Assembly (NCBI GenBank): GCA_009695305.1
Contig: SIBG01000001.1
Coordinates: forward strand, 38,478 to 102,477
From: Opitutus sp.
Lineage (GTDB): Bacteria; Verrucomicrobiota; Verrucomicrobiia; Opitutales; Opitutaceae
Length of the DNA stretch: 64,000 nucleotides
Direction of reading: 5' to 3'
Shown: positions 1 to 64,000 of the stretch, in pieces
How the letters are laid out: every line of letters begins with the position of its first letter
Numbering within the stretch: position 1 is the first letter of the stretch
Notes under the pieces: model-generated
The model's input: only the letters and a program-made list of their open reading frames with translations
What the model was told of the DNA's origin: nothing
The model's database searches: none
Made by a program: the position numbers and the translations under genes

Positions 1-1090
1 CCTCGAGGATCGTGAGGTTGATGAACGATGGCGGACGGATGCGGTAGCGGTAGGGATTGGGGCTGCCGTCGCTGATGAGAAAGAAACCGATCTCGCCCTT
101 CGGACCCTCGATTCGGCCGTAGGCTTCGCCGGCTTTGGGGCGGAAGCCGCGGAGTTTCGCCTTCGGGTCCATGATCGGGCCGGCCGGAATGCCGGCAAGC
201 GCCTGCGAGAGGATTTTGATCGACTCGCGCATTTCGAGGACGCGGATCATGTAGCGGTCGTAGACATCGCCGTGGTCGCCCAGCGGCACACGGAAATCGA
301 AACGCGGGTAGACGCCGTAGCCGTCCACCTTGCGCAGGTCGTAGTTTACGCCGGTCGCGCGGAGCATCGGACCGGTGACGCCGGCGCTGATCGCGAGCGC
401 GGGCGAGAGCCGGCCGACGCCCTGTGTGCGGGCCATGATGATTTCGTTACCCGTGAGCAACGTCTCAAACTCGTCGAGAAACGCCCCGTAGCCGTCGGTG
501 AGTTTTTTCGCGCCGTCGAGCCAGTCGGCGGACGGATCGACGCGGCAGCCGCCGAAGCGCTGGTAGTTGCACATCATCCGTGAGCCACTGAGCGATTCGA
601 AGAGGTCGAGGATTTTTTCGCGCTCGCGGAAGGCATACATCAGGGGAGTGCCGCTGCATCCGCAGTCCTGCATGAGGAAGCCGGCCAGGCAGGTGTGATT
701 CAGGAGGCGCGTGAGCTCGGCGAGGATCACCCGCACATATTCGGCGCGTTCGGGCACGGGCTGGCCGGCGAGTTTTTCGACGGCGAGGGCGTAGGCCCAG
801 TTGTTCGTCATCGACGACAGGTAATCGAGCCGGTCGGTGTAGGGCATCGACCCGAGATAAGAGGTGTTCTCACCGAGTTTTTCGTGATTGCGGTGCAGAT
901 AACCGAACACCGGTTTGAGCTTCACGATGGTCTCGCCGTCGAGCGTAACGATCATCCGAAACACGCCGTGCGTGGAGGGATGATGCGGCCCCATCGAGAC
1001 CTCGAGGAGATCGCCGTGAAATTCATCGTGCACCGCACGGACGTGCGAGCCGCCCGGCGAGCCCAGTGAGGAGAGATCCGAAACGCTCAT
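1..1090 (-). CDS. nuoD: NADH-quinone oxidoreductase subunit D (partial, C-terminus beyond left edge)
   Basis: Reverse-strand translation from ATG at 1090: MSVSDLSSLGSPGGSHVRAVHDEFHGDLLEVSMGPHHPSTHGVFRMIVTLDGE..., with typical NuoD motifs. Not in the ORF track because it runs off the window. ATGA overlap with the nuoC stop. Confidence 0.93.
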   Translation of the reverse strand, partial: MSVSDLSSLGSPGGSHVRAVHDEFHGDLLEVSMGPHHPSTHGVFRMIVTLDGETIVKLKPVFGYLHRNHEKLGENTSYLGSMPYTDRLDYLSSMTNNWAYALAVEKLAGQPVPERAEYVRVILAELTRLLNHTCLAGFLMQDCGCSGTPLMYAFREREKILDLFESLSGSRMMCNYQRFGGCRVDPSADWLDGAKKLTDGYGAFLDEFETLLTGNEIIMARTQGVGRLSPALAISAGVTGPMLRATGVNYDLRKVDGYGVYPRFDFRVPLGDHGDVYDRYMIRVLEMRESIKILSQALAGIPAGPIMDPKAKLRGFRPKAGEAYGRIEGPKGEIGFFLISDGSPNPYRYRIRPPSFINLTILE

Positions 1091-1758
1091 GGTTTGGCTC
1101 CTTCCGCTGCGGGCACCGCGGCCACCGAAGGCGCGGGGTAGTGCGCCTTGGCTTTCTCCAACACCGCGCCGTGCGGCGTGGGCTCCCACTCGTAATCATC
1201 GGGCTCGACGTAGTCGCGGCGCATCGGGTGGTCTTTGAAAGCGTCCCACATCAAAATGCGGCGCAGGTCGGGATGCCCCTCGAAAACGACGCCGTAGAGA
1301 TCAAACACTTCACGCTCCTGAAACTCACACGCGCGCCACACGGGCGTGAGCGAGGGGACGGTGCTCTGATCTGTGCGATTGCCGGTGCGCAGTCGGAGCA
1401 CCACCGGTCCGTGGCGCAGCGCGATCGAGTAGAGATGGTAGACAACCTCCAAGCAGCCGGGCTGGATGCGCTTGGTCTTTAGCTCCACGACCTTGGCTGG
1501 GCCGCCGGCCGGATCGGGGACGGTGGATTTTGTCGTCTCGATGATTTCCTTTTCCGGCCAGTCGATACCGGTGACATTGGAGCACTGGTCGAGCTTCAGG
1601 TTGGCGTCGTCGCGCAGAAATTCGGCGATGGCGCGTGCGTGGGCCGCACCGAGGAGCAGCGAGTGCTGCGCGGCCACGCCGGGATTCGTGACGACAGAAA
1701 TCTCCGCGCCGGGAAACTGGGCGAGCAGGCGGTCGCGAATCTGTTCGGCGGACTCCAT
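1087..1758 (-). CDS. nuoC: NADH-quinone oxidoreductase subunit C
   Basis: ORF 223 aa; REVFDLYGVVFEGHPDLRRILMWDAFKDHPMRRDYV motif; in nuoABCD order. Confidence 0.93.
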   Translation of the reverse strand: MESAEQIRDRLLAQFPGAEISVVTNPGVAAQHSLLLGAAHARAIAEFLRDDANLKLDQCSNVTGIDWPEKEIIETTKSTVPDPAGGPAKVVELKTKRIQPGCLEVVYHLYSIALRHGPVVLRLRTGNRTDQSTVPSLTPVWRACEFQEREVFDLYGVVFEGHPDLRRILMWDAFKDHPMRRDYVEPDDYEWEPTPHGAVLEKAKAHYPAPSVAAVPAAEGAKP

Positions 1759-1764
1759 GGTGCT

Positions 1765-2427
1765 TCAGGCCTTTTCGGATCGAACGAGGGTCGGAGCGGT
1801 CCAGACTTCCGGGTTCGCGGGCGGCTCAAGGTCGTGCTCGCCGAATTCGGGCACCGGGCAGTCGCACTTAAGGTCGGCCCGCAGGTGGCGCGGCGCGTCG
1901 GGACCGGAAATCTTAAACCCTTGAATTTTCTTCTGCAGCTCCAGGAGACCATGGAGGAGCGCTTCGGGCCGCGGCGGGCAGCCGGGGATATAGATGTCGA
2001 CCGGGATGAAACGATCGATGCCTTTGAGGACGTTATAGCCCTGCTTGAACGGACCGCCGGAAATCGCGCAGGCGCCCATCGCGATGCAATATTTGGGCTC
2101 AGGCATCTGGTTCCAGAGGCGGATGACCTGCGGAGCCATTTTTTTCGTGACCGTGCCGGAGACAATCAGCAGGTCCGCCTGGCGCGGCGAGGGGCGAAAC
2201 ACCTCTGAGCCGAAACGCGCAATATCGAAGCGCGCCATGGAGGCGGCGATCATCTCGATCGCGCAGCAGGCGAGGCCGAAATTAAGTGGCCAGACCGAGT
2301 GACTGTTACCCCAGGTGTAGAGCTCTTGCAGGCTCGTAAGCAAAATGCCCTGGCGGCGGAGCTCATCGCGCTCGGCATCGGTGACGGCAGGCGGGGGCGG
2401 GGTGGACGCGGTGACTTGGTCGCTCAT
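1765..2427 (-). CDS. nuoB: NADH-quinone oxidoreductase subunit B
   Basis: [56 protein letters not shown] motif. Start set at MSDQVTAS; the longer ORF overlaps nuoA. Confidence 0.94.
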
Positions 2428-2432
2428 GCGGC

Positions 2433-2813
2433 TTATTTCCACTCCAGATGACCGCGGTGCCAAGCCCACACGAGGCCCTCGGCGAGCAGCAAGATGAAGA
2501 CGAGCATGGCGACGAGTGCGCCGGCCGGCAGCGTCGTAAAAGTGACGGCGAAGGGGAGGAGAAACAGCACCTCGACGTCAAAAATCAGAAACAGAATCGC
2601 ATAGAGATAATAATGCGCCTTAAACTGAATCCACGAGTCACCGGTGGGGGCGACGCCGCATTCATAAACGTCGTTCTTGGTGGCGCTGGGTTTTGGTGGC
2701 TGGAAGAAGCGGAACCACAGTTGCGCCACCGCCAGCAACAGCAGCGGAAACGCGATCGCCACCAAGGCAAAGAGGGCAAGAAACGCGTAAGGATGGGCGC
2801 TGGGAAGAGTCAC
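2433..2813 (-). CDS. nuoA: NADH-quinone oxidoreductase subunit A
   Basis: [41 protein letters not shown] motif; first gene of the nuo run. Confidence 0.92.
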
Positions 2814-2959
2814 GCTCCTAGGATTACAATAAACGACGGCGCGTTACTCAATGTTTCTTGGCGGAAGTAGCGCATTATTTGTTGCGCATGCTTTGTGGGC
2901 GACTGGTCCGGGCGCCGGCTGATCCCGGCGTGGTCGATCCCTGCCATGGAACGCCGGGT

Positions 2960-3559
2960 TCAGCCCGCGCGGGCGCGCGCCTGGTGCAGAATCTCCAGCA
3001 GCGTGGCGAAGTCCTCATCGCGGGTGCGGCTTTCGATGCGGTGGTCAAATTTCGCCGCTTCACGCAGCTCGCGCTCGGCCGTCCTCATGCGGCCGGCGAT
3101 CTCGGCCTCATCGTCGCGGGCCCGTCCGCGCATCCGGGCAACCAGGCGCTCGTGATCCACCACGATAAACACCGTCGTCATCCGGCGGGCGAGCAGCGGG
3201 CTCGCCGCGGCGGCGCGGCGAAAACTCTCCACGCCCTGCACATCGAGGCTGATCACGAGGCTCTGGCCGCGGGCCAGTGGCTCGAGCACACTCGAGGCGA
3301 GCGTGCCGTAGCGGCGCTGACCATGGACCCACGCCCATTCGAGGAATTCGCCCGCGGCGATCTTCTGGTCGAACTGCCCGGGGGTGAGAAAATGGTAGTG
3401 CACGCCGTCGACCTCGTCCGTCCGCGAGGCCCGCGTGGTCGTCGTGACCACCCGGGCGAAATCGGGCACCTCGTGCACGAGCCGGTCGCACAGGGTGCTC
3501 TTGCCGGAGCCGGCGGGGCCGGCAATGACGAGGAGGACAGGGGTGGCGGGCGCGGGCAT
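2960..3559 (-). CDS. gmk: Guanylate kinase
   Basis: GPAGSGKSTLCDRL P-loop; TTTTRASRTDEVDGVHYHFL motif. Confidence 0.9.
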   Translation of the reverse strand: MPAPATPVLLVIAGPAGSGKSTLCDRLVHEVPDFARVVTTTTRASRTDEVDGVHYHFLTPGQFDQKIAAGEFLEWAWVHGQRRYGTLASSVLEPLARGQSLVISLDVQGVESFRRAAAASPLLARRMTTVFIVVDHERLVARMRGRARDDEAEIAGRMRTAERELREAAKFDHRIESRTRDEDFATLLEILHQARARAG

Positions 3560-3570
3560 CGCGGCGATTC

Positions 3571-4107
3571 TCAGTAGGTGAAAGCCACGAGCGCCAGCAG
3601 CAGGCCGTAGCCCGTCAGCGCGCCCCCGACGGCGCGCCCCCGGCCAGGCCGGGCAAAGAGCCAGCTGTTAAAATCCCGCAGGCGCCAGGGCTGGGCGCCG
3701 AGCCAGATGGCCAGCGCGATCGCCAGATAAACCAGACCGACCATGAGTAGCCGTTGCCGAGGCTCCTCCAGGTAGGCGGCCATGAGCAGCGGCCAGGCGC
3801 CGACGAGCGCGAGCACACACCCGCCGCGCACGGCGAGGAAATCAGGCACACATTTGAACGACAGCACCGCAATGGCGGCAAAGGCGATGAAGAGCAGCGT
3901 GCGGTAATCGCCGAAATCCGCGGGCGAGAGATGCCAGATGAGGTGGAGAAACCACGCCGCGCCCGCGCCAAAGAAAACATACGCCGCCCGCGTCGAGCGC
4001 GGGAACGCCTTCAGCACGGCGACAAAGCCGGAATGGTTGAGTAGCAGCGGCACGCCGAGCGCGAGGAGCAGCAGGCCGGGAAGGAGAGTGGCGAGGGAAA
4101 GCGACAT
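3571..4107 (-). CDS. Hypothetical multi-pass membrane protein
   Basis: 178-aa ORF with several hydrophobic segments directly upstream of gmk. Confidence 0.7.
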   Translation of the reverse strand: MSLSLATLLPGLLLLALGVPLLLNHSGFVAVLKAFPRSTRAAYVFFGAGAAWFLHLIWHLSPADFGDYRTLLFIAFAAIAVLSFKCVPDFLAVRGGCVLALVGAWPLLMAAYLEEPRQRLLMVGLVYLAIALAIWLGAQPWRLRDFNSWLFARPGRGRAVGGALTGYGLLLALVAFTY

Positions 4108-4188
4108 CAGAAAAACTGAGAGTTGGGAGTTGAGGGTTGAGTGTCGAGTCGCGGATGCAGGTGGCGTGTTGTTCGCAATTTTCCGCGC

Positions 4189-5550
<1,362 letters not shown>

Positions 5551-5661
5551 CTAGAGCGAGGTGTCTAACTACCCTGCCCTTCCGCCCGGTCAACGTGGAT
5601 TCCCCTCAACAGTCTCGCCTCGGTGCGGCGAAGGGCACAGGTTTCGCCGGTCGATGCTGTC

Positions 5662-6639
5662 ATGAAACCCCGCGCGCGTTGGATTCTCGTTCTGGCCGGC
5701 TGTGCCCTCACCGCGGGTGCACAGACACCGCCGGCCGCGCCAGCGACGCCGCCAGCGAATGCGGATGAACTCTTCAAGCTTGGCCAGCAACTCTTCGACC
5801 AGCTCGCTCCGGCGGAAATCAAGGCGCAGTTCGAATTTCCCTCGAAGGAACAGTGGGACGCGTTCGCCGTCCGCCTCCAGCATGCGCTGGAAAACGACTC
5901 GCTCGCGGAACTCGCCGCGTTCGAACCCGAAGCGCGCGCCGCGCTCACCGCGCTTCGCACGCTGTCCGGCTACGAATACTACGCCGACTGGCTGGAGCAA
6001 CGCCTGGATGAAATCGAAGTGGCGCAGCAACTCACAGTCGGCGCACCTCGACCGAAAATTCCCCCACTGCCAGCACAGCCTGTCCCCGGTCCTGCCGGCC
6101 GCCCACCGCACTACGATCTCTGGCGCGCGCGGGTGAGCGCACGACCGTTGCCCGCCCGCGCGGCGGCGCTCATGCCCCGGCTGCGTGCGGCATTCACGGC
6201 CGAGGGCGTGCCGCCCGAGCTGGCGTGGCTGGCCGAGGCGGAGTCCTCGCTCAATCCCGCGGCCCGCAGCCCCGTCGGGGCGAAGGGGCTTTTTCAGTTC
6301 ATGCCCGCCACGGCCGAGTCGCTCGGACTCAGCACGCTGCTCCCCGACGAGCGCACCGACCCCGAAAAATCCGCCCGCGCGGCCGCACGCCACCTGCGTG
6401 CGCTCCACGGAAGATTCGGCGATTGGCCGCTCGCCCTCGCCGCCTACAACGCCGGGGAGGGCCGCGTGAGCCGCGCCCTGACCGCGCGGCGCGCCCGTGA
6501 TTTCGCTGGCGTCGCCGACGCGCTGCCCGCCGAAACGCGCATGTATGTGCCGAAGGTCTGCGCCCTGGTGGCGTATCGCACCGGGGTGCTGCCCGAGAAA
6601 ATCCCACCGCCGCGGGCGGGCGGGCACCTCTCGCGATAG
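5662..6639 (+). CDS. Lytic transglycosylase (SLT domain), secreted
   Basis: AWLAEAESSLNPAARSPVGAKGLFQFMPATAESLGL and ALAAYNAGEGRV SLT motifs; N-terminal signal peptide. Start chosen at MKPRARWI. Confidence 0.85.
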   Translation: MKPRARWILVLAGCALTAGAQTPPAAPATPPANADELFKLGQQLFDQLAPAEIKAQFEFPSKEQWDAFAVRLQHALENDSLAELAAFEPEARAALTALRTLSGYEYYADWLEQRLDEIEVAQQLTVGAPRPKIPPLPAQPVPGPAGRPPHYDLWRARVSARPLPARAAALMPRLRAAFTAEGVPPELAWLAEAESSLNPAARSPVGAKGLFQFMPATAESLGLSTLLPDERTDPEKSARAAARHLRALHGRFGDWPLALAAYNAGEGRVSRALTARRARDFAGVADALPAETRMYVPKVCALVAYRTGVLPEKIPPPRAGGHLSR

Positions 6640-6683
6640 GATTTCTGGTCGCCAGCGCCGCGCGCGGCGCTTTGCTCGGAGGC

Positions 6684-8042
6684 ATGGGATTTTTTGATCG
6701 TCTCGCTGGAAAGAAACTCACACCACCCGCCACTCCGGCTGCCACGCCGCAGGCTGAGGTCGCCGCGGCGACCGCCGCCGCGGGCGGCGTGCTGCCCCGT
6801 CTCACGCTGGCGCGGGAAAAGCTCGACGCCAAAGACCTGCCCGCCGCGCTCTCGATTTACGAAGAAGTGCTCGCGGCGTCCGGCGACCGCGCCGATGTGC
6901 TCGTCACGATCTCCGGCGACCTTGGCTCCAGTGGCCACGTGGGTGAAATTATCGAGCTGATCGCGCCGCGCTACGACGCCGATCTGCACGGCCCGGCCAC
7001 CGGCCTCAACCTGCTCCAGGCCTACCTCGCCACGCGCAACGCCGACGCCGCGCAGCATGTGCTCGATATTCTCTTCGGCCTCAACCGCCCCGAGCTCGAA
7101 GAGCGGCTCCACGGGTTTTCCAACGCGATTGCCGAGCTCATCCACGATCGCCATTCGCCACTCGATCCGGGCGCGACCTCCAATATTCCCGTCGTGCCGA
7201 AGATCGGCCTCATCACCATTAGTAAACCGATCTGGTTCTACGGTCTCGAGCCACTCGCCGCGCAACTGCTTCCGCCCAAGGAGGGACGGCTGCGTCGGAT
7301 CGCGTTCGTGCAACTCGCTCTCCCTGGTTACGCCGAGATCAGCGCGGCCATGCAGAAGCCAGAGGACGAATTAGGCCGGCTCACCCGCGGCCTGCCGCTC
7401 TGGCTGGCAGAGACGTTTTATTTTTCGGCGGCCTACGCGCCCGTGGCCGCCGTCGGCATCATGAAGCGACCCGGCGGGGACGATCATTACGCGCTCTTCG
7501 CGTCCGAGTGGACGACCGAAAATCTGCAGCAGTTGATCGACGCCAACGAGGGCGGCTTCGACTATATCGTCACCGGCGCCCTGCGCGCGATGGCGGGCGA
7601 CTACGAGGTGCTGCTGCGGCTGTGGGAGGTGAAAAAATTTCGCGAGCGCAAGACTTTCTCTGCGCGCTGGACGCCCGCCACGGCCGACGCCGCCCTGGCC
7701 CAACTGCAAGGCGAGGTCCGCGCTTTTATGGAGTGGTCGCCAGCGAGCGCCGCCCTGGCCTACTCGCCGCCCGTGCAACCCAGCACCTGGCTCGGCACGC
7801 TTGGGGCGTCGCTCAGTCTTTTTCTCGCAGAAAAAACCATTTTGCCAAAAACGCAGCTCGCGGCGCCGGCCGAGTCACTCGCGCACGCTGCGCACCGCGC
7901 CGCCACCAGCGAAATGGCGGCGCTGGCATTTCTGACGATGAACGCGCGGGCGGCAAAGCTCATCGATTCACCCGCGCCAGTTGGAGTCGCACTCGCGGCC
8001 TCGCCGTTGGTGACGCAGGCCCGTCAGGCCCTCGGCCTCTAG
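6684..8042 (+). CDS. Hypothetical protein, TPR-like N-terminus
   Basis: 452-aa ORF in consistent coding frame; helical repeat-like Ala-rich N-terminal region. Confidence 0.7.
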   Translation: MGFFDRLAGKKLTPPATPAATPQAEVAAATAAAGGVLPRLTLAREKLDAKDLPAALSIYEEVLAASGDRADVLVTISGDLGSSGHVGEIIELIAPRYDADLHGPATGLNLLQAYLATRNADAAQHVLDILFGLNRPELEERLHGFSNAIAELIHDRHSPLDPGATSNIPVVPKIGLITISKPIWFYGLEPLAAQLLPPKEGRLRRIAFVQLALPGYAEISAAMQKPEDELGRLTRGLPLWLAETFYFSAAYAPVAAVGIMKRPGGDDHYALFASEWTTENLQQLIDANEGGFDYIVTGALRAMAGDYEVLLRLWEVKKFRERKTFSARWTPATADAALAQLQGEVRAFMEWSPASAALAYSPPVQPSTWLGTLGASLSLFLAEKTILPKTQLAAPAESLAHAAHRAATSEMAALAFLTMNARAAKLIDSPAPVGVALAASPLVTQARQALGL

Positions 8043-8062
8043 GCGGCCAGGTTTCGCGCCTC

Positions 8063-9118
8063 ATGCACCTGCCGACTTTCGACCTGCGCATCCGTGCGAC
8101 CAAGCCGCTGGTGGCGCCGGCGGTGTTGGAGGATGAATGGCCGCTCTCCGATGTTGGCGCGTCCCTCATCGCCGGGGCGCGGCGCGAGATCGCCGGCGTG
8201 CTGAGCGGCGCCGACGATCGATTGCTCGTCGTGGTGGGGCCCTGCTCGATCCACGATCCGGCGGTCGCCCTCGAATACGCGCAGCTCCTCGCGCCCATCG
8301 CCCGGCGCTATGCGCCCGACCTGCTGGTGGTGATGCGCGTTTATTTTGAGAAGCCGCGCACCGTTGTCGGCTGGAAGGGGTTGATCAATGATCCTGGTCT
8401 CGACGGCAGTTTTCAAATCAACCACGGCCTCCGGCTCGCGCGGCAGCTCATGCTCGAAATCGTCGCGTTGGGTTTGTCGGTCGGAACGGAGTTTCTCGAC
8501 ACCACGCTCGGCCAATATTACGCGGACCTGGTCGCGTGGGGTGCGATTGGCGCGCGGACGGTCGAGAGCCAGGTGCACCGTGAGCTTGCGTCCGGCCTCT
8601 CAATGCCGGTGGGTTTTAAGAACCGCACCGACGGCGATGTGCAAGTGGCGGTCGACGCCATTCGCACGGCGCGCCACCCGCACTGGTTTCCTTCGCTGAC
8701 GCGCGATGGCGCGCCCGCGATCATGGGCACCGCGGGCAACGAGCACACGCACCTCGTGCTGCGCGGCGGCACGCGCGGACCGAATTTTGCCGGGGAACAC
8801 ATCCGCGCCGCGGCGGAGTTACTGGGAAAAAACGAGCTTCCGCCGCACCTGATGGTCGATTGTTCGCACGCGAACAGCGGCCGGGACCCCGCGCGCCAGC
8901 TCATTGTCGCCGCCGATCTTTGCGCGCAACTCGCCGCCGGTGAGCGCGCTCTCGCCGCCGTGATGATCGAGAGCAATCTGCTGGGTGGCACCCAGGATTA
9001 TCAGACCCGCCCGCTGGTCCACGGTCGGAGCATCACCGATGCGTGCCTCGCGTGGGAGCAGACGCTTCCCGTGCTGGACCAATTCGCCGCAGCGGTGCGG
9101 GTGCGGCGCAAAAAGTAG
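8063..9118 (+). CDS. 3-deoxy-7-phosphoheptulonate (DAHP) synthase, class I
   Basis: VVVGPCSIHDPAVALEYAQLL, MRVYFEKPRTVVGWKGLINDPGLDGSFQINHGLRLARQLM, PVGFKNRTDG. Start at ATG 8063. Confidence 0.93.
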   Translation: MHLPTFDLRIRATKPLVAPAVLEDEWPLSDVGASLIAGARREIAGVLSGADDRLLVVVGPCSIHDPAVALEYAQLLAPIARRYAPDLLVVMRVYFEKPRTVVGWKGLINDPGLDGSFQINHGLRLARQLMLEIVALGLSVGTEFLDTTLGQYYADLVAWGAIGARTVESQVHRELASGLSMPVGFKNRTDGDVQVAVDAIRTARHPHWFPSLTRDGAPAIMGTAGNEHTHLVLRGGTRGPNFAGEHIRAAAELLGKNELPPHLMVDCSHANSGRDPARQLIVAADLCAQLAAGERALAAVMIESNLLGGTQDYQTRPLVHGRSITDACLAWEQTLPVLDQFAAAVRVRRKK

Positions 9119-9190
9119 GGCGGACCATTTCATATTTGCTGACTCAGGGTGCGCGCACGGGAACGGCGCGTTCGGGATAACGCGCCCTAC
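9115..9190. repeat. GTAG...CTAC bounded repeat between convergent genes
   Basis: GTAGGGCG at left; GGCGCGTTCGGGATAACGCGCCCTAC (8-bp stem) at right. Left half degenerate. Confidence 0.6.
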
Positions 9191-10260
9191 CCTACTGCGA
9201 GCTGTCCACAACCGGCCGCAATATCGATTCCGCGTCGCTGGCGCACAGTGCTCGGTAGACCAAACTCGTCGGCCAGAATCCGCTGGAAGATTCGCGCCGC
9301 CTCGCTGCGGGTGGGCGCACCAGCGTAGCCCGCGGTCGGGTTGAGCGGAATGAGGTTCACCTGCGCCGGCAGCCCGTGGAGCAGCCGGCCGACCTCGCGC
9401 GCCTGCCCGGGCGAATCGTTTTTCCCCTCAATGAGCGTCCACTCGTAGAAAATCCGTCGACCGGTTTCCGTGCTGTAGGTGCGGCATGCGGCCATGAGCT
9501 CGTCGAGTGGCCATTTTTTGGCGACCGGCACGAGCGCCACGCGCTCGGCCTGCGTGGCCGCGTGCAGCGAGACCGCGAGGCTGAGCGGGCGTTTTTCCTG
9601 GGCCAGCCGCAGGATGCCGGGCACGACGCCGACCGTGCTGACCGTGATCCGTTCGCCCGCGAGCGCGAGACCGTTGGGATCGCGCAGGATGTCGATGGCG
9701 TGCATCACGGCGTCGTAATTGTGCAACGGCTCGCCCATGCCCATCAGCACGACGTTTCTGAGTCGCGCAGAAGTGTCACCCAATCGGTGACACTTTCCGG
9801 CGGGCGATTTTGGGCGGAGGGCGCGGGCGACGTGGACGGCTTGGGCGACGATCTCGCCGGGCGTGAGGTGCCGCGTGTAACCCATCTGGCCGGTGGCGCA
9901 AAAAACGCAGCCCATCGCGCAGCCGACCTGGCTGGAAACGCACGCGGTCACACGACCAGTGAAGCGCATGAGCACGGTCTCGATTTTTTCCTGGTCGGTG
10001 AGCGTGAGAAGATATTTCCGCGTGAAACCGTCCCGCGAATCCGTTTCGAGTGCCGTCGGCAGCACGCCGATTTGGGTTTCGCTCACGAGCCTTGCCCGCA
10101 CCTTCGCCGGTAGGTCTGGCATCGCGGCGAACGAATCGGCGAGTTCAAGGTAGAGATAATTCCAGAGTCGCTCCGTGTGAAACGGGCTGAAGCCCCAGCG
10201 CACGAACCGCTGCCGCAGCTCCTCGCGCGTGAGGTCGTAGAGATTGAGCTGAGACGGCAT
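9187..10260 (-). CDS. rlmN: 23S rRNA (adenine(2503)-C(2))-methyltransferase
   Basis: CVSSQVGCAMGCVFCATGQMGYTRHLTPGEIV, NVVLMGMGEPLHNYD. Start at MPSQLNLYDL. Confidence 0.93.
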   Translation of the reverse strand: MPSQLNLYDLTREELRQRFVRWGFSPFHTERLWNYLYLELADSFAAMPDLPAKVRARLVSETQIGVLPTALETDSRDGFTRKYLLTLTDQEKIETVLMRFTGRVTACVSSQVGCAMGCVFCATGQMGYTRHLTPGEIVAQAVHVARALRPKSPAGKCHRLGDTSARLRNVVLMGMGEPLHNYDAVMHAIDILRDPNGLALAGERITVSTVGVVPGILRLAQEKRPLSLAVSLHAATQAERVALVPVAKKWPLDELMAACRTYSTETGRRIFYEWTLIEGKNDSPGQAREVGRLLHGLPAQVNLIPLNPTAGYAGAPTRSEAARIFQRILADEFGLPSTVRQRRGIDIAAGCGQLAVG

Positions 10261-10273
10261 CGGTGGCCGCGGC

Positions 10274-11686
10274 TCAAAAGAACGTGTAGTATTTTCCGTT
10301 CGCGAGCCGCGAGATGAGCAGCGCGAGCTCCAGCGCGTGGTAGTCGCCCCACATGGAGGACTCGCCGTTGGGCACCTTCTGACCTTTCGCGATGTGGTCC
10401 CAGCCGTTCGGACGGTGATACACACTGTGCAAAATCAGGCCCTGATGTTTTTTGTCGGTCGCGAGATAGGGTTCGGCGAAGAGCGTGTCGGCGATAGTGA
10501 GGCCCGCCTGGAAATATTTTTTCCCGGCGGCCTTTTCGCCGTGCGCGGCAAGGTAATTCCCGAGACGGAGAAACCCCTGCGCGGCGATGGCGGCGGCGGA
10601 GCTGTCGACGGGCTCGTGCGCGTTGAAGGGATCGGCGTTCTTCGTCGTGAAATTGCCGAGCTGATGGGTCTGCAGGGCGCAGCTGTCCCAGTAAGGCACG
10701 CCGTCTTTCGCCGAGTAGCCGTCGATGTAGTAGTCGCTCGTGGCCCGCGCGGTGGCGAGGAAGAGATCGGTCACGGCGCGGCGACCGCCGACGGCGTCGA
10801 GGGCCGAACCTTTCACGGTGTCGAGGAACTCGAGCTGCTCGGCGTAGCCGCAGATGAGCCACGCGGCGCCGCGCGTCCAGGTCGTGAAGGGCGAGTAGCC
10901 CTGCTGGGAACTCGGGCAGCGGAACTGGCCGTCGTTGCGGTTAAAGACCGACTCGTGCGCCACGCGGCCGCGCACGTCGTAGCGGTCGCGGCCGGCGCCG
11001 AAAAAGACGTTAAAGCGGGCGGTGGTGGCGGCGTGCTCGATGGCCCGGTGGAGGAGATTGGTCGGCTTGTCGCCCTCGCCCATCAGCGCGTGGCCGAGTT
11101 GGTGCGCGACGACGAGCGAGCGCATCGAGCGAATGGTGTCGGCGAAGAGCGACTGCGGGCCGTTGAAGGAGTAGACGTAGCCGCCCGGCACGACGCCGGC
11201 GGCGCCCGCCACCGGCGACCACGGGGCACGGTAGGCCGTCGGGGCATAGCGCGCGGCTTGGACGGCGCCGGAGGCCTTGAGCGCGAGCTCCGTGAAATTG
11301 AGTTCGTCCTGATGGAAGGGAATTTTGCCCTCGAGCATCAGGCGGCGGAGATTGCCGTAGGTGGAGACGTTGTTGAAGCCGTGATCGTGCACGCCGGTGT
11401 GCGAGACGTGCGAGGCCATGAGCTTCACGGTCTTCGCGCGGCCGAGTTTCAGCATCGCGGAGTCGCCCGTGGCGTCGAAGTGCAGGAAGGCCATGCCGAA
11501 CTGGAAACCTTGCGTCCACTCGGTCCAGCCGCGCGAGGTGTAGCGGCCCTTTACGGTGAAGACCGGTGTGCCCTGTGCGGGATCCCACGCGGCGTCGACG
11601 GCGCGAATCTTCTGGCCGGCGAGTTCGAAGACGCGGGTGGTTTTCTTCTGGAGCTTGGCCGGAGTCAGGGCGGCGTTAATTTTCAT
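10274..11686 (-). CDS. Glycoside hydrolase family 88-like (unsaturated glucuronyl hydrolase-type) protein
   Basis: YSPFTTWTRGAAWLICGYAEQLEFL, RNDGQFRCPSSQQ, YWDSCALQTHQ resemble GH88. Start at MKINAALTP. Confidence 0.7.
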   Translation of the reverse strand: MKINAALTPAKLQKKTTRVFELAGQKIRAVDAAWDPAQGTPVFTVKGRYTSRGWTEWTQGFQFGMAFLHFDATGDSAMLKLGRAKTVKLMASHVSHTGVHDHGFNNVSTYGNLRRLMLEGKIPFHQDELNFTELALKASGAVQAARYAPTAYRAPWSPVAGAAGVVPGGYVYSFNGPQSLFADTIRSMRSLVVAHQLGHALMGEGDKPTNLLHRAIEHAATTARFNVFFGAGRDRYDVRGRVAHESVFNRNDGQFRCPSSQQGYSPFTTWTRGAAWLICGYAEQLEFLDTVKGSALDAVGGRRAVTDLFLATARATSDYYIDGYSAKDGVPYWDSCALQTHQLGNFTTKNADPFNAHEPVDSSAAAIAAQGFLRLGNYLAAHGEKAAGKKYFQAGLTIADTLFAEPYLATDKKHQGLILHSVYHRPNGWDHIAKGQKVPNGESSMWGDYHALELALLISRLANGKYYTFF

Positions 11687-11853
11687 GGAGAGGGGGTGGG
11701 CACGTTGCCGCTCCGCGCGTGGTGAAACAAGGGCGAAAGAGAAGCGGGACCAAGGACGAGGGACCAAAAGACCCGGTAGTTTGCTGCCGCCGATCGATGC
11801 CTTGGTCTTTTTGTCTCTTGGCCTTTCGCTCTCGCAGGCTTCTACTCTCAGCC

Positions 11854-12432
11854 ATGCCCGCGCTCGTGGAAAACTTCCTGAAGGCCTTTATCCCACTCTT
11901 TGTGGCGATCGATCCGATCGGGCTCGCCGCGGTCTTTCTCGGGCTCGGCCAGGGTGTGCCGGTGGTCACACGCAAGAAAATCGCCAACCAGGCGGCGTGG
12001 ACGGGCGGCGCGGTGGCGCTGCTGTTTCTGTTTCTCGGGCAGACGATCTTTGCCGCGCTGGGGATTTCCCCGAGTGATTTTCAAATCGCGGGCGGGCTCA
12101 TCCTGTTTATCCTCGCCGCGCGCGACCTCGTCCAGTCCGCCGCGGAGGAGCCGGCGAAACTCGCCGACGATTTTGGCGTCGTGCCGCTGGGGATGCCGCT
12201 GATCGCGGGGCCGGCGTCGATCACGACGCTCATTCTTCTCGCGCAGACGCTCGGCGTGGCGGTGACCTTCGCCGCGCTCGTCGTGAATCTCGTGATCGTG
12301 GTGCTCGCCTTCGCCTACAGCGAACGGCTCGGCCGGCTCATTGGGGCGACGGGCATGCGGGCGATTTCGAAAATCGTCTCGATGCTGCTCGCCGCGATCG
12401 CGGTAAATATGATCCGGCAGGGGTTGAAGTAG
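11854..12432 (+). CDS. MarC family integral membrane protein
   Basis: MPALVENFLKAFIPLFVAIDPIGLAAVFLGL; multi-pass MarC-like protein. Its TAG stop lies in a GTAG repeat element. Confidence 0.85.
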   Translation: MPALVENFLKAFIPLFVAIDPIGLAAVFLGLGQGVPVVTRKKIANQAAWTGGAVALLFLFLGQTIFAALGISPSDFQIAGGLILFILAARDLVQSAAEEPAKLADDFGVVPLGMPLIAGPASITTLILLAQTLGVAVTFAALVVNLVIVVLAFAYSERLGRLIGATGMRAISKIVSMLLAAIAVNMIRQGLK

Positions 12433-12538
12433 CGCGGTGCTTTAGCCCGCGTTGTAGGGCTGCCGCTTGTCGGCAGGCCGCGGCCCGGCGACGAGCGCCG
12501 GCCCTACAAACTGAACGCGGGCGGAAGTCTCGCGCTAC
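12429..12538. repeat. Nested GTAG...CTAC REPIN-like elements
   Basis: Outer GTAGCGCGGTGCTTTAGCCCGCGTT...AACGCGGGCGGAAGTCTCGCGCTAC encloses inner GTAGGGCTGCCGCTTGTCGGCAGG...GCCGGCCCTAC (12454-12507). Confidence 0.8.
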
Positions 12539-13776
12539 CCGGCGAAGCTCGTCAGCACGTCCGCGTAGATTTTGGCGCTCGCGAGGAGCTCCTTCACCTT
12601 CGCGGCCTCGTCCACGGCGTGCTCCTTGCGTCCCCCGGGGCCGTAACCGGCGGTGGGAATCTTCAGGACGCTGGCGAAAAAATGCATGTCGTTGAAACCG
12701 GTCGAGACGTTGAACGCGGTTTTTTCCCGGCGCACGCGCGTGACGCTCGCGGCCACCGCGCCGAAGAACGGGTGTGTCGGGGCGGTGAAGCAGGCGAAGT
12801 TCTCCGAGATCTTTCGCACGGTGATCTTGCAGCCGGGGATTTCGCGTGCGGCACTGGCCAGGAAGGAGCGGAGCTCCCGCTCGGCGGCGGCGTGGGACTC
12901 GATGGCGAGCACGCGGCGGTCAATGGTGAAGCTGGCTTGCGCGGGCACAGTGTTGACCTTCGCGCCCTCCCCGCAGGCGAAAACGCCGCCGACGTTGAGC
13001 GTCGGCCGAGCGATGCGGCCGTCGGGCGTGCGCCACGCGCGGTGGGCGAGGGCGCGCTGATGGCTTTGGAGCGCGAGCACGAGCGCGGACATTTTTTCCA
13101 ACGCGTTCACGCCTAAATCCGGCCGGGAGCCGTGCGCGGCGCGGCCGTGGACCGTGACCTCGAGCCAGACGACGCCGTTGTGGCCGCAGCAGACGTGGTT
13201 GAGTTCGCCGCCCTCCATCACGATGGCGAAGTCAGGGCGGATGGGCGCGTGCTGCACGAGCCAGCCGGTGCCGAGCGCGGAATCGGTTTCCTCGTCGGCG
13301 GTGAAGGACACCTCGACGTTCATGCGCGGTGCGGTGCCGGTCGCGTGCAAGGCGTGCAGCGCGGTGAGCAGGCTGGCGATCGAGCCCTTCATGTCGGCGG
13401 TGCCGCGGCCGTAAATCCAGCCGCCGTCGACCGCGCCGCTGAACGGGCTGCCGTGCCGCCAGCGGCCGGAAACGGGGACAACGTCGTAGTGCGCGTTGAA
13501 GTGAATGGTTTTTTTTGCGCCGGGCGCGGGTAGTTTGCCCAGGACATTGAAGCGGGGAAACGCGCGCTGCTCGGGCGGCAGGGATTTTTTTAGGAGGGCG
13601 CGCGGGACCGTGAAGCGCTGCGCCCGCAGGCCGAGGGCGGCAAGTTCCCGGGTGAGCCACGCGGTGATCGCGGGATAATTTTCGCCGGGTGGGTTGACGG
13701 TCGAGATACCCACGAGGTGCCGGAGTCGGCCGAGCAGCGCGGCGGGGTGGCGGTCGATGAAGGCGGCAGGCGTCAT
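12535..13776 (-). CDS. M20 family metallopeptidase (ArgE/DapE-like)
   Basis: HFNAHYDVVPVSGRW, YGRGTADMKGSIAS, SFTADEETDS motifs. Confidence 0.88.
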   Translation of the reverse strand: MTPAAFIDRHPAALLGRLRHLVGISTVNPPGENYPAITAWLTRELAALGLRAQRFTVPRALLKKSLPPEQRAFPRFNVLGKLPAPGAKKTIHFNAHYDVVPVSGRWRHGSPFSGAVDGGWIYGRGTADMKGSIASLLTALHALHATGTAPRMNVEVSFTADEETDSALGTGWLVQHAPIRPDFAIVMEGGELNHVCCGHNGVVWLEVTVHGRAAHGSRPDLGVNALEKMSALVLALQSHQRALAHRAWRTPDGRIARPTLNVGGVFACGEGAKVNTVPAQASFTIDRRVLAIESHAAAERELRSFLASAAREIPGCKITVRKISENFACFTAPTHPFFGAVAASVTRVRREKTAFNVSTGFNDMHFFASVLKIPTAGYGPGGRKEHAVDEAAKVKELLASAKIYADVLTSFAG

Positions 13777-13877
13777 ACGGAAGCGATTAGTATCGCGGAA
13801 ACGGCGCCGGAACGGAAGCGCGGAAAGCAGCGGATTCCGCGCTTTCGGCGGGCACCTTTCCGTGATTACCTTGGGCG

Positions 13878-14366
13878 ATGAACGCGGAGGCCCAGCAACT
13901 CATCGCCGCCCTCGGGCTGGTGCGACTGCCACACGAGGGCGGGTGGTTTCGCCAGTCATGGCGGACGGCGGCGGGATCGGCGATTTGGTTTTTGCTGACA
14001 CCGGAAGATTTTTCGGCGCTGCACCGCCTGCGGACGGATGAGCTCTGGCATTTTTATGCCGGCGATCCGGTCGAGCATGTTCAGCTCGACCCGCGCACGA
14101 GTGCGGAGAGGGTGACCGTGCTCGGACCGGAGGTGCTGGCGGGACAAAGTCCGCAACTCGCCGTGGCTGGCGGAGTGTGGCAGGGCGCGCGCGTCTGGCC
14201 GGGCGGCGGGCGCGGCCCGGCCACCGCGCCCAGGGCAGGTTGGGCGCTGCTTGGCTGCACGATGGCCCCGGCTTGGGCGGAGGCAGAGTTTGAGCTGGGC
14301 GCGAGGAGCGAATTGCTGAGGACCTTTCCCGCGCAAGCGGCGAGGGTGGCGGCGTTGACGAGATGA
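13878..14366 (+). CDS. DUF985-type cupin protein
   Basis: AQQLIAALGLVRLPHEGGWFRQSWR..., FHRL-like LHRLRTDELWHFYAGDPVE cupin motif. Confidence 0.78.
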   Translation: MNAEAQQLIAALGLVRLPHEGGWFRQSWRTAAGSAIWFLLTPEDFSALHRLRTDELWHFYAGDPVEHVQLDPRTSAERVTVLGPEVLAGQSPQLAVAGGVWQGARVWPGGGRGPATAPRAGWALLGCTMAPAWAEAEFELGARSELLRTFPAQAARVAALTR

Positions 14367-14409
14367 CTTTTGACAGCCGGCGGGGTTGGGGCTCACTCTG
14401 ACCATCCGC

Positions 14410-15045
14410 ATGACCCTGGCCGACCTCAGAAAAGAATACTCGCTCGCCGGCCTCGCCGAAAAAGATCTGGCGCGCGATCCGTTCCGCCAGTTTGAGAAAT
14501 GGTTTCAGGAGGCCGAGGCCGCGAAGATTCCCGAGCCCAACGCCATGACGCTGGCCACCGCCACGCGGGATGGCCGGCCGTCAGCGCGCACGGTGTTGCT
14601 CAAGGGGGTCGATGGGCGGGGCTTCGTTTTTTACTCGAACTACGAGAGCCGCAAGGGCCGCGAGCTCGAGGCCAACGCGCAGGCCACCCTGCTCTTTCCC
14701 TGGGTCGCACTCGAGCGGCAGGTCATCATCGAGGGCGCCGTCACGCGGGTGGCCCGCGAGGAGAGCGAGGCGTATTTTCACACGCGGCCGCAGGCCAGCC
14801 AGCTCGGGGCGTGGGCTTCGGCGCAGAGCACCATCGTGGCAGGCCGCGGCGTGTTGGAGGCGGCGATGAAGGCGCTCGAAAAAAAATACGCCGGGCAGGT
14901 GGTGCCGCTGCCGCCGCACTGGGGTGGCTGGCGGTTGACGCCCGAGACGGTGGAATTCTGGCAGGGCCGGCGCAGCCGGCTGCATGACCGACTGCGGTAT
15001 CGCCGGGGCAAAGACGGGTGGTCGGTCGAGCGTCTCGCCCCATGA
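14410..15045 (+). CDS. pdxH: Pyridoxamine 5'-phosphate oxidase
   Basis: [54 protein letters not shown]-terminal [14 protein letters not shown]. Confidence 0.93.
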
Positions 15046-16607
15046 GCGCCTTGCGCCAGCCCCGTCGCTTCGCGCGGTCCGCGCCCAAGGGCGTGCCGGT
15101 GGGACTGCTCGCCGCGGCCCTGCGCGGGCAGAGCGAGGGCGTGTTTATCGCGGACCGGCGGCGCCCCGGGGTCAACGGACTGAAGATCGTTTTCGTCAAC
15201 GATAGTTTTTGCACGATGACCGGCCACAGCGCCCGGGACCTCGTGGGTTGCGCCCACGGCGTGCTCCACGACGAACGCGCTGATGTCCGGCGCCTGCGCC
15301 GATGGCTGCCGAAGGCGCGGCCGGGCGAGCCGCTGACGGGTGAGGGTTTTTTGCGGTGCGCCGATGGCAGCGCCATCAGCGCGATGTGGAGTTTCGATCC
15401 GTTATGCGACGCGCGCGGGCGCGTCACGCATATCGTGGCCACCTACCGCGACCAAACCGAAAAGCGCCGCCTGCTGGAGGCACTGGTCCACGCCCAGCGG
15501 CTCGATGCGGTGGGCCGGCTCGCCGGCGGCGTGGCGCACGATTTCAACAACCTCATCTCCGTCATCAACGGTTACTGCGAGATGCTCGCCGCGCACGTCA
15601 CCGCCAATCCGCAGGCGCTGCGCGAGGTTTCTGAAATCCACAACGCCGGCCGCCGGGCCGCCGCACTCACCCAACAGCTGCTCGCCTTCAGCCGCCGCCA
15701 GCCGCTGAACGCCCGGGTGCTCAACCTCAATGAGCTCGTGCGCGCCAACGTCGAGATTCTCCAACGCCTCCTCGGCGAGGCCGGCCGGCTCGAACTGGAG
15801 CTTGGCGACCGCCTCGCCAACGTGCGCACCGATGAAGCCCAGTTTCAGCAAGTGTTGCTCAACTTGGTGATCAACGCCCGCGATGCACTGCGTGATCGGG
15901 GCCGGGTGGTCATCGCCACGGCGAACCGCGAGATCAAGGCGGGCCTCAACCGCCGCATCACTGACACCCCGCCCGGCCGCTATGTCGCCATCAGTGTGAT
16001 CGACAGCGGCACCGGCATGACCGCGGAGACCCAGAAACATCTCTTCGAGCCGTTTTTCACGACCAAGCCCGAGGGCAAGGGCACCGGCCTCGGTCTCGCC
16101 CTCGTCTATGGCGTCGTGCAGCAGAGCGGCGGCTTCATCTCCGTGAAAAGTTCGCTGCTCGTGGGCTCGACCTTCGAGATTCTGCTGCCGGTCGTGCGCG
16201 AGGCGGTCGAGCTGCCACCGCCGCTGCTCGCCGCGATGCCGACGACCCGCGGCAGTGAAACCGTGCTGCTGGTGGAGGATGACGAGGTGGTGCTCAAGAT
16301 GGTCGCGGGCATCCTCACCGCCGACGGCTATCGCGTGGTGGCCGCCAAATCGCCCGCCGCCGCGCAGCGCGAAGCACGCGGGCTCGCGCGACCCGCGCAA
16401 CTGCTCATCGCCAACCTCGCCGGGGACGGCGAAAAACTTGCCCGCCGGCTCCTCGGCGCGCGAGCTGATCTCCGTGTGCTTTGCACCAGCGACCACGAAT
16501 TTACCCCGCCGGTGGCCTGGCTGCCGCCGACGCATCAGGCGAGTCTCGCCAAACCCTACGCGTTGAGCGAGCTGCTCAAGGCCGCGCGGCGGTTGCTCGA
16601 CGCGTGA
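15042..16607 (+). CDS. Hybrid sensor histidine kinase (PAS-HisKA-HATPase_c-degenerate receiver)
   Basis: [20 protein letters not shown] (PAS), [17 protein letters not shown] (HisKA), [20 protein letters not shown] (HATPase), [15 protein letters not shown] (REC-like). ATGA overlap with pdxH. Confidence 0.9.
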
Positions 16608-16641
16608 GCGCGCCGGCGGAGGGTTGGCGGGATTTGCGCGC

Positions 16642-17571
16642 ATGAAGATTTTTCTCACCGGCGCCTCCGGCCTCGTCGGCTCCGCTTTTGCCCGGGCGGC
16701 GGCGCGGCGCGGCCATGCAACGACCGGCGTGGTGGGCGGCTACGCGGGCGAGCTGGTGGGCGTGGCAAAAAAACTCGCGCTCGACCTGACCGACGAGACG
16801 GCGACGGCGGCCGCGGTGCTCGAGGCCTTTCCCGACGCCATCGTCAACTGCGCGGCGATCTCCGCGCCCGAAGCCTGCGACACGGATCCGGCCCGCGCGC
16901 AGACGCTCAACGTCACGCTGCCCGCCGTCCTCGCGCGGCTGGCGCATCACCTGAGCGCGCGCTTCGTGCATTTATCGTCGGAGCAAGTTTTCGACGGCGC
17001 GCGCCCCACGCCCTATGCGGCGGGCGATCCACCCTCCCCCATCAATCTTTACGGTCGCCAGAAACTGGAAAGTGAGCGCGCGGTCCACGCCGCGGCACCG
17101 GAGTTTGCGGTCACGCTCCGCGCCCCGCTGCTGATGGGCGACAGCCCGGGCGGCCGACGGAGTCTGCACGAGCGGCTGCTCGCCGACTGGGCGGCGGGCA
17201 AAACCGCGAGGCTCTACACGGATGAATTCCGCCAGCCGTGCGCCGCGGAGAATCTCGCCGAGGTGATGGTCGAACTATGCGAGCGGAGCGATGTGCGCGG
17301 GGTGTTTCACTGGGCGGGGGCCGAGTTGCTCTCGCGGCACGCACTCGGGCGGCGCCTTCGCGATTACTTCAAGCTCTCCGAAAAACAGGCGCCCATCACC
17401 GCTGTCGCGCGGGCCGATACGCCCGAGGCCGCGAAGAAACGCCAGCCGTGCCTCGCGCTCGACCTCGCGCCACTCGCGGGAAAGTTAAAGACGCGGCCGC
17501 AGACGATCGCGGAGCAGCTGGAGGGGCTGAAGGTGCCGTCGCCGGTGCGCGAATGGTATTTTTCGGTTTGA
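16642..17571 (+). CDS. SDR/NAD-dependent sugar reductase, RmlD-like
   Basis: MKIFLTGASGLVGSAFARAAARRGH; VHLSSEQVFDGARPTPYAAGDPPSPINLYGRQKLESE. Confidence 0.83.
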   Translation: MKIFLTGASGLVGSAFARAAARRGHATTGVVGGYAGELVGVAKKLALDLTDETATAAAVLEAFPDAIVNCAAISAPEACDTDPARAQTLNVTLPAVLARLAHHLSARFVHLSSEQVFDGARPTPYAAGDPPSPINLYGRQKLESERAVHAAAPEFAVTLRAPLLMGDSPGGRRSLHERLLADWAAGKTARLYTDEFRQPCAAENLAEVMVELCERSDVRGVFHWAGAELLSRHALGRRLRDYFKLSEKQAPITAVARADTPEAAKKRQPCLALDLAPLAGKLKTRPQTIAEQLEGLKVPSPVREWYFSV

Positions 17572-17647
17572 ACAGAAGGCAAGGGAGAGCATGGAGACCG
17601 GCGGAGGAGAATTGGCTTTCTCCGTTTCCTCCGTTTCCTCCTGTAAA

Positions 17648-18355
17648 ATGAATTTAGAAATCCTACCCGTGCGCACTGGCGGCGCCGCGGAAAACATGGC
17701 GACCGACTTCCTGCTGCTCCAGCGCTACCCGCGCGCCGAGGCGGCGCGGTTTCGGCACTATGAATGGCGTGGGCCGGCGTTTACCTTCGGCTATTCGCAG
17801 AAACTCTTATTGGTGCAGGCCCAACTGCCAACGGGCGATCACTTCGACCTCTGCCGGCGGGCGACGGGCGGAGGCGTGGTCGATCACGGTGAAGACTGGA
17901 CTTACGCGCTCGTGATTCCGCGCGGACATCCGCTGGAGGAATTGCGGGCGACGCAAAGCTACCGCGAGATTCACGAAGCGCTTGCGACGGCGCTGCGGGT
18001 GCAAGGCGTGGCCGCGGTGACCAAGCAGACGAAGGACGAGGCGGCAGAGGGTATCGAAGGAGTGTGCTTTCAACGCGCGGAAATCTACGACGTCGTCCAC
18101 GAGCGCACCGGTGAAAAAATCGCGGGCGCGGCACAGAAGCGAAACAAGCGAGGGCTGCTGTTTCAGGGCTCGATTTGGCGGCCGGCGTGCGGCTCGGCGA
18201 TCGACTGGGAAAAATTTCACGATCAGTTCGTCGCCCAACTGGCCGCGGCGCTCGGCGCGGAAGCGGAGCCAACGCCGTGGCCGGATATCGCCGAGGACGA
18301 ACTCAGCGCGCTCGTGGAGCAATACTCGTCGCCGGAGTGGAACGAGTGTCGGTAA
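17648..18355 (+). CDS. Lipoate--protein ligase family protein (BPL/LplA/LipB fold)
   Basis: RRATGGGVVDHGEDWTYALVIP, GEKIAGAAQKRNKRGLLFQGSI motifs. Confidence 0.83.
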   Translation: MNLEILPVRTGGAAENMATDFLLLQRYPRAEAARFRHYEWRGPAFTFGYSQKLLLVQAQLPTGDHFDLCRRATGGGVVDHGEDWTYALVIPRGHPLEELRATQSYREIHEALATALRVQGVAAVTKQTKDEAAEGIEGVCFQRAEIYDVVHERTGEKIAGAAQKRNKRGLLFQGSIWRPACGSAIDWEKFHDQFVAQLAAALGAEAEPTPWPDIAEDELSALVEQYSSPEWNECR

Positions 18356-18359
18356 ACTG

Positions 18360-18405
18360 AGGCGGCGGCTTCCAGCCGCAGAATCACCGGCTGGAAGCCG
18401 GAGCC
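18360..18405. repeat. Short imperfect palindromic intergenic repeat (CGGCTTCCAGCCG arms)
   Basis: GGCGGCTTCCAGCCGCAGAATCACCGGCTGGAAGCCGG: each half is a small hairpin and the halves are inverted copies. Confidence 0.7.
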
Positions 18406-18448
18406 ACGGCGCACAATGAACTCGCCCTGGCGCTGCGCTGCCAGGAAG

Positions 18449-18634
18449 ATGCCGCCATTCCCCCTGCGCGTGTCCGCTTCCACTAACAAGGCCGTCTTCC
18501 TCTCCTACGCGTCGCAAGATGCGGTGACAGCGCTCCGTGTTTGCGAGGCACTGCGCGCGGCGAGCATCGAGGTCTGGTTCGACCAGAGCGAGCTGCGGGG
18601 TGGCGATGTGTGGGACCAGAAAATCAAGAAGTAG
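18449..18634 (+). CDS. TIR domain N-terminal segment (truncated by TAG)
   Basis: KAVFLSYASQDAVTALRVCEALRAASIEVWFDQSELRGGDVWDQKIKK*. Confidence 0.6.
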   Translation: MPPFPLRVSASTNKAVFLSYASQDAVTALRVCEALRAASIEVWFDQSELRGGDVWDQKIKK

Positions 18635-18742
18635 ATCCGCGAGTGCGCGCTGTTTCTGCCGTTAATCTCGGCCAACACCAATGCGCGCGCCGAGGGCTAC
18701 TTCCGGCTCGAGTGGAAACTGGCGGTCGATCGCTCCCACCTC

Positions 18743-21481
18743 ATGGCCGATGACGCGCCGTTCATCGTGCCGGCCGTGATCGATGACGTGCCCGACGCCA
18801 CGGCCCGGGTGCCGGACAAATTTCGCGAGGTGCAGTGGACGCGCCTGCGGTCCGACGACGCGTCGGCGGCGTTCGCGGCGCGGATGCTGGCTCTCTTGAC
18901 GGGAGCAGCGGAACCGAAACAAACCAAGACGCACGACACTCCGTCCAAACCGTCGACCGCTGAAACGAAAACCAAGCCGACCGTCATCGTCGAACCCGCG
19001 CCAACTTTGGACTGGCGCCCGGCGCCGGATGTCTCGGTTCCCGGCACGAAGTGGATGCTCGAACGGAAGCTGGGCGAAGGCGGCTTCGGCGAGGTGTGGC
19101 TCGGCCGCCATCAGACGATGAAGGAGCATCGCGTGTTCAAGTTCTGTTTTCGTGAGGACCACGTGCGCTCGCTGAAACGCGAGCTGACGCTTTTCCGCGT
19201 GCTCAAGGAGCGCGTGGGCGGCCACCCGAACATCGTGCGGTTGCTCGACGTCCATTTCGACGAGCCGCCCTTCTACGTGGAGATGGACTACGTCGAGGGC
19301 CAGAGCCTGAAGGTCTGGTGCGAACAACAGGGCGGCGTGGAAAAAATCCCGCTCGCCGCGCGCCTCGAAATCGTCGCGCAGATCGCCGACGCCCTGCACG
19401 CCGCGCACACCGCCGGCGTGATCCACCGCGATGTGAAGCCGGGTAACATTTTGATCGCGCAGTCCGCGACGCCTCACGCGCAACCGACCGCCAAGCTCAG
19501 CGACTTTGGCATCGGGCAAGTGACTTCCGAGGACGCGCTCAGCGGTGTGACGAAGAGCGGCTTCACGCAGTCCATCGTGGTGGATTCATCGTCGGCGCGC
19601 TCGGGCACGCAGTTGTATATGGCGCCGGAGTTGGCCGCCGGAGTGCCGGCATCCGTGCGCTCCGACCTGTATTCGCTGGGCGTGGTGCTGTTTCAACTCG
19701 TGGTCGGCGACATGCATCGGCCGCTGACGACCGATTGGTCGCAGTCGGTCGACGATCCGATGTTGCGCGAGGATTTGACGCGGTGCTTCGCGAGCCGGTC
19801 CGAGGAACGTTTTGCGAGCGCCGATCTGCTGGCGCAAAGCCTGCGCGCGTTTGAGTCGCGGCGCGCCGCTTTCGCCACGGAGCAGGCTGCGGCGGCGGCC
19901 CGACAGCGGGCGGCACAACGGTGGAGGATTTTCCGCACGGCTGCCGTCGCCGTCGTCGTGGTCGGTTTGGGCGCGAGCTTGATCTGGTTTCTCCAGCGCA
20001 ACTCGAAACTCCGCTGGGCGCGGCAGCAGGCGTTGCCCGAGATCAGCCGGCTCCTCCAAGCGAATGAAATCTCCGCCGCGTTTGCGCTGGCGATCGAAGC
20101 CGAAAAATATCTGCCCGACGATCCGGCCCTGACGAATCTCTGGCAGCGACTCGCGGCCAAAGCCTCCGTCGAGACGACGCCGGCTGGCGCGGACGTTTAC
20201 ACCAAGGAGTATCGGAAACCGAATTCCGAATGGCGGCGCCTCGGGAAGTCGCCGTTGAAGGACATCCGTGTGTCGAGAGTTTTCTACCGATGGCAGATTC
20301 GCAAGGAGGGCTATGAAACGCTTGAGCAGGCAGTGGGCGTGGGGGCTGCACTCAAGTTTTCCCTCGACCCGACCGGCGCGATCCCGCCGGGCATGGTGCG
20401 CGTGCAGGGGACCACCACGAGCGCGACGTTTACTGGACTGCCATCCGTGCAACTGGACGATTACTCCATCGACCGGCACGAAGTCACCAACCGCCAGTTC
20501 AAGGAGTTCGTCGACCGTGGCGGCTACGCCAACGCCGATTACTGGAAGCAGTCTTTCGTCAAGCAGGGCAAAACACTCACACGGGCGGAGGCGATGGCCG
20601 AGTTCCGCGACCTGACGGGCCAACCTGGACCGGCGAAGTGGAAGAACGGGACGTTTCCCGATGGCGAAGCTGACCACCCCGTGACCGGGATTAGTTGGTT
20701 CGAGGCGGCGGCCTATGCCGAGTTCGCAGGGAAGAGGCTTCCTTCCATCTACCATTGGCGCTCGGCATCGCTCATCGCGGCGGTCGAATCGATCGTGCCC
20801 CTCAGCAATTTCGCCGGCAAGGGTCTCGCCCGCGTTGGCAGTTACCAGGGCATGAGCGCTTGCGGCGCATTCGACATGGCCGGCAACGCGAAGGAGTGGT
20901 GCTGGAACGAAGCCGGTCCGGAAACGCGCTACATTTTGGGCGGCGCGTGGCGCGAACCCGACTACATGTTTACGCAAGCGGATGCGCTGTCGCCGTTCGA
21001 CCGTTCCGCCGTAAACGGATTTCGCTGCATAAAGCTGCTCACCGCCGGCGCGCTGCCCACGAACGTTGACGACGCGCTCGTGCCCGTTTTGCGCAATTTC
21101 GCGAACGAACAGCCCGTGAGCGACGAGGCTTTCCGAATCTTTCGCAGTCTCTACTCCTACGACAAGACCGCACTGGATCCACGCGTCGAAACGTCGGACG
21201 ACTCCGAAAACAGATGGCGCAAAGAGAGAATCTCCTTCAATGCCGCCTACGGTAATGAGCGCATGGCGGCGATTGTGTTCCTGCCCAAGAAATCCCCGTC
21301 ACCCTGCCAAGTCGTCATTTATTTCCCTGGGACCAGCGCCCGCCAACAACCGTCGAGCGAAAGACTGGCCGGCAACGCCATGGATACGGTTAACCTCGTG
21401 GTCGGAAGTGGCCGGGCCTTCATTCGCTGTGGGTCCGATACCCCGAAGCTTGCTTCGGCTTGGTTGGACGGACGGGTTTAA
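18743..21481 (+). CDS. Ser/Thr protein kinase with TM segment, PEGA-like and SUMF1/FGE-like domains (5' part includes C-terminal TIR remnant)
   Basis: LGEGGFGEVWLG P-loop, VIHRDVKPGNIL, SDFGIGQ; TM segment TAAVAVVVVGLGASLIWFL; IDRHEVTNRQFKEFVDRGGY...HPVTGISWFEAAAYAEFAGKRLP; AGNAKEWCWN. Confidence 0.8.
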   Translation: MADDAPFIVPAVIDDVPDATARVPDKFREVQWTRLRSDDASAAFAARMLALLTGAAEPKQTKTHDTPSKPSTAETKTKPTVIVEPAPTLDWRPAPDVSVPGTKWMLERKLGEGGFGEVWLGRHQTMKEHRVFKFCFREDHVRSLKRELTLFRVLKERVGGHPNIVRLLDVHFDEPPFYVEMDYVEGQSLKVWCEQQGGVEKIPLAARLEIVAQIADALHAAHTAGVIHRDVKPGNILIAQSATPHAQPTAKLSDFGIGQVTSEDALSGVTKSGFTQSIVVDSSSARSGTQLYMAPELAAGVPASVRSDLYSLGVVLFQLVVGDMHRPLTTDWSQSVDDPMLREDLTRCFASRSEERFASADLLAQSLRAFESRRAAFATEQAAAAARQRAAQRWRIFRTAAVAVVVVGLGASLIWFLQRNSKLRWARQQALPEISRLLQANEISAAFALAIEAEKYLPDDPALTNLWQRLAAKASVETTPAGADVYTKEYRKPNSEWRRLGKSPLKDIRVSRVFYRWQIRKEGYETLEQAVGVGAALKFSLDPTGAIPPGMVRVQGTTTSATFTGLPSVQLDDYSIDRHEVTNRQFKEFVDRGGYANADYWKQSFVKQGKTLTRAEAMAEFRDLTGQPGPAKWKNGTFPDGEADHPVTGISWFEAAAYAEFAGKRLPSIYHWRSASLIAAVESIVPLSNFAGKGLARVGSYQGMSACGAFDMAGNAKEWCWNEAGPETRYILGGAWREPDYMFTQADALSPFDRSAVNGFRCIKLLTAGALPTNVDDALVPVLRNFANEQPVSDEAFRIFRSLYSYDKTALDPRVETSDDSENRWRKERISFNAAYGNERMAAIVFLPKKSPSPCQVVIYFPGTSARQQPSSERLAGNAMDTVNLVVGSGRAFIRCGSDTPKLASAWLDGRV

Positions 21482-21559
21482 GCGCGAATTGCATTATGGT
21501 CGGATGAGTTTGCGGCGGTCTTGTCAAATGCCCCGGGGCTTGCCCCGGGGATTTTTACT
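21425..21559 (+). mobile_element. About 135-bp insertion with two same-orientation hairpins (REP/IS200-IS605-like non-autonomous element)
   Basis: Contains GATACCCCGAAGCTTGCTTCGG (7-bp stem) and CCCCGGGGCTTGCCCCGGGGATTTTT (9-bp stem), both with CTTG centres. Removing about 135 bp restores a plausible GRAFIYPIYKGTHERGG. Confidence 0.6.
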
Positions 21560-22075
21560 TATCCTATTTACAAGGGCACCCACGAACGCGGCGGCGATTT
21601 GCGAGGCGTCTCATTCGTCACCCTCGGATCGGGCGCCTACCGCGACTATTTCGTCCAGCTTTCGAAGGATTTGAGCCGCACCATCGACTATGTCGAAACG
21701 CGTCAGGATCTTCAGGCCGATCAGCTGGCTTATATGGGCTACAGCTGGGGGGCGGTGATGGGCTCAGTGCTTCCGGCGCTCGAGCGCCGCATCAAGGTGA
21801 ACGTGCTCATGATTGGTGGACTGGTCATGGACACGAGGTTTCCGGAGTCAGACCAAATCAACTTTGCACCGCGAATCACGATACCGACCCTGATGCTGAA
21901 CGGACGTTACGACTTCAGATTCCCGCTAGAAACGTCGCAACGGCCCATGTTCCGTCTGCTCGGCGCCAAAGACAAGGACCACGTGCTGTTCGAGACCGGC
22001 CACGCGTTAGCTGCGGACCAAATCTCCAAGCCTGTCCTCGATTGGTTGGACAAGTATCTCGGGCCGGTGAAGTGA
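21521..22075 (+). CDS. Alpha/beta hydrolase (dienelactone hydrolase-like) C-terminal segment
   Basis: PIYKGTHERGGDLRG..., nucleophile elbow YMGYSWGAVMG, LMLNGRYDFRFP, ETGHALAADQI. Confidence 0.7.
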   Translation: MSNAPGLAPGIFTYPIYKGTHERGGDLRGVSFVTLGSGAYRDYFVQLSKDLSRTIDYVETRQDLQADQLAYMGYSWGAVMGSVLPALERRIKVNVLMIGGLVMDTRFPESDQINFAPRITIPTLMLNGRYDFRFPLETSQRPMFRLLGAKDKDHVLFETGHALAADQISKPVLDWLDKYLGPVK

Positions 22076-22091
22076 AAGGGCACCGCTGGTT

Positions 22092-22170
22092 GAGTTCGTA
22101 GCACCGGCTTCAGCCGGAATCCGAAACACTGTCGCCAAGACATTCCGGCTGAAGCCGGCGCTACGAACTC
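22092..22170. repeat. REPIN-like inverted repeat, 29-bp arms with one mismatch
   Basis: GAGTTCGTAGCACCGGCTTCAGCCGGAAT ... ATTCCGGCTGAAGCCGGCGCTACGAACTC. Confidence 0.85.
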
Positions 22171-22217
22171 GGGCTGGCTTTGACTCGCGGCGCGCGGGGG
22201 TCCAACGTCGCCGGTCT

Positions 22218-24311
22218 ATGAAACTCCTTCGCGCACTGGTTGCGTTCACGCTCTCGCTTGCAGCGGCGTTTGCCGCTGAGAAACGTCCGCTTGCTCCGCA
22301 AGATCTCTGGGCCATCAAGCGGGTCGGCAGCCCGGCCGTCTCGCCTGACGGGAAGCAGGTCGTGTTCACCGTGCAGGAATGGTCGGTCGACAAAAACAAG
22401 AGCACGTCGAATCTCTGGCTCGTCGAGGTCGCGGGCGGCGAGCCGCGGCGGCTGACGACGGCGAATGCGTTGGACACTGCGCCGACGTGGAGCCCGGATG
22501 GCACGCGCATCGCGTTTCTCTCGAAGCGCGGCGACGACGAAAATAATTCGCTCTACATCTTGCGCCGCGACGGCGGTGAGGCGGAGAAAATCCTCGAGCT
22601 GCCCTACGCGCTCGCGACGCCGCGGTGGCTGCCCGATGGCAAATCGGTCGTCGTGCAGACGAAGGTGATTCCTGAACTCGTCGGCAAATGGGCGAAGGCC
22701 GACCTCGCGGCGATGAAAAAGGAAATCAAGCGCCGCAAGGACTCGAAGATGACGGCACGCGTGACGGAGAACCGGCAGTATCGCTACTTCGATTCGTGGC
22801 TGACCGACAACCTCGCGAGCCGGCTGCTGCTCGTCGACGTAGCGACGAAGGAATTCAAGGACCTCACGCCGAAGCGCGACTATCTGTTTTCGAATAGCGG
22901 TGACGCAACCTTCGACCTCGCGCCCGACGGAAAGTCGCTCGTGCTCACGATGAACTCCACGCCGCCGCCGTTCCGCGAGGACAGCAACGCCGACCTCTAC
23001 TTCGTGCCCACCGACGGCAGCGGCGCGCTGCGCAACCTCACCGCGGAAAACAAGGGCACCGACACGTCGCCCACCTTCGCGCCCGACGGCAAGTCGCTCG
23101 TGTATGCGCGGACCAAGACCACAATCCACAACGGCGAGAGCCGGCGCCTCTGGCGGCATGATTTTGCGACTGGAAAAAATTCACCGCTCACGGAGCAGCA
23201 CGACTGGTCGATCGACGAAATCAAGTTTTCCAGCGATGGCCGCACGCTGTGGCTGACCGCCGAGGAGAAGGGCCTGCTGCCCATTTTTCGTTTCGCGGCC
23301 GACGGTTCCGGCCCGCTGGTGCCCATGTTCAAGGAAGGCAGCGCCACCGCGGTCGACGTGGTGGGCCACACCGCGGTATTTCTCAACGACAGCACCAACC
23401 GGCCCGGCGAGTTGTTTGCGCTCAACGGCGACGGCTCGCGGCGCGCGCTCACGCATTTCAACGATGCGTTCCTGGCGCAGATCGATTTCGGGAAGGTCGA
23501 GGGCTACTGGTTCAAGGGCGCGAAGGACGCCGACATCCACGGCTGGCTCGTCTACCCGCCGGGCTACGATGCGAAGAAAACTTATCCGCTCATCGAGCTC
23601 ATGCACGGCGGCCCGCACACGATGAACCGCGATGCGTGGAGTTACCGCTGGAACACGCAGCTCTTCGCCGCGACCGGCGCGATCGTCACGTGGGTCGACC
23701 GCCACGGCTCGACGGGCTATGGCGAGAAATTCGCGATGAGCATCGTCAACGAGTGGGGCGAGATGCCGTTCGAGGACATCATGAAGTCGACGGATTTTCT
23801 CCTGAAGAAATTCCCCAACATCGATCCGCAGCGCACGGCCGCCGCGGGCGCGAGCTACGGCGGCTACATGGCCGCGTGGGTGCTCGGGCACACGGACCGC
23901 TACAAGTGCATCATCGATCACGCCGGCGTGAACAGCTCCTACGCGCAATACGCGACGGACGTGCCGCACGGATTTCCGCAGGTGATGGGTGGCACGCCGT
24001 GGTCCAACATCGAGGGACTGCAGCGCGAGAACCCGATGTTCTACGCGAAGAACTTCAAGACCCCCACCCTCATCACGCACGGCGAGATCGACTATCGCGT
24101 CCCCTACGGCAACGGCCTCGAGCTCTACGGCGTGCTGCAAGCGATGGGCGTGCCGTCGCGGCTCGTGGTGTTTCCGAACGAGAACCACTGGGTGCTTTCG
24201 CCGCAGAACGCGATCCACTGGCACTGGGAAATGCAGAGCTGGCTCGCGCGTCACATCGGCGTGAAACCCACGCTCGCGAAACCGAATTTCGAGAGCGGGG
24301 ATGGGAAGTAG
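22218..24311 (+). CDS. S9 family prolyl oligopeptidase / acylaminoacyl-peptidase-like
   Basis: WD40-like beta-propeller repeats (SPDGKQVVFTV, WSPDGTRIAF), GASYGGYMAAWVLGHTDRYKC, THGEIDYRVPYGNGLELY. Confidence 0.9.
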   Translation: MKLLRALVAFTLSLAAAFAAEKRPLAPQDLWAIKRVGSPAVSPDGKQVVFTVQEWSVDKNKSTSNLWLVEVAGGEPRRLTTANALDTAPTWSPDGTRIAFLSKRGDDENNSLYILRRDGGEAEKILELPYALATPRWLPDGKSVVVQTKVIPELVGKWAKADLAAMKKEIKRRKDSKMTARVTENRQYRYFDSWLTDNLASRLLLVDVATKEFKDLTPKRDYLFSNSGDATFDLAPDGKSLVLTMNSTPPPFREDSNADLYFVPTDGSGALRNLTAENKGTDTSPTFAPDGKSLVYARTKTTIHNGESRRLWRHDFATGKNSPLTEQHDWSIDEIKFSSDGRTLWLTAEEKGLLPIFRFAADGSGPLVPMFKEGSATAVDVVGHTAVFLNDSTNRPGELFALNGDGSRRALTHFNDAFLAQIDFGKVEGYWFKGAKDADIHGWLVYPPGYDAKKTYPLIELMHGGPHTMNRDAWSYRWNTQLFAATGAIVTWVDRHGSTGYGEKFAMSIVNEWGEMPFEDIMKSTDFLLKKFPNIDPQRTAAAGASYGGYMAAWVLGHTDRYKCIIDHAGVNSSYAQYATDVPHGFPQVMGGTPWSNIEGLQRENPMFYAKNFKTPTLITHGEIDYRVPYGNGLELYGVLQAMGVPSRLVVFPNENHWVLSPQNAIHWHWEMQSWLARHIGVKPTLAKPNFESGDGK

Positions 24312-24315
24312 GAAC

Positions 24316-24387
24316 GTAGGGCGTCTGTCTTGCAGACGCCGCTCGGCCTTCCGACGAATAACGGCGTCTGCAAGACAGACGCCCTAC
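24316..24387. repeat. REPIN-like perfect inverted repeat, 25-bp arms
   Basis: GTAGGGCGTCTGTCTTGCAGACGCC ... GGCGTCTGCAAGACAGACGCCCTAC; each arm is also a hairpin. Confidence 0.9.
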
Positions 24388-24442
24388 AAATGGCCGAACG
24401 CTTTTCTTATTTTGCCAGGCGCGACTGCTGCCCGAGGCAACC

Positions 24443-25714
24443 TCACGGCGCCGTTTTGGCGAGCGTGAGGACGCATTCGAGGTGGCGGGTTTGCGGGAAA
24501 AGATCGAAAGGCTGCGCCGCGGTGAGCGTGTAGCCTGCGGCGAGAAAGTGGCGGAGGTCGCGCATTTGCGTGGCCGGGTCGCACGAAACGTAGACGACGG
24601 CGCGTGGGGCGAAGGCGAAGAGCTGGCGAAGAAAGTTTTCGTCGCAGCCTTTGCGCGGCGGGTCGATGACGACGACGGTGGCGGCGGCGACAAAACCGGG
24701 AGCGAGGCCGGCGAAGACCGCGGCGGCATCGGCGGCGAGGAAGGTGGCGTTGGCGATGTGGTTGGCCGCGGCGTTTTCACGGGCGAAGCGCACGCTGCTT
24801 TCGCTGATCTCGACGCCAGCCACGCGCTCGAAAGCCGATGCGGCGCTAAGCGCGAAGAGTCCGCTACCGCAGTAGGCGTCGACCAGAAAACGCGCGCCGC
24901 TCGCGGCGGCCTGCGTGCGGACGTAGCCGGTGAACGCGGGGAGGATGAAGGGGTTGTTCTGGAAAAAATCGCGGGCGAGGAAGTGGAGTTTCAGATCGCC
25001 AATGGTTTCGGTGACGATGGACTCGTAGTCGTTGGTCACGATGCCACTGGCGTCGCGCAGGAGGAGTGTGGCGGCGCGCTTAAATTCGCCTGCGGCGGCC
25101 CGGGCGTGAATTCCGGCGCGGACGGACGGGAGTTTTTCGTTGATGGCGTCGGTGGCGATGGGACAACGCGGGACGTCGAGAAGGTCGAAGCGGGTCCCCT
25201 GGCGGAGAAAACCGATGGGGGGCGGGAGGGCGGGATCGCGGGGCGGGTTGAAATGCGGGGTGATCTTCGAGCGGTAGCCGAACTCGCGAGGGGAGGCGAT
25301 AACGGGTGCCACGGGAAACTCAAGGCCGGCCAGATGTTGGAGGAGCTCGGCGACCTGACGTTGTTTCCAGCGGAGCTGACCGGCGTAGGCGAGGTGCTGG
25401 TATTGGCAACCACCGCAGCGGCCGAAGAGGTCGCAGCGCGGAGCCACGCGGTCCGGCGAGGCGGTGAGGACGGCGACGAGGTCGGCCTCGGAGTAATTCT
25501 TGTGGTTGCGGAAAACGCGCACGCGGACGCGCTCGCCGGGGAGCGTGAACGGCACCATCACGACCCAGCCGGAGGAATTTTCGATTTTCGAATCTCGATT
25601 TTCGATTGGAACGCGGGCGAGGCCGCTGCCGAGGTTGGTGAGCGTGGAGATTTCAAGCTCAAGCTCGGCGTGATAGGCGAAGGGTTGGTCGTTGAACTTT
25701 TTCGGTTTTCCCAC
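24443..25714 (-). CDS. Class I SAM-dependent RNA (uracil-5-)-methyltransferase, TrmA/RumA (RlmD) family
   Basis: CDLFGRCGGCQYQHL cluster motif, VVVIDPPRKGCDENFL, VYVSCDPATQMRDL. Confidence 0.88.
   Translation of the reverse strand: MGKPKKFNDQPFAYHAELELEISTLTNLGSGLARVPIENRDSKIENSSGWVVMVPFTLPGERVRVRVFRNHKNYSEADLVAVLTASPDRVAPRCDLFGRCGGCQYQHLAYAGQLRWKQRQVAELLQHLAGLEFPVAPVIASPREFGYRSKITPHFNPPRDPALPPPIGFLRQGTRFDLLDVPRCPIATDAINEKLPSVRAGIHARAAAGEFKRAATLLLRDASGIVTNDYESIVTETIGDLKLHFLARDFFQNNPFILPAFTGYVRTQAAASGARFLVDAYCGSGLFALSAASAFERVAGVEISESSVRFARENAAANHIANATFLAADAAAVFAGLAPGFVAAATVVVIDPPRKGCDENFLRQLFAFAPRAVVYVSCDPATQMRDLRHFLAAGYTLTAAQPFDLFPQTRHLECVLTLAKTAP
25575..25609. repeat. AT-rich TCGATTT-type repeat inside CDS
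   Basis: AATTTTCGATTTTCGAATCTCGATTTTCGATTGG, encoding PIENRDSKIENS within the methyltransferase. Confidence 0.7.
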
Positions 25715-25728
25715 GAAACAAACGAAAC

Positions 25729-26553
25729 ATGCCGATTGAAAAAATCTCCAGCCTGCAGAATCCGCGCGTCAAGCAGCTGGTGAAACTGCGCGACCGGCGG
25801 CCGCGCGATGAGGCGGGGGTGTTTCTGGTCGAGGGCTACCGGGAAATCCGGCGGGCGCTGGAGAAAAACGTGTTGCTGACCGAGCTGTATTTTTCCCCGG
25901 AGTGGTTTCTTGGCGAAAATGAACCGGCGTTGATTGAGCAGGCGCGGACGGCGGGCGCGCAGGTGTGCGAGCTGGCCAAGGAGACGTTCGCGAAGGTGGC
26001 TTATCGCGAGCGGCCCGACGGGTTGCTCGCCGTCGCGCCGCAATGGAAACGCGCGCTGGCCGATCTCGCGCTGCCGGCGGTGCCATTTGTCCTCGTGGTC
26101 GAGGCGATCGAGAAGCCGGGCAATCTCGGGACGATTTTGCGGAGCGCGGATGCGGCCGGCTGCGATGCGGTGATTGTGTGCGACCCGGTGACGGACATTT
26201 TCAACCCGAATGTCGTGCGCGCCTCGACGGGCGTGTTGTTTTCCGTGCCACTGGTCGTCGAGGAGAGTGCGCGGGTGTTGGCGTGGTTGCGGGAGAAAAA
26301 AATTCGCACGGTGGCGACGACCCCGGCGGCGGAGCAGGTCTATTCGGAGGTCGATTTGCGCGGTGCCCTGGCGGTCGTGATGGGCAGTGAGCAATACGGG
26401 TTGAGCGAGTTCTGGCTGAAAAACGCCGACCTGCCGGTGCGCATCCCAATGGCGGGGCAGGCGGACTCGCTGAATGTGGCGATGGCGACGATCATCACGC
26501 TGTTCGAAGCGGTGCGGCAACGGGGCCCAAACGGAACGCGGAGTGGAACCTAA
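25729..26553 (+). CDS. RNA 2'-O-methyltransferase, TrmH/SpoU family
   Basis: EAIEKPGNLGTILRSADAAGCDAVIVCDP, VVMGSEQYGLSEFWL, IPMAGQADSLNVAMA motifs. Confidence 0.92.
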   Translation: MPIEKISSLQNPRVKQLVKLRDRRPRDEAGVFLVEGYREIRRALEKNVLLTELYFSPEWFLGENEPALIEQARTAGAQVCELAKETFAKVAYRERPDGLLAVAPQWKRALADLALPAVPFVLVVEAIEKPGNLGTILRSADAAGCDAVIVCDPVTDIFNPNVVRASTGVLFSVPLVVEESARVLAWLREKKIRTVATTPAAEQVYSEVDLRGALAVVMGSEQYGLSEFWLKNADLPVRIPMAGQADSLNVAMATIITLFEAVRQRGPNGTRSGT

Positions 26554-27068
26554 GCGGCGGCGGTGAGGCGGGCGACCAGCAGGCGGTAGGGTGGCAGGAG
26601 GGCGAAAGCCATCGCGAGTTTTACCCCGAGGTCGCCGGCAGCGAGGTGCAGCCAGCTGAAATCGGAGCCGGCGAAAGCGGCGCTAAAAAAGATGGCGGTG
26701 TCGACGACCGAGGCCGCGACGGAGCCGAAGAGCGGGGCTTTCCACCAACTCTGCTGACGAAGGCGGTTGAACACGGCGACGTCGAGCAACTGGGAGACAA
26801 TAAAGGCTGCGCCAGAAGCGGCGGCGATGCGCGCGGGGGCGAAGCAGGCGGAGAGCAGGAGCCCGACGGCGAAGCCGACCCACGCGACGCGGCGGGCGAG
26901 CGCGGGTCCGGAGGTGCGGTTGCACACGTCCGTCACGAAGTAGGCCACGGGATAGGAAAACGCCCCCCACGTGAGCCAGGTGTTGAGGGGAAACTGCACG
27001 AGCACATTGGACAGCAGCACAATGGCCGACATCGCGAGCGCGGGCAGGAGGAGTCGCCGGAGGTTCAC
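26550..27068 (-). CDS. VUT family membrane protein (YhhQ-like queuosine precursor transporter)
   Basis: VLLSNVLVQFPLNTWLTWGAFSYPVAYFVTDVCNR..., FIVSQLLDVAVFNRLR. GTG start at 27068 overlaps the stop of the upstream gene. Confidence 0.75.
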   Translation of the reverse strand: MNLRRLLLPALAMSAIVLLSNVLVQFPLNTWLTWGAFSYPVAYFVTDVCNRTSGPALARRVAWVGFAVGLLLSACFAPARIAAASGAAFIVSQLLDVAVFNRLRQQSWWKAPLFGSVAASVVDTAIFFSAAFAGSDFSWLHLAAGDLGVKLAMAFALLPPYRLLVARLTAAA

Positions 27069-28084
27069 GAGGAGGAGGCGGCGGGGCGGCGGAGCAAGGC
27101 GACGAGCTCGGCCGTGCCAGCCGCCATGGTGATGCGCGGTTTGTAGCCGAGGTCGCGGCGGGCGGCGGTGAGGTCGAACCAATGATCTTTGGCCAGTTCG
27201 GAGGCAATGAAGCGCGTCATCGGTGGTTCGCCGCGAAGCGGGAGGGCGCGCCAGAGGGTTTCGCAGACGGCGCCGAGGGCGGAGGCGGCGCGAAGGGAGA
27301 TTTTTTGGGTGACCGGCGGTTCGCCGAGGCCGCGAAGGAGCTGGTTGATCCAGTCCCAGAGGAGGACGGGCTCGCCGTTGGTGATAAAATAGGCGCGGCC
27401 GGCCGCCGAAGTTTCCCCCGAGGGGTGACCCTTGATCAGGGCCTGTTCAGCGAGGAGGTGGGCGTCGACGGCGTTTTCCACGTGGACCAGGTCGACGCGG
27501 TTTTGGCCGGTGCCGACGATCCGGAGGCGGCCGGCGCGGGCGCGGGCGAGCATGCGGGGAACAAGGTGCGGGTCGCCGGGGCCCCAGATGAGATGCGGCC
27601 GGAGGGCAATTGTGCGAGTGCTCGCAGAATTGGCAGCGAGAACTTCGCGCTCGGCGATGGCTTTGGTGAGCGGATAGGGACTCGGGCAGTCGGTCGTGAG
27701 CGGGAGAGATTCGTCAGCCCCGGTGAGATCGCGGCCGTTGTAGACAACGCTCGGCGTGCTGGTGTAAACGAGGCGGCGGACACCATGGGCGCGGCAGCCA
27801 TCGAGGAGCGCGCGAGTGCCCAAGACGTTGGTGCGGAAAAAATCCTCGGAGCGACCCCAGACACCAACTTTGGCGGCGGTGTGGAAAACGGTCTCGATGC
27901 CCGCACAGGCCGCGCGGATCGCGGCGACATCGTCGAGCGAGGCGCGGAGGAAGCGCACGCCGAGGACCTCGAGATCAGGCGCGGGGGTGCGGGCCAGCAC
28001 GGTGACGCGGCGACCTTCGTCGAGCAGGCGGGCCACCAACCGGCGGCCGAGGAAGCCGGTGCCGCCGGTCACGAGCGTGCTCAT
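27065..28084 (-). CDS. oleD: NAD(P)-dependent 3-beta-HSD/epimerase family protein, OleD-like
   Basis: MSTLVTGGTGFLGRRLVARL; FHTAAKVGVWGRSEDFFRTNVLGTRALLDGCRAHGVRRLVYTSTPSVV; GEPPMTRFIASELAKDHWFDLTAARRDLGYKPR. Adjacent to the OleC-like gene. Confidence 0.78.
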   Translation of the reverse strand: MSTLVTGGTGFLGRRLVARLLDEGRRVTVLARTPAPDLEVLGVRFLRASLDDVAAIRAACAGIETVFHTAAKVGVWGRSEDFFRTNVLGTRALLDGCRAHGVRRLVYTSTPSVVYNGRDLTGADESLPLTTDCPSPYPLTKAIAEREVLAANSASTRTIALRPHLIWGPGDPHLVPRMLARARAGRLRIVGTGQNRVDLVHVENAVDAHLLAEQALIKGHPSGETSAAGRAYFITNGEPVLLWDWINQLLRGLGEPPVTQKISLRAASALGAVCETLWRALPLRGEPPMTRFIASELAKDHWFDLTAARRDLGYKPRITMAAGTAELVALLRRPAASSS

Positions 28085-29811
28085 CGTTTCGGATCGCACT
28101 CGAAGCCTTTCGCGGTGGCGGCCCATTGGGCGAGGGCGAGGCGGTGGATCTTGGCGTTGTGCCGGACGTCGACGGGAAACTTGGGCTGGAAATAGAACAG
28201 TTTGATGGCGGCGGTGTGCTCGTGCTGCTGCGCGAGGGCGCGCAGTTCGCGGGCGAAGGCGCGGCAGGCGGTGGAATCTTTCGGTTTGGCCTCGACCACG
28301 AGGGCGGGGCGCTGGTGGCCGCTTGCGCCGAGGCCGATGAGGGCGCAGCGCGTGACTTGTGGGTGCAGCCGGAAAACTTGCTCGCAAGGTTCGGTGTGGA
28401 GGGTGCCACGGGCGGTGGCGACACGCTCGGCTTTACGGCCGCAAAACCACAGGAGGCCTTGTTCGTCCAGATACCCGCAATCGCCCATCCGATGCCAGAC
28501 CGCGGCAGCGCCGCCGTCGGGAGATGGAAAATGCGAGACGGGAGAGGAATCAAAGATTTTCGCGAGCGCGGTCGCTTCGGGGAGCGCGTCGTAGGTCTTG
28601 GTGACGACCGGTCCGCGGACGATGATTTCGCCGATTTCACCGAGGGGAAGTTCGCGGGCGTCGGCGATGCTGGTGATGGGTGCAGCGGTGAGGGCGATGA
28701 TTTTGGTTTCGACCTCGCGCCCGGGGCGGCCGACGCAGGCGCCGGGGCGGAAACCAAGTTTGTAACCCAATAGGTTACAAGTCGAGGGGTCGCCGGGAGT
28801 GGAGTGAGTGGCAATTTCGTCGGAGGAGACGGAGGCGACGGGCAGTGCTTCGGTGGCGCCGTAGGGACTGTGGAGCTGGCCGTGGGTGAGAAAGGCGCGG
28901 GAGTTTTTCCAGAGCGTCGCGGGGACAGGTGCACCCGCGCAGAGCACACGGCGGAGGGAGGGGAGCGTAATTTTTTCGGCGAGGCAGTGGTCGCCGATCT
29001 TTTTCCAGAGCGTGGGAGACCCAAAGGAGTTGGTGACGTTTTCCTGGCGGATGGCGTGGACGATCTTGGCGGGATTGACCTCGGCAGGACGGCGGGGATC
29101 GATCTCGGGCACGATGGTGGTCAGGCCGAGGGCGGGGTTGAAGAGGGCGAAGATCGGGAGGAGCGGCAGGTCGATCTCGCCGGGGGCGATGCCGTAGGTG
29201 TCGCGGATGAGGCGGACCTGGGCGTCGAACATGCCGTGTTCGTAGCAGACGCCCTTCGGCGCGCCGGTCGAACCCGAGGTGAAGAGGATGGCCGCCAGTT
29301 CGTCGGACGAACTGACGGCGAGGGGAGCGTGGAGCGCTGGGAGTTGAGCGCCGGAAGACAACCGCGCGGTGAGCGAGCTGCTGGCGGCTACCCGGATTGC
29401 AACCGTGGAGAATGCGGAGCGGAACGCATGGCTGACGAGTCGGGCGAAGGGAATGCCGACCAGCGCGCGGGGACGGGAGCGGGCGACACCGGCGAGAAAA
29501 TTTTTCAGGCCCATGCCGGGATCGATGAGGACGGGAATCGCGCCGAGGCGGAAGAGCGCAAAGGCGGAGGCAAGGAGCGGGAGGCCCTGGCGCACCATCA
29601 CGAGCGTGCGGTCGCCGCGGTGGACCCCGGCGGCAGCGAGGCGCGCGACCCACGCGGCGACTTCGGCGTCGAGTTCGGCAAACGTGAGCGAGAGGTAGTC
29701 GATGTCGCCGGCGCGAGTGCGGCCGCGGGGAATTTTTAAGGCGGCGCGGGTGGGCGACGCGGCCGCCATGAGCGCGAGGTGGCGGGCGATGTTGGCGTTG
29801 GGCGTGGACAC
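28081..29811 (-). CDS. oleC: AMP-dependent synthetase family protein, OleC-like
   Basis: ILFTSGSTGAPKGVCYEHGMFDAQVRLIRDTYGIAPGEIDLPLLPIFALFNPALGLTTIVPEIDP...NSFGSPTLW. Start uncertain; GTG 29811 proposed. ATGA overlap with oleD. Confidence 0.78.
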   Translation of the reverse strand: MSTPNANIARHLALMAAASPTRAALKIPRGRTRAGDIDYLSLTFAELDAEVAAWVARLAAAGVHRGDRTLVMVRQGLPLLASAFALFRLGAIPVLIDPGMGLKNFLAGVARSRPRALVGIPFARLVSHAFRSAFSTVAIRVAASSSLTARLSSGAQLPALHAPLAVSSSDELAAILFTSGSTGAPKGVCYEHGMFDAQVRLIRDTYGIAPGEIDLPLLPIFALFNPALGLTTIVPEIDPRRPAEVNPAKIVHAIRQENVTNSFGSPTLWKKIGDHCLAEKITLPSLRRVLCAGAPVPATLWKNSRAFLTHGQLHSPYGATEALPVASVSSDEIATHSTPGDPSTCNLLGYKLGFRPGACVGRPGREVETKIIALTAAPITSIADARELPLGEIGEIIVRGPVVTKTYDALPEATALAKIFDSSPVSHFPSPDGGAAAVWHRMGDCGYLDEQGLLWFCGRKAERVATARGTLHTEPCEQVFRLHPQVTRCALIGLGASGHQRPALVVEAKPKDSTACRAFARELRALAQQHEHTAAIKLFYFQPKFPVDVRHNAKIHRLALAQWAATAKGFECDPKR

Positions 29812-30003
29812 GTGGGCGGGCGCGGGAAGGGTCACGCAATGGCGCGAAGGGGCCAAGAAAAACCTGCGACGATCAGGTGGGGGGAGGCTTGGCTGGTGGC
29901 GGGCGGCAACGCGACGAGGGCGTCGTGTCCCGCAGACTAGAAAAGAAAAAGGCCGCGCGCGGAGCGCACGGCCCACCGGAAAGGGGTGGATAAGGCCCGA
30001 CGC

Positions 30004-30261
30004 TCAATAATCGTGGAGCGTGATGAGGCCCCAGAAAAGAGTCGTTTTTCGGCCGGTGGGGTTGCCTTTGCTGGCGAGTTTCGAGGTGTCGACGTCGAGG
30101 GTCGCGGGCGCAGTGGGCTGGAAGGAATCGGTCGAGACGCTCACCGCGCCGCCGAGGAGCGTGGTTTCGCGACCGCCGTTGGCGGTGGTGCGGGTGGCGC
30201 AACCGGAGCCAAAGAGGAGAGCGGCGAGGGTGATGGCGGGAACGAAGAGCTTGGTTTTCAT
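30004..30261 (-). CDS. Small predicted lipoprotein/secreted protein
   Basis: MKTKLFVPAITLAALLFGSGCATRTTANGG: lipobox-like LFGSGC. Confidence 0.65.
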   Translation of the reverse strand: MKTKLFVPAITLAALLFGSGCATRTTANGGRETTLLGGAVSVSTDSFQPTAPATLDVDTSKLASKGNPTGRKTTLFWGLITLHDY

Positions 30262-30330
30262 GGGGCGCGAGGGGTTGACGCTGGGCGGGAGAGAATGTTT
30301 CGCAAGAGTGACCTGAAACTGAGCGGCGGG

Positions 30331-31512
30331 TCAGGGGAGATTTTTCAACGTGGGTTCGTGGCGGAGCAGGTCGGCCTGCCAGGCGAGCAGGTGCTCGTCG
30401 AGTTGCGCGGGATCGTGGGCGATTTGGGCAAGTTGAGCGCGGTTGGCAATGAGCGTGGCCTCTAAGCCGAGTTTTTGAGCGACGCGATCGCGGTCGGCCT
30501 TGAGACGATCCTGCAGCTCGACCTCGGCGTGGGAGAGCGAAACATGATTGGGATCGCGGCCGGGGCGGCGCGGGAGCGTGCGGGGATCGCGGGCGAGGCC
30601 GGCGCGGATGGCGGCCGCGAGCGAGGGGAAGAGGCGGTCGTGACGGCGGCCGAGGTTGACCCGGTCGAGGATGGACGATTCGTCGTCGCCGTGTTCAGCG
30701 GTTTCGACGATCTGGAGGACGAGGGTGTTGCCGCAGACTTTGAAGGGAGGGGTGTCGAGGCGCTCGGCGGTCGCCTCCCGCCAGTGCCAGACGGCGTGAA
30801 GCACGCCGAGGCCGGCGCCGCGGAGCCGTTCGCTGCGACCGATGCGCCAGTCGTTTTCGGTGGCGGGGGCGAAGCCGGTGAGGCCGGACTCGATTTGCGC
30901 GCGGCATTGCTGATCGAGCCAGTCGAGGCGGCCGAGCTTCTTCAGTTCGCGCGTGAGGATGTCGCGGAGGGCGGGGAGATGCCAGACGTCGAGCGCGGCG
31001 TAGTTGAGAAGTTTTGGCGTGATGGGGCGCTGGGACCAGTTGGCTTTCTGGCCCGATTTGTCGACGGCGACGCCGAAGTGATCCTCCAACAGACCGGCGA
31101 GGCCGATGCGCTGGCGGCCGAGGAGTTGGGCGGCGAGCATGGTGTCGAAGATGCTTTTCGGGCGGAAGCCGCAGAGGTCGTGCAGCAGGCGGATGTCGAA
31201 ATCACTGCCGTGCATCAGCAGGTGTTTTTTCGCGAGAATGCGCCAGAGAGGTTCGAGCTTCTGGCCGGGCGCGAGCACGTCCACGAGGAAAACTTTGCCT
31301 TCCACGAGAAATTGCAGGAGGCAGACGCGCGTCTTGTAGTGATACATGTTGTCCGCCTCGGTATCGAGGGAGACCTCGTCCACGCGTTCGAGCGCGGCGA
31401 GCAACGGGGTGAGCGATCCGGGCTGATCGAGTAGTTGGAAGGCGGGCGGGCGCGTGGTCACTTTCACGCCGAGCAAACGGCGAAGGCGTTGAGGAAGGAA
31501 GCGCGAAATCAT
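30331..31512 (-). CDS. Ribonuclease D-like 3'-5' exonuclease with HRDC-like region
   Basis: VDEVSLDTEADNMYHYKTRVCLLQF (DEDD exonuclease I), LMHGSDFDIRLLHDLCGFRPKSIFDTMLAAQLLG, NYAALDVWHLPAL. Confidence 0.88.
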   Translation of the reverse strand: MISRFLPQRLRRLLGVKVTTRPPAFQLLDQPGSLTPLLAALERVDEVSLDTEADNMYHYKTRVCLLQFLVEGKVFLVDVLAPGQKLEPLWRILAKKHLLMHGSDFDIRLLHDLCGFRPKSIFDTMLAAQLLGRQRIGLAGLLEDHFGVAVDKSGQKANWSQRPITPKLLNYAALDVWHLPALRDILTRELKKLGRLDWLDQQCRAQIESGLTGFAPATENDWRIGRSERLRGAGLGVLHAVWHWREATAERLDTPPFKVCGNTLVLQIVETAEHGDDESSILDRVNLGRRHDRLFPSLAAAIRAGLARDPRTLPRRPGRDPNHVSLSHAEVELQDRLKADRDRVAQKLGLEATLIANRAQLAQIAHDPAQLDEHLLAWQADLLRHEPTLKNLP

Positions 31513-32429
31513 GCGGGACGGAGAGGGTTCTCCCACGCGGAGAGGAAGGCATCAATCAGCAAAGGGAGGTCCGCGCTGTAGCCACCCTCAAGGATTCCGG
31601 CGGCGGGAATCCCGTGGGTGTCGCGCAATTCCGCCAGCCAGTGGCCGAGGGTGGCGAAGTCTTCGCCCTCGAGGGTCATCGCGGTGATGGGGTCTTGCGC
31701 ATAGGCATCGAAGCCGGCGGAGACGAGAATGAGGTCGGGCGCGAACGCCACCACGGCATCGAGCGCCGCCCGCAGCGCAGCCATGTGCTTTCCGCGCGGG
31801 GTGTGTGGAGCGATGGGCCAGTTCCGCGTGCGTGGGCCGAGGTCGCGCGTGCCGGTGCCGGGGTAGCCGGGCGCTTGATGGACGGACGCGAAGAAGAAGG
31901 CGCCGGAGGCGGCGTGCGCGTGCAGGATGGACTCCGTGCCGTTGCCGTGGTGGGCGTCGAAATCCCAGACGGCGACTTTCCGCGGGGCGGCGGAACGGAA
32001 AGCCGTTCCGCTATGGGCGGCGTGAAGCGCGGCGATGGCGATTTGGTTCAGGTAGCAAAACCCCATCGCGGTGTCAGCAGTCGCGTGGTGGCCGGGTGGG
32101 CGCATGAGCGAGAAGGCGGGCGTGCGCCGCGTGAGGGCGTGCTGCGCGGCGGCCACGGCAGTGGCGACCGCCCGGCGGGCGTGCTCAGCAATGGCGGGGA
32201 AATACGGCGTGTCGTCATCAAAGTCGCGCGGTTGCGCGAGGCGTTGGAGGTGCGTCGGGGTGTGGGCGAGCAGGAGGGTGTCGTCGGTGACGGGGGCCGT
32301 GGGCCCGGAAAAATTCCAGTCCGGGTGCGCGGCGCCAAGGTGGGCGACGCTGCGCGTCACGCGGGCGGGCTGCTCGGGCCGCAGCGATGAGCCGTAGGCG
32401 GCGCAGTGGGGGTCGTGGAGAATGAGCAT
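31509..32429 (-). CDS. Histone deacetylase / acetoin utilization family protein
   Basis: SLMRPPGHHATADTAMGFCYLNQIAIAA, VWDFDAHHGNGTESIL, ILVSAGFDAYAQDPITAM. Confidence 0.9.
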   Translation of the reverse strand: MLILHDPHCAAYGSSLRPEQPARVTRSVAHLGAAHPDWNFSGPTAPVTDDTLLLAHTPTHLQRLAQPRDFDDDTPYFPAIAEHARRAVATAVAAAQHALTRRTPAFSLMRPPGHHATADTAMGFCYLNQIAIAALHAAHSGTAFRSAAPRKVAVWDFDAHHGNGTESILHAHAASGAFFFASVHQAPGYPGTGTRDLGPRTRNWPIAPHTPRGKHMAALRAALDAVVAFAPDLILVSAGFDAYAQDPITAMTLEGEDFATLGHWLAELRDTHGIPAAGILEGGYSADLPLLIDAFLSAWENPLRPA

Positions 32430-32434
32430 GGGTG

Positions 32435-32515
32435 AAATCGTTCTCGTAATCGTTCGGCAGAAGAGAAGAGGACGGGCTGACGAAAGAGAAAGATAAAGAC
32501 GAAAGAGGAAAGATT
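32435..32515. repeat. Imperfect inverted repeat, ATCGTTC/polypyrimidine type
   Basis: AAATCGTTCTCGTAATCGTTC ... GACGAAAGAGAAAGATAAAGACGAAAGAGGAAAGATT. Confidence 0.5.
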
Positions 32516-32549
32516 GGCAGGCCGGGATTCGGGCTGTATGGGTGTGGCC

Positions 32550-33239
32550 ATGAACGTGGTCGTGCTCTGTTCCGGCGGGATGGATTCGGTGACGGCGCTC
32601 CATTGGGCGCGGCGCGAGCACACGGTCGTGGCGGCGATGAGCTTCGACTATGGGGCGAAGCACAACCCGCGGGAGATTCCGCTGGCGCGGGAGCAGGCGA
32701 AGGTTGGTGGCGTGCGGCATGAGATCGTGAAATTGGATTTTGTCGCGCGGCTGTTTGCGTCGACTTTACTGGAGAGCGGCGGGGCGATTCCGGATGGACA
32801 CTACGAGGCGGAGAACATGAAGCAGACGGTGGTGCCCTTTCGAAATGCGGTCATGCTTTCGATTGCGTGCGGCTTCGCGGAGAGCGCGGGCGCGGAGGGG
32901 TTGGTCATCGCGGCGCACGGCGGGGATCACGCGATCTACCCGGACTGTCGCGAGGAATTCATGCAGGCGATGGGCGACGCGATGCGGCTCGGCACGTATG
33001 CGGGCGTGAAGTTGCTGCGGCCGTTCATCGCGATGAGCAAGGGCCAGATCGCCGCCGAAGGCGCGCGGCTCGGCGTGGATTTTTCGCGCACGTGGTCCTG
33101 CTATAAGGGCGGTGCGATCCACTGCGGCACGTGCGGCACGTGCGTGGAGCGCCGCGAGGCGTTCATGCAGGCGGGCCTGTTGGATCCGACAGAATATGCG
33201 TCAAATGAGGCGCTGCCTCCGAAGCCAAGCCAGTTTTAA
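32550..33239 (+). CDS. queC: 7-cyano-7-deazaguanine synthase
   Basis: MNVVVLCSGGMDSVTALHWA PP-loop; CYKGGAIHCGTCGTCVERREAF zinc-binding motif. Confidence 0.93.
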   Translation: MNVVVLCSGGMDSVTALHWARREHTVVAAMSFDYGAKHNPREIPLAREQAKVGGVRHEIVKLDFVARLFASTLLESGGAIPDGHYEAENMKQTVVPFRNAVMLSIACGFAESAGAEGLVIAAHGGDHAIYPDCREEFMQAMGDAMRLGTYAGVKLLRPFIAMSKGQIAAEGARLGVDFSRTWSCYKGGAIHCGTCGTCVERREAFMQAGLLDPTEYASNEALPPKPSQF

Positions 33240-33308
33240 CCACGGATTTCACGGATGAACTCGGATGGAAAACGCCTTTATCCGTGCCCATCGGTGCAAT
33301 CCGTGGAT
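33238..33308. repeat. ACCACGGATTTCACGGAT dispersed inverted-repeat element
   Basis: AACCACGGATTTCACGGATGAACTCGGATGG ... TTATCCGTGCCCATCGGTGCAATCCGTGG; related copy at 62601-62680. Confidence 0.75.
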
Positions 33309-33319
33309 AGTTTTATCCG

Positions 33320-34015
33320 ATGCTGATTTCAGAGATTTTCTATTCGATTCAGGGTGAGGGTGAGCTGACGGGGGTGCCGTCGGTTTTCGTGCGCACGAGC
33401 GGCTGCAATCTGCGCTGCGCGTGGTGCGACACGCCGTATGCATCGTGGAATCCGGAAGGTGAGCCACGCTCGGTCGCGCAGATCGTGGCGGCGGTGGAAA
33501 ACCATCCGGCCGCGCGGCATGTGGTGCTGACGGGCGGTGAGCCCATGATCGCCAAGGAGATTCACGAGCTGGCGGCAGAGGTGAAGAAATCCGGACGCCA
33601 CCTCACGATTGAGACGGCGGCGACGGTGACGCCGGACGGCATCGCGTGTGATCTCGCGTCGCTGTCCCCGAAGTTGCTCAACTCGGCACCCGATCCGGTG
33701 GCGCATGGGGCGTGGCGAAAAAAACACGAAGCGACGCGCTGGCAGCCCGAAGTGGTGCGCGCTTGGCTCGACGCCTATCCTTACCAATTCAAGTTCGTCG
33801 TCGCGCGGCCGGAGGACATTGAGGAAATGGAGCACATGCTGGCGGCGCTGCATCGGGAGGTGCCGCGCCACAAGGTGCTGCTCATGCCCGAGGCGACGTC
33901 GCTCGCGCAGATGCGTGAACGAGCGGGGTGGCTCGGCGAGCTCTGCAAAGCGCGCGGTTATCGCTACGCGCACCGGCTGCACATTGAACTTTACGGCCAC
34001 CGGCGCGGAACATGA
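33320..34015 (+). CDS. queE: 7-carboxy-7-deazaguanine synthase
   Basis: EIFYSIQGEGELTGVPSVFVRTSGCNLRCAWCDTPYASW radical SAM motif; next to queC. Confidence 0.93.
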   Translation: MLISEIFYSIQGEGELTGVPSVFVRTSGCNLRCAWCDTPYASWNPEGEPRSVAQIVAAVENHPAARHVVLTGGEPMIAKEIHELAAEVKKSGRHLTIETAATVTPDGIACDLASLSPKLLNSAPDPVAHGAWRKKHEATRWQPEVVRAWLDAYPYQFKFVVARPEDIEEMEHMLAALHREVPRHKVLLMPEATSLAQMRERAGWLGELCKARGYRYAHRLHIELYGHRRGT

Positions 34016-34662
34016 TTGCGACCGATCCCGCCGCTCCCCTCCCCCCGCCGGCCCGGGCGTTGTCCGCCGAATTGACCCAGTTGCAGCTGGCCTTGGCGGA
34101 CCGGTCGGTGACGCTGCGCGAAATCATTAGCGTGCTCGGTGGCCGCGCCTATGAGCTGCTGCTGATTTTGTTCGCGCTACCTTTCTTGCTGCCGGTGTCG
34201 GTGCCGGGCACCTCCACCCCGCTCGGGCTGGCGGTCGCAGCGATCTCGGCCCAACTGGCGGTGGGGCGGCTGCCATGGCTGCCGCGCCGGCTGCTCGACT
34301 GGCGGCTACCGCCGGGGTTCTTGGCGAAGGTGCTGGCGGTCACGCAGCGAGTGGTGCGGTGCCTTGAACGCGTGCTACGTCCGCGGTGGCTTGCGCTCAC
34401 CGGGGCGGGCTGGGCGTGCGCCCTGCATCTGTTCGTGGTGACGGCTGCGGCGCTCCTGCTGGCCTTGCCGATGCCCATCCCTTTTACCAACACCCTGCCG
34501 GGCTGGACGATTCTCCTGCTGGCGGCCGGGCTGTTGGAGCGCGACGGGCTGTTCGTGGTCATGGGTTATGGAGCGATGGTGGCGACGCTGGTTTTATTTT
34601 CCCTGCTCGGTGTCGGGGCGGGGGAAACTTTTTCCGCCATCTCGCATTGGCTGGCCAGGTAA
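34012..34662 (+). CDS. Exopolysaccharide synthesis protein, ExoD family
   Basis: VTLREIISVLGGRAYELLLILFALPFLLPVSVPGTSTPLGLAVAAISAQLAVGR. Confidence 0.82.
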   Translation: MIATDPAAPLPPPARALSAELTQLQLALADRSVTLREIISVLGGRAYELLLILFALPFLLPVSVPGTSTPLGLAVAAISAQLAVGRLPWLPRRLLDWRLPPGFLAKVLAVTQRVVRCLERVLRPRWLALTGAGWACALHLFVVTAAALLLALPMPIPFTNTLPGWTILLLAAGLLERDGLFVVMGYGAMVATLVLFSLLGVGAGETFSAISHWLAR

Positions 34663-34689
34663 GCGCGATTTTATCACCTTACGGCTCCC

Positions 34690-35088
34690 ATGAACCCGCC
34701 TGCCCCGGCCCCCGGCCTCTCGGAAATTGGACAGATTGCGATCACGGTCGGCGACGTGGCGAAGGCCACCGAGTTTTATCGCGACGTGCTGGGCGTGAAA
34801 TTCCTTTTTGCGGCCGGACCGAACCTCGCGTTTTTCGCGGCGGGCAGCGTGCGCCTCATGCTCAGCACGCCACAGGGCGCGGGCGAGGTGGGGAAAAACT
34901 CGATTCTCTTTTTCAAGGTGAACGACATCGCCGCGGCGCACGCGGCGATCGTGGCGCGCGGAGCAAAGAACGAGAGCGAGCCGCACCTGATCGCGAAAAT
35001 GTCGGATCACGATTTATGGATTTCCGCCGTGCGGGATCCGGAGGGCAACCTCATCGAGTTGATGAGTGAAGTGCGGCCGGCGAAATGA
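34690..35088 (+). CDS. VOC family (glyoxalase/bleomycin resistance) protein
   Basis: IGQIAITVGDVAKATEFYRDVLGVKFLF; DPEGNLIELMSE. Confidence 0.88.
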   Translation: MNPPAPAPGLSEIGQIAITVGDVAKATEFYRDVLGVKFLFAAGPNLAFFAAGSVRLMLSTPQGAGEVGKNSILFFKVNDIAAAHAAIVARGAKNESEPHLIAKMSDHDLWISAVRDPEGNLIELMSEVRPAK

Positions 35089-35170
35089 GCGGCCGGGGCG
35101 GCGCGGGAAGATTCCCGCCCGGCGCGAGGGTTAATCGTTGGGCGGCGGCCAACGCGGCGAAGGCGCCGGG

Positions 35171-36421
35171 CTACCGTGGACCGTCCGCGAAGATCTGGCC
35201 GCCGACCACGGCGCCAATGCAGTGGGTCGTGTATTCGAACGGATCGCCGTCGTAGAGTGCGAGGTCGGCATCTTTGCCGATGGCGAGTGAGCCGGTGCGG
35301 GCCGCGATGCCGAGAAGTTTCGCGGCCTCGAGGGTGACGCTCGCCAGCGCGGCATCGAAGCCCAGGCCGTTGGCCGCGGCGATGGCCGCTTCGAACAGGA
35401 CGACGCGGATCTTGGGCACGTAACTCTCGTAGCCGCTCTGGAGGGCAAAAGGGATGCCGGCGGCGCGGAGCTTGGCAGCGGTTTCGACACTGAGGTTTTC
35501 CGCGTCTTCGCTGCTGCGGGCCATCGTCGGGTGCAAGATGACGGAAAATCCGCTCGCCTTGATTTCGTTGAGCACGAGCGGGGCATCGGCGCAGCCGTCG
35601 AGAATGATTTTCACGCCGAACTCTTTTGCGACGCGGAGGGCGGAGAGGATGTCCTGCTGGCGATGAGCATTGACGAGGAGCGGTTGTTCGCCGGAGAACG
35701 CGCGGAGCAGAGTCTCGGACTTGAGGTCGCGGGCGGGCCGTTTGGTTTCGTCCTTGGCTTCGCGCTTCCGGGCGTATTCCTGCGCCTTGATGAATTCGGC
35801 GCGGAGCATCGCGACGGCTTTCGCGCGCGTGCCGGGCGCTTTCGCCGAGGGTGTGCCGGCGCCCGGGACGACCTCGGCGGCGGTGAGGCCGTTGCGACCG
35901 AGGGCAACTGCGGTCATCGCGGCGGGGTTGATCACGTCCTCATCCGCGGTGCGCCCGTAGGTTTTCACGATCATCGTCTGGCCGGAAGAGAGAGCCCCGG
36001 GGGAGTGGCCGGTGTTCACGGTGGTGACGCCGAACGAGCGCACCCACGCCACGAGCGGGTCCTTCGCGTTGTAGGCGTCGAGGGCGCGAAGTTCGGGTTG
36101 AAACGAGGCCGATCGCTCCAGCTGATCCTGATCGTTTGGTTGATTAAGAATGCCGGAGAGGCCGACGGTGGTGTGGGCGTCGATCAGGCCCGGGGTGACC
36201 ACCGTGGCGGTCAGCGTGCGATAGCCAGCGGGAATCGTGATGGAGGCGGCGGGGCCGATGGCCTCGATCTTGCCATCGCGAATGAGGATGACGCCGTTTT
36301 TTAGCGGCGCACCAGCCATGGAATAAACCGTGCCGCCCGTGATGGCGAAATTTTCGGCGCGCAGGGCCAGCGGGCCGACCACGAGCGCGACGACCGCGAG
36401 GAAAGAAAACGTAGTTTTCAT
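35171..36421 (-). CDS. Amidohydrolase family protein, secreted
   Basis: ENFAITGGTVYSMAGAPLKNGVILIRDGKIEAIGPAASITIPAGYRTL...TPGLIDAHTTVG. Confidence 0.85.
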   Translation of the reverse strand: MKTTFSFLAVVALVVGPLALRAENFAITGGTVYSMAGAPLKNGVILIRDGKIEAIGPAASITIPAGYRTLTATVVTPGLIDAHTTVGLSGILNQPNDQDQLERSASFQPELRALDAYNAKDPLVAWVRSFGVTTVNTGHSPGALSSGQTMIVKTYGRTADEDVINPAAMTAVALGRNGLTAAEVVPGAGTPSAKAPGTRAKAVAMLRAEFIKAQEYARKREAKDETKRPARDLKSETLLRAFSGEQPLLVNAHRQQDILSALRVAKEFGVKIILDGCADAPLVLNEIKASGFSVILHPTMARSSEDAENLSVETAAKLRAAGIPFALQSGYESYVPKIRVVLFEAAIAAANGLGFDAALASVTLEAAKLLGIAARTGSLAIGKDADLALYDGDPFEYTTHCIGAVVGGQIFADGPR

Positions 36422-37755
36422 TAGTTGTCTCCGTTGGCGGCGGCGATGAGGTCCCAGGCGCTCGTGAAACAGCAGAGGTGCGCGCGTTGCGGGCTACCGG
36501 CCCCCGGGCCACCGACGGCGTAGAGGTGATCCTCAGCGCGGGAAAGATCGAAGACCTTGCGGCCTTCGACCCACGTCTGCTCGACGTGCGAATAAACGCT
36601 GAGCGGGTCGCCGGAGAGCAGAATGAAGTCGGCGTCTTTGCCGGGCTCCAGGGAGCCGAGCCGGCTTTCGAGGCCGAGGATTTTGGCGTTAGCGATGGTC
36701 ATGGCCTCGAGGGCGCCCTGGCGCGTCATGCCGGCGCGGACGGCGAAAGCGGCCGAGCGCAGGAAGCGGCGGGAGTCGGTGATGGGGTCGTCCGTGTGGA
36801 AGCCGACGAGCACGCCGGCTTTTTCGAGGAACGCGGGCGTGCGCCAGTCGAGCTCGCGCGCCTCGAGTTTGCCGCCGGGTGAATCGATCATGATGACGGA
36901 GCACGCCACATGGGCGGCGGCGATTTCGTCGGCGACTTTCCAGCCTTCGCTCACGTGGTGGAGGACGACCTTGTAGCCGAATTCCTTGGAAATCCGGAGG
37001 ACGGTGAGGAGATCGTCGGCGCGGTGCGAGTGGTGTTGCACGATGCGTTGGCCGTCGAGGACCTCGACCAGTTCCTCGAGGGCGAGGTCGCGCGGCGGAA
37101 GTTTTTCGGCGTCACCGGCGGCCCGTTTGATTTTTTCGCGGTATTCCTGGGCTTTGAGGTATTGCTCGCGGACGAGCGCGGCGGACTTGGCGCGGGTGCC
37201 GGGAAACGGGGCGGACTTGATGGAGTTGGTGCCGTTGGCCATTTTAAGACCGCCCGCCGGGGAGCCGTCGGGAAGTTTGATCAAGAGGTCGTCGATGACG
37301 CGGGCTTCGCGCAATTTCAGATAGAGCGTCTGGCCGCTGATCAGATGGCCGGAGCCGGGCATGACGTTGGCCGTCGTGATGCCGCCGGCGCGGGCTTTGC
37401 GAAGGGAAGCATCCCGCGCATCGAACGAGTCGAGGACGCGCGCATCGGGCTGGATGGGACTGGAGCCATCGCCGCCGGAGCCGGAGCCAATATGGCTGTG
37501 AGAATCAACCAGGCCGGGCATGAGGACCTTGCCCGTGGCGTCGAGCACCTCGGCGCCGGCGGGGATGACCACGGAGGCGGCGGGGCCGACGGCGAGGATT
37601 TTTCCGCGCTGGACGAGGAGAACGCCGCGGGCGATGGGCTCGCCGGCGATGGGGATGATTTGGGCGCCGGTGATGGCGAGGGGCTTTTCCTGGGCGCAAA
37701 CGAAAAGGGCACTGCACGACAGCAGCACCAGACAGCGGAGGGGGTGGGACAGCAT
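36421..37755 (-). CDS. Amidohydrolase family protein, secreted (paralog of downstream gene)
   Basis: ITGAQIIPIAGEPIARGVLLVQRGKILAVGPAASVVIPAGAEVLDATGKVLMPGLVDSHSHIGSG. Confidence 0.86.
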   Translation of the reverse strand: MLSHPLRCLVLLSCSALFVCAQEKPLAITGAQIIPIAGEPIARGVLLVQRGKILAVGPAASVVIPAGAEVLDATGKVLMPGLVDSHSHIGSGSGGDGSSPIQPDARVLDSFDARDASLRKARAGGITTANVMPGSGHLISGQTLYLKLREARVIDDLLIKLPDGSPAGGLKMANGTNSIKSAPFPGTRAKSAALVREQYLKAQEYREKIKRAAGDAEKLPPRDLALEELVEVLDGQRIVQHHSHRADDLLTVLRISKEFGYKVVLHHVSEGWKVADEIAAAHVACSVIMIDSPGGKLEARELDWRTPAFLEKAGVLVGFHTDDPITDSRRFLRSAAFAVRAGMTRQGALEAMTIANAKILGLESRLGSLEPGKDADFILLSGDPLSVYSHVEQTWVEGRKVFDLSRAEDHLYAVGGPGAGSPQRAHLCCFTSAWDLIAAANGDN

Positions 37756-37821
37756 GACGGGGGCGACCGTAGCCGCGGAGCGGGCGCACACAACCGCGAA
37801 TGTTTCGCGCCGATCGCGCGG

Positions 37822-37989
37822 TTACGGCCGCGGATTTTTCGCGATACGGAACTTGGCGTCAGGCGCCGCACAGCCACAGTCGCCGCCGCAGCCGGGATTT
37901 TTTTTCTTGGCGAGCGCGCGCCGCACGAGCCACGTCGCCGCGAGGGCGACGACGGCGAGGGCGACAATCGATTGGAGTGGCGGACTCAT
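37822..37989 (-). CDS. FeoB-associated Cys-rich membrane protein
   Basis: MSPPLQSIVALAVVALAATWLVRRALAKKKNPGCGGDCGCAAP: one TM segment plus CGGDCGC motif, directly downstream of feoB. Confidence 0.82.
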   Translation of the reverse strand: MSPPLQSIVALAVVALAATWLVRRALAKKKNPGCGGDCGCAAPDAKFRIAKNPRP

Positions 37990-37990
37990 G

Positions 37991-40114
37991 TTAGTAGCCA
38001 AGCGCGCGGCCGGCCTGATAGACAATGAAGCTGAGAATCCAAGCGGTGCCAGTCATGTAGCACGTTTGAAAGATGGGCCATTTCCAGCCGTTGGTTTCAC
38101 GTTTTACGACGGCGATGGTGCTCATGCACTGCATCGCGAAGACGTAGAAAATCATCAGGGTGAAACAGACGAGCGGAGTGAAAAGCGCGCGACCGTCGGG
38201 CCATTTAGCGGCGAGCATCGCCTCGCGGAGTGGCGCGATGTCGTCATCCTTGGCTTCGGCGTTGAAGACGACGCCCATCGTCGAGACGAAGACCTCGCGG
38301 GCGGCGAACGAGCTGATGAGGCCGATGCCGATCTGCCAGTCGAAACCGAGCGGCGCGATGACCGGTTCGAGGGCATGGCCGGCGCGGCCGGCGAAGCTTT
38401 GGGCGAGTTGCTGCGTGGGTGTCGCGCCGGCCGGGGCCTTGGGATAGGCGGCGAAAAACCAGAGGATGATGCTGATGCCGAGAATGACCGTGCCGGCGCG
38501 GCGAAGAAAAATGTAGGCGCGCTCGAGCATGTGCCGTGCGACATCGCGCCAGCGCGGCAGCCGGTAGGGCGGCAGCTCCATGATCATGAGCGGCGGCACG
38601 CCTTTGAGCAGTGTGCGCTTAAACAGCCACGCGAAAGCGAACGCGCCAAACGTGCCGAGAAAATACATCAGCAGCATCAGGCCGACTTTGGCGCCGAGCG
38701 AGACGGTGCCGGTGGGCATAAGCGCAGCGATCATCAACAGGTAGACCGGCAGGCGCGCGGAGCAGCTCATGAGCGGCGCGACGAGGATCGTGACGAGGCG
38801 ATCTTTCGAATCCTCGATGGTGCGCGTGGCCATGATACCGGGAATGGCGCAGGCGTAGGAACTGAGGAGCGGGATAAAACTTTTGCCGTTGAGACCGACC
38901 CGGCTCATCAGGCGATCCATGATGAACGCGGCGCGCGCCATGTAGCCGGTGCTCTCGAGCAGGCCGATGAAGAAAAATAGAATCAGGATTTGCGGGAGAA
39001 ACTTCACCACGCCGCCCACGCCGCCGATTACCCCGGCGGTGACAAGGTCGCGCAGATCGCCGGCGGCCATCGTTTGCTTCACCCAGGTGGCGAGAGCGGA
39101 GGCTTGATCGTCGATCCAGTTCATCGGCGCTTCGGCGAGGGAGAAAATACTGACGAAGATCAGGGTCATCACCGCGGCCAGCGTCAGCCAGCCCCAGACC
39201 GGGTGCGTGACGACGGCGTCAATCTTGTCCGAGGCGGTCGGGCCGGTGTCGCCGGCGCGGAGGACGACTTCGGTGGCGATGCGGCCGATCGCGTCGTAGC
39301 GCGACGCGACGAGCGTGCCGGCCCAGTCAGTCCCCTCGCCGGCCCAGCGTTTTTGCCAGCTGTGCAGGATGTCGGCGGTGCGCGGGCTGAGCGGGGTGGA
39401 CCCGGCGACGCGCACGCTGTCCTGATCGGTGAGGAGGAGCAGAGCCTCGGCCCGCGCGATGAGGGGATGCTTACCGTCGTTCGCGGTGAGTGAGGCTTGC
39501 AACTCGGCGACGGCCGGTGCGATGGGTGCGGGGATGTCCCACGCGTGGCGCGAGAGCGGCAGATCGGGCCGGCTCATGGCGAGGCGGAGATCGATGACGC
39601 CTTTGCTGTTGCACGCTTCGCAGGCGATGACGGGGATGCCGAGTTCGTGTTCGAGGCGTGCAACGCGGACGTTGAGGCCGGCGGAGGCGGCGAGGTCCAT
39701 CATGTTGAGGACGACGATGACGGGGCGGCCGAGGTCTAGAATCTGGTGAACGAGGTAGAGGTTTCGCTCGAGGTTGGTGGCGTCGACGATGCAGAGGATC
39801 CGGTCAGGCTGCGGGGTGTCGGCGCGGCGGCCGAGGAGCACGTCACGGGTGACGGCTTCGTCGGGCGAGCGGGCGGCGAGCGAGTAGGTGCCGGGGAGAT
39901 CGACGACCGTAATCGGCTGACCGTGCTGGGAGTAGGCCGTGCCGATTTTTTTTTCAACGGTGACGCCAGGATAGTTGCCGACTTTTTGTTTCAGTCCTGT
40001 GAGCGCGTTGAAGAGCGTGCTCTTGCCGCAATTGGGATTGCCGACCAGCGCATAGACGGGCGTGCGCGAAGCGGCGGCGGCGGGGCCGGCGGAAATGTGC
40101 GGCGGCAACGCCAT
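37991..40114 (-). CDS. feoB: Ferrous iron transport protein B
   Basis: YALVGNPNCGKSTLFNALTGLKQKVGNYPGVTVEKK G1 motif; DLPGTYSL; C-terminal Gate/Nucleoside_rec TM segments. Confidence 0.95.
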   Translation of the reverse strand: MALPPHISAGPAAAASRTPVYALVGNPNCGKSTLFNALTGLKQKVGNYPGVTVEKKIGTAYSQHGQPITVVDLPGTYSLAARSPDEAVTRDVLLGRRADTPQPDRILCIVDATNLERNLYLVHQILDLGRPVIVVLNMMDLAASAGLNVRVARLEHELGIPVIACEACNSKGVIDLRLAMSRPDLPLSRHAWDIPAPIAPAVAELQASLTANDGKHPLIARAEALLLLTDQDSVRVAGSTPLSPRTADILHSWQKRWAGEGTDWAGTLVASRYDAIGRIATEVVLRAGDTGPTASDKIDAVVTHPVWGWLTLAAVMTLIFVSIFSLAEAPMNWIDDQASALATWVKQTMAAGDLRDLVTAGVIGGVGGVVKFLPQILILFFFIGLLESTGYMARAAFIMDRLMSRVGLNGKSFIPLLSSYACAIPGIMATRTIEDSKDRLVTILVAPLMSCSARLPVYLLMIAALMPTGTVSLGAKVGLMLLMYFLGTFGAFAFAWLFKRTLLKGVPPLMIMELPPYRLPRWRDVARHMLERAYIFLRRAGTVILGISIILWFFAAYPKAPAGATPTQQLAQSFAGRAGHALEPVIAPLGFDWQIGIGLISSFAAREVFVSTMGVVFNAEAKDDDIAPLREAMLAAKWPDGRALFTPLVCFTLMIFYVFAMQCMSTIAVVKRETNGWKWPIFQTCYMTGTAWILSFIVYQAGRALGY

Positions 40115-40117
40115 GAT

Positions 40118-40357
40118 TCAGGGTGCGGGCTCGACGAGGATGTGATCTGCGTCGGCTTTGCGAATGGTGAGGTGATAGCCGCGGACCGTAAGCTCAAGCG
40201 GGTCGCCGAGCGGCGCGGTGCGGACGAGCGAAACCGGCGCGCCAGCGAGGAGTCCCATTTCGCGAAACCGGAGGAAGGCGGGAGCGTTGGCCGGCACCTC
40301 GCGGACGGTGGCGGAGGCACCGACGGCGAGGGCCGAGAGCTTGATGGTGGCGGGCAT
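40118..40357 (-). CDS. feoA: FeoA family protein (copy 2)
   Basis: LRFREMGLLAGAPVSLVRTAPLGDPLELTVRGYHLTIRKADADHILVE. Confidence 0.88.
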   Translation of the reverse strand: MPATIKLSALAVGASATVREVPANAPAFLRFREMGLLAGAPVSLVRTAPLGDPLELTVRGYHLTIRKADADHILVEPAP

Positions 40358-40368
40358 CGCGGCGGCAG

Positions 40369-40626
40369 TCAGCGCCGGGCGATTTGCTCGACGAGGATTT
40401 GTTTCGCCGCACCGTGGCTGAGGCCGATGCGGTTGCCATCGACTTGGCAGAGAATCGTGGTGGTGCCGGAAACCTTTGTGATAAAGGCCGATTCACCAAG
40501 GCCCATTTCGCGCACGCGTTGGCAGAAGGCGGCGTCGCCGGCCAATTCGCACACGCGACCGAGCGCCCCGGCGGGGAGCTGGCAGAGCGGAATACGAGTG
40601 GTGGACGGTGGGTGACTCATGGACAT
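40369..40626 (-). CDS. feoA: FeoA family protein (copy 1)
   Basis: QRVREMGLGESAFITKVSGTTTILCQVDGNRIGLSHGAAKQILVE. Confidence 0.85.
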   Translation of the reverse strand: MSMSHPPSTTRIPLCQLPAGALGRVCELAGDAAFCQRVREMGLGESAFITKVSGTTTILCQVDGNRIGLSHGAAKQILVEQIARR

Positions 40627-40638
40627 TCGAGGCGGATT

Positions 40639-40653
40639 AACTGAGACTCAGTT
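40639..40653. promoter_or_regulatory. Palindromic operator candidate (Fur-like 7-1-7) upstream of feoA
   Basis: AACTGAG-A-CTCAGTT perfect 7-1-7 inverted repeat, 13 nt upstream of the feoA start. Confidence 0.6.
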
Positions 40654-40715
40654 TCAATGGATGCGCAAGAAAAAGGCCCGGGCGCGGTGAGCGCGGGCGG
40701 GCCTCGGGAATTTTC

Positions 40716-41123
40716 TTAACGGCGACGGCGTTTGACGGCGAGTTGGACGCCCGAGTAGCGGACGAGGTTTTGCAGGTGTTCGTATTGCTGCGGATCGATG
40801 TCTTTGGCGTCCTTCAGTTCCTGCTCGGCGCGCTTCATGGCGGCTTCGACGGCGTTTTCGTCGATTTTTTCCTCGGTGATGGCGTGTTCCGCCAAGACGT
40901 GGACCCGGTCCCCCTCGACTTCGGCAAAGCCCCCGCTGACGGCGAGCAAGCTGGTCTGGCCGTTCTTCGTCACGCGGAGTTCACCGTGCTCGATTTGGGT
41001 GAGCAGCGGGATGTGGCCCGGGAGGATGCCGACTTCGCCGGAGGTCGTCGGGAGGACGACCGTGTCGATGGTGTCGGAATAAACCCGCGCCTCGGGTGTG
41101 ACGATTTCGAGCGTGAGCGGCAT
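40716..41123 (-). CDS. atpC: ATP synthase epsilon subunit
   Basis: LEIVTPEARVYSDTIDTVVLPTTSGEVGILPGHIPLLTQIEHGELRV. Confidence 0.93.
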   Translation of the reverse strand: MPLTLEIVTPEARVYSDTIDTVVLPTTSGEVGILPGHIPLLTQIEHGELRVTKNGQTSLLAVSGGFAEVEGDRVHVLAEHAITEEKIDENAVEAAMKRAEQELKDAKDIDPQQYEHLQNLVRYSGVQLAVKRRRR

Positions 41124-41128
41124 GAGGA

Positions 41129-42574
<1,446 letters not shown>

Positions 42575-42596
42575 TTAGACGAGGGGTGGTTGAAAA

Positions 42597-43478
42597 TCAG
42601 GCGGCGAACTGGGCGGCGGCGATTTCAAGGATTTCTTGAGTGATGCCAGCTTGGCGGGCCTTGTTGTATTCGAGCGTGAGGTCACCGAGGAGTTTGGTCG
42701 CGTTGTCCTTCGCGGTTTTCATCGCGACCATGCGGGCGCTGTGCTCGGAGGCTTTGGCGTCGAGCGCGTGCTGGAAGACTTCGCGGTTCAGGTAAAGCGG
42801 GAGCAGCGATTCGAGAACGGTCGCGGCATCGGGCTCAAAGAGCATCTGGTTATCGACGGCCTTCGCGGCGGGCGCCGCGGTGAGGCCGGCGTCGGACCGG
42901 AGGTCGGCGATGACGTCCTTTACGCTGCTGAGCGGGAGCAACACCATGACGGTCGGCACCTGCACGAGCGTGTTGCGGAAGCGCGGCCAGATGATTTCGA
43001 CGGTGTCCACCGCGCCATCAAGAAATTGTTTTACCATGAACTCGGCGACAACCTTGATGTCGGCGAACGAGGTGCGGTCATTCGCGGGAAAATCGGCGAG
43101 CAGCTCGCGGCGCGTGCGGGCGATGAACTGCGCGCCCTTGCGGCCGATCACCGCGTATTTGGCTGGCGTCTTGATATCGGTGACGAGCTTAAGCACGTTG
43201 GAGTTGAGCGGGCCGCACAGGCCCTTGTCCGACGTGATAAGAATAATCCCGCGAGTCTTCACTTCGCGCTGGGAGAGGAAGGGATGCTGGGTGGCTTCGA
43301 CGCGGTCGGCGAGCGCGGCGAGCATCGAGGCCATGAGTTCGGCGTAAGGCCGGCCGGCGAGCGCGGCCTGCTGGGCCTTCTTCATCTTCGATGCCGCCAC
43401 CAACTCCATCGCCTTGGTGATCTGGCGGGTGTTCTTGACCGACTTGATGCGGCGGCGGATGTCGCGGGTGGAGGCCAT
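42597..43478 (-). CDS. atpG: ATP synthase gamma subunit
   Basis: MASTRDIRRRIKSVKNTRQITKAMELVAASKMKKAQ. Confidence 0.96.
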   Translation of the reverse strand: MASTRDIRRRIKSVKNTRQITKAMELVAASKMKKAQQAALAGRPYAELMASMLAALADRVEATQHPFLSQREVKTRGIILITSDKGLCGPLNSNVLKLVTDIKTPAKYAVIGRKGAQFIARTRRELLADFPANDRTSFADIKVVAEFMVKQFLDGAVDTVEIIWPRFRNTLVQVPTVMVLLPLSSVKDVIADLRSDAGLTAAPAAKAVDNQMLFEPDAATVLESLLPLYLNREVFQHALDAKASEHSARMVAMKTAKDNATKLLGDLTLEYNKARQAGITQEILEIAAAQFAA

Positions 43479-43555
43479 GAGGGATTTTCGGTGGGAGGTT
43501 TTCGATTTTGGGCGGACCGGCGGCGCCGGGCGAAAATCGAGAATCGAAAATTAGT

Positions 43556-45082
<1,527 letters not shown>

Positions 45083-45129
45083 CGGAAAAGGAGGGTTGGG
45101 AAGCGGGAAGCGGAAACGGGTGAGGGAAA

Positions 45130-45525
45130 TTAGACGGCGGCCGCGAGCGCGGCGAGCTGGCCGGAGACAGAGGATTCGTAGGTGTCGTCGCCGACGCGGA
45201 CGCGGAGGCCGGCGAGGAGCGAGTCGTTTTTCTTCGCGCGGGCGGCGACGGGGCGGGCGTATTTTTCGGACATCGCGGTGGCGATGGCGCCGAGCGTGGC
45301 TTCCTGGATGGCGCCGGCATGCTCGACGACGGCGAGACCGCGCGCGAACTCGGCGGCGACGAGCCGCTGGTAGGCTTTGAGCACCGCGAGCGTGTTCGCT
45401 GGACGGTGTTTCTCGATATACTCCAAGACGCCGGCGACCCGGTCGGCGGACAACGCGCCGTCGACCACGCTCAGTTTGAAAAACTGGCGCGAGAGGAGCT
45501 GGATTTGTTTTTTACCGGAGGCCAT
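45130..45525 (-). CDS. atpH: ATP synthase delta subunit
   Basis: Position between atpF and atpA; C-terminal [25 protein letters not shown] typical of OSCP/delta. Confidence 0.9.
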
Positions 45526-45543
45526 CGCGAAGCGCGGGAGAGG

Positions 45544-46107
45544 TTAGGCGTTGGTGAGCTCGCGCGAGGCGGCGTCGTTGTAGGCGGCGCGGTCAGCTTC
45601 GGTGAGCTTCTTCGCGAGGACGCGTTCGGTGGTGGTGACGACGAGGCGGGCGATTTCGTGGCGGGCATCGGCGAGCATTTTTTTGTGCTCGAGCTCGATG
45701 GACTGCTGGCCTTTTGCGAGGGCCTCGTTGGCTTTGGCCGTGGCTTCCTGAACCTGCTTGTCGAGATGATCCTTCGCGGACTTGCGCGCTTCGTCGATAA
45801 TGCGGGAGGCTTCGACCGAGGCTTGCTTGAGGAGGGCGGCGGTTTCCTGCTTGGTCGCGTCGAGCTTGGCCTTCATGTCGTCGGCGTATTTCAGGCCGAC
45901 GGCAATTTTCTGCTGGCGCTCATCAAGGGTCGCAAGGACGGGCTGGAAGGCGAACTTCCAGAGAATGAACGCGACGACCGAGAAATTCAGAATCTGCGCG
46001 AGGATGAACGGCCAGCTGATGCCGAAATCGCCGAGGATTTTGGAGACACCGCTGGCGGCTTCACCATGGGCGGCGGCTTGAGCGAGTAAGATCAGATGGG
46101 AGAGCAT
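45544..46107 (-). CDS. atpF: ATP synthase subunit b
   Basis: N-terminal TM segment followed by long helical DERQQKIAVGLKYADDMKAKL. Confidence 0.92.
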   Translation of the reverse strand: MLSHLILLAQAAAHGEAASGVSKILGDFGISWPFILAQILNFSVVAFILWKFAFQPVLATLDERQQKIAVGLKYADDMKAKLDATKQETAALLKQASVEASRIIDEARKSAKDHLDKQVQEATAKANEALAKGQQSIELEHKKMLADARHEIARLVVTTTERVLAKKLTEADRAAYNDAASRELTNA

Positions 46108-46169
46108 GACGGAAACGGGGAGAAGGGCCGCACCGGCGCGGGAAGCGCCGGCGCGGTGCGAGGGCAGGA

Positions 46170-46379
46170 TTACTTACCGAGGAACAACGCGTAGAACGCG
46201 ACGGCTTCGGCCAGCGCCATGCCGATGATGCCTTGCACGAGAATTTTCGTGGAGGCGCCAGGATTGCGGCCGACAGCTTCAGCGGCTTTAAAGCCGACAA
46301 GGCCGACGCCGATGGCGGCACCGAGGCAACCGAGGCCGCCTTGGATGGAGCCGGTGATTTCAGCGAGTGTGGTGATCAT
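46170..46379 (-). CDS. atpE: ATP synthase subunit c
   Basis: GLGCLGAAIGVGLVGFKAAEAVGRNPGASTKILVQGIIGMALAEAVAFYALF; essential Glu in MALAEAVAFY. Confidence 0.95.
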   Translation of the reverse strand: MITTLAEITGSIQGGLGCLGAAIGVGLVGFKAAEAVGRNPGASTKILVQGIIGMALAEAVAFYALFLGK

Positions 46380-46457
46380 GATGGTTTCTGTTGTTGTTGG
46401 TTGGATTGCCGCCGTCCGCACGCGAAGCACGGTCCCGGCGGGAAAGAGAGGGGAAAA

Positions 46458-47360
46458 TCAATGGGCGGCGTCTTTGGCGCCGTGGTCGTGCTCCGCGTGA
46501 TCGTCGCCGTGGTTACAGATCAGGCCGATGTAAACGCTGACGAGGAGCGTAAACACGAACGCCTGCACGAAGCCGATCAGCAGCTCGAGAAAATAGAACG
46601 GAGCGGGCAGCCCCCACTTTTGGATGCCGCTCATGGCGTGCATGAGATTCTCGCCGCCATAGATGTTGCCGAAAAGTCGGAAGGAGAGCGAAATGGGCCG
46701 GAAAAGAATGGAGATGATTTCGATCAGGCCGGCGGCAAAGAAAATCAGGAAGAGCGGATAATAGATGATGGCGGGAGTTTCCTTTTGGTCGGCCTTGTTG
46801 CCGAAGATGTCCTTAATGATGAACGCCGGACCGGCGAAGCGCAGGATGAAATAGAGCCAGCCGATGAACGCGACGACGGCGAGGGCGACGGTGCCGTTCA
46901 TATCGGCGTTGGCGGGACGGATGAGTTCCATCCAGTGGGATTCGCCGGGTTTCGAGTGGTCCAGCATGTAAATCGTGCCGACACCGGGGAGCAGGCCGCT
47001 CCAGTTTTGGATGAGAATGAAGGTGAACAGGCCGATGAGCAGCGGGAAGGAAGGTTTGGCAACTTTGTTGCCGACGATCGGGGCGGTGAGGTCGAGGATT
47101 CCCTGGACCAAATTTTCGACGATCGCCTGGCCGCGCGAAGGGATGAGTTGGGAGCGGCCGACGGCGAGGCGGATGGCGATGATCAGCGCGAGCGCGACGA
47201 TCCAACTGGTCACCATGCTGTTGGTGACGGGCAGTGGGCCGAGGTGAAACAGGGCTTCGGCGGTCGCTGATACACCCGCATGCGCTTCCGCGCCAAGCGC
47301 CGGCAGGCTCGTGGCGGCGAGCTTGGAAACCAAAAAGAGGATTTTTCTGACCCAGAGCAT
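46458..47360 (-). CDS. atpB: ATP synthase subunit a
   Basis: SLSFRLFGNIYGGENLMHAM motif with essential Arg; multi-pass membrane protein. Confidence 0.93.
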   Translation of the reverse strand: MLWVRKILFLVSKLAATSLPALGAEAHAGVSATAEALFHLGPLPVTNSMVTSWIVALALIIAIRLAVGRSQLIPSRGQAIVENLVQGILDLTAPIVGNKVAKPSFPLLIGLFTFILIQNWSGLLPGVGTIYMLDHSKPGESHWMELIRPANADMNGTVALAVVAFIGWLYFILRFAGPAFIIKDIFGNKADQKETPAIIYYPLFLIFFAAGLIEIISILFRPISLSFRLFGNIYGGENLMHAMSGIQKWGLPAPFYFLELLIGFVQAFVFTLLVSVYIGLICNHGDDHAEHDHGAKDAAH

Positions 47361-47513
47361 GAGAGGTTTGAAGCGGTAGTGAACCGAGGAAAGAAAAGCA
47401 GAAAGGCCAACGCCCCACCCTCCGTCAACCCCCGAAATCACACGGTGCAAAAATGATCCGGATCGAGCACGGGAGGAGAAAAAGAAAAACGCTTTTCACC
47501 CGCGACAGGTTGA

Positions 47514-48116
47514 TCATGGGATCGCGCTTCGGCAGGCGACCAGCGAACGGTGGCTCGAAGCGCGTTTTTGAAACACCGTTTCGTGCTCGAAGGGCCAGGG
47601 CTCGTCGACGAGCCGCCAAGCGGGGTGATGGCTGAGGGTGTGACGCGCGCTTTCGAAATAAGCCTCGTGATCCGTGCGAAAATAGAGGCGCGTCCCCTCC
47701 CCGGCGTGCAGCGCCGCGGCGTGGAGAAATTCCGGCTGCATCAGGCGGTGTTTATTGTGCCGCAATTTAGGCCACGGGTCTGGAAACAGAATGTAGATGG
47801 CCGCGAACGTGGCCTCAGCAGCGAGCGCGTGGAGAAAACCCAAGGCGTCGGCCCGCACAAAATGAAGATTCGATAATTTTGCACGGGCCTGCTTGCGATG
47901 GGCGCGCTCGATTCGTTCCTGGGCGATGTCGATGCCGACGCACCGCGCGGTGGGATGATGTTGCGCGAACGCCGTGAGGAAATGTCCATGGCCACAGCCG
48001 ATTTCCCACGTGAAAACTGCTTGAGGAGGAAGAATAGCGTCCAGCGTGGCACCAAGCTCTTGGTGACGCGCCTCCATGCGCGCCAAATAATCGGCCTGTC
48101 GGACGGGTTGCTCCAC
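47514..48116 (-). CDS. trmB: tRNA (guanine-N7-)-methyltransferase
   Basis: EIGCGHGHFLTAFAQHHPTARCVGIDIAQERIERAHRKQ; IYILFPDPWPKLRHNKHRLMQPEFL. Confidence 0.92.
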   Translation of the reverse strand: MEQPVRQADYLARMEARHQELGATLDAILPPQAVFTWEIGCGHGHFLTAFAQHHPTARCVGIDIAQERIERAHRKQARAKLSNLHFVRADALGFLHALAAEATFAAIYILFPDPWPKLRHNKHRLMQPEFLHAAALHAGEGTRLYFRTDHEAYFESARHTLSHHPAWRLVDEPWPFEHETVFQKRASSHRSLVACRSAIP

Positions 48117-48119
48117 GGT

Positions 48120-49997
48120 CTAGATGGCGGGGGGTGAGTTCGGTGTGGATGGGCCGCGGCCGGAGGCGATTAGCACCATCAAGATACTGATGTCGGCGGG
48201 ATTGACGCCGCTGATTCGACTAGCCTGCCCGAGGGTGGTCGGCTTGAATTCTGCAAGTTTTAGGGCGCTCTCGCGCCGCAGCCCGCGCACGGAAAGGAAA
48301 TCGAAGTCCGCCGGCAGCCTGATTTTTTCGATGTGGGACATTTTCTCGATCTGACGCTGCTCGCGAATCAGGTAGCCTTGGTAGCTAACGCGATAGAGCG
48401 CCTCATCCCTGATGGCGGCGGGTGCTTGCATGACGCGAGCTGGTAAGGAGGCGTTTGCTCGGTCTCGCCGGATGGCGTCTCCCCAAGTTCCTCCGTGGGT
48501 CCGGGTTTCCTCCAGAAATTGAACGAGATAATTTATTTGCTCTCGTTTACACTCGACTGACGTTAAACGTTTATTAGATAGTAAGTTATGTGTTTTTGAA
48601 TGGTGGGCTAGTCGCAATTCAGCGCTGCCGTGATTAAACAACAATCGGTGCTCTGCTCTACTTGTAAACATGCGGTAGGGCTCATTCGTGCCCTTGGTTG
48701 TGAGGTCGTCGATGAGCACACCGATGTAGGCCTCATTTCGTTGGATGAGCATGGGCGGCGCCCCGCGCACTTTGTTTGTCGCATTGACGCCGGCCACCAA
48801 GCCCTGCGCCGCGGCCTCTTCGTAACCCGAAGTCCCGTTGATCTGGCCGGCAAAAAACAGCCCCTCCACTTTCTTGGACTCCAGCGATTGAAAAAGCTGG
48901 GTAGGTGGGGCGAAATCATATTCGACCGCGTAGGCCGGCCGCAGAATAACAGCCTGTTCGAGTCCCGGAATGCTCTGGACCATTTGAACTTGAATATCGA
49001 ACGGCAGACTTGTTGACAACCCATTCACATAGAATTCGTTCGTTCCCCTACCCTCTGGTTCAAGGAAAAGCAGGTGTCGCGGTTTGTCGGAGAACCGAAC
49101 AAATTTGTCTTCGATGCTTGGGCAATACCTTGGCCCCGTGCCTTCTATGTGACCGCCATACATGGCCGACAAATGGAGGTTGTCTCTCACCAGGCTGGCC
49201 GTCTCCGCCGTGGTGTGGGTCATCCAACAGGAAACTTGTTCACATCCTGGCCTCCACCCTGCCCTCCTCTCCCCGGTCTGTTCCACGTGGAACAGATCCT
49301 CGCGCTCTCGGGTATCGTGGAAGGCAAATAGGGTCGGCGTGCTGTCTCCTTTCTGCTCCTGCATTTTCCCGAAATTGAGGCTGCGACCAAGCAATCTGGG
49401 TGGCGTTCCAGTCTTCAAACGGCGCAACTCAATTCCAGCACTGATAAGACTTCCAGAGAGCGTTTTAGCGCTAAAGTCCCCTAGCCGACCGCCCTCATTT
49501 TTGTTTTGGCCGATGTGCATGAGACCCCGCAGAAATGTCCCGGTCGTGATGATGACCGTTAGTCCCATGAATTCGATGTCTAGGTTTGTGCGGCAGCCCC
49601 TAATTTTGCCGTGGTCGAATATGAGTTCTGTTACCGTCGCCTGGAAAATCCGGAGATTCGGCTGCAACTCCAAAGTGTGCTTGAGTCGAAATTGGTAGGC
49701 TTTCTTGTCGCACTGAGCGCGTGGCGACTGAACCGCCAGTCCTTTTGATTCGTTGAGCAAGCGAAACTGGATCCCGGTCAGATCGGTGTTGATGGCCATT
49801 TCGCCGCCAAGTGCGTCGATCTCTCGGACGATCTGGCCCTTCGCCTGCCCACCAATCGCGGGGTTGCAACTCATCTGAGCGATCGTGTCGATGTTACCGG
49901 TAAGGAGTAGGGTAGAGGCCCCCATTCGAGCGGCAGCCAGCGCCGCCTCCACTCCGGCGTGTCCTGCTCCGCAAACGATTACGTCAAACTGTAACAC
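48120..49997 (-). CDS. mnmG: tRNA uridine-5-carboxymethylaminomethyl(34) synthesis enzyme MnmG
   Basis: [67 protein letters not shown] start at 49997. Confidence 0.95.
49279..49294. promoter_or_regulatory. parS-like ParB-binding site
   Basis: TGTTCCACGTGGAACA: perfect 16-bp palindrome matching the TGTTNCACGTGNAACA pattern. Confidence 0.8.
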
Positions 49998-50063
49998 TTT
50001 AATATAGAATTAGTTGAACAATTTTGTTATTGCTACCAGCGACTGGAGTCCAGTGCAGGCGAG

Positions 50064-51425
50064 CTATTTGCCTATACAAAATTTTGCGAATAACTGGTCG
50101 AGCATTCGCTCATTATCAACCACGCCGGTGATGACGCCGTAGGCATTCAGCGCGCCGCGCAAGTCGCTGGCGAGCAACTCGGCGGGCCCGCTGTTCCCAA
50201 TTTTCAACCGCGCTTGGCCCAGACAGTCGCGAGCCTCACCTAGCGCGTGACTCTGCCGGGCGTTAATCGCGATCAATTCGTCACCCGTATCCTGTCGAAA
50301 TGATTCGGCCTGTCGGGCTATGGCCGCAATCAACTCGTCCAAGCCCGAACCAGTAAGCGCGGAAACTCGCGCGACCGGCAACCCCGGCAGGCCGGAGATT
50401 GGAAGCGTGGCCGCCGCCGCGACCAGATCGCACTTGTTGAGGATCACCAACGATTTTTCCGGGCGGATTATTCCCAACAACTCGACGGGGAGGGTGGGCG
50501 CGGGCTGCGTCGCATCGAACACGAGCAGAAACAAGTCCGCTTCAGCTGCGCGTTCGAGGGTCTTTTCCATTCCCAGCCGCTCGATCGGAGCGGGCGAGGG
50601 GTTGATCCCCGCCGTGTCGATCACCCGCAGGCTGTGCGGCCCGACCTGGATCTGTTCTTCGATAAAATCACGCGTTGTGCCCGGCTCGGTGCTGACCAGC
50701 GCGCGATCAAAGCCCACCAGGCGATTGAGCAGGCTGCTCTTTCCGACATTCGGTGGGCCCACGATCACGGTCTTGATGCCCTCGCGTAACAACGCCCCAT
50801 AGTGGCTGGTTGCGAGCAACCGCCCGGTGTCGTGGATCAAGCGATCCACCTCGCGCGCGACCACCTCGCGATCCTCTCGCGGCAAATCCTCCTCGGGGAA
50901 ATCAATATACGCCTCGACGCGCGCCAGCACGCCGAGCAGCCCGTCGACCAGCCCGCCCATGCGCCGGCCCAGTGCGCCCCGGAGCTGCTGGTTCGCCGCG
51001 GCGAGCGAGCGCTCACTGCGCGCCCGAATCAAATCCATCACGGCCTCCGCCTGGCTGAGATCCATTTTTCCGTTAAGAAACGCCCGTTCGGTGAATTCTC
51101 CCGGTTCCGCCGCCCGGCAGCCGCGGGCCAGCAGATCCTCCAGGATTTTTTGCGCAATGAACGGATTGCCGTGGCACGAAACCTCGAGCGCATCCTCGCC
51201 GGTGTAGGAGTGCGGGCCCGCAAAAAACGTGAACAACACGTCATCCAGCAGCGTGCCACCAAGATTCCGGTAGTCCCGGTGCCGCACCGAGCGGGGCGGG
51301 GAGTCCGGGCCGAAAATTTCCCGCGAGATCCGCGTTGAATCAGGACCACTGATACGAATGACGGCGAGCGCGGCGGTGCCCACGGGGGTGGCGAGCGCGG
51401 CGATGGTATCCTGCAGGCGAGGCAT
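50064..51425 (-). CDS. mnmE: tRNA uridine-5-carboxymethylaminomethyl(34) synthesis GTPase MnmE
   Basis: MPRLQDTIAALATPVGTAALAVIRISGPDS; GPPNVGKSSLLNRL; C-terminal FCIGK. Confidence 0.95.
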   Translation of the reverse strand: MPRLQDTIAALATPVGTAALAVIRISGPDSTRISREIFGPDSPPRSVRHRDYRNLGGTLLDDVLFTFFAGPHSYTGEDALEVSCHGNPFIAQKILEDLLARGCRAAEPGEFTERAFLNGKMDLSQAEAVMDLIRARSERSLAAANQQLRGALGRRMGGLVDGLLGVLARVEAYIDFPEEDLPREDREVVAREVDRLIHDTGRLLATSHYGALLREGIKTVIVGPPNVGKSSLLNRLVGFDRALVSTEPGTTRDFIEEQIQVGPHSLRVIDTAGINPSPAPIERLGMEKTLERAAEADLFLLVFDATQPAPTLPVELLGIIRPEKSLVILNKCDLVAAAATLPISGLPGLPVARVSALTGSGLDELIAAIARQAESFRQDTGDELIAINARQSHALGEARDCLGQARLKIGNSGPAELLASDLRGALNAYGVITGVVDNERMLDQLFAKFCIGK

Positions 51426-51510
51426 GAGCGGGCTGCCACGCTTCCCCCCCGCGCACCCCAAGTCAAACGCGCGCGCCATCCCGCGGCGGCCCACCGGCCC
51501 GCGGGCTTCG

Positions 51511-52782
51511 TTATCGTCCGCTCATCACCATCGGCTCGATCCGGCTCCCGTCAGCGACCTTGTCGCCGGGATAGACGATTACCCGGTCGCCCTCGCGCAG
51601 GCCGTCGAGCACCTCGGTTTCGACGCCGTTGCTCCGGCCCGGCTTGACGGCGTGGAGCCGCGCCCGCGTGCCGTCGATGACGAAGGCCTGCCACGTCCCG
51701 CCGCGTTGAAACAGCGCGCCCGCCGGAGCGCGCAGGGCGCTGGCATTTTCCCAGGTTACCACGCGGGCCTCAACCCGATAGCTGTCCCCGAGGGTGGGTC
51801 GCTTCTCGAGTGGATCGACAAAATCTGCCACGACATAAACGCGTTGTTCTTCGACACCCAGCGCCGAGATCTTGGTGAAAGCCGACGGCTCCACGTGGCG
51901 CACGCGCGCCGTCAGTGGCTCCGGGCCGCCCCATTGATCGAGCAGCACGCGGGCCCCGGGGCGAATCGCCACGCCGTCGCGCGACAGCACCTCGATGCGC
52001 ACTTCTAGATCCCCTTGATCGCCGACCTCCATTAAAGGAAAGCCCGCAGGCACCACGCGCGCGCTTTCCTGAAATACGCGCAAGATCCTCCCGCCCACCG
52101 GCGACGTAATCGTGAGCGGCTCCGCGCCACCCCCGGCCGGTCCGGCGCCGGCCGAATGGGGCTGGCCACGCGCGAGCAGCGCGCGGGCCTGCTCCAGCTC
52201 AAATTCCGCGATCTGCGCGGCAAACTCGGCGGTGCGTTCGTCCTGCGCCGTGGTGGTCGCACGCATTTGCGCGGCGTCGAATTCCTGCGCGGACAAGACT
52301 TTTTGGGCGAAGAGCTTTTTTAGCCGCTCGAAATCGGCGGTGAACATTTGCGCGGCGGCCCGCGCCCGTTCCCGTTGCGCGACTGCGGCCTCGCGGTTCG
52401 CCCCGGCGGCCCGCACGCGCGCTTCGGCCTGCGCCAGGCTGCGCGCGTCGAGAAAATCCGCTCCGCTCGTCTCGAGCACGGCGAGCATCGTTTTTCCCGC
52501 CTCCACGATCGCGCCGGCTTTCCAGTCGATCCGGCGGAGCTGGCCCGCGACCGGCGCGGAGACCACATAGCGATTTTTTACGCGCGTCATGCCTTCCTCG
52601 TCGACGGTGACGACCAGCGGGCCGCGCGTGACGGCGATGACTTCGACGGCGACCGCGCTCGGCCACAGGCCGACGACGATCAGGGCCACGAAAGCCACGG
52701 CACCCAGCCACGGCAGCTGGCGGCGCCACGCGGCGGCGCCCGGTTTTTTGACCACAGAGGAGGGCAGGGGAGTTTCGTGCAT
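51511..52782 (-). CDS. HlyD/RND-type periplasmic adaptor of ABC exporter
   Basis: One TM segment, lipoyl-like halves and a coiled coil; VTSPVGGRILRVFQESARVVPAGFPLMEVGD. Confidence 0.83.
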   Translation of the reverse strand: MHETPLPSSVVKKPGAAAWRRQLPWLGAVAFVALIVVGLWPSAVAVEVIAVTRGPLVVTVDEEGMTRVKNRYVVSAPVAGQLRRIDWKAGAIVEAGKTMLAVLETSGADFLDARSLAQAEARVRAAGANREAAVAQRERARAAAQMFTADFERLKKLFAQKVLSAQEFDAAQMRATTTAQDERTAEFAAQIAEFELEQARALLARGQPHSAGAGPAGGGAEPLTITSPVGGRILRVFQESARVVPAGFPLMEVGDQGDLEVRIEVLSRDGVAIRPGARVLLDQWGGPEPLTARVRHVEPSAFTKISALGVEEQRVYVVADFVDPLEKRPTLGDSYRVEARVVTWENASALRAPAGALFQRGGTWQAFVIDGTRARLHAVKPGRSNGVETEVLDGLREGDRVIVYPGDKVADGSRIEPMVMSGR

Positions 52783-52795
52783 GGAAAAATTTTGC

Positions 52796-55162
52796 TCAGT
52801 CGGGCAGTTTGAGGGCGCTGACCAAATCGATCTCGGCGAGTTTGCGCGCCGCAAAGAGCGCCGACAACGCCGAAGCCACCGCGACCACGAGCACGGCAAA
52901 CGCGTAGTTGGCCGCCGTCAGCACGAGGGGGAGCCGCACCGTCTCGGTGTTCACCGTGGTGATGATGCCGCGGGCGAAAAGGCCGCCGATCACCAGCCCA
53001 AGGGGCAGGGCGACGATCGTGAGCAGCACGAGCTCGCCCACCAGCACCGCGCCGACTTCGCCGCGGGTGAAGCCGAGCACGCGCAGCGTGGCCAGCTCCC
53101 GCGCGCGCTCGGAGAGGGAAATGCGGGCGCTGTTGTAGATGATGCCAAACGCCACGATGGTCGCGAAGATCCCATACATTTTTTGCAGCAGGCCAATGCT
53201 CTCAGCGGTAGTTTTACGGAAACCTTCACGAATCGATGCCTTGATCACGCAACCGGCCGCGCGCGGCGTGTGTTTCACCGCGTAGAGAAATTCGGTCCAC
53301 TGGCCGGCGGCGACGGCCAGGTGCGCGCCGCTGATTTGGTCGCCCTCCAGCAGCAGGCGATTGAGCGCGTGCCGCTCCATGTAGGCCGCCATGCCGGCGA
53401 AATCCTCCGCCAATCCCACGACCGGCACGGTCAGTTCGCGCTCCGCTCCTTCGAGGACCTTGGCAATGACCTCGTCACCGGGCCGCACATGCAGCACTTC
53501 GGCGAGCTTGGAGGAAATCACGATGCCGCGCGCAGGCAGGGCGAGTTGCTGCGGCCGGGCGTCGATGACGCGGCTCAGGTTGCCGTGCGCGGGCAGGCCC
53601 TGCAGCAACACCCGCCGCGTGATTGGACCGGCGCGCAGCTCGACCGGCACGAAGCGAAAGGGCTCCGCCAGCACGACGCCTGGCAGATGGCTGAAATCCG
53701 CGATGGCGCGCGCGGGTCCCGGCTCCACGAGTGACAGCGTGACGGTTTGCCGCTGCACGATGTCCCACTGAAAATCGAGCACGTAGGCGATGCCGTCGCG
53801 AAATGAATTGGGCACGATCAGAATCGCCGTGGCCAGGGCGAGGGCGAGGCACGTGAGTCCGCTGCGCACCGGGCGGCGCTCGATGTTGCGCAGCGCCATC
53901 CGGAACGACGGGGTAAACCAGCGGGCGGCGCCCAGCCGCTCGGCCAGGGCGGGCCGGAAGCTCGCGGGCGCCTCGGGCCGCATCGCCTCCGCGGGGGGCA
54001 GCCGCACCGCCCGCCGCACCGCGCCCGCCACGCCGACGAAGGCGGCGCCGGCACTGACCAGCGTCGCCGTCACGAGCACGTGCGTGTCGAGGAGGAAGTC
54101 GAGCTGCGGAAACCGGAAAAAAATATGATACATCACAACGAGCTTGTGTCCGAGAAACACGCCGCCGACGGCCCCGAACCCGACGCCGGCCACGACGATC
54201 GCGAGCGAGAACTTGAAATAATGCGCGCCGATCTGCGCGTTGCCGAAGCCGCAGGCCTTGAGCATCGCGATCTGTTCGCGTTGCAGCGCGATCTGGCGGC
54301 TGATCACCGAATTGGTCATGAACGCGGCGACACTCAGGAACACGAGGGGAAACGCCACCGAGAGACCCTGCAGGATGCGAATCTCGTCGTCCACGCGCCG
54401 ATGCGAGGGGTGATTCGCGCGACCGTAGGCGCCGCGGGCGCCATACGGCGCGAGCACGCGATCAACCGCGGCGATGACGGCGCCCTCGGATGCGCCGGGG
54501 GCCAGGGTGAGCGCGACGGAGTTGAACGCGCCGTAGAGTTGAAAAGCCGTGGCGAGCTCGCGGTAGGGCATCCAAAATACGCCGTAGGTTTTGTTGTCGG
54601 GCAGCGCGGCCCCGGGCGGCGCCTCAAAAACAAATTCAGGCGAGAGGACGATGCCGGAGAGGGTAAAGGATTGTTTCCGGCCGTTAAGGATGGCGGAGAT
54701 GACCGCGCCAGGCTTGAGGTCGTGCGCTTCCGCGAAGGCCTCGCCGACCGCGAGTTCGCTACGAGTCGTGCGGCCCACGGGCAGACGGCCGGCGCGAATG
54801 TAAGGACGGTTGAGCGCCGGCTCGCCGCGCTCGGGGAGTGAGTTGAGCAGGCCGACGGCGGGCTCCGCGAGACCGGGGACGTCGAGCGTGACCTGGATGG
54901 CGATGCCCGTCTGCACGACGGCGACTCCGGGAATAGCCGCGAGTTGCTCGCGGACGGAGTTAGGGGCGCGTTTGAGTCGCGCAAAGACCTCGCCGAATCG
55001 ATGCTGCTCGTAGTAGGTGTCGCGCGCGGTTCCGAGCGAGAGGATGAGCGAGCGCGTCATGATCATCGTCGCGAGGCCGCACGCCATCACGAGCGCGACG
55101 GCGAGCGCTTGGGATTTAAGCGCGCGGAGGTCGCGGAGGAGTTTGCGGTCGAGGAGGCTCAT
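52796..55162 (-). CDS. FtsX-family ABC transporter permease
   Basis: 788 aa, FtsX-like TM blocks; RISLSERARELATLRVLGFTRGEVGAVLVGE. Confidence 0.87.
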   Translation of the reverse strand: MSLLDRKLLRDLRALKSQALAVALVMACGLATMIMTRSLILSLGTARDTYYEQHRFGEVFARLKRAPNSVREQLAAIPGVAVVQTGIAIQVTLDVPGLAEPAVGLLNSLPERGEPALNRPYIRAGRLPVGRTTRSELAVGEAFAEAHDLKPGAVISAILNGRKQSFTLSGIVLSPEFVFEAPPGAALPDNKTYGVFWMPYRELATAFQLYGAFNSVALTLAPGASEGAVIAAVDRVLAPYGARGAYGRANHPSHRRVDDEIRILQGLSVAFPLVFLSVAAFMTNSVISRQIALQREQIAMLKACGFGNAQIGAHYFKFSLAIVVAGVGFGAVGGVFLGHKLVVMYHIFFRFPQLDFLLDTHVLVTATLVSAGAAFVGVAGAVRRAVRLPPAEAMRPEAPASFRPALAERLGAARWFTPSFRMALRNIERRPVRSGLTCLALALATAILIVPNSFRDGIAYVLDFQWDIVQRQTVTLSLVEPGPARAIADFSHLPGVVLAEPFRFVPVELRAGPITRRVLLQGLPAHGNLSRVIDARPQQLALPARGIVISSKLAEVLHVRPGDEVIAKVLEGAERELTVPVVGLAEDFAGMAAYMERHALNRLLLEGDQISGAHLAVAAGQWTEFLYAVKHTPRAAGCVIKASIREGFRKTTAESIGLLQKMYGIFATIVAFGIIYNSARISLSERARELATLRVLGFTRGEVGAVLVGELVLLTIVALPLGLVIGGLFARGIITTVNTETVRLPLVLTAANYAFAVLVVAVASALSALFAARKLAEIDLVSALKLPD

Positions 55163-55168
55163 GGCCCG

Positions 55169-55282
55169 AAATCGTTCCTCGTTCGCTTAATCTTTCTCGT
55201 GCGCTCGGGTTGGATCAAGGCGGCAGGACGGCTCGTTTCCGTGAAAAGCCGGGAGAACGAGAACGAAGAAAGAGAACGATTC
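55169..55282. repeat. Imperfect inverted repeat, ATCGTTC/polypyrimidine type (second copy)
   Basis: AAATCGTTCCTCGTTCGCTTAATCTTTCTCGT ... GAGAACGAGAACGAAGAAAGAGAACGATTCATC. Confidence 0.5.
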
Positions 55283-55296
55283 ATCGCGGGACGCGT

Positions 55297-56055
55297 TTAC
55301 CACGCGAGATCGCGCACGGAGCCGCGGCGGGTGTTGGTGCGGCGGTTCACGATCCGGCCGTCGGAGAGGGTGAAGACGCGATCGGCCATGTCGGCGAGAA
55401 TGGCGTTGTGCGTGATGATGACGGCGAGCGTGCCGAGGTCGCGGTTGATGCGTTCGATGGCTTCGAGCACGGTGATGCCGGTGTGGACGTCGAGTGCGCC
55501 CGTTGGTTCATCGCACAGCAGCACGGCGGGACGCTTGGCGATGGCGCGGGCGATCGCGACGCGCTGCTGCTCGCCGCCGGAGAGTTGGGCGGGAAAATGA
55601 TCCATCCGCTCGCTGAGGCCCACGAGCTGGAGCGCTTCCTCCGGCGCCATCGGGTCGCGGCAAATCTCGGTGATGAGCGCGACATTTTCACGCGCGGTCA
55701 GGCTGGGGATCAGGTTGTAGGCTTGAAACACGAAACCCACGGCGTCGCGGCGAAACTGGGTGAGCCCCGGTTCGTCGGCCGCCGCGAGATTCCAGCCGCG
55801 GTAGCGCAGCGTGCCGTGGGTGGGCGAGTCGAGGCCGCCGAGCTGGTTGAGCAGCGTGGATTTCCCGCTGCCGGAGGCGCCGAGGAGCACGATGAGTTCG
55901 CTGTGAAACAAATCAAAATCGACCCCCGCGAGCGCCGTGACCGCCGCGGTGCCCTCGCCGTAAATCCGCTCCAGCCTGCGCACGTGAAAGACGGGCTCGC
56001 GGTCCCCATTGTTCCCGGCGGGCAGGTGAGGAGCGGAATCGGCGGCAGTCGGCAT
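55297..56055 (-). CDS. ABC transporter ATP-binding protein (LolD/MacB-like)
   Basis: [52 protein letters not shown]. Confidence 0.93.
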
Positions 56056-56176
56056 GGCGAAGAGGCCGCCGAGAGAACCGGTTCAGCCTGCGCGCCGCAA
56101 CGCACAAACCGCCGCGCCCAGGAAAACGTGAGCGGTTCGCTGTTCGACGATCAAACGCCGGGAGGGCTGGTGGCGC

Positions 56177-56470
56177 CTACTTTTTTGGCGCCAGCTCGCG
56201 AATGAAGGCCCATGAGACTTCGGCGGTCTGGCCGTTGTCGTAGTGGACGAAGAAGCCGTGGCGCAGTTCTTCGTCTTGCTCGACACGAACGATGATGGCC
56301 TTAGGAGAAATCTTGTTCGCCTTGCGGATAGTCTTGTGCGGCTCGAGGAAAGAAAGGCCGTCGTCGAACTCCACCTCGAAGGCGTCTTCCCACTGACGGT
56401 AGGAGACGTTTTTCACCCGCGAGAACTTTGCCTTGCCAAAAGGGGCTTTGAGCGGGTTGAGAAGTTTCAT
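56177..56470 (-). CDS. DUF2442-type protein
   Basis: VKNVSYRQWEDAFEVEFDDGLSFLEPHKTIRKANKISPKAIIVRVEQDEELRHGFFVHYDNGQTAEVSW. Confidence 0.65.
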   Translation of the reverse strand: MKLLNPLKAPFGKAKFSRVKNVSYRQWEDAFEVEFDDGLSFLEPHKTIRKANKISPKAIIVRVEQDEELRHGFFVHYDNGQTAEVSWAFIRELAPKK

Positions 56471-56667
56471 AGGCGGCCTTCGGCTTTGAGCTGCCGCAGG
56501 ATATCAACCACTTTTCGTGGTGGCTGCCAACTGTCAAGCGGGGCAAAATTGTCGAGGGCTACGCGACCAAGCAAATGGCCGTTACCATCCGAAATGTGAA
56601 CGTGCCGGGGTTCGTGGTCACCAATCCACCAGTCGAAGATGTAGCCGCCTCGGCGAACGCGTCCCAT
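56467..56667 (-). CDS. DUF4160-type protein
   Basis: YIFDWWIGDHEPRHVHISDGNGHLLGRVAL (HxHxxD pattern). ATGA overlap with the downstream DUF2442-like gene. Confidence 0.65.
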   Translation of the reverse strand: MGRVRRGGYIFDWWIGDHEPRHVHISDGNGHLLGRVALDNFAPLDSWQPPRKVVDILRQLKAEGRL

Positions 56668-56679
56668 GACCGGCAGCGA

Positions 56680-57756
<1,077 letters not shown>

Positions 57757-57863
57757 GATGGAGGCTGTTTGAGGGCTTTGGTTTTAGTGAAAGTGGGCTC
57801 GGTCGGCAGCGTGCGAGGCGGGTTTTACGAGGCAAGTGCGGAAGGACCGGCGTGAGCAAGCCC

Positions 57864-57887
57864 TGACGTGTTCATTTGCACACGTCA
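57864..57887. promoter_or_regulatory. 24-bp near-perfect palindrome upstream of recA (operator candidate)
   Basis: TGACGTGTTCATTTGCACACGTCA: 10 of 12 symmetric pairs match. Confidence 0.55.
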
Positions 57888-57949
57888 AGCTTTCTGTGGA
57901 CGGGCCGGCGAAAGCTTGCCGGGTGCCGGCCGATCAGCGTGGACCGACT

Positions 57950-58010
57950 CCCGGCTTGAAGGCCGTCGCGAAATACACGGCGAGCAGGATCAGCGCGAAG
58001 CTCACCGCGT
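57950..58010 (-). pseudogene. C-terminal fragment of a DUF486-family gene
   Basis: 61 nt identical except one base to 62240-62300; reverse translation AVSFALILLAVYFATAFKPG. Confidence 0.75.
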
Positions 58011-58271
58011 GCAGGAAGCGAACCTGATTCCGCCTGAGCGAGCGGACGGCTCAACTTGCGGATGGAATCAACTCCCGTTGGGCGGCTGGAACTCGCAGAT
58101 TGACGGCGAGCCGGCCTGGCCATTTCACTTTGCCTCGTGATCGCCCCCATCGCGCCCTGGATTTCCCCCCGTTGCTCAACGGCGCCGGACGCCAGGGTTG
58201 GTTCCTGCCTTCGACTCTTGTCCGCGCCCCACGCGCCCGGCCGCCTCCGGTCAACGGGCTCGAAAAAAACC

Positions 58272-60314
58272 ATGCGACCGAACCCCAAGTTGACACGTTT
58301 CGCTGCAGTTGGCGCGACCATGATGGTGATCGCGCTCGGGTCGCTGCTACCCGTTCGCGCCGCCACCGACTTCGCCAAATACCACAACTACGACGAACTT
58401 TCGGCCGCGCTGAAAACCGCGGTCGCCGCCCATCCCGAGCTCGCCAAGATCGAATCGATCGGCCGGACGAGAGAAGGGCGCGAGCTCTGGGCGGTGGAGA
58501 TCGCCAACCGCACGGGGACTCCCGTCGACAGCCGGCCCGCCCTGCTCATCGCCGCCAACCTTGAGGGCGACCACGTGATCGGCAGCGAACTGGCCCTCTA
58601 CCTTGCCGACTTTTTGCTCAACGCGTATGCGACGGACGCCGCCGTCAAGCAACGTCTCGACCACTCGGTGATCTACGTCGTGCCGCGGCTAAACCCGGAC
58701 GGTGCTGAGCAGATGTTCGCGCCCGTCAAGGCGCTGCGCCGGAGCAACGCGACGCCGTTCGACGCCGACAACGATGGTCGCACGGACGAAGACGGGCCGG
58801 AGGATCTGAACGGCGATGGCGTGATCACCGTCATGCGCGTGAAGGACCCGAAAGGCCCTTACATGATTAGCCCGGAACACCCGAAACTGATGAAACGCGC
58901 GGATCCCGCCAAGGGTGAAGCCGGCGGCTGGGCGCTCCACCCCGAGGGCATCGACAACGACGGCGACGGTTTCATCAACGAAGACGGACCCGGCGGCGTC
59001 GATCTCAACCGCAATTTCATGCACCAGTATCCTTACTTCGGTGCCGACGCCGGCCGCTACATGGCGAGCGAAACCGAAACGCGGGCGATGCTCGAATACG
59101 TGCTGAAGCACCGCAACATTGCCGCGATCCTCTCGTTTGGCGAAAGCGACAATCTGATCGCCGCCGCCGGGCGGGCCGGCACCGCCGCGGCGATCAACCT
59201 CATCGATTTTGCCGAGGCCAGCAACGCGGGCGCCCGACGCGTTGGCCTCGCGGTGGATTTTGGCGGAGGTGCCGGCCGTGGCGGATTCGCTGCCGCCGCC
59301 GCCGGAGATGAATCGACGCCAGCGGCCGCCGCGGCTGGCGCGCGTGGCGCCCAAGCTCCGGCCGCGGGCGGCCGCGGCCCCGGCGTGCAGCCGGCCACCA
59401 CGGTCAATGCGGCCGACACGGAGTATCTCAACACGATTGCCACCAAGTATCGCGAGTTGACCGGGCTGAGCAGCTCGGGCTACACGCGGGCGCCGGCCGG
59501 TGCGTTTTACGAATATGGCTATTACCAATACGGCGTGCCGTCGTTTTCGACGCCGGGCTGGGGCCTGCCCGCCGGCGCTCCCCCCGCTGGTTCCGCGACC
59601 GGAGCCCCCGAGGGCGAGGCGGTGGCGCGGCCGGCTGCACCTCCCGTGGACGCAGCAGCCGGCCGGGCCGGCGGCGGCGGCCAGCGCGGAGGTGCCCGCG
59701 GTGGACCCGGCCGGGGCGCTGGTCGCGGTGCCGGTGGTGTCGCCGGCGCTGCCCCTCCGGCTGCGGCGGTCCCCGAGGGGATCGATTTGCGACTCCTGAA
59801 ATGGATGGAGAGCGAAAAAATCGACGGGTTCGTCGACTGGACGCCGTTCAAGCACCCGACGCTGGGCGACGTGGAGATCGGCGGCTTCAAGCCCTATGTG
59901 ACCGTCAATCCGCCGGCAGAGAAAATCGCCGACCTCGGAGCGGGCCACGCCAAGTTCGTCGTCTACCTCACATCGCTCTTCCCGAAAATCGCGTTCGCCA
60001 AGACCGAAGCCACCGCCCTCGGTGGCGGCCTCTATCGCATCAAGGCGGAAATCGAAAACACGGGCTACCTGCCCACCGCGCTCGCGCAAGGCGTGCTGGC
60101 CCGGTCCGTGAAACCAAGCATGGTGCAGCTCGGCGTCCCCCCCGAATCGATCCTCACCGGCGCGGAGAAGACCAATTCCATCCCGACGCTCGCCGGTTCG
60201 GGCGGCCGGATGGCGTTCGAGTGGGTGATCAAGGGCAAACCCGGGACCTCCATTCCCCTCAAGCTGGTTTCGCAAAAGTCCGGCACCGACAGCGCGACGC
60301 TGCCGCTGAAATAA
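58272..60314 (+). CDS. M14-family carboxypeptidase-like protein, probable non-canonical/inactive metal site
   Basis: MRPNPKLTRFAAVGATMMVIALG signal peptide; PRLNPDGAEQM, GGVDLNRNFMHQYP M14 motifs. HxxE replaced by EGDH. Confidence 0.8.
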   Translation: MRPNPKLTRFAAVGATMMVIALGSLLPVRAATDFAKYHNYDELSAALKTAVAAHPELAKIESIGRTREGRELWAVEIANRTGTPVDSRPALLIAANLEGDHVIGSELALYLADFLLNAYATDAAVKQRLDHSVIYVVPRLNPDGAEQMFAPVKALRRSNATPFDADNDGRTDEDGPEDLNGDGVITVMRVKDPKGPYMISPEHPKLMKRADPAKGEAGGWALHPEGIDNDGDGFINEDGPGGVDLNRNFMHQYPYFGADAGRYMASETETRAMLEYVLKHRNIAAILSFGESDNLIAAAGRAGTAAAINLIDFAEASNAGARRVGLAVDFGGGAGRGGFAAAAAGDESTPAAAAAGARGAQAPAAGGRGPGVQPATTVNAADTEYLNTIATKYRELTGLSSSGYTRAPAGAFYEYGYYQYGVPSFSTPGWGLPAGAPPAGSATGAPEGEAVARPAAPPVDAAAGRAGGGGQRGGARGGPGRGAGRGAGGVAGAAPPAAAVPEGIDLRLLKWMESEKIDGFVDWTPFKHPTLGDVEIGGFKPYVTVNPPAEKIADLGAGHAKFVVYLTSLFPKIAFAKTEATALGGGLYRIKAEIENTGYLPTALAQGVLARSVKPSMVQLGVPPESILTGAEKTNSIPTLAGSGGRMAFEWVIKGKPGTSIPLKLVSQKSGTDSATLPLK

Positions 60315-60343
60315 CCGCCACCACGACGACGGAAATACGGACC

Positions 60344-62173
60344 ATGAAAAAACTTTTCAAACCCACCGCCACGCTGGTCCTGCTGACCGCGCTCATGTTG
60401 CTGGAATCATCCGGCCTGTCGGCGCAAAACACTGCGGCCGCCGCCGCGCCCGCCCGCCCGGCCGCCGACTGGAGCCGCACCCCGACCTCGGAGCCCACCT
60501 ACAAGGTGCGACTGGACTTCAACCGCTGGCACGACGTCGCCGATCTTCAGGCCGACCTGCGCACGCTCGAAAAAGCCTACCCGAAATTTCTGAAATACAT
60601 TTCGCTCGGCAAGAGTTACGGCGGCCGCGACATCGCCGGGATTATTCTCAACAATCCCGACACCGGTGCCGACACCACCAAGCCGGCGATGTATATCGAG
60701 GCCAACATCCACGGCAACGAGATCCAGGGCGGCGAAGTCTGCCTCTACACGATTTGGTATCTGATGGAGAACTATGGGAAGATTCCGCGCATCACCAAAC
60801 TCGTCGATGAGCGGGCGTTCTACATCGTGCCCTCGGTCAACCCCGACGGTCGCGATTATTTCATGCACGGCTCGGGCCAGGGTGCGCGCACCGGACACCT
60901 GCCGCTCGACGAAGACAACGACTATCTGTTCGACGAAGACGGCCCGGAGGATTTGAACGGCAACGGCGTCATCGAGCAGATCCGCAAATACGTGCCCGGC
61001 CAGGGCACGCACCGGAAAAGCGCCGCCGATCCCCGCATCCTGGAAGCCGTCAAACCGGGCGAATTCGGCGACTACGTCCTGCTCGGCGTGGAGGGCATTG
61101 ATCACGACGGCGACGGCCGCGTGGGCGAAGACGGTCCCGGCGGCTACGATCCCAACCGCAACTTTGCGTCCGACTGGCAGCCGAACTACGTCCAGCGCGG
61201 CGCGATGGAGTATCCGTTTCAGTTGCCCGAGGCGAGGGCCGTCAACGATTTCCTCCTCGCCCATCCGAATGTCGCCGGTCTCCAGACCTACCACAACAGC
61301 GGCGGCATGATCCTGCGCAGCCCCGGGGCCGAATCGATCGGGGAATATCCGGCGGCCGACGTCCGCGTCTATGATGAAATCGGCCGGACGGGCGAGCGCA
61401 TGCTGCCCTATTATCGCTACCTGATCATCTGGAGCGGACTTTACACGGTGCACGGCGGCACCACCGACTGGGGCAACGACACGCTGGGAATCCTGTCGTT
61501 CTCGAACGAGCTGTGGAACGTCGGGCAGTATTTCAACAGCCCCGAGCTGAAGGAGCAGCAAAGAGATCCGGAGAGTGTGATCGCTCCGCGCGTGGCCAAT
61601 AATTTCTTCAACGACAAACTGGAGTTCGGTGACGAGCTGACGGAGTGGAAGGCCTTCAAGCACCCGCAATTTGGCGACGTCGAAATCGGCGGGACTTTCA
61701 AGAAGACCTTTGGCCGCCTGCCACCGCGCTTCATGAACGAGGAGCTCTGCCACCGGAACATGGCGTTTTCCCTCTACCAGGCCGACGAAATGCCCCAGAT
61801 GGCGATCGGCGAAACCAAGGTCGAAAAAATCGCCGACGGCGTTTTCAAACTCTGGGTGGACCTCAACAACCCGAAGGTGACTCCCACGATCCTGGCCAAG
61901 GCCGCGCTGAACAACGTCGTGCCGCCGGATTTGTTGACGATCGACGGCAAGGGACTCGAAGTGCTGGCGGCCAGCTGGGTGCCCAACAAGTGGCGGCCCG
62001 GCGTAGCCCCGATGATTGATCAGAAGGACTTGAAACGAATCATGGTCCGCAACGGCCACCCTGGCCGCACCATCCGCACCGTGCAATACCTCGTCCGGGG
62101 ATCGGGTAGCGTGTCCGTCACCTATGCCACGGTGAAAGGTGGCACCGTGCGGAAGGTGATCGCGCTCCAGTAG
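60344..62173 (+). CDS. M14 family metallocarboxypeptidase, secreted
   Basis: ANIHGNEIQGGEV (HxxE), PSVNPDGRDYF, GGYDPNRNF, LQTYHNSGGMIL (third His). Confidence 0.87.
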   Translation: MKKLFKPTATLVLLTALMLLESSGLSAQNTAAAAAPARPAADWSRTPTSEPTYKVRLDFNRWHDVADLQADLRTLEKAYPKFLKYISLGKSYGGRDIAGIILNNPDTGADTTKPAMYIEANIHGNEIQGGEVCLYTIWYLMENYGKIPRITKLVDERAFYIVPSVNPDGRDYFMHGSGQGARTGHLPLDEDNDYLFDEDGPEDLNGNGVIEQIRKYVPGQGTHRKSAADPRILEAVKPGEFGDYVLLGVEGIDHDGDGRVGEDGPGGYDPNRNFASDWQPNYVQRGAMEYPFQLPEARAVNDFLLAHPNVAGLQTYHNSGGMILRSPGAESIGEYPAADVRVYDEIGRTGERMLPYYRYLIIWSGLYTVHGGTTDWGNDTLGILSFSNELWNVGQYFNSPELKEQQRDPESVIAPRVANNFFNDKLEFGDELTEWKAFKHPQFGDVEIGGTFKKTFGRLPPRFMNEELCHRNMAFSLYQADEMPQMAIGETKVEKIADGVFKLWVDLNNPKVTPTILAKAALNNVVPPDLLTIDGKGLEVLAASWVPNKWRPGVAPMIDQKDLKRIMVRNGHPGRTIRTVQYLVRGSGSVSVTYATVKGGTVRKVIALQ

Positions 62174-62220
62174 CGTTCATGGGCGCCGGTGCTGGGGAGA
62201 CCGGCCGCGCACCGGTCCAG

Positions 62221-62582
62221 TTATCGACCCCCGGCGCCGCCCGGCTTGAAGGCCGTCGCGAAATACACGGCGAGCAGGATCAGCGCGAAGCTCACGGCGT
62301 AGTTCCACGTGAGTTTTTCGCCGAGCACGAACCACGCAAACGCGACAAACACTCCCAGTGTGATCACCTCCTGCGCGATTTTGAGTTGATACCCACTCAG
62401 GCCGCTGGCGTAGCCCCCGCGATTCGCCGGCACCATCAGGCAGTATTCGAAGAACGCGATGCCCCACGCCATGAGGATCACGAGCCAGAGCGCCTTGCCC
62501 TCGAAAATCTTCAGCTTGAGCTGCCATACCAGGCCAGCGTCATGAAAATATTGGAGGCGACGAGGAGGAGGATGGTTCTCAT
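62221..62582 (-). pseudogene. DUF486-family membrane protein, frameshifted (or assembly error)
   Basis: MRTILLLVASNIFMTLAWYG then stop in frame 1; LKLKIFEGKALWLVILMAWGIAFFEYCLMVPANRGGYA... continues one base out of frame. Total length is 362 nt. Confidence 0.75.
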
Positions 62583-62600
62583 ATTCTGAAAAAAGGAATT

Positions 62601-62680
62601 AACCACGGATCACACGGATGGACACGGATCACACCATCGCCGCGTGGATCGAATCCGCGCTCATGCGTGAAATCCGTGGT
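62601..62680. repeat. ACCACGGAT dispersed inverted-repeat element (second copy)
   Basis: AACCACGGATCACACGGATGGACACGGATC ... CATGCGTGAAATCCGTGGT. Confidence 0.75.
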
Positions 62681-62693
62681 CAAAAATCAGGCA

Positions 62694-63668
62694 TCAGAGC
62701 TGGTAGTAAACCCGGAACCACTCGACGAACTGCTTCAATCCTTCCTCGAGTGGCACTTTGGGCGTGAAACCGATCGCGGCCTGCACGCGCGTGAGGTCGG
62801 CGCAGGTTTCAAACATGTCGCCCGGCTGCGGCGGGAGCAGTTCGACCTGCGCGGAGCGGCCGAGGAGTTGCTCGAGCATCTTTACGAAGAGCAGGGTCTC
62901 GACCGGGCGGTGATGGCCGAGATTGAAAATCCGCATCGGCGGGGTGGGGGACTCGGCCGGCGGATAGAGCAGCACCTTCACGACGCCGTCTACGATGTCG
63001 TCGACATAGGTGAAGTCCCGGAGATTTTTCCCGTGGTTGAACAGTTTCAGCGGTTTGCCCTCGCAGATCGCGCGCGCGAAGATCGTCGGCGCCATGTCGG
63101 GCCGGCCCCACGGGCCGTAGACGGTAAAAAAGCGCAGGCCGGTGATGCGGAGCCCATGGTTGAGCGCGTAGCTGTGCGCCATCAGCTCGTTGGCTTTCTT
63201 CGTCGCCCCATAATACGACACGGGTTGATCGGTGTTGTCCTCCTCGCGAAACGGCGACTTCGCGCCCGCGCCGTAGACGCTGCTGCTCGACGCAAACACG
63301 AGGTGCTTCGGGGGCGTGCGGCGGCATGCTTCGAGCACGCTCGCGAAGCCGGCGAGGTTGCTGTGCGTGTAGGCCACCGGATTTTCCATGCTGTAGCGCA
63401 CGCCGGGCTGCGCGCCGAGATGCACAACATACTCCGGCTTAAAATGCGCCATGAGGGCGGCAAATTTTTCCGCCTCCGCGAAATCCGCCTGCACGAAACG
63501 GAAATCCTCGATGGCCGCGAGTGCGGCGAGCCGGGCCCGTTTGAGCGCGACCTCGTAGTAGTCGCCCACGTTGTCCACACCGAGCACCTCGCAGCGCTTC
63601 GTCTCTGCGAGACGGCGCGCGACGTGGTAACCGATGAAGCCGGCTGCGCCGGTCACGAGGACTTTCAT
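62694..63668 (-). CDS. NAD-dependent epimerase, UDP-glucuronate 4-epimerase-like
   Basis: MKVLVTGAAGFIGYHVARRLAE; VYGAGAKSPFREEDNTDQPVSYYGATKKANELMAHSYALNHGLRITGLRFFTVYGPWGRPDMA. Confidence 0.88.
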   Translation of the reverse strand: MKVLVTGAAGFIGYHVARRLAETKRCEVLGVDNVGDYYEVALKRARLAALAAIEDFRFVQADFAEAEKFAALMAHFKPEYVVHLGAQPGVRYSMENPVAYTHSNLAGFASVLEACRRTPPKHLVFASSSSVYGAGAKSPFREEDNTDQPVSYYGATKKANELMAHSYALNHGLRITGLRFFTVYGPWGRPDMAPTIFARAICEGKPLKLFNHGKNLRDFTYVDDIVDGVVKVLLYPPAESPTPPMRIFNLGHHRPVETLLFVKMLEQLLGRSAQVELLPPQPGDMFETCADLTRVQAAIGFTPKVPLEEGLKQFVEWFRVYYQL

Positions 63669-63862
63669 TCGCTGCGTGATAGGGCCCGCCGCGAACGGCG
63701 GGAAGCTCCAAATTCCAAATGCCGCAACGGAGGGGCGCGCCTCGTGCGCGCCTTGGCCCGAAGGGCGCGGACAAGCCGCGCATCTACGCCGGCCGGTGCC
63801 GCGCGGCCCATATCCGCCTTGCGGCGTCCCGCGGCGTCCGCGAGTCTCACGCCGCTCCCAGC

Positions 63863-64000
63863 ATGACCGCCCCGACGACAACCGCTTCGCGTGCGGTCTT
63901 CCTCAGCTACGCGTCCCAAGACGCGGAGGCGGCGCGGCGTATTTGCGAGTCGTTGCGGGCGTCGGGCATCGAGGTGTGGTTCGATGCCGACGGCGGACTC
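63863..64000 (+). CDS. TIR-domain protein, N-terminus only (runs off right edge)
   Basis: MTAPTTTASRAVFLSYASQDAEAARRICESLRASGIEVWFDADGGL; closely similar to the TIR at 18.5 kb. Confidence 0.8.
   Translation, partial: MTAPTTTASRAVFLSYASQDAEAARRICESLRASGIEVWFDADGGL

Follow-up and report, generated by a model that had tools for sequence, protein, structure and literature searches.

The window, the whole stretch of 64,000 nucleotides of Opitutus sp. DNA that was analysed (contig SIBG01000001.1), carries between recA and a DMT-family gene two adjacent genes for predicted secreted proteins of the M14 metallocarboxypeptidase type, here called ORF A and ORF B, whose features are collected in the table. 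Both proteins are recognized by the Pfam profile PF00246, ORF A with E=3.7e-31 (109 bits as compared to a cut-off of 21.6) and ORF B with E=1.1e-43, and the two align to each other with 26% identity over most of their length (E=3e-48). Neither has a match in NCBIfam, PADLOC or PHROGs, and at the search sensitivity applied the rest of the genome yielded no M14 protein beyond these two.

Table. Positions of the genes, active-site motifs, loops, inserts and repeats at the locus, numbered along the window
Feature	Position	Strand	Remarks
66-bp direct repeat, left copy	57945..58010		Duplicated 3' end of the DMT gene; 88-90% matches to the DMT 3' end in relatives
ORF A, M14 pseudopeptidase, secreted (predicted)	58272..60314	+	680 aa; N-terminal signal peptide (by inspection), M14-like domain, C-terminal beta domain
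ANLEGDHVIGSE, ExxH in place of the HxxE zinc motif	58554..58589	+	E98 codon 58563-58565; H101 codon 58572-58574
Two calcium-type loops of ORF A, DxDxDG / DxNxDG (D164-D174, D178-G183)	58761..58820	+	Asp positions kept in A and B; the first is Asn in divergent A
Third calcium-type loop of ORF A, DxDxDG (D228-D238)	58953..58985	+	From the alignment
DLNRNF of ORF A, carboxylate-binding Asn-Arg retained	59001..59018	+	N246/R247, equivalent to N144/R145 (bovine CPA numbering)
ILSFGESDNLI, G290 in the position of the third zinc His	59127..59159	+	From the alignment; FGESDN in A, YHNSGG in B
First disordered insert of ORF A, Ala/Gly/Arg-rich, residues 299-372	59166..59387	+	pLDDT <50 for nearly all residues
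P428 where the catalytic general base E270 is expected	59553..59555	+	STPGW in A, SNELW in B
Second disordered insert of ORF A, Ala/Gly-rich, residues 436-501	59577..59774	+	pLDDT <50
ORF B, canonical M14 metallocarboxypeptidase-type paralog, secreted (predicted)	60344..62173	+	609 aa; start 29 bp past the ORF A stop codon
HGNE zinc motif of ORF B, intact	60710..60721	+	H123, E126; invariant in 30 B sequences and in 53/53
H317, third zinc ligand of ORF B	61292..61294	+	From the alignment of B sequences
E389, general base of ORF B	61508..61510	+	From the alignment of B sequences
66-bp direct repeat, right copy	62235..62300		95% identical to the left copy; 3' end of the DMT gene

We note that ANLEGDHVIGSE of ORF A stands opposite ANIHGNEIQGGE of ORF B in the alignment, which sets EGDH against HGNE. 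A sequence-only reading of this DNA had described this exchange of HxxE for ExxH in the first paralog, the absence of the third zinc-binding His and the retention of NPDG and DLNRNF, and all of these observations are confirmed: the residues of ORF A at the zinc-ligand positions H69, E72 and H196 are E, H and G, while the carboxylate-binding pair N144/R145 persists as N246/R247 and NPDG is likewise kept. The missing general base, with Pro at position 270, and the two disordered inserts are additions to those earlier observations. ORF B has the full set of residues of an active enzyme (H69, E72, R127, N144, R145, H196 and E270), as do 53/53 of the partner B proteins, and is presumably an active peptidase.

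Domain profile and predicted fold agree in placing ORF A among the M14 homologues. The model of ORF A (pLDDT 80) has CPT as its top match in the PDB, a partial one with a TMt of 0.60, and the top Foldseek matches are all CPT/CPA, with E down to 5e-16; the model of ORF B (pLDDT 83) matches the CPT fold with a TMt of 0.77-0.78. The two disordered inserts break up the M14 fold in the predicted model of ORF A. Three DxDxDG-type loops are likewise present in ORF B (60907-61140), and the loops of both proteins look calcium-binding. Because their Asp residues are nearly invariant even in A, the scaffold of A is under selection despite the lost active site. For both proteins the closest solved sequence and fold is carboxypeptidase T, an M14 enzyme of Thermoactinomyces vulgaris, to which both add the DxDxDG loops and a C-terminal domain; B retains all of its catalytic residues, whereas A, which covers no more than part of the fold, has neither the general base nor any of the zinc ligands.

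Four close orthologues (66-79% identical) emerged when 84,980 species genomes were scanned with A; they belong to MAGs of Opitutaceae (L009), Vicinamibacterales (L010) and, twice, Acidobacteriota (L011 and L012), and all four carry AN[FL]EGDH[VL]IGSE together with FGESDN and are followed by a canonical B. The conserved EGDH subfamily that the sequence-only reading proposed to search for therefore exists, shared by four orthologues of independent assemblies, and HxxE, which that reading would have taken as a sign of error, is found at the aligned position in none of the close relatives. Among 396 Acidobacteriota genomes searched with a profile, 51 had strong matches and 49 of these an A gene, a count that is a lower bound, with three candidates scored per genome. 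The family of the window (150 genomes) and its phylum (388 genomes) yielded canonical M14 proteins only and no relatives of A. Outside Acidobacteriota and Verrucomicrobiota the coverage consisted of one single-sequence genome scan, plasmids and viral contigs; the plasmid records held distant matches only, all below 60% identity, the best of which, Halomontanus, proved to be a canonical M14 and was rejected as a relative of A, and the viral contigs held no match to A. From the fetched regions, 58 A proteins and 53 partner B proteins were aligned, the sequences coming nearly all from MAGs.

None of H69, E72, H196 and E270 is retained in any A protein (0/58), whereas all four are present in 53/53 aligned B proteins, which supports the earlier suggestion that ORF A is a pseudo-peptidase. 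Among the 58 A proteins, 51 have Glu and five have Asp at position 69, and 35 have His and three have Gln at position 72; position 196 is Gly or Ser without exception, and one of Pro, Asp, Asn and Arg stands at position 270; position 197 (E291 in ORF A) varies between E, A, H, L and P. The 21 core members all keep R145, and in three of them H72 (H101 in ORF A) has become Gln. One large subclade has Val, Ile or Thr at position 72, and the more divergent L124-L126 have Ser or Ala at position 69. A search of the A alignment for a third metal ligand fixed near ExxH found none, nor do the A relatives hold any conserved alternative set of ligands, the finding that would have spoken for an intact zinc site in the sequence-only reading. 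Parsimony makes E69 and H72 ancestral for the A clade, and ExxH is also retained, together with the equivalents of N144/R145, in several deep branches; a divergent subclade of about 20 proteins (L082-L095 and L103-L106) would have lost H72, N144 and R145 together at a point later than the A base. Being basal by parsimony and lost in some A proteins, the ExxH swap appears to be old and retained, though no universal requirement. One member of the divergent subclade, L092, has a charged, helix-like sequence in place of the low-complexity inserts.

The pairing of the two genes is invariable: B lies directly behind A on the same strand for 52/52 A genes with enough downstream DNA, with the dead and live paralogs side by side. 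The A stop and B start share a 4-base overlap in 19 of the 52 pairs and lie within 36 bases in nearly all others, and the remaining A genes are cut downstream by a contig end, except for one with its partner split in frame. The reverse search with B found A upstream in every checked case with sufficient sequence, including the distant B-like L128. The expectation of a pseudo-peptidase maintained beside an apparently active paralog is thus borne out, the pair occurring together in every testable case.

A and B each form one clade, even when the catalytic columns are left out, with support of 1.0/0.998 and 1.0/1.0 in FastTree and SH-aLRT values of 100 and 100 in the quick IQ-TREE analysis, all taken from an unrooted tree; as unpaired M14 proteins fall near the root, the tree does not fix A and B as exact sisters. 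The two families co-diverge, with 39 of 49 splits in common between their trees (null mean 0.16, maximum 2) and a correlation between A and B distances of r = 0.93. Five genomes have two A genes and a sixth has a second, split A, and in genomes with two complete pairs each A lies beside its own B, so that the match between the trees is not explained by species history alone. A is under purifying selection: dN/dS (NG86) is 0.11-0.22 for A as compared to 0.07-0.14 for B, with A evolving more quickly than B by a factor of about 1.3.

The pair forms a 4.2-kb insert in the window, flanked by the two copies of the 66-bp direct repeat, and a relative (G004, locus L118) has the corresponding empty site, with the recA, DMT and epimerase genes contiguous and recA separated from DMT by about 166 bp. 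The contig can be assigned to Opitutaceae because the adjacent RecA is 92% identical to that of a same-family genome. In the Opitutaceae orthologue L009 the pair is surrounded by sulfatase and esterase-like genes. A and B thus move as one unit. Judged from these comparisons, the window pair is a horizontally acquired single module of 4.2 kb, for which Acidobacteriota would be the simplest source, since the relatives are concentrated there. No recognizable transposase or integrase accompanies the inserted pair. The small DMT-family membrane protein gene (62230-62590, minus strand) is frameshifted, with its N-terminus and the rest in different frames, as either a true break or a MAG error. No conserved wider neighbourhood points to a substrate, the neighbours being limited to clades: a large secreted protein of the sortilin-Vps10/BNR type adjoins the pair in 15 loci (L012 364-3366 and 14 others), and a TldD/PmbA metallopeptidase gene lies near it in six loci of one clade (L073, L075, L076, L077, L078 and L080).

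We consider it probable that ORF A, as a catalytically dead M14 homologue, is exported and serves as an obligate partner to B, the active M14 peptidase; it corresponds to the MEROPS type of non-peptidase homologue that has no catalytic residues and is conserved by selection. Counting against this reading are the faster evolution of A, its large disordered inserts and the lack of a wider conserved neighbourhood. A and B would go back to an ancient duplication that took place within Acidobacteriota or close to them, and the zinc ligands and general base would have been lost once in A, ahead of the radiation of the family. The two proteins would be co-translated, then exported separately via their own signal peptides, and may form a heteromer, with B as the peptide-cutting subunit and A assisting its folding, capturing substrate or exerting control; the window pair would have entered the Opitutaceae genome by horizontal transfer of the single module. 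As the Asn-Arg pair is kept in the EGDH/ExxH clades, a non-catalytic pocket for peptide C-termini may be the likeliest retained activity of A, although a carboxylate pocket cannot be the function common to all pairs, since the divergent A clade has lost N144/R145. Rather unlikely, in our view, is the more specific proposal that ExxH with Asn-Arg constitutes a remodelled, non-hydrolysing pocket under selection, by which A might grip a peptide C-terminus or bind a different metal, feeding or gating B.

Alternatively, A might be a dedicated inhibitor or a secretion or folding chaperone which keeps B inactive until export and is no permanent subunit. A gene that always comes first, is translationally coupled to B and co-diverges with it one-to-one is what such a role would predict, but A and B each have a signal peptide of their own (by inspection) and A is a full-length multidomain homologue and no small propeptide, and we regard this role as unlikely. 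We recognize that co-translation and co-divergence would equally suit an inhibitor or a chaperone for secretion, or a single operon whose two secreted products act independently. The other possibility raised by the sequence-only reading, a re-wired metal site in which E98, H101 and another residue bind zinc or another metal in a new catalytic or structural site, would draw on the inferred ancestry of ExxH in A and its retention in several deep branches, on N246/R247 kept alongside it, and on the variability of M14 metal motifs, such as the QxxE of H. pylori Csd4 (PMC4220969). It is nevertheless unsupported by the A family and, to our minds, improbable, if conceivable in the EGDH core clade: H72 and every candidate third ligand vary, with Gln replacing H101 in the three core relatives, E291 (position 197) unconserved and position 196 Gly/Ser, the general base has given way to Pro, Asp, Asn or Arg, and the large Val/Ile/Thr subclade and the Ser/Ala relatives have abandoned positions 72 and 69.

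A functionless, decaying duplicate might be suggested by the vanished catalytic residues and by the occasional stop or frame breaks in the MAG copies L059 and L127, but a dN/dS well below 1, frames that stay open over deep divergence, the universal pairing and the horizontal co-transfer of A and B make this very improbable, and we rejected it on grounds of conservation. That the window DNA derives from a MAG might likewise raise the suspicion of a sequencing or assembly error in the ExxH motif; its recurrence in the four independently assembled orthologues and in many other genomes renders this scarcely credible, and this explanation too was rejected.

The preferred reading, a dead M14 homologue partnered with an active one, has parallels in known systems. 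The eukaryotic M14 pseudopeptidases AEBP1, CPXM1, CPXM2, CPD domain III and Ecm14 have likewise lost catalytic residues and serve conserved roles other than catalysis (PMC11266112); they retain H69 and mostly E72, whereas A loses all three zinc ligands and E270 and, unlike them, is bacterial and belongs to an obligate gene pair whose other member is an active paralog. In the TldD/TldE metalloprotease of E. coli, live and dead paralogous subunits are both required for activity (PMC5810440), but the fold, that of the TldD/PmbA family, is unrelated, and the heterodimer is proven there as compared to proposed here. The alpha and beta subunits of the mitochondrial processing peptidase (M16) are inactive and active paralogs, found as two-gene operons in bacteria (PMC11266112), with an M16 fold and HxxEH motif that are non-homologous to the M14 pairs. 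Csd4 of Helicobacter pylori, an M14 enzyme with its first zinc ligand altered to give QxxE (PMC4220969), is still active and has both the Glu and the later His, whereas A retains none of the three. An extracellular antiphage protease was considered as a related system and rejected, being a serine protease. A review of pseudopeptidases lists M14 cases from eukaryotes only (PMC11266112), and our literature search found no bacterial M14 live/dead pair.

A and B are probably a long-standing working pair across a phylum, and A represents an ancient lineage of bacterial M14 pseudopeptidases tied one-to-one to an active partner. The automatic label “zinc carboxypeptidase” misdescribes the first gene in every pair. 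The pair makes the role of a dead protease subunit directly testable in a simple two-gene system, one present in at least 12% of the sampled Acidobacteriota genomes. If it is true that the dead subunit reads peptide C-termini, this would be the first heteromeric M14 peptidase of that sort.
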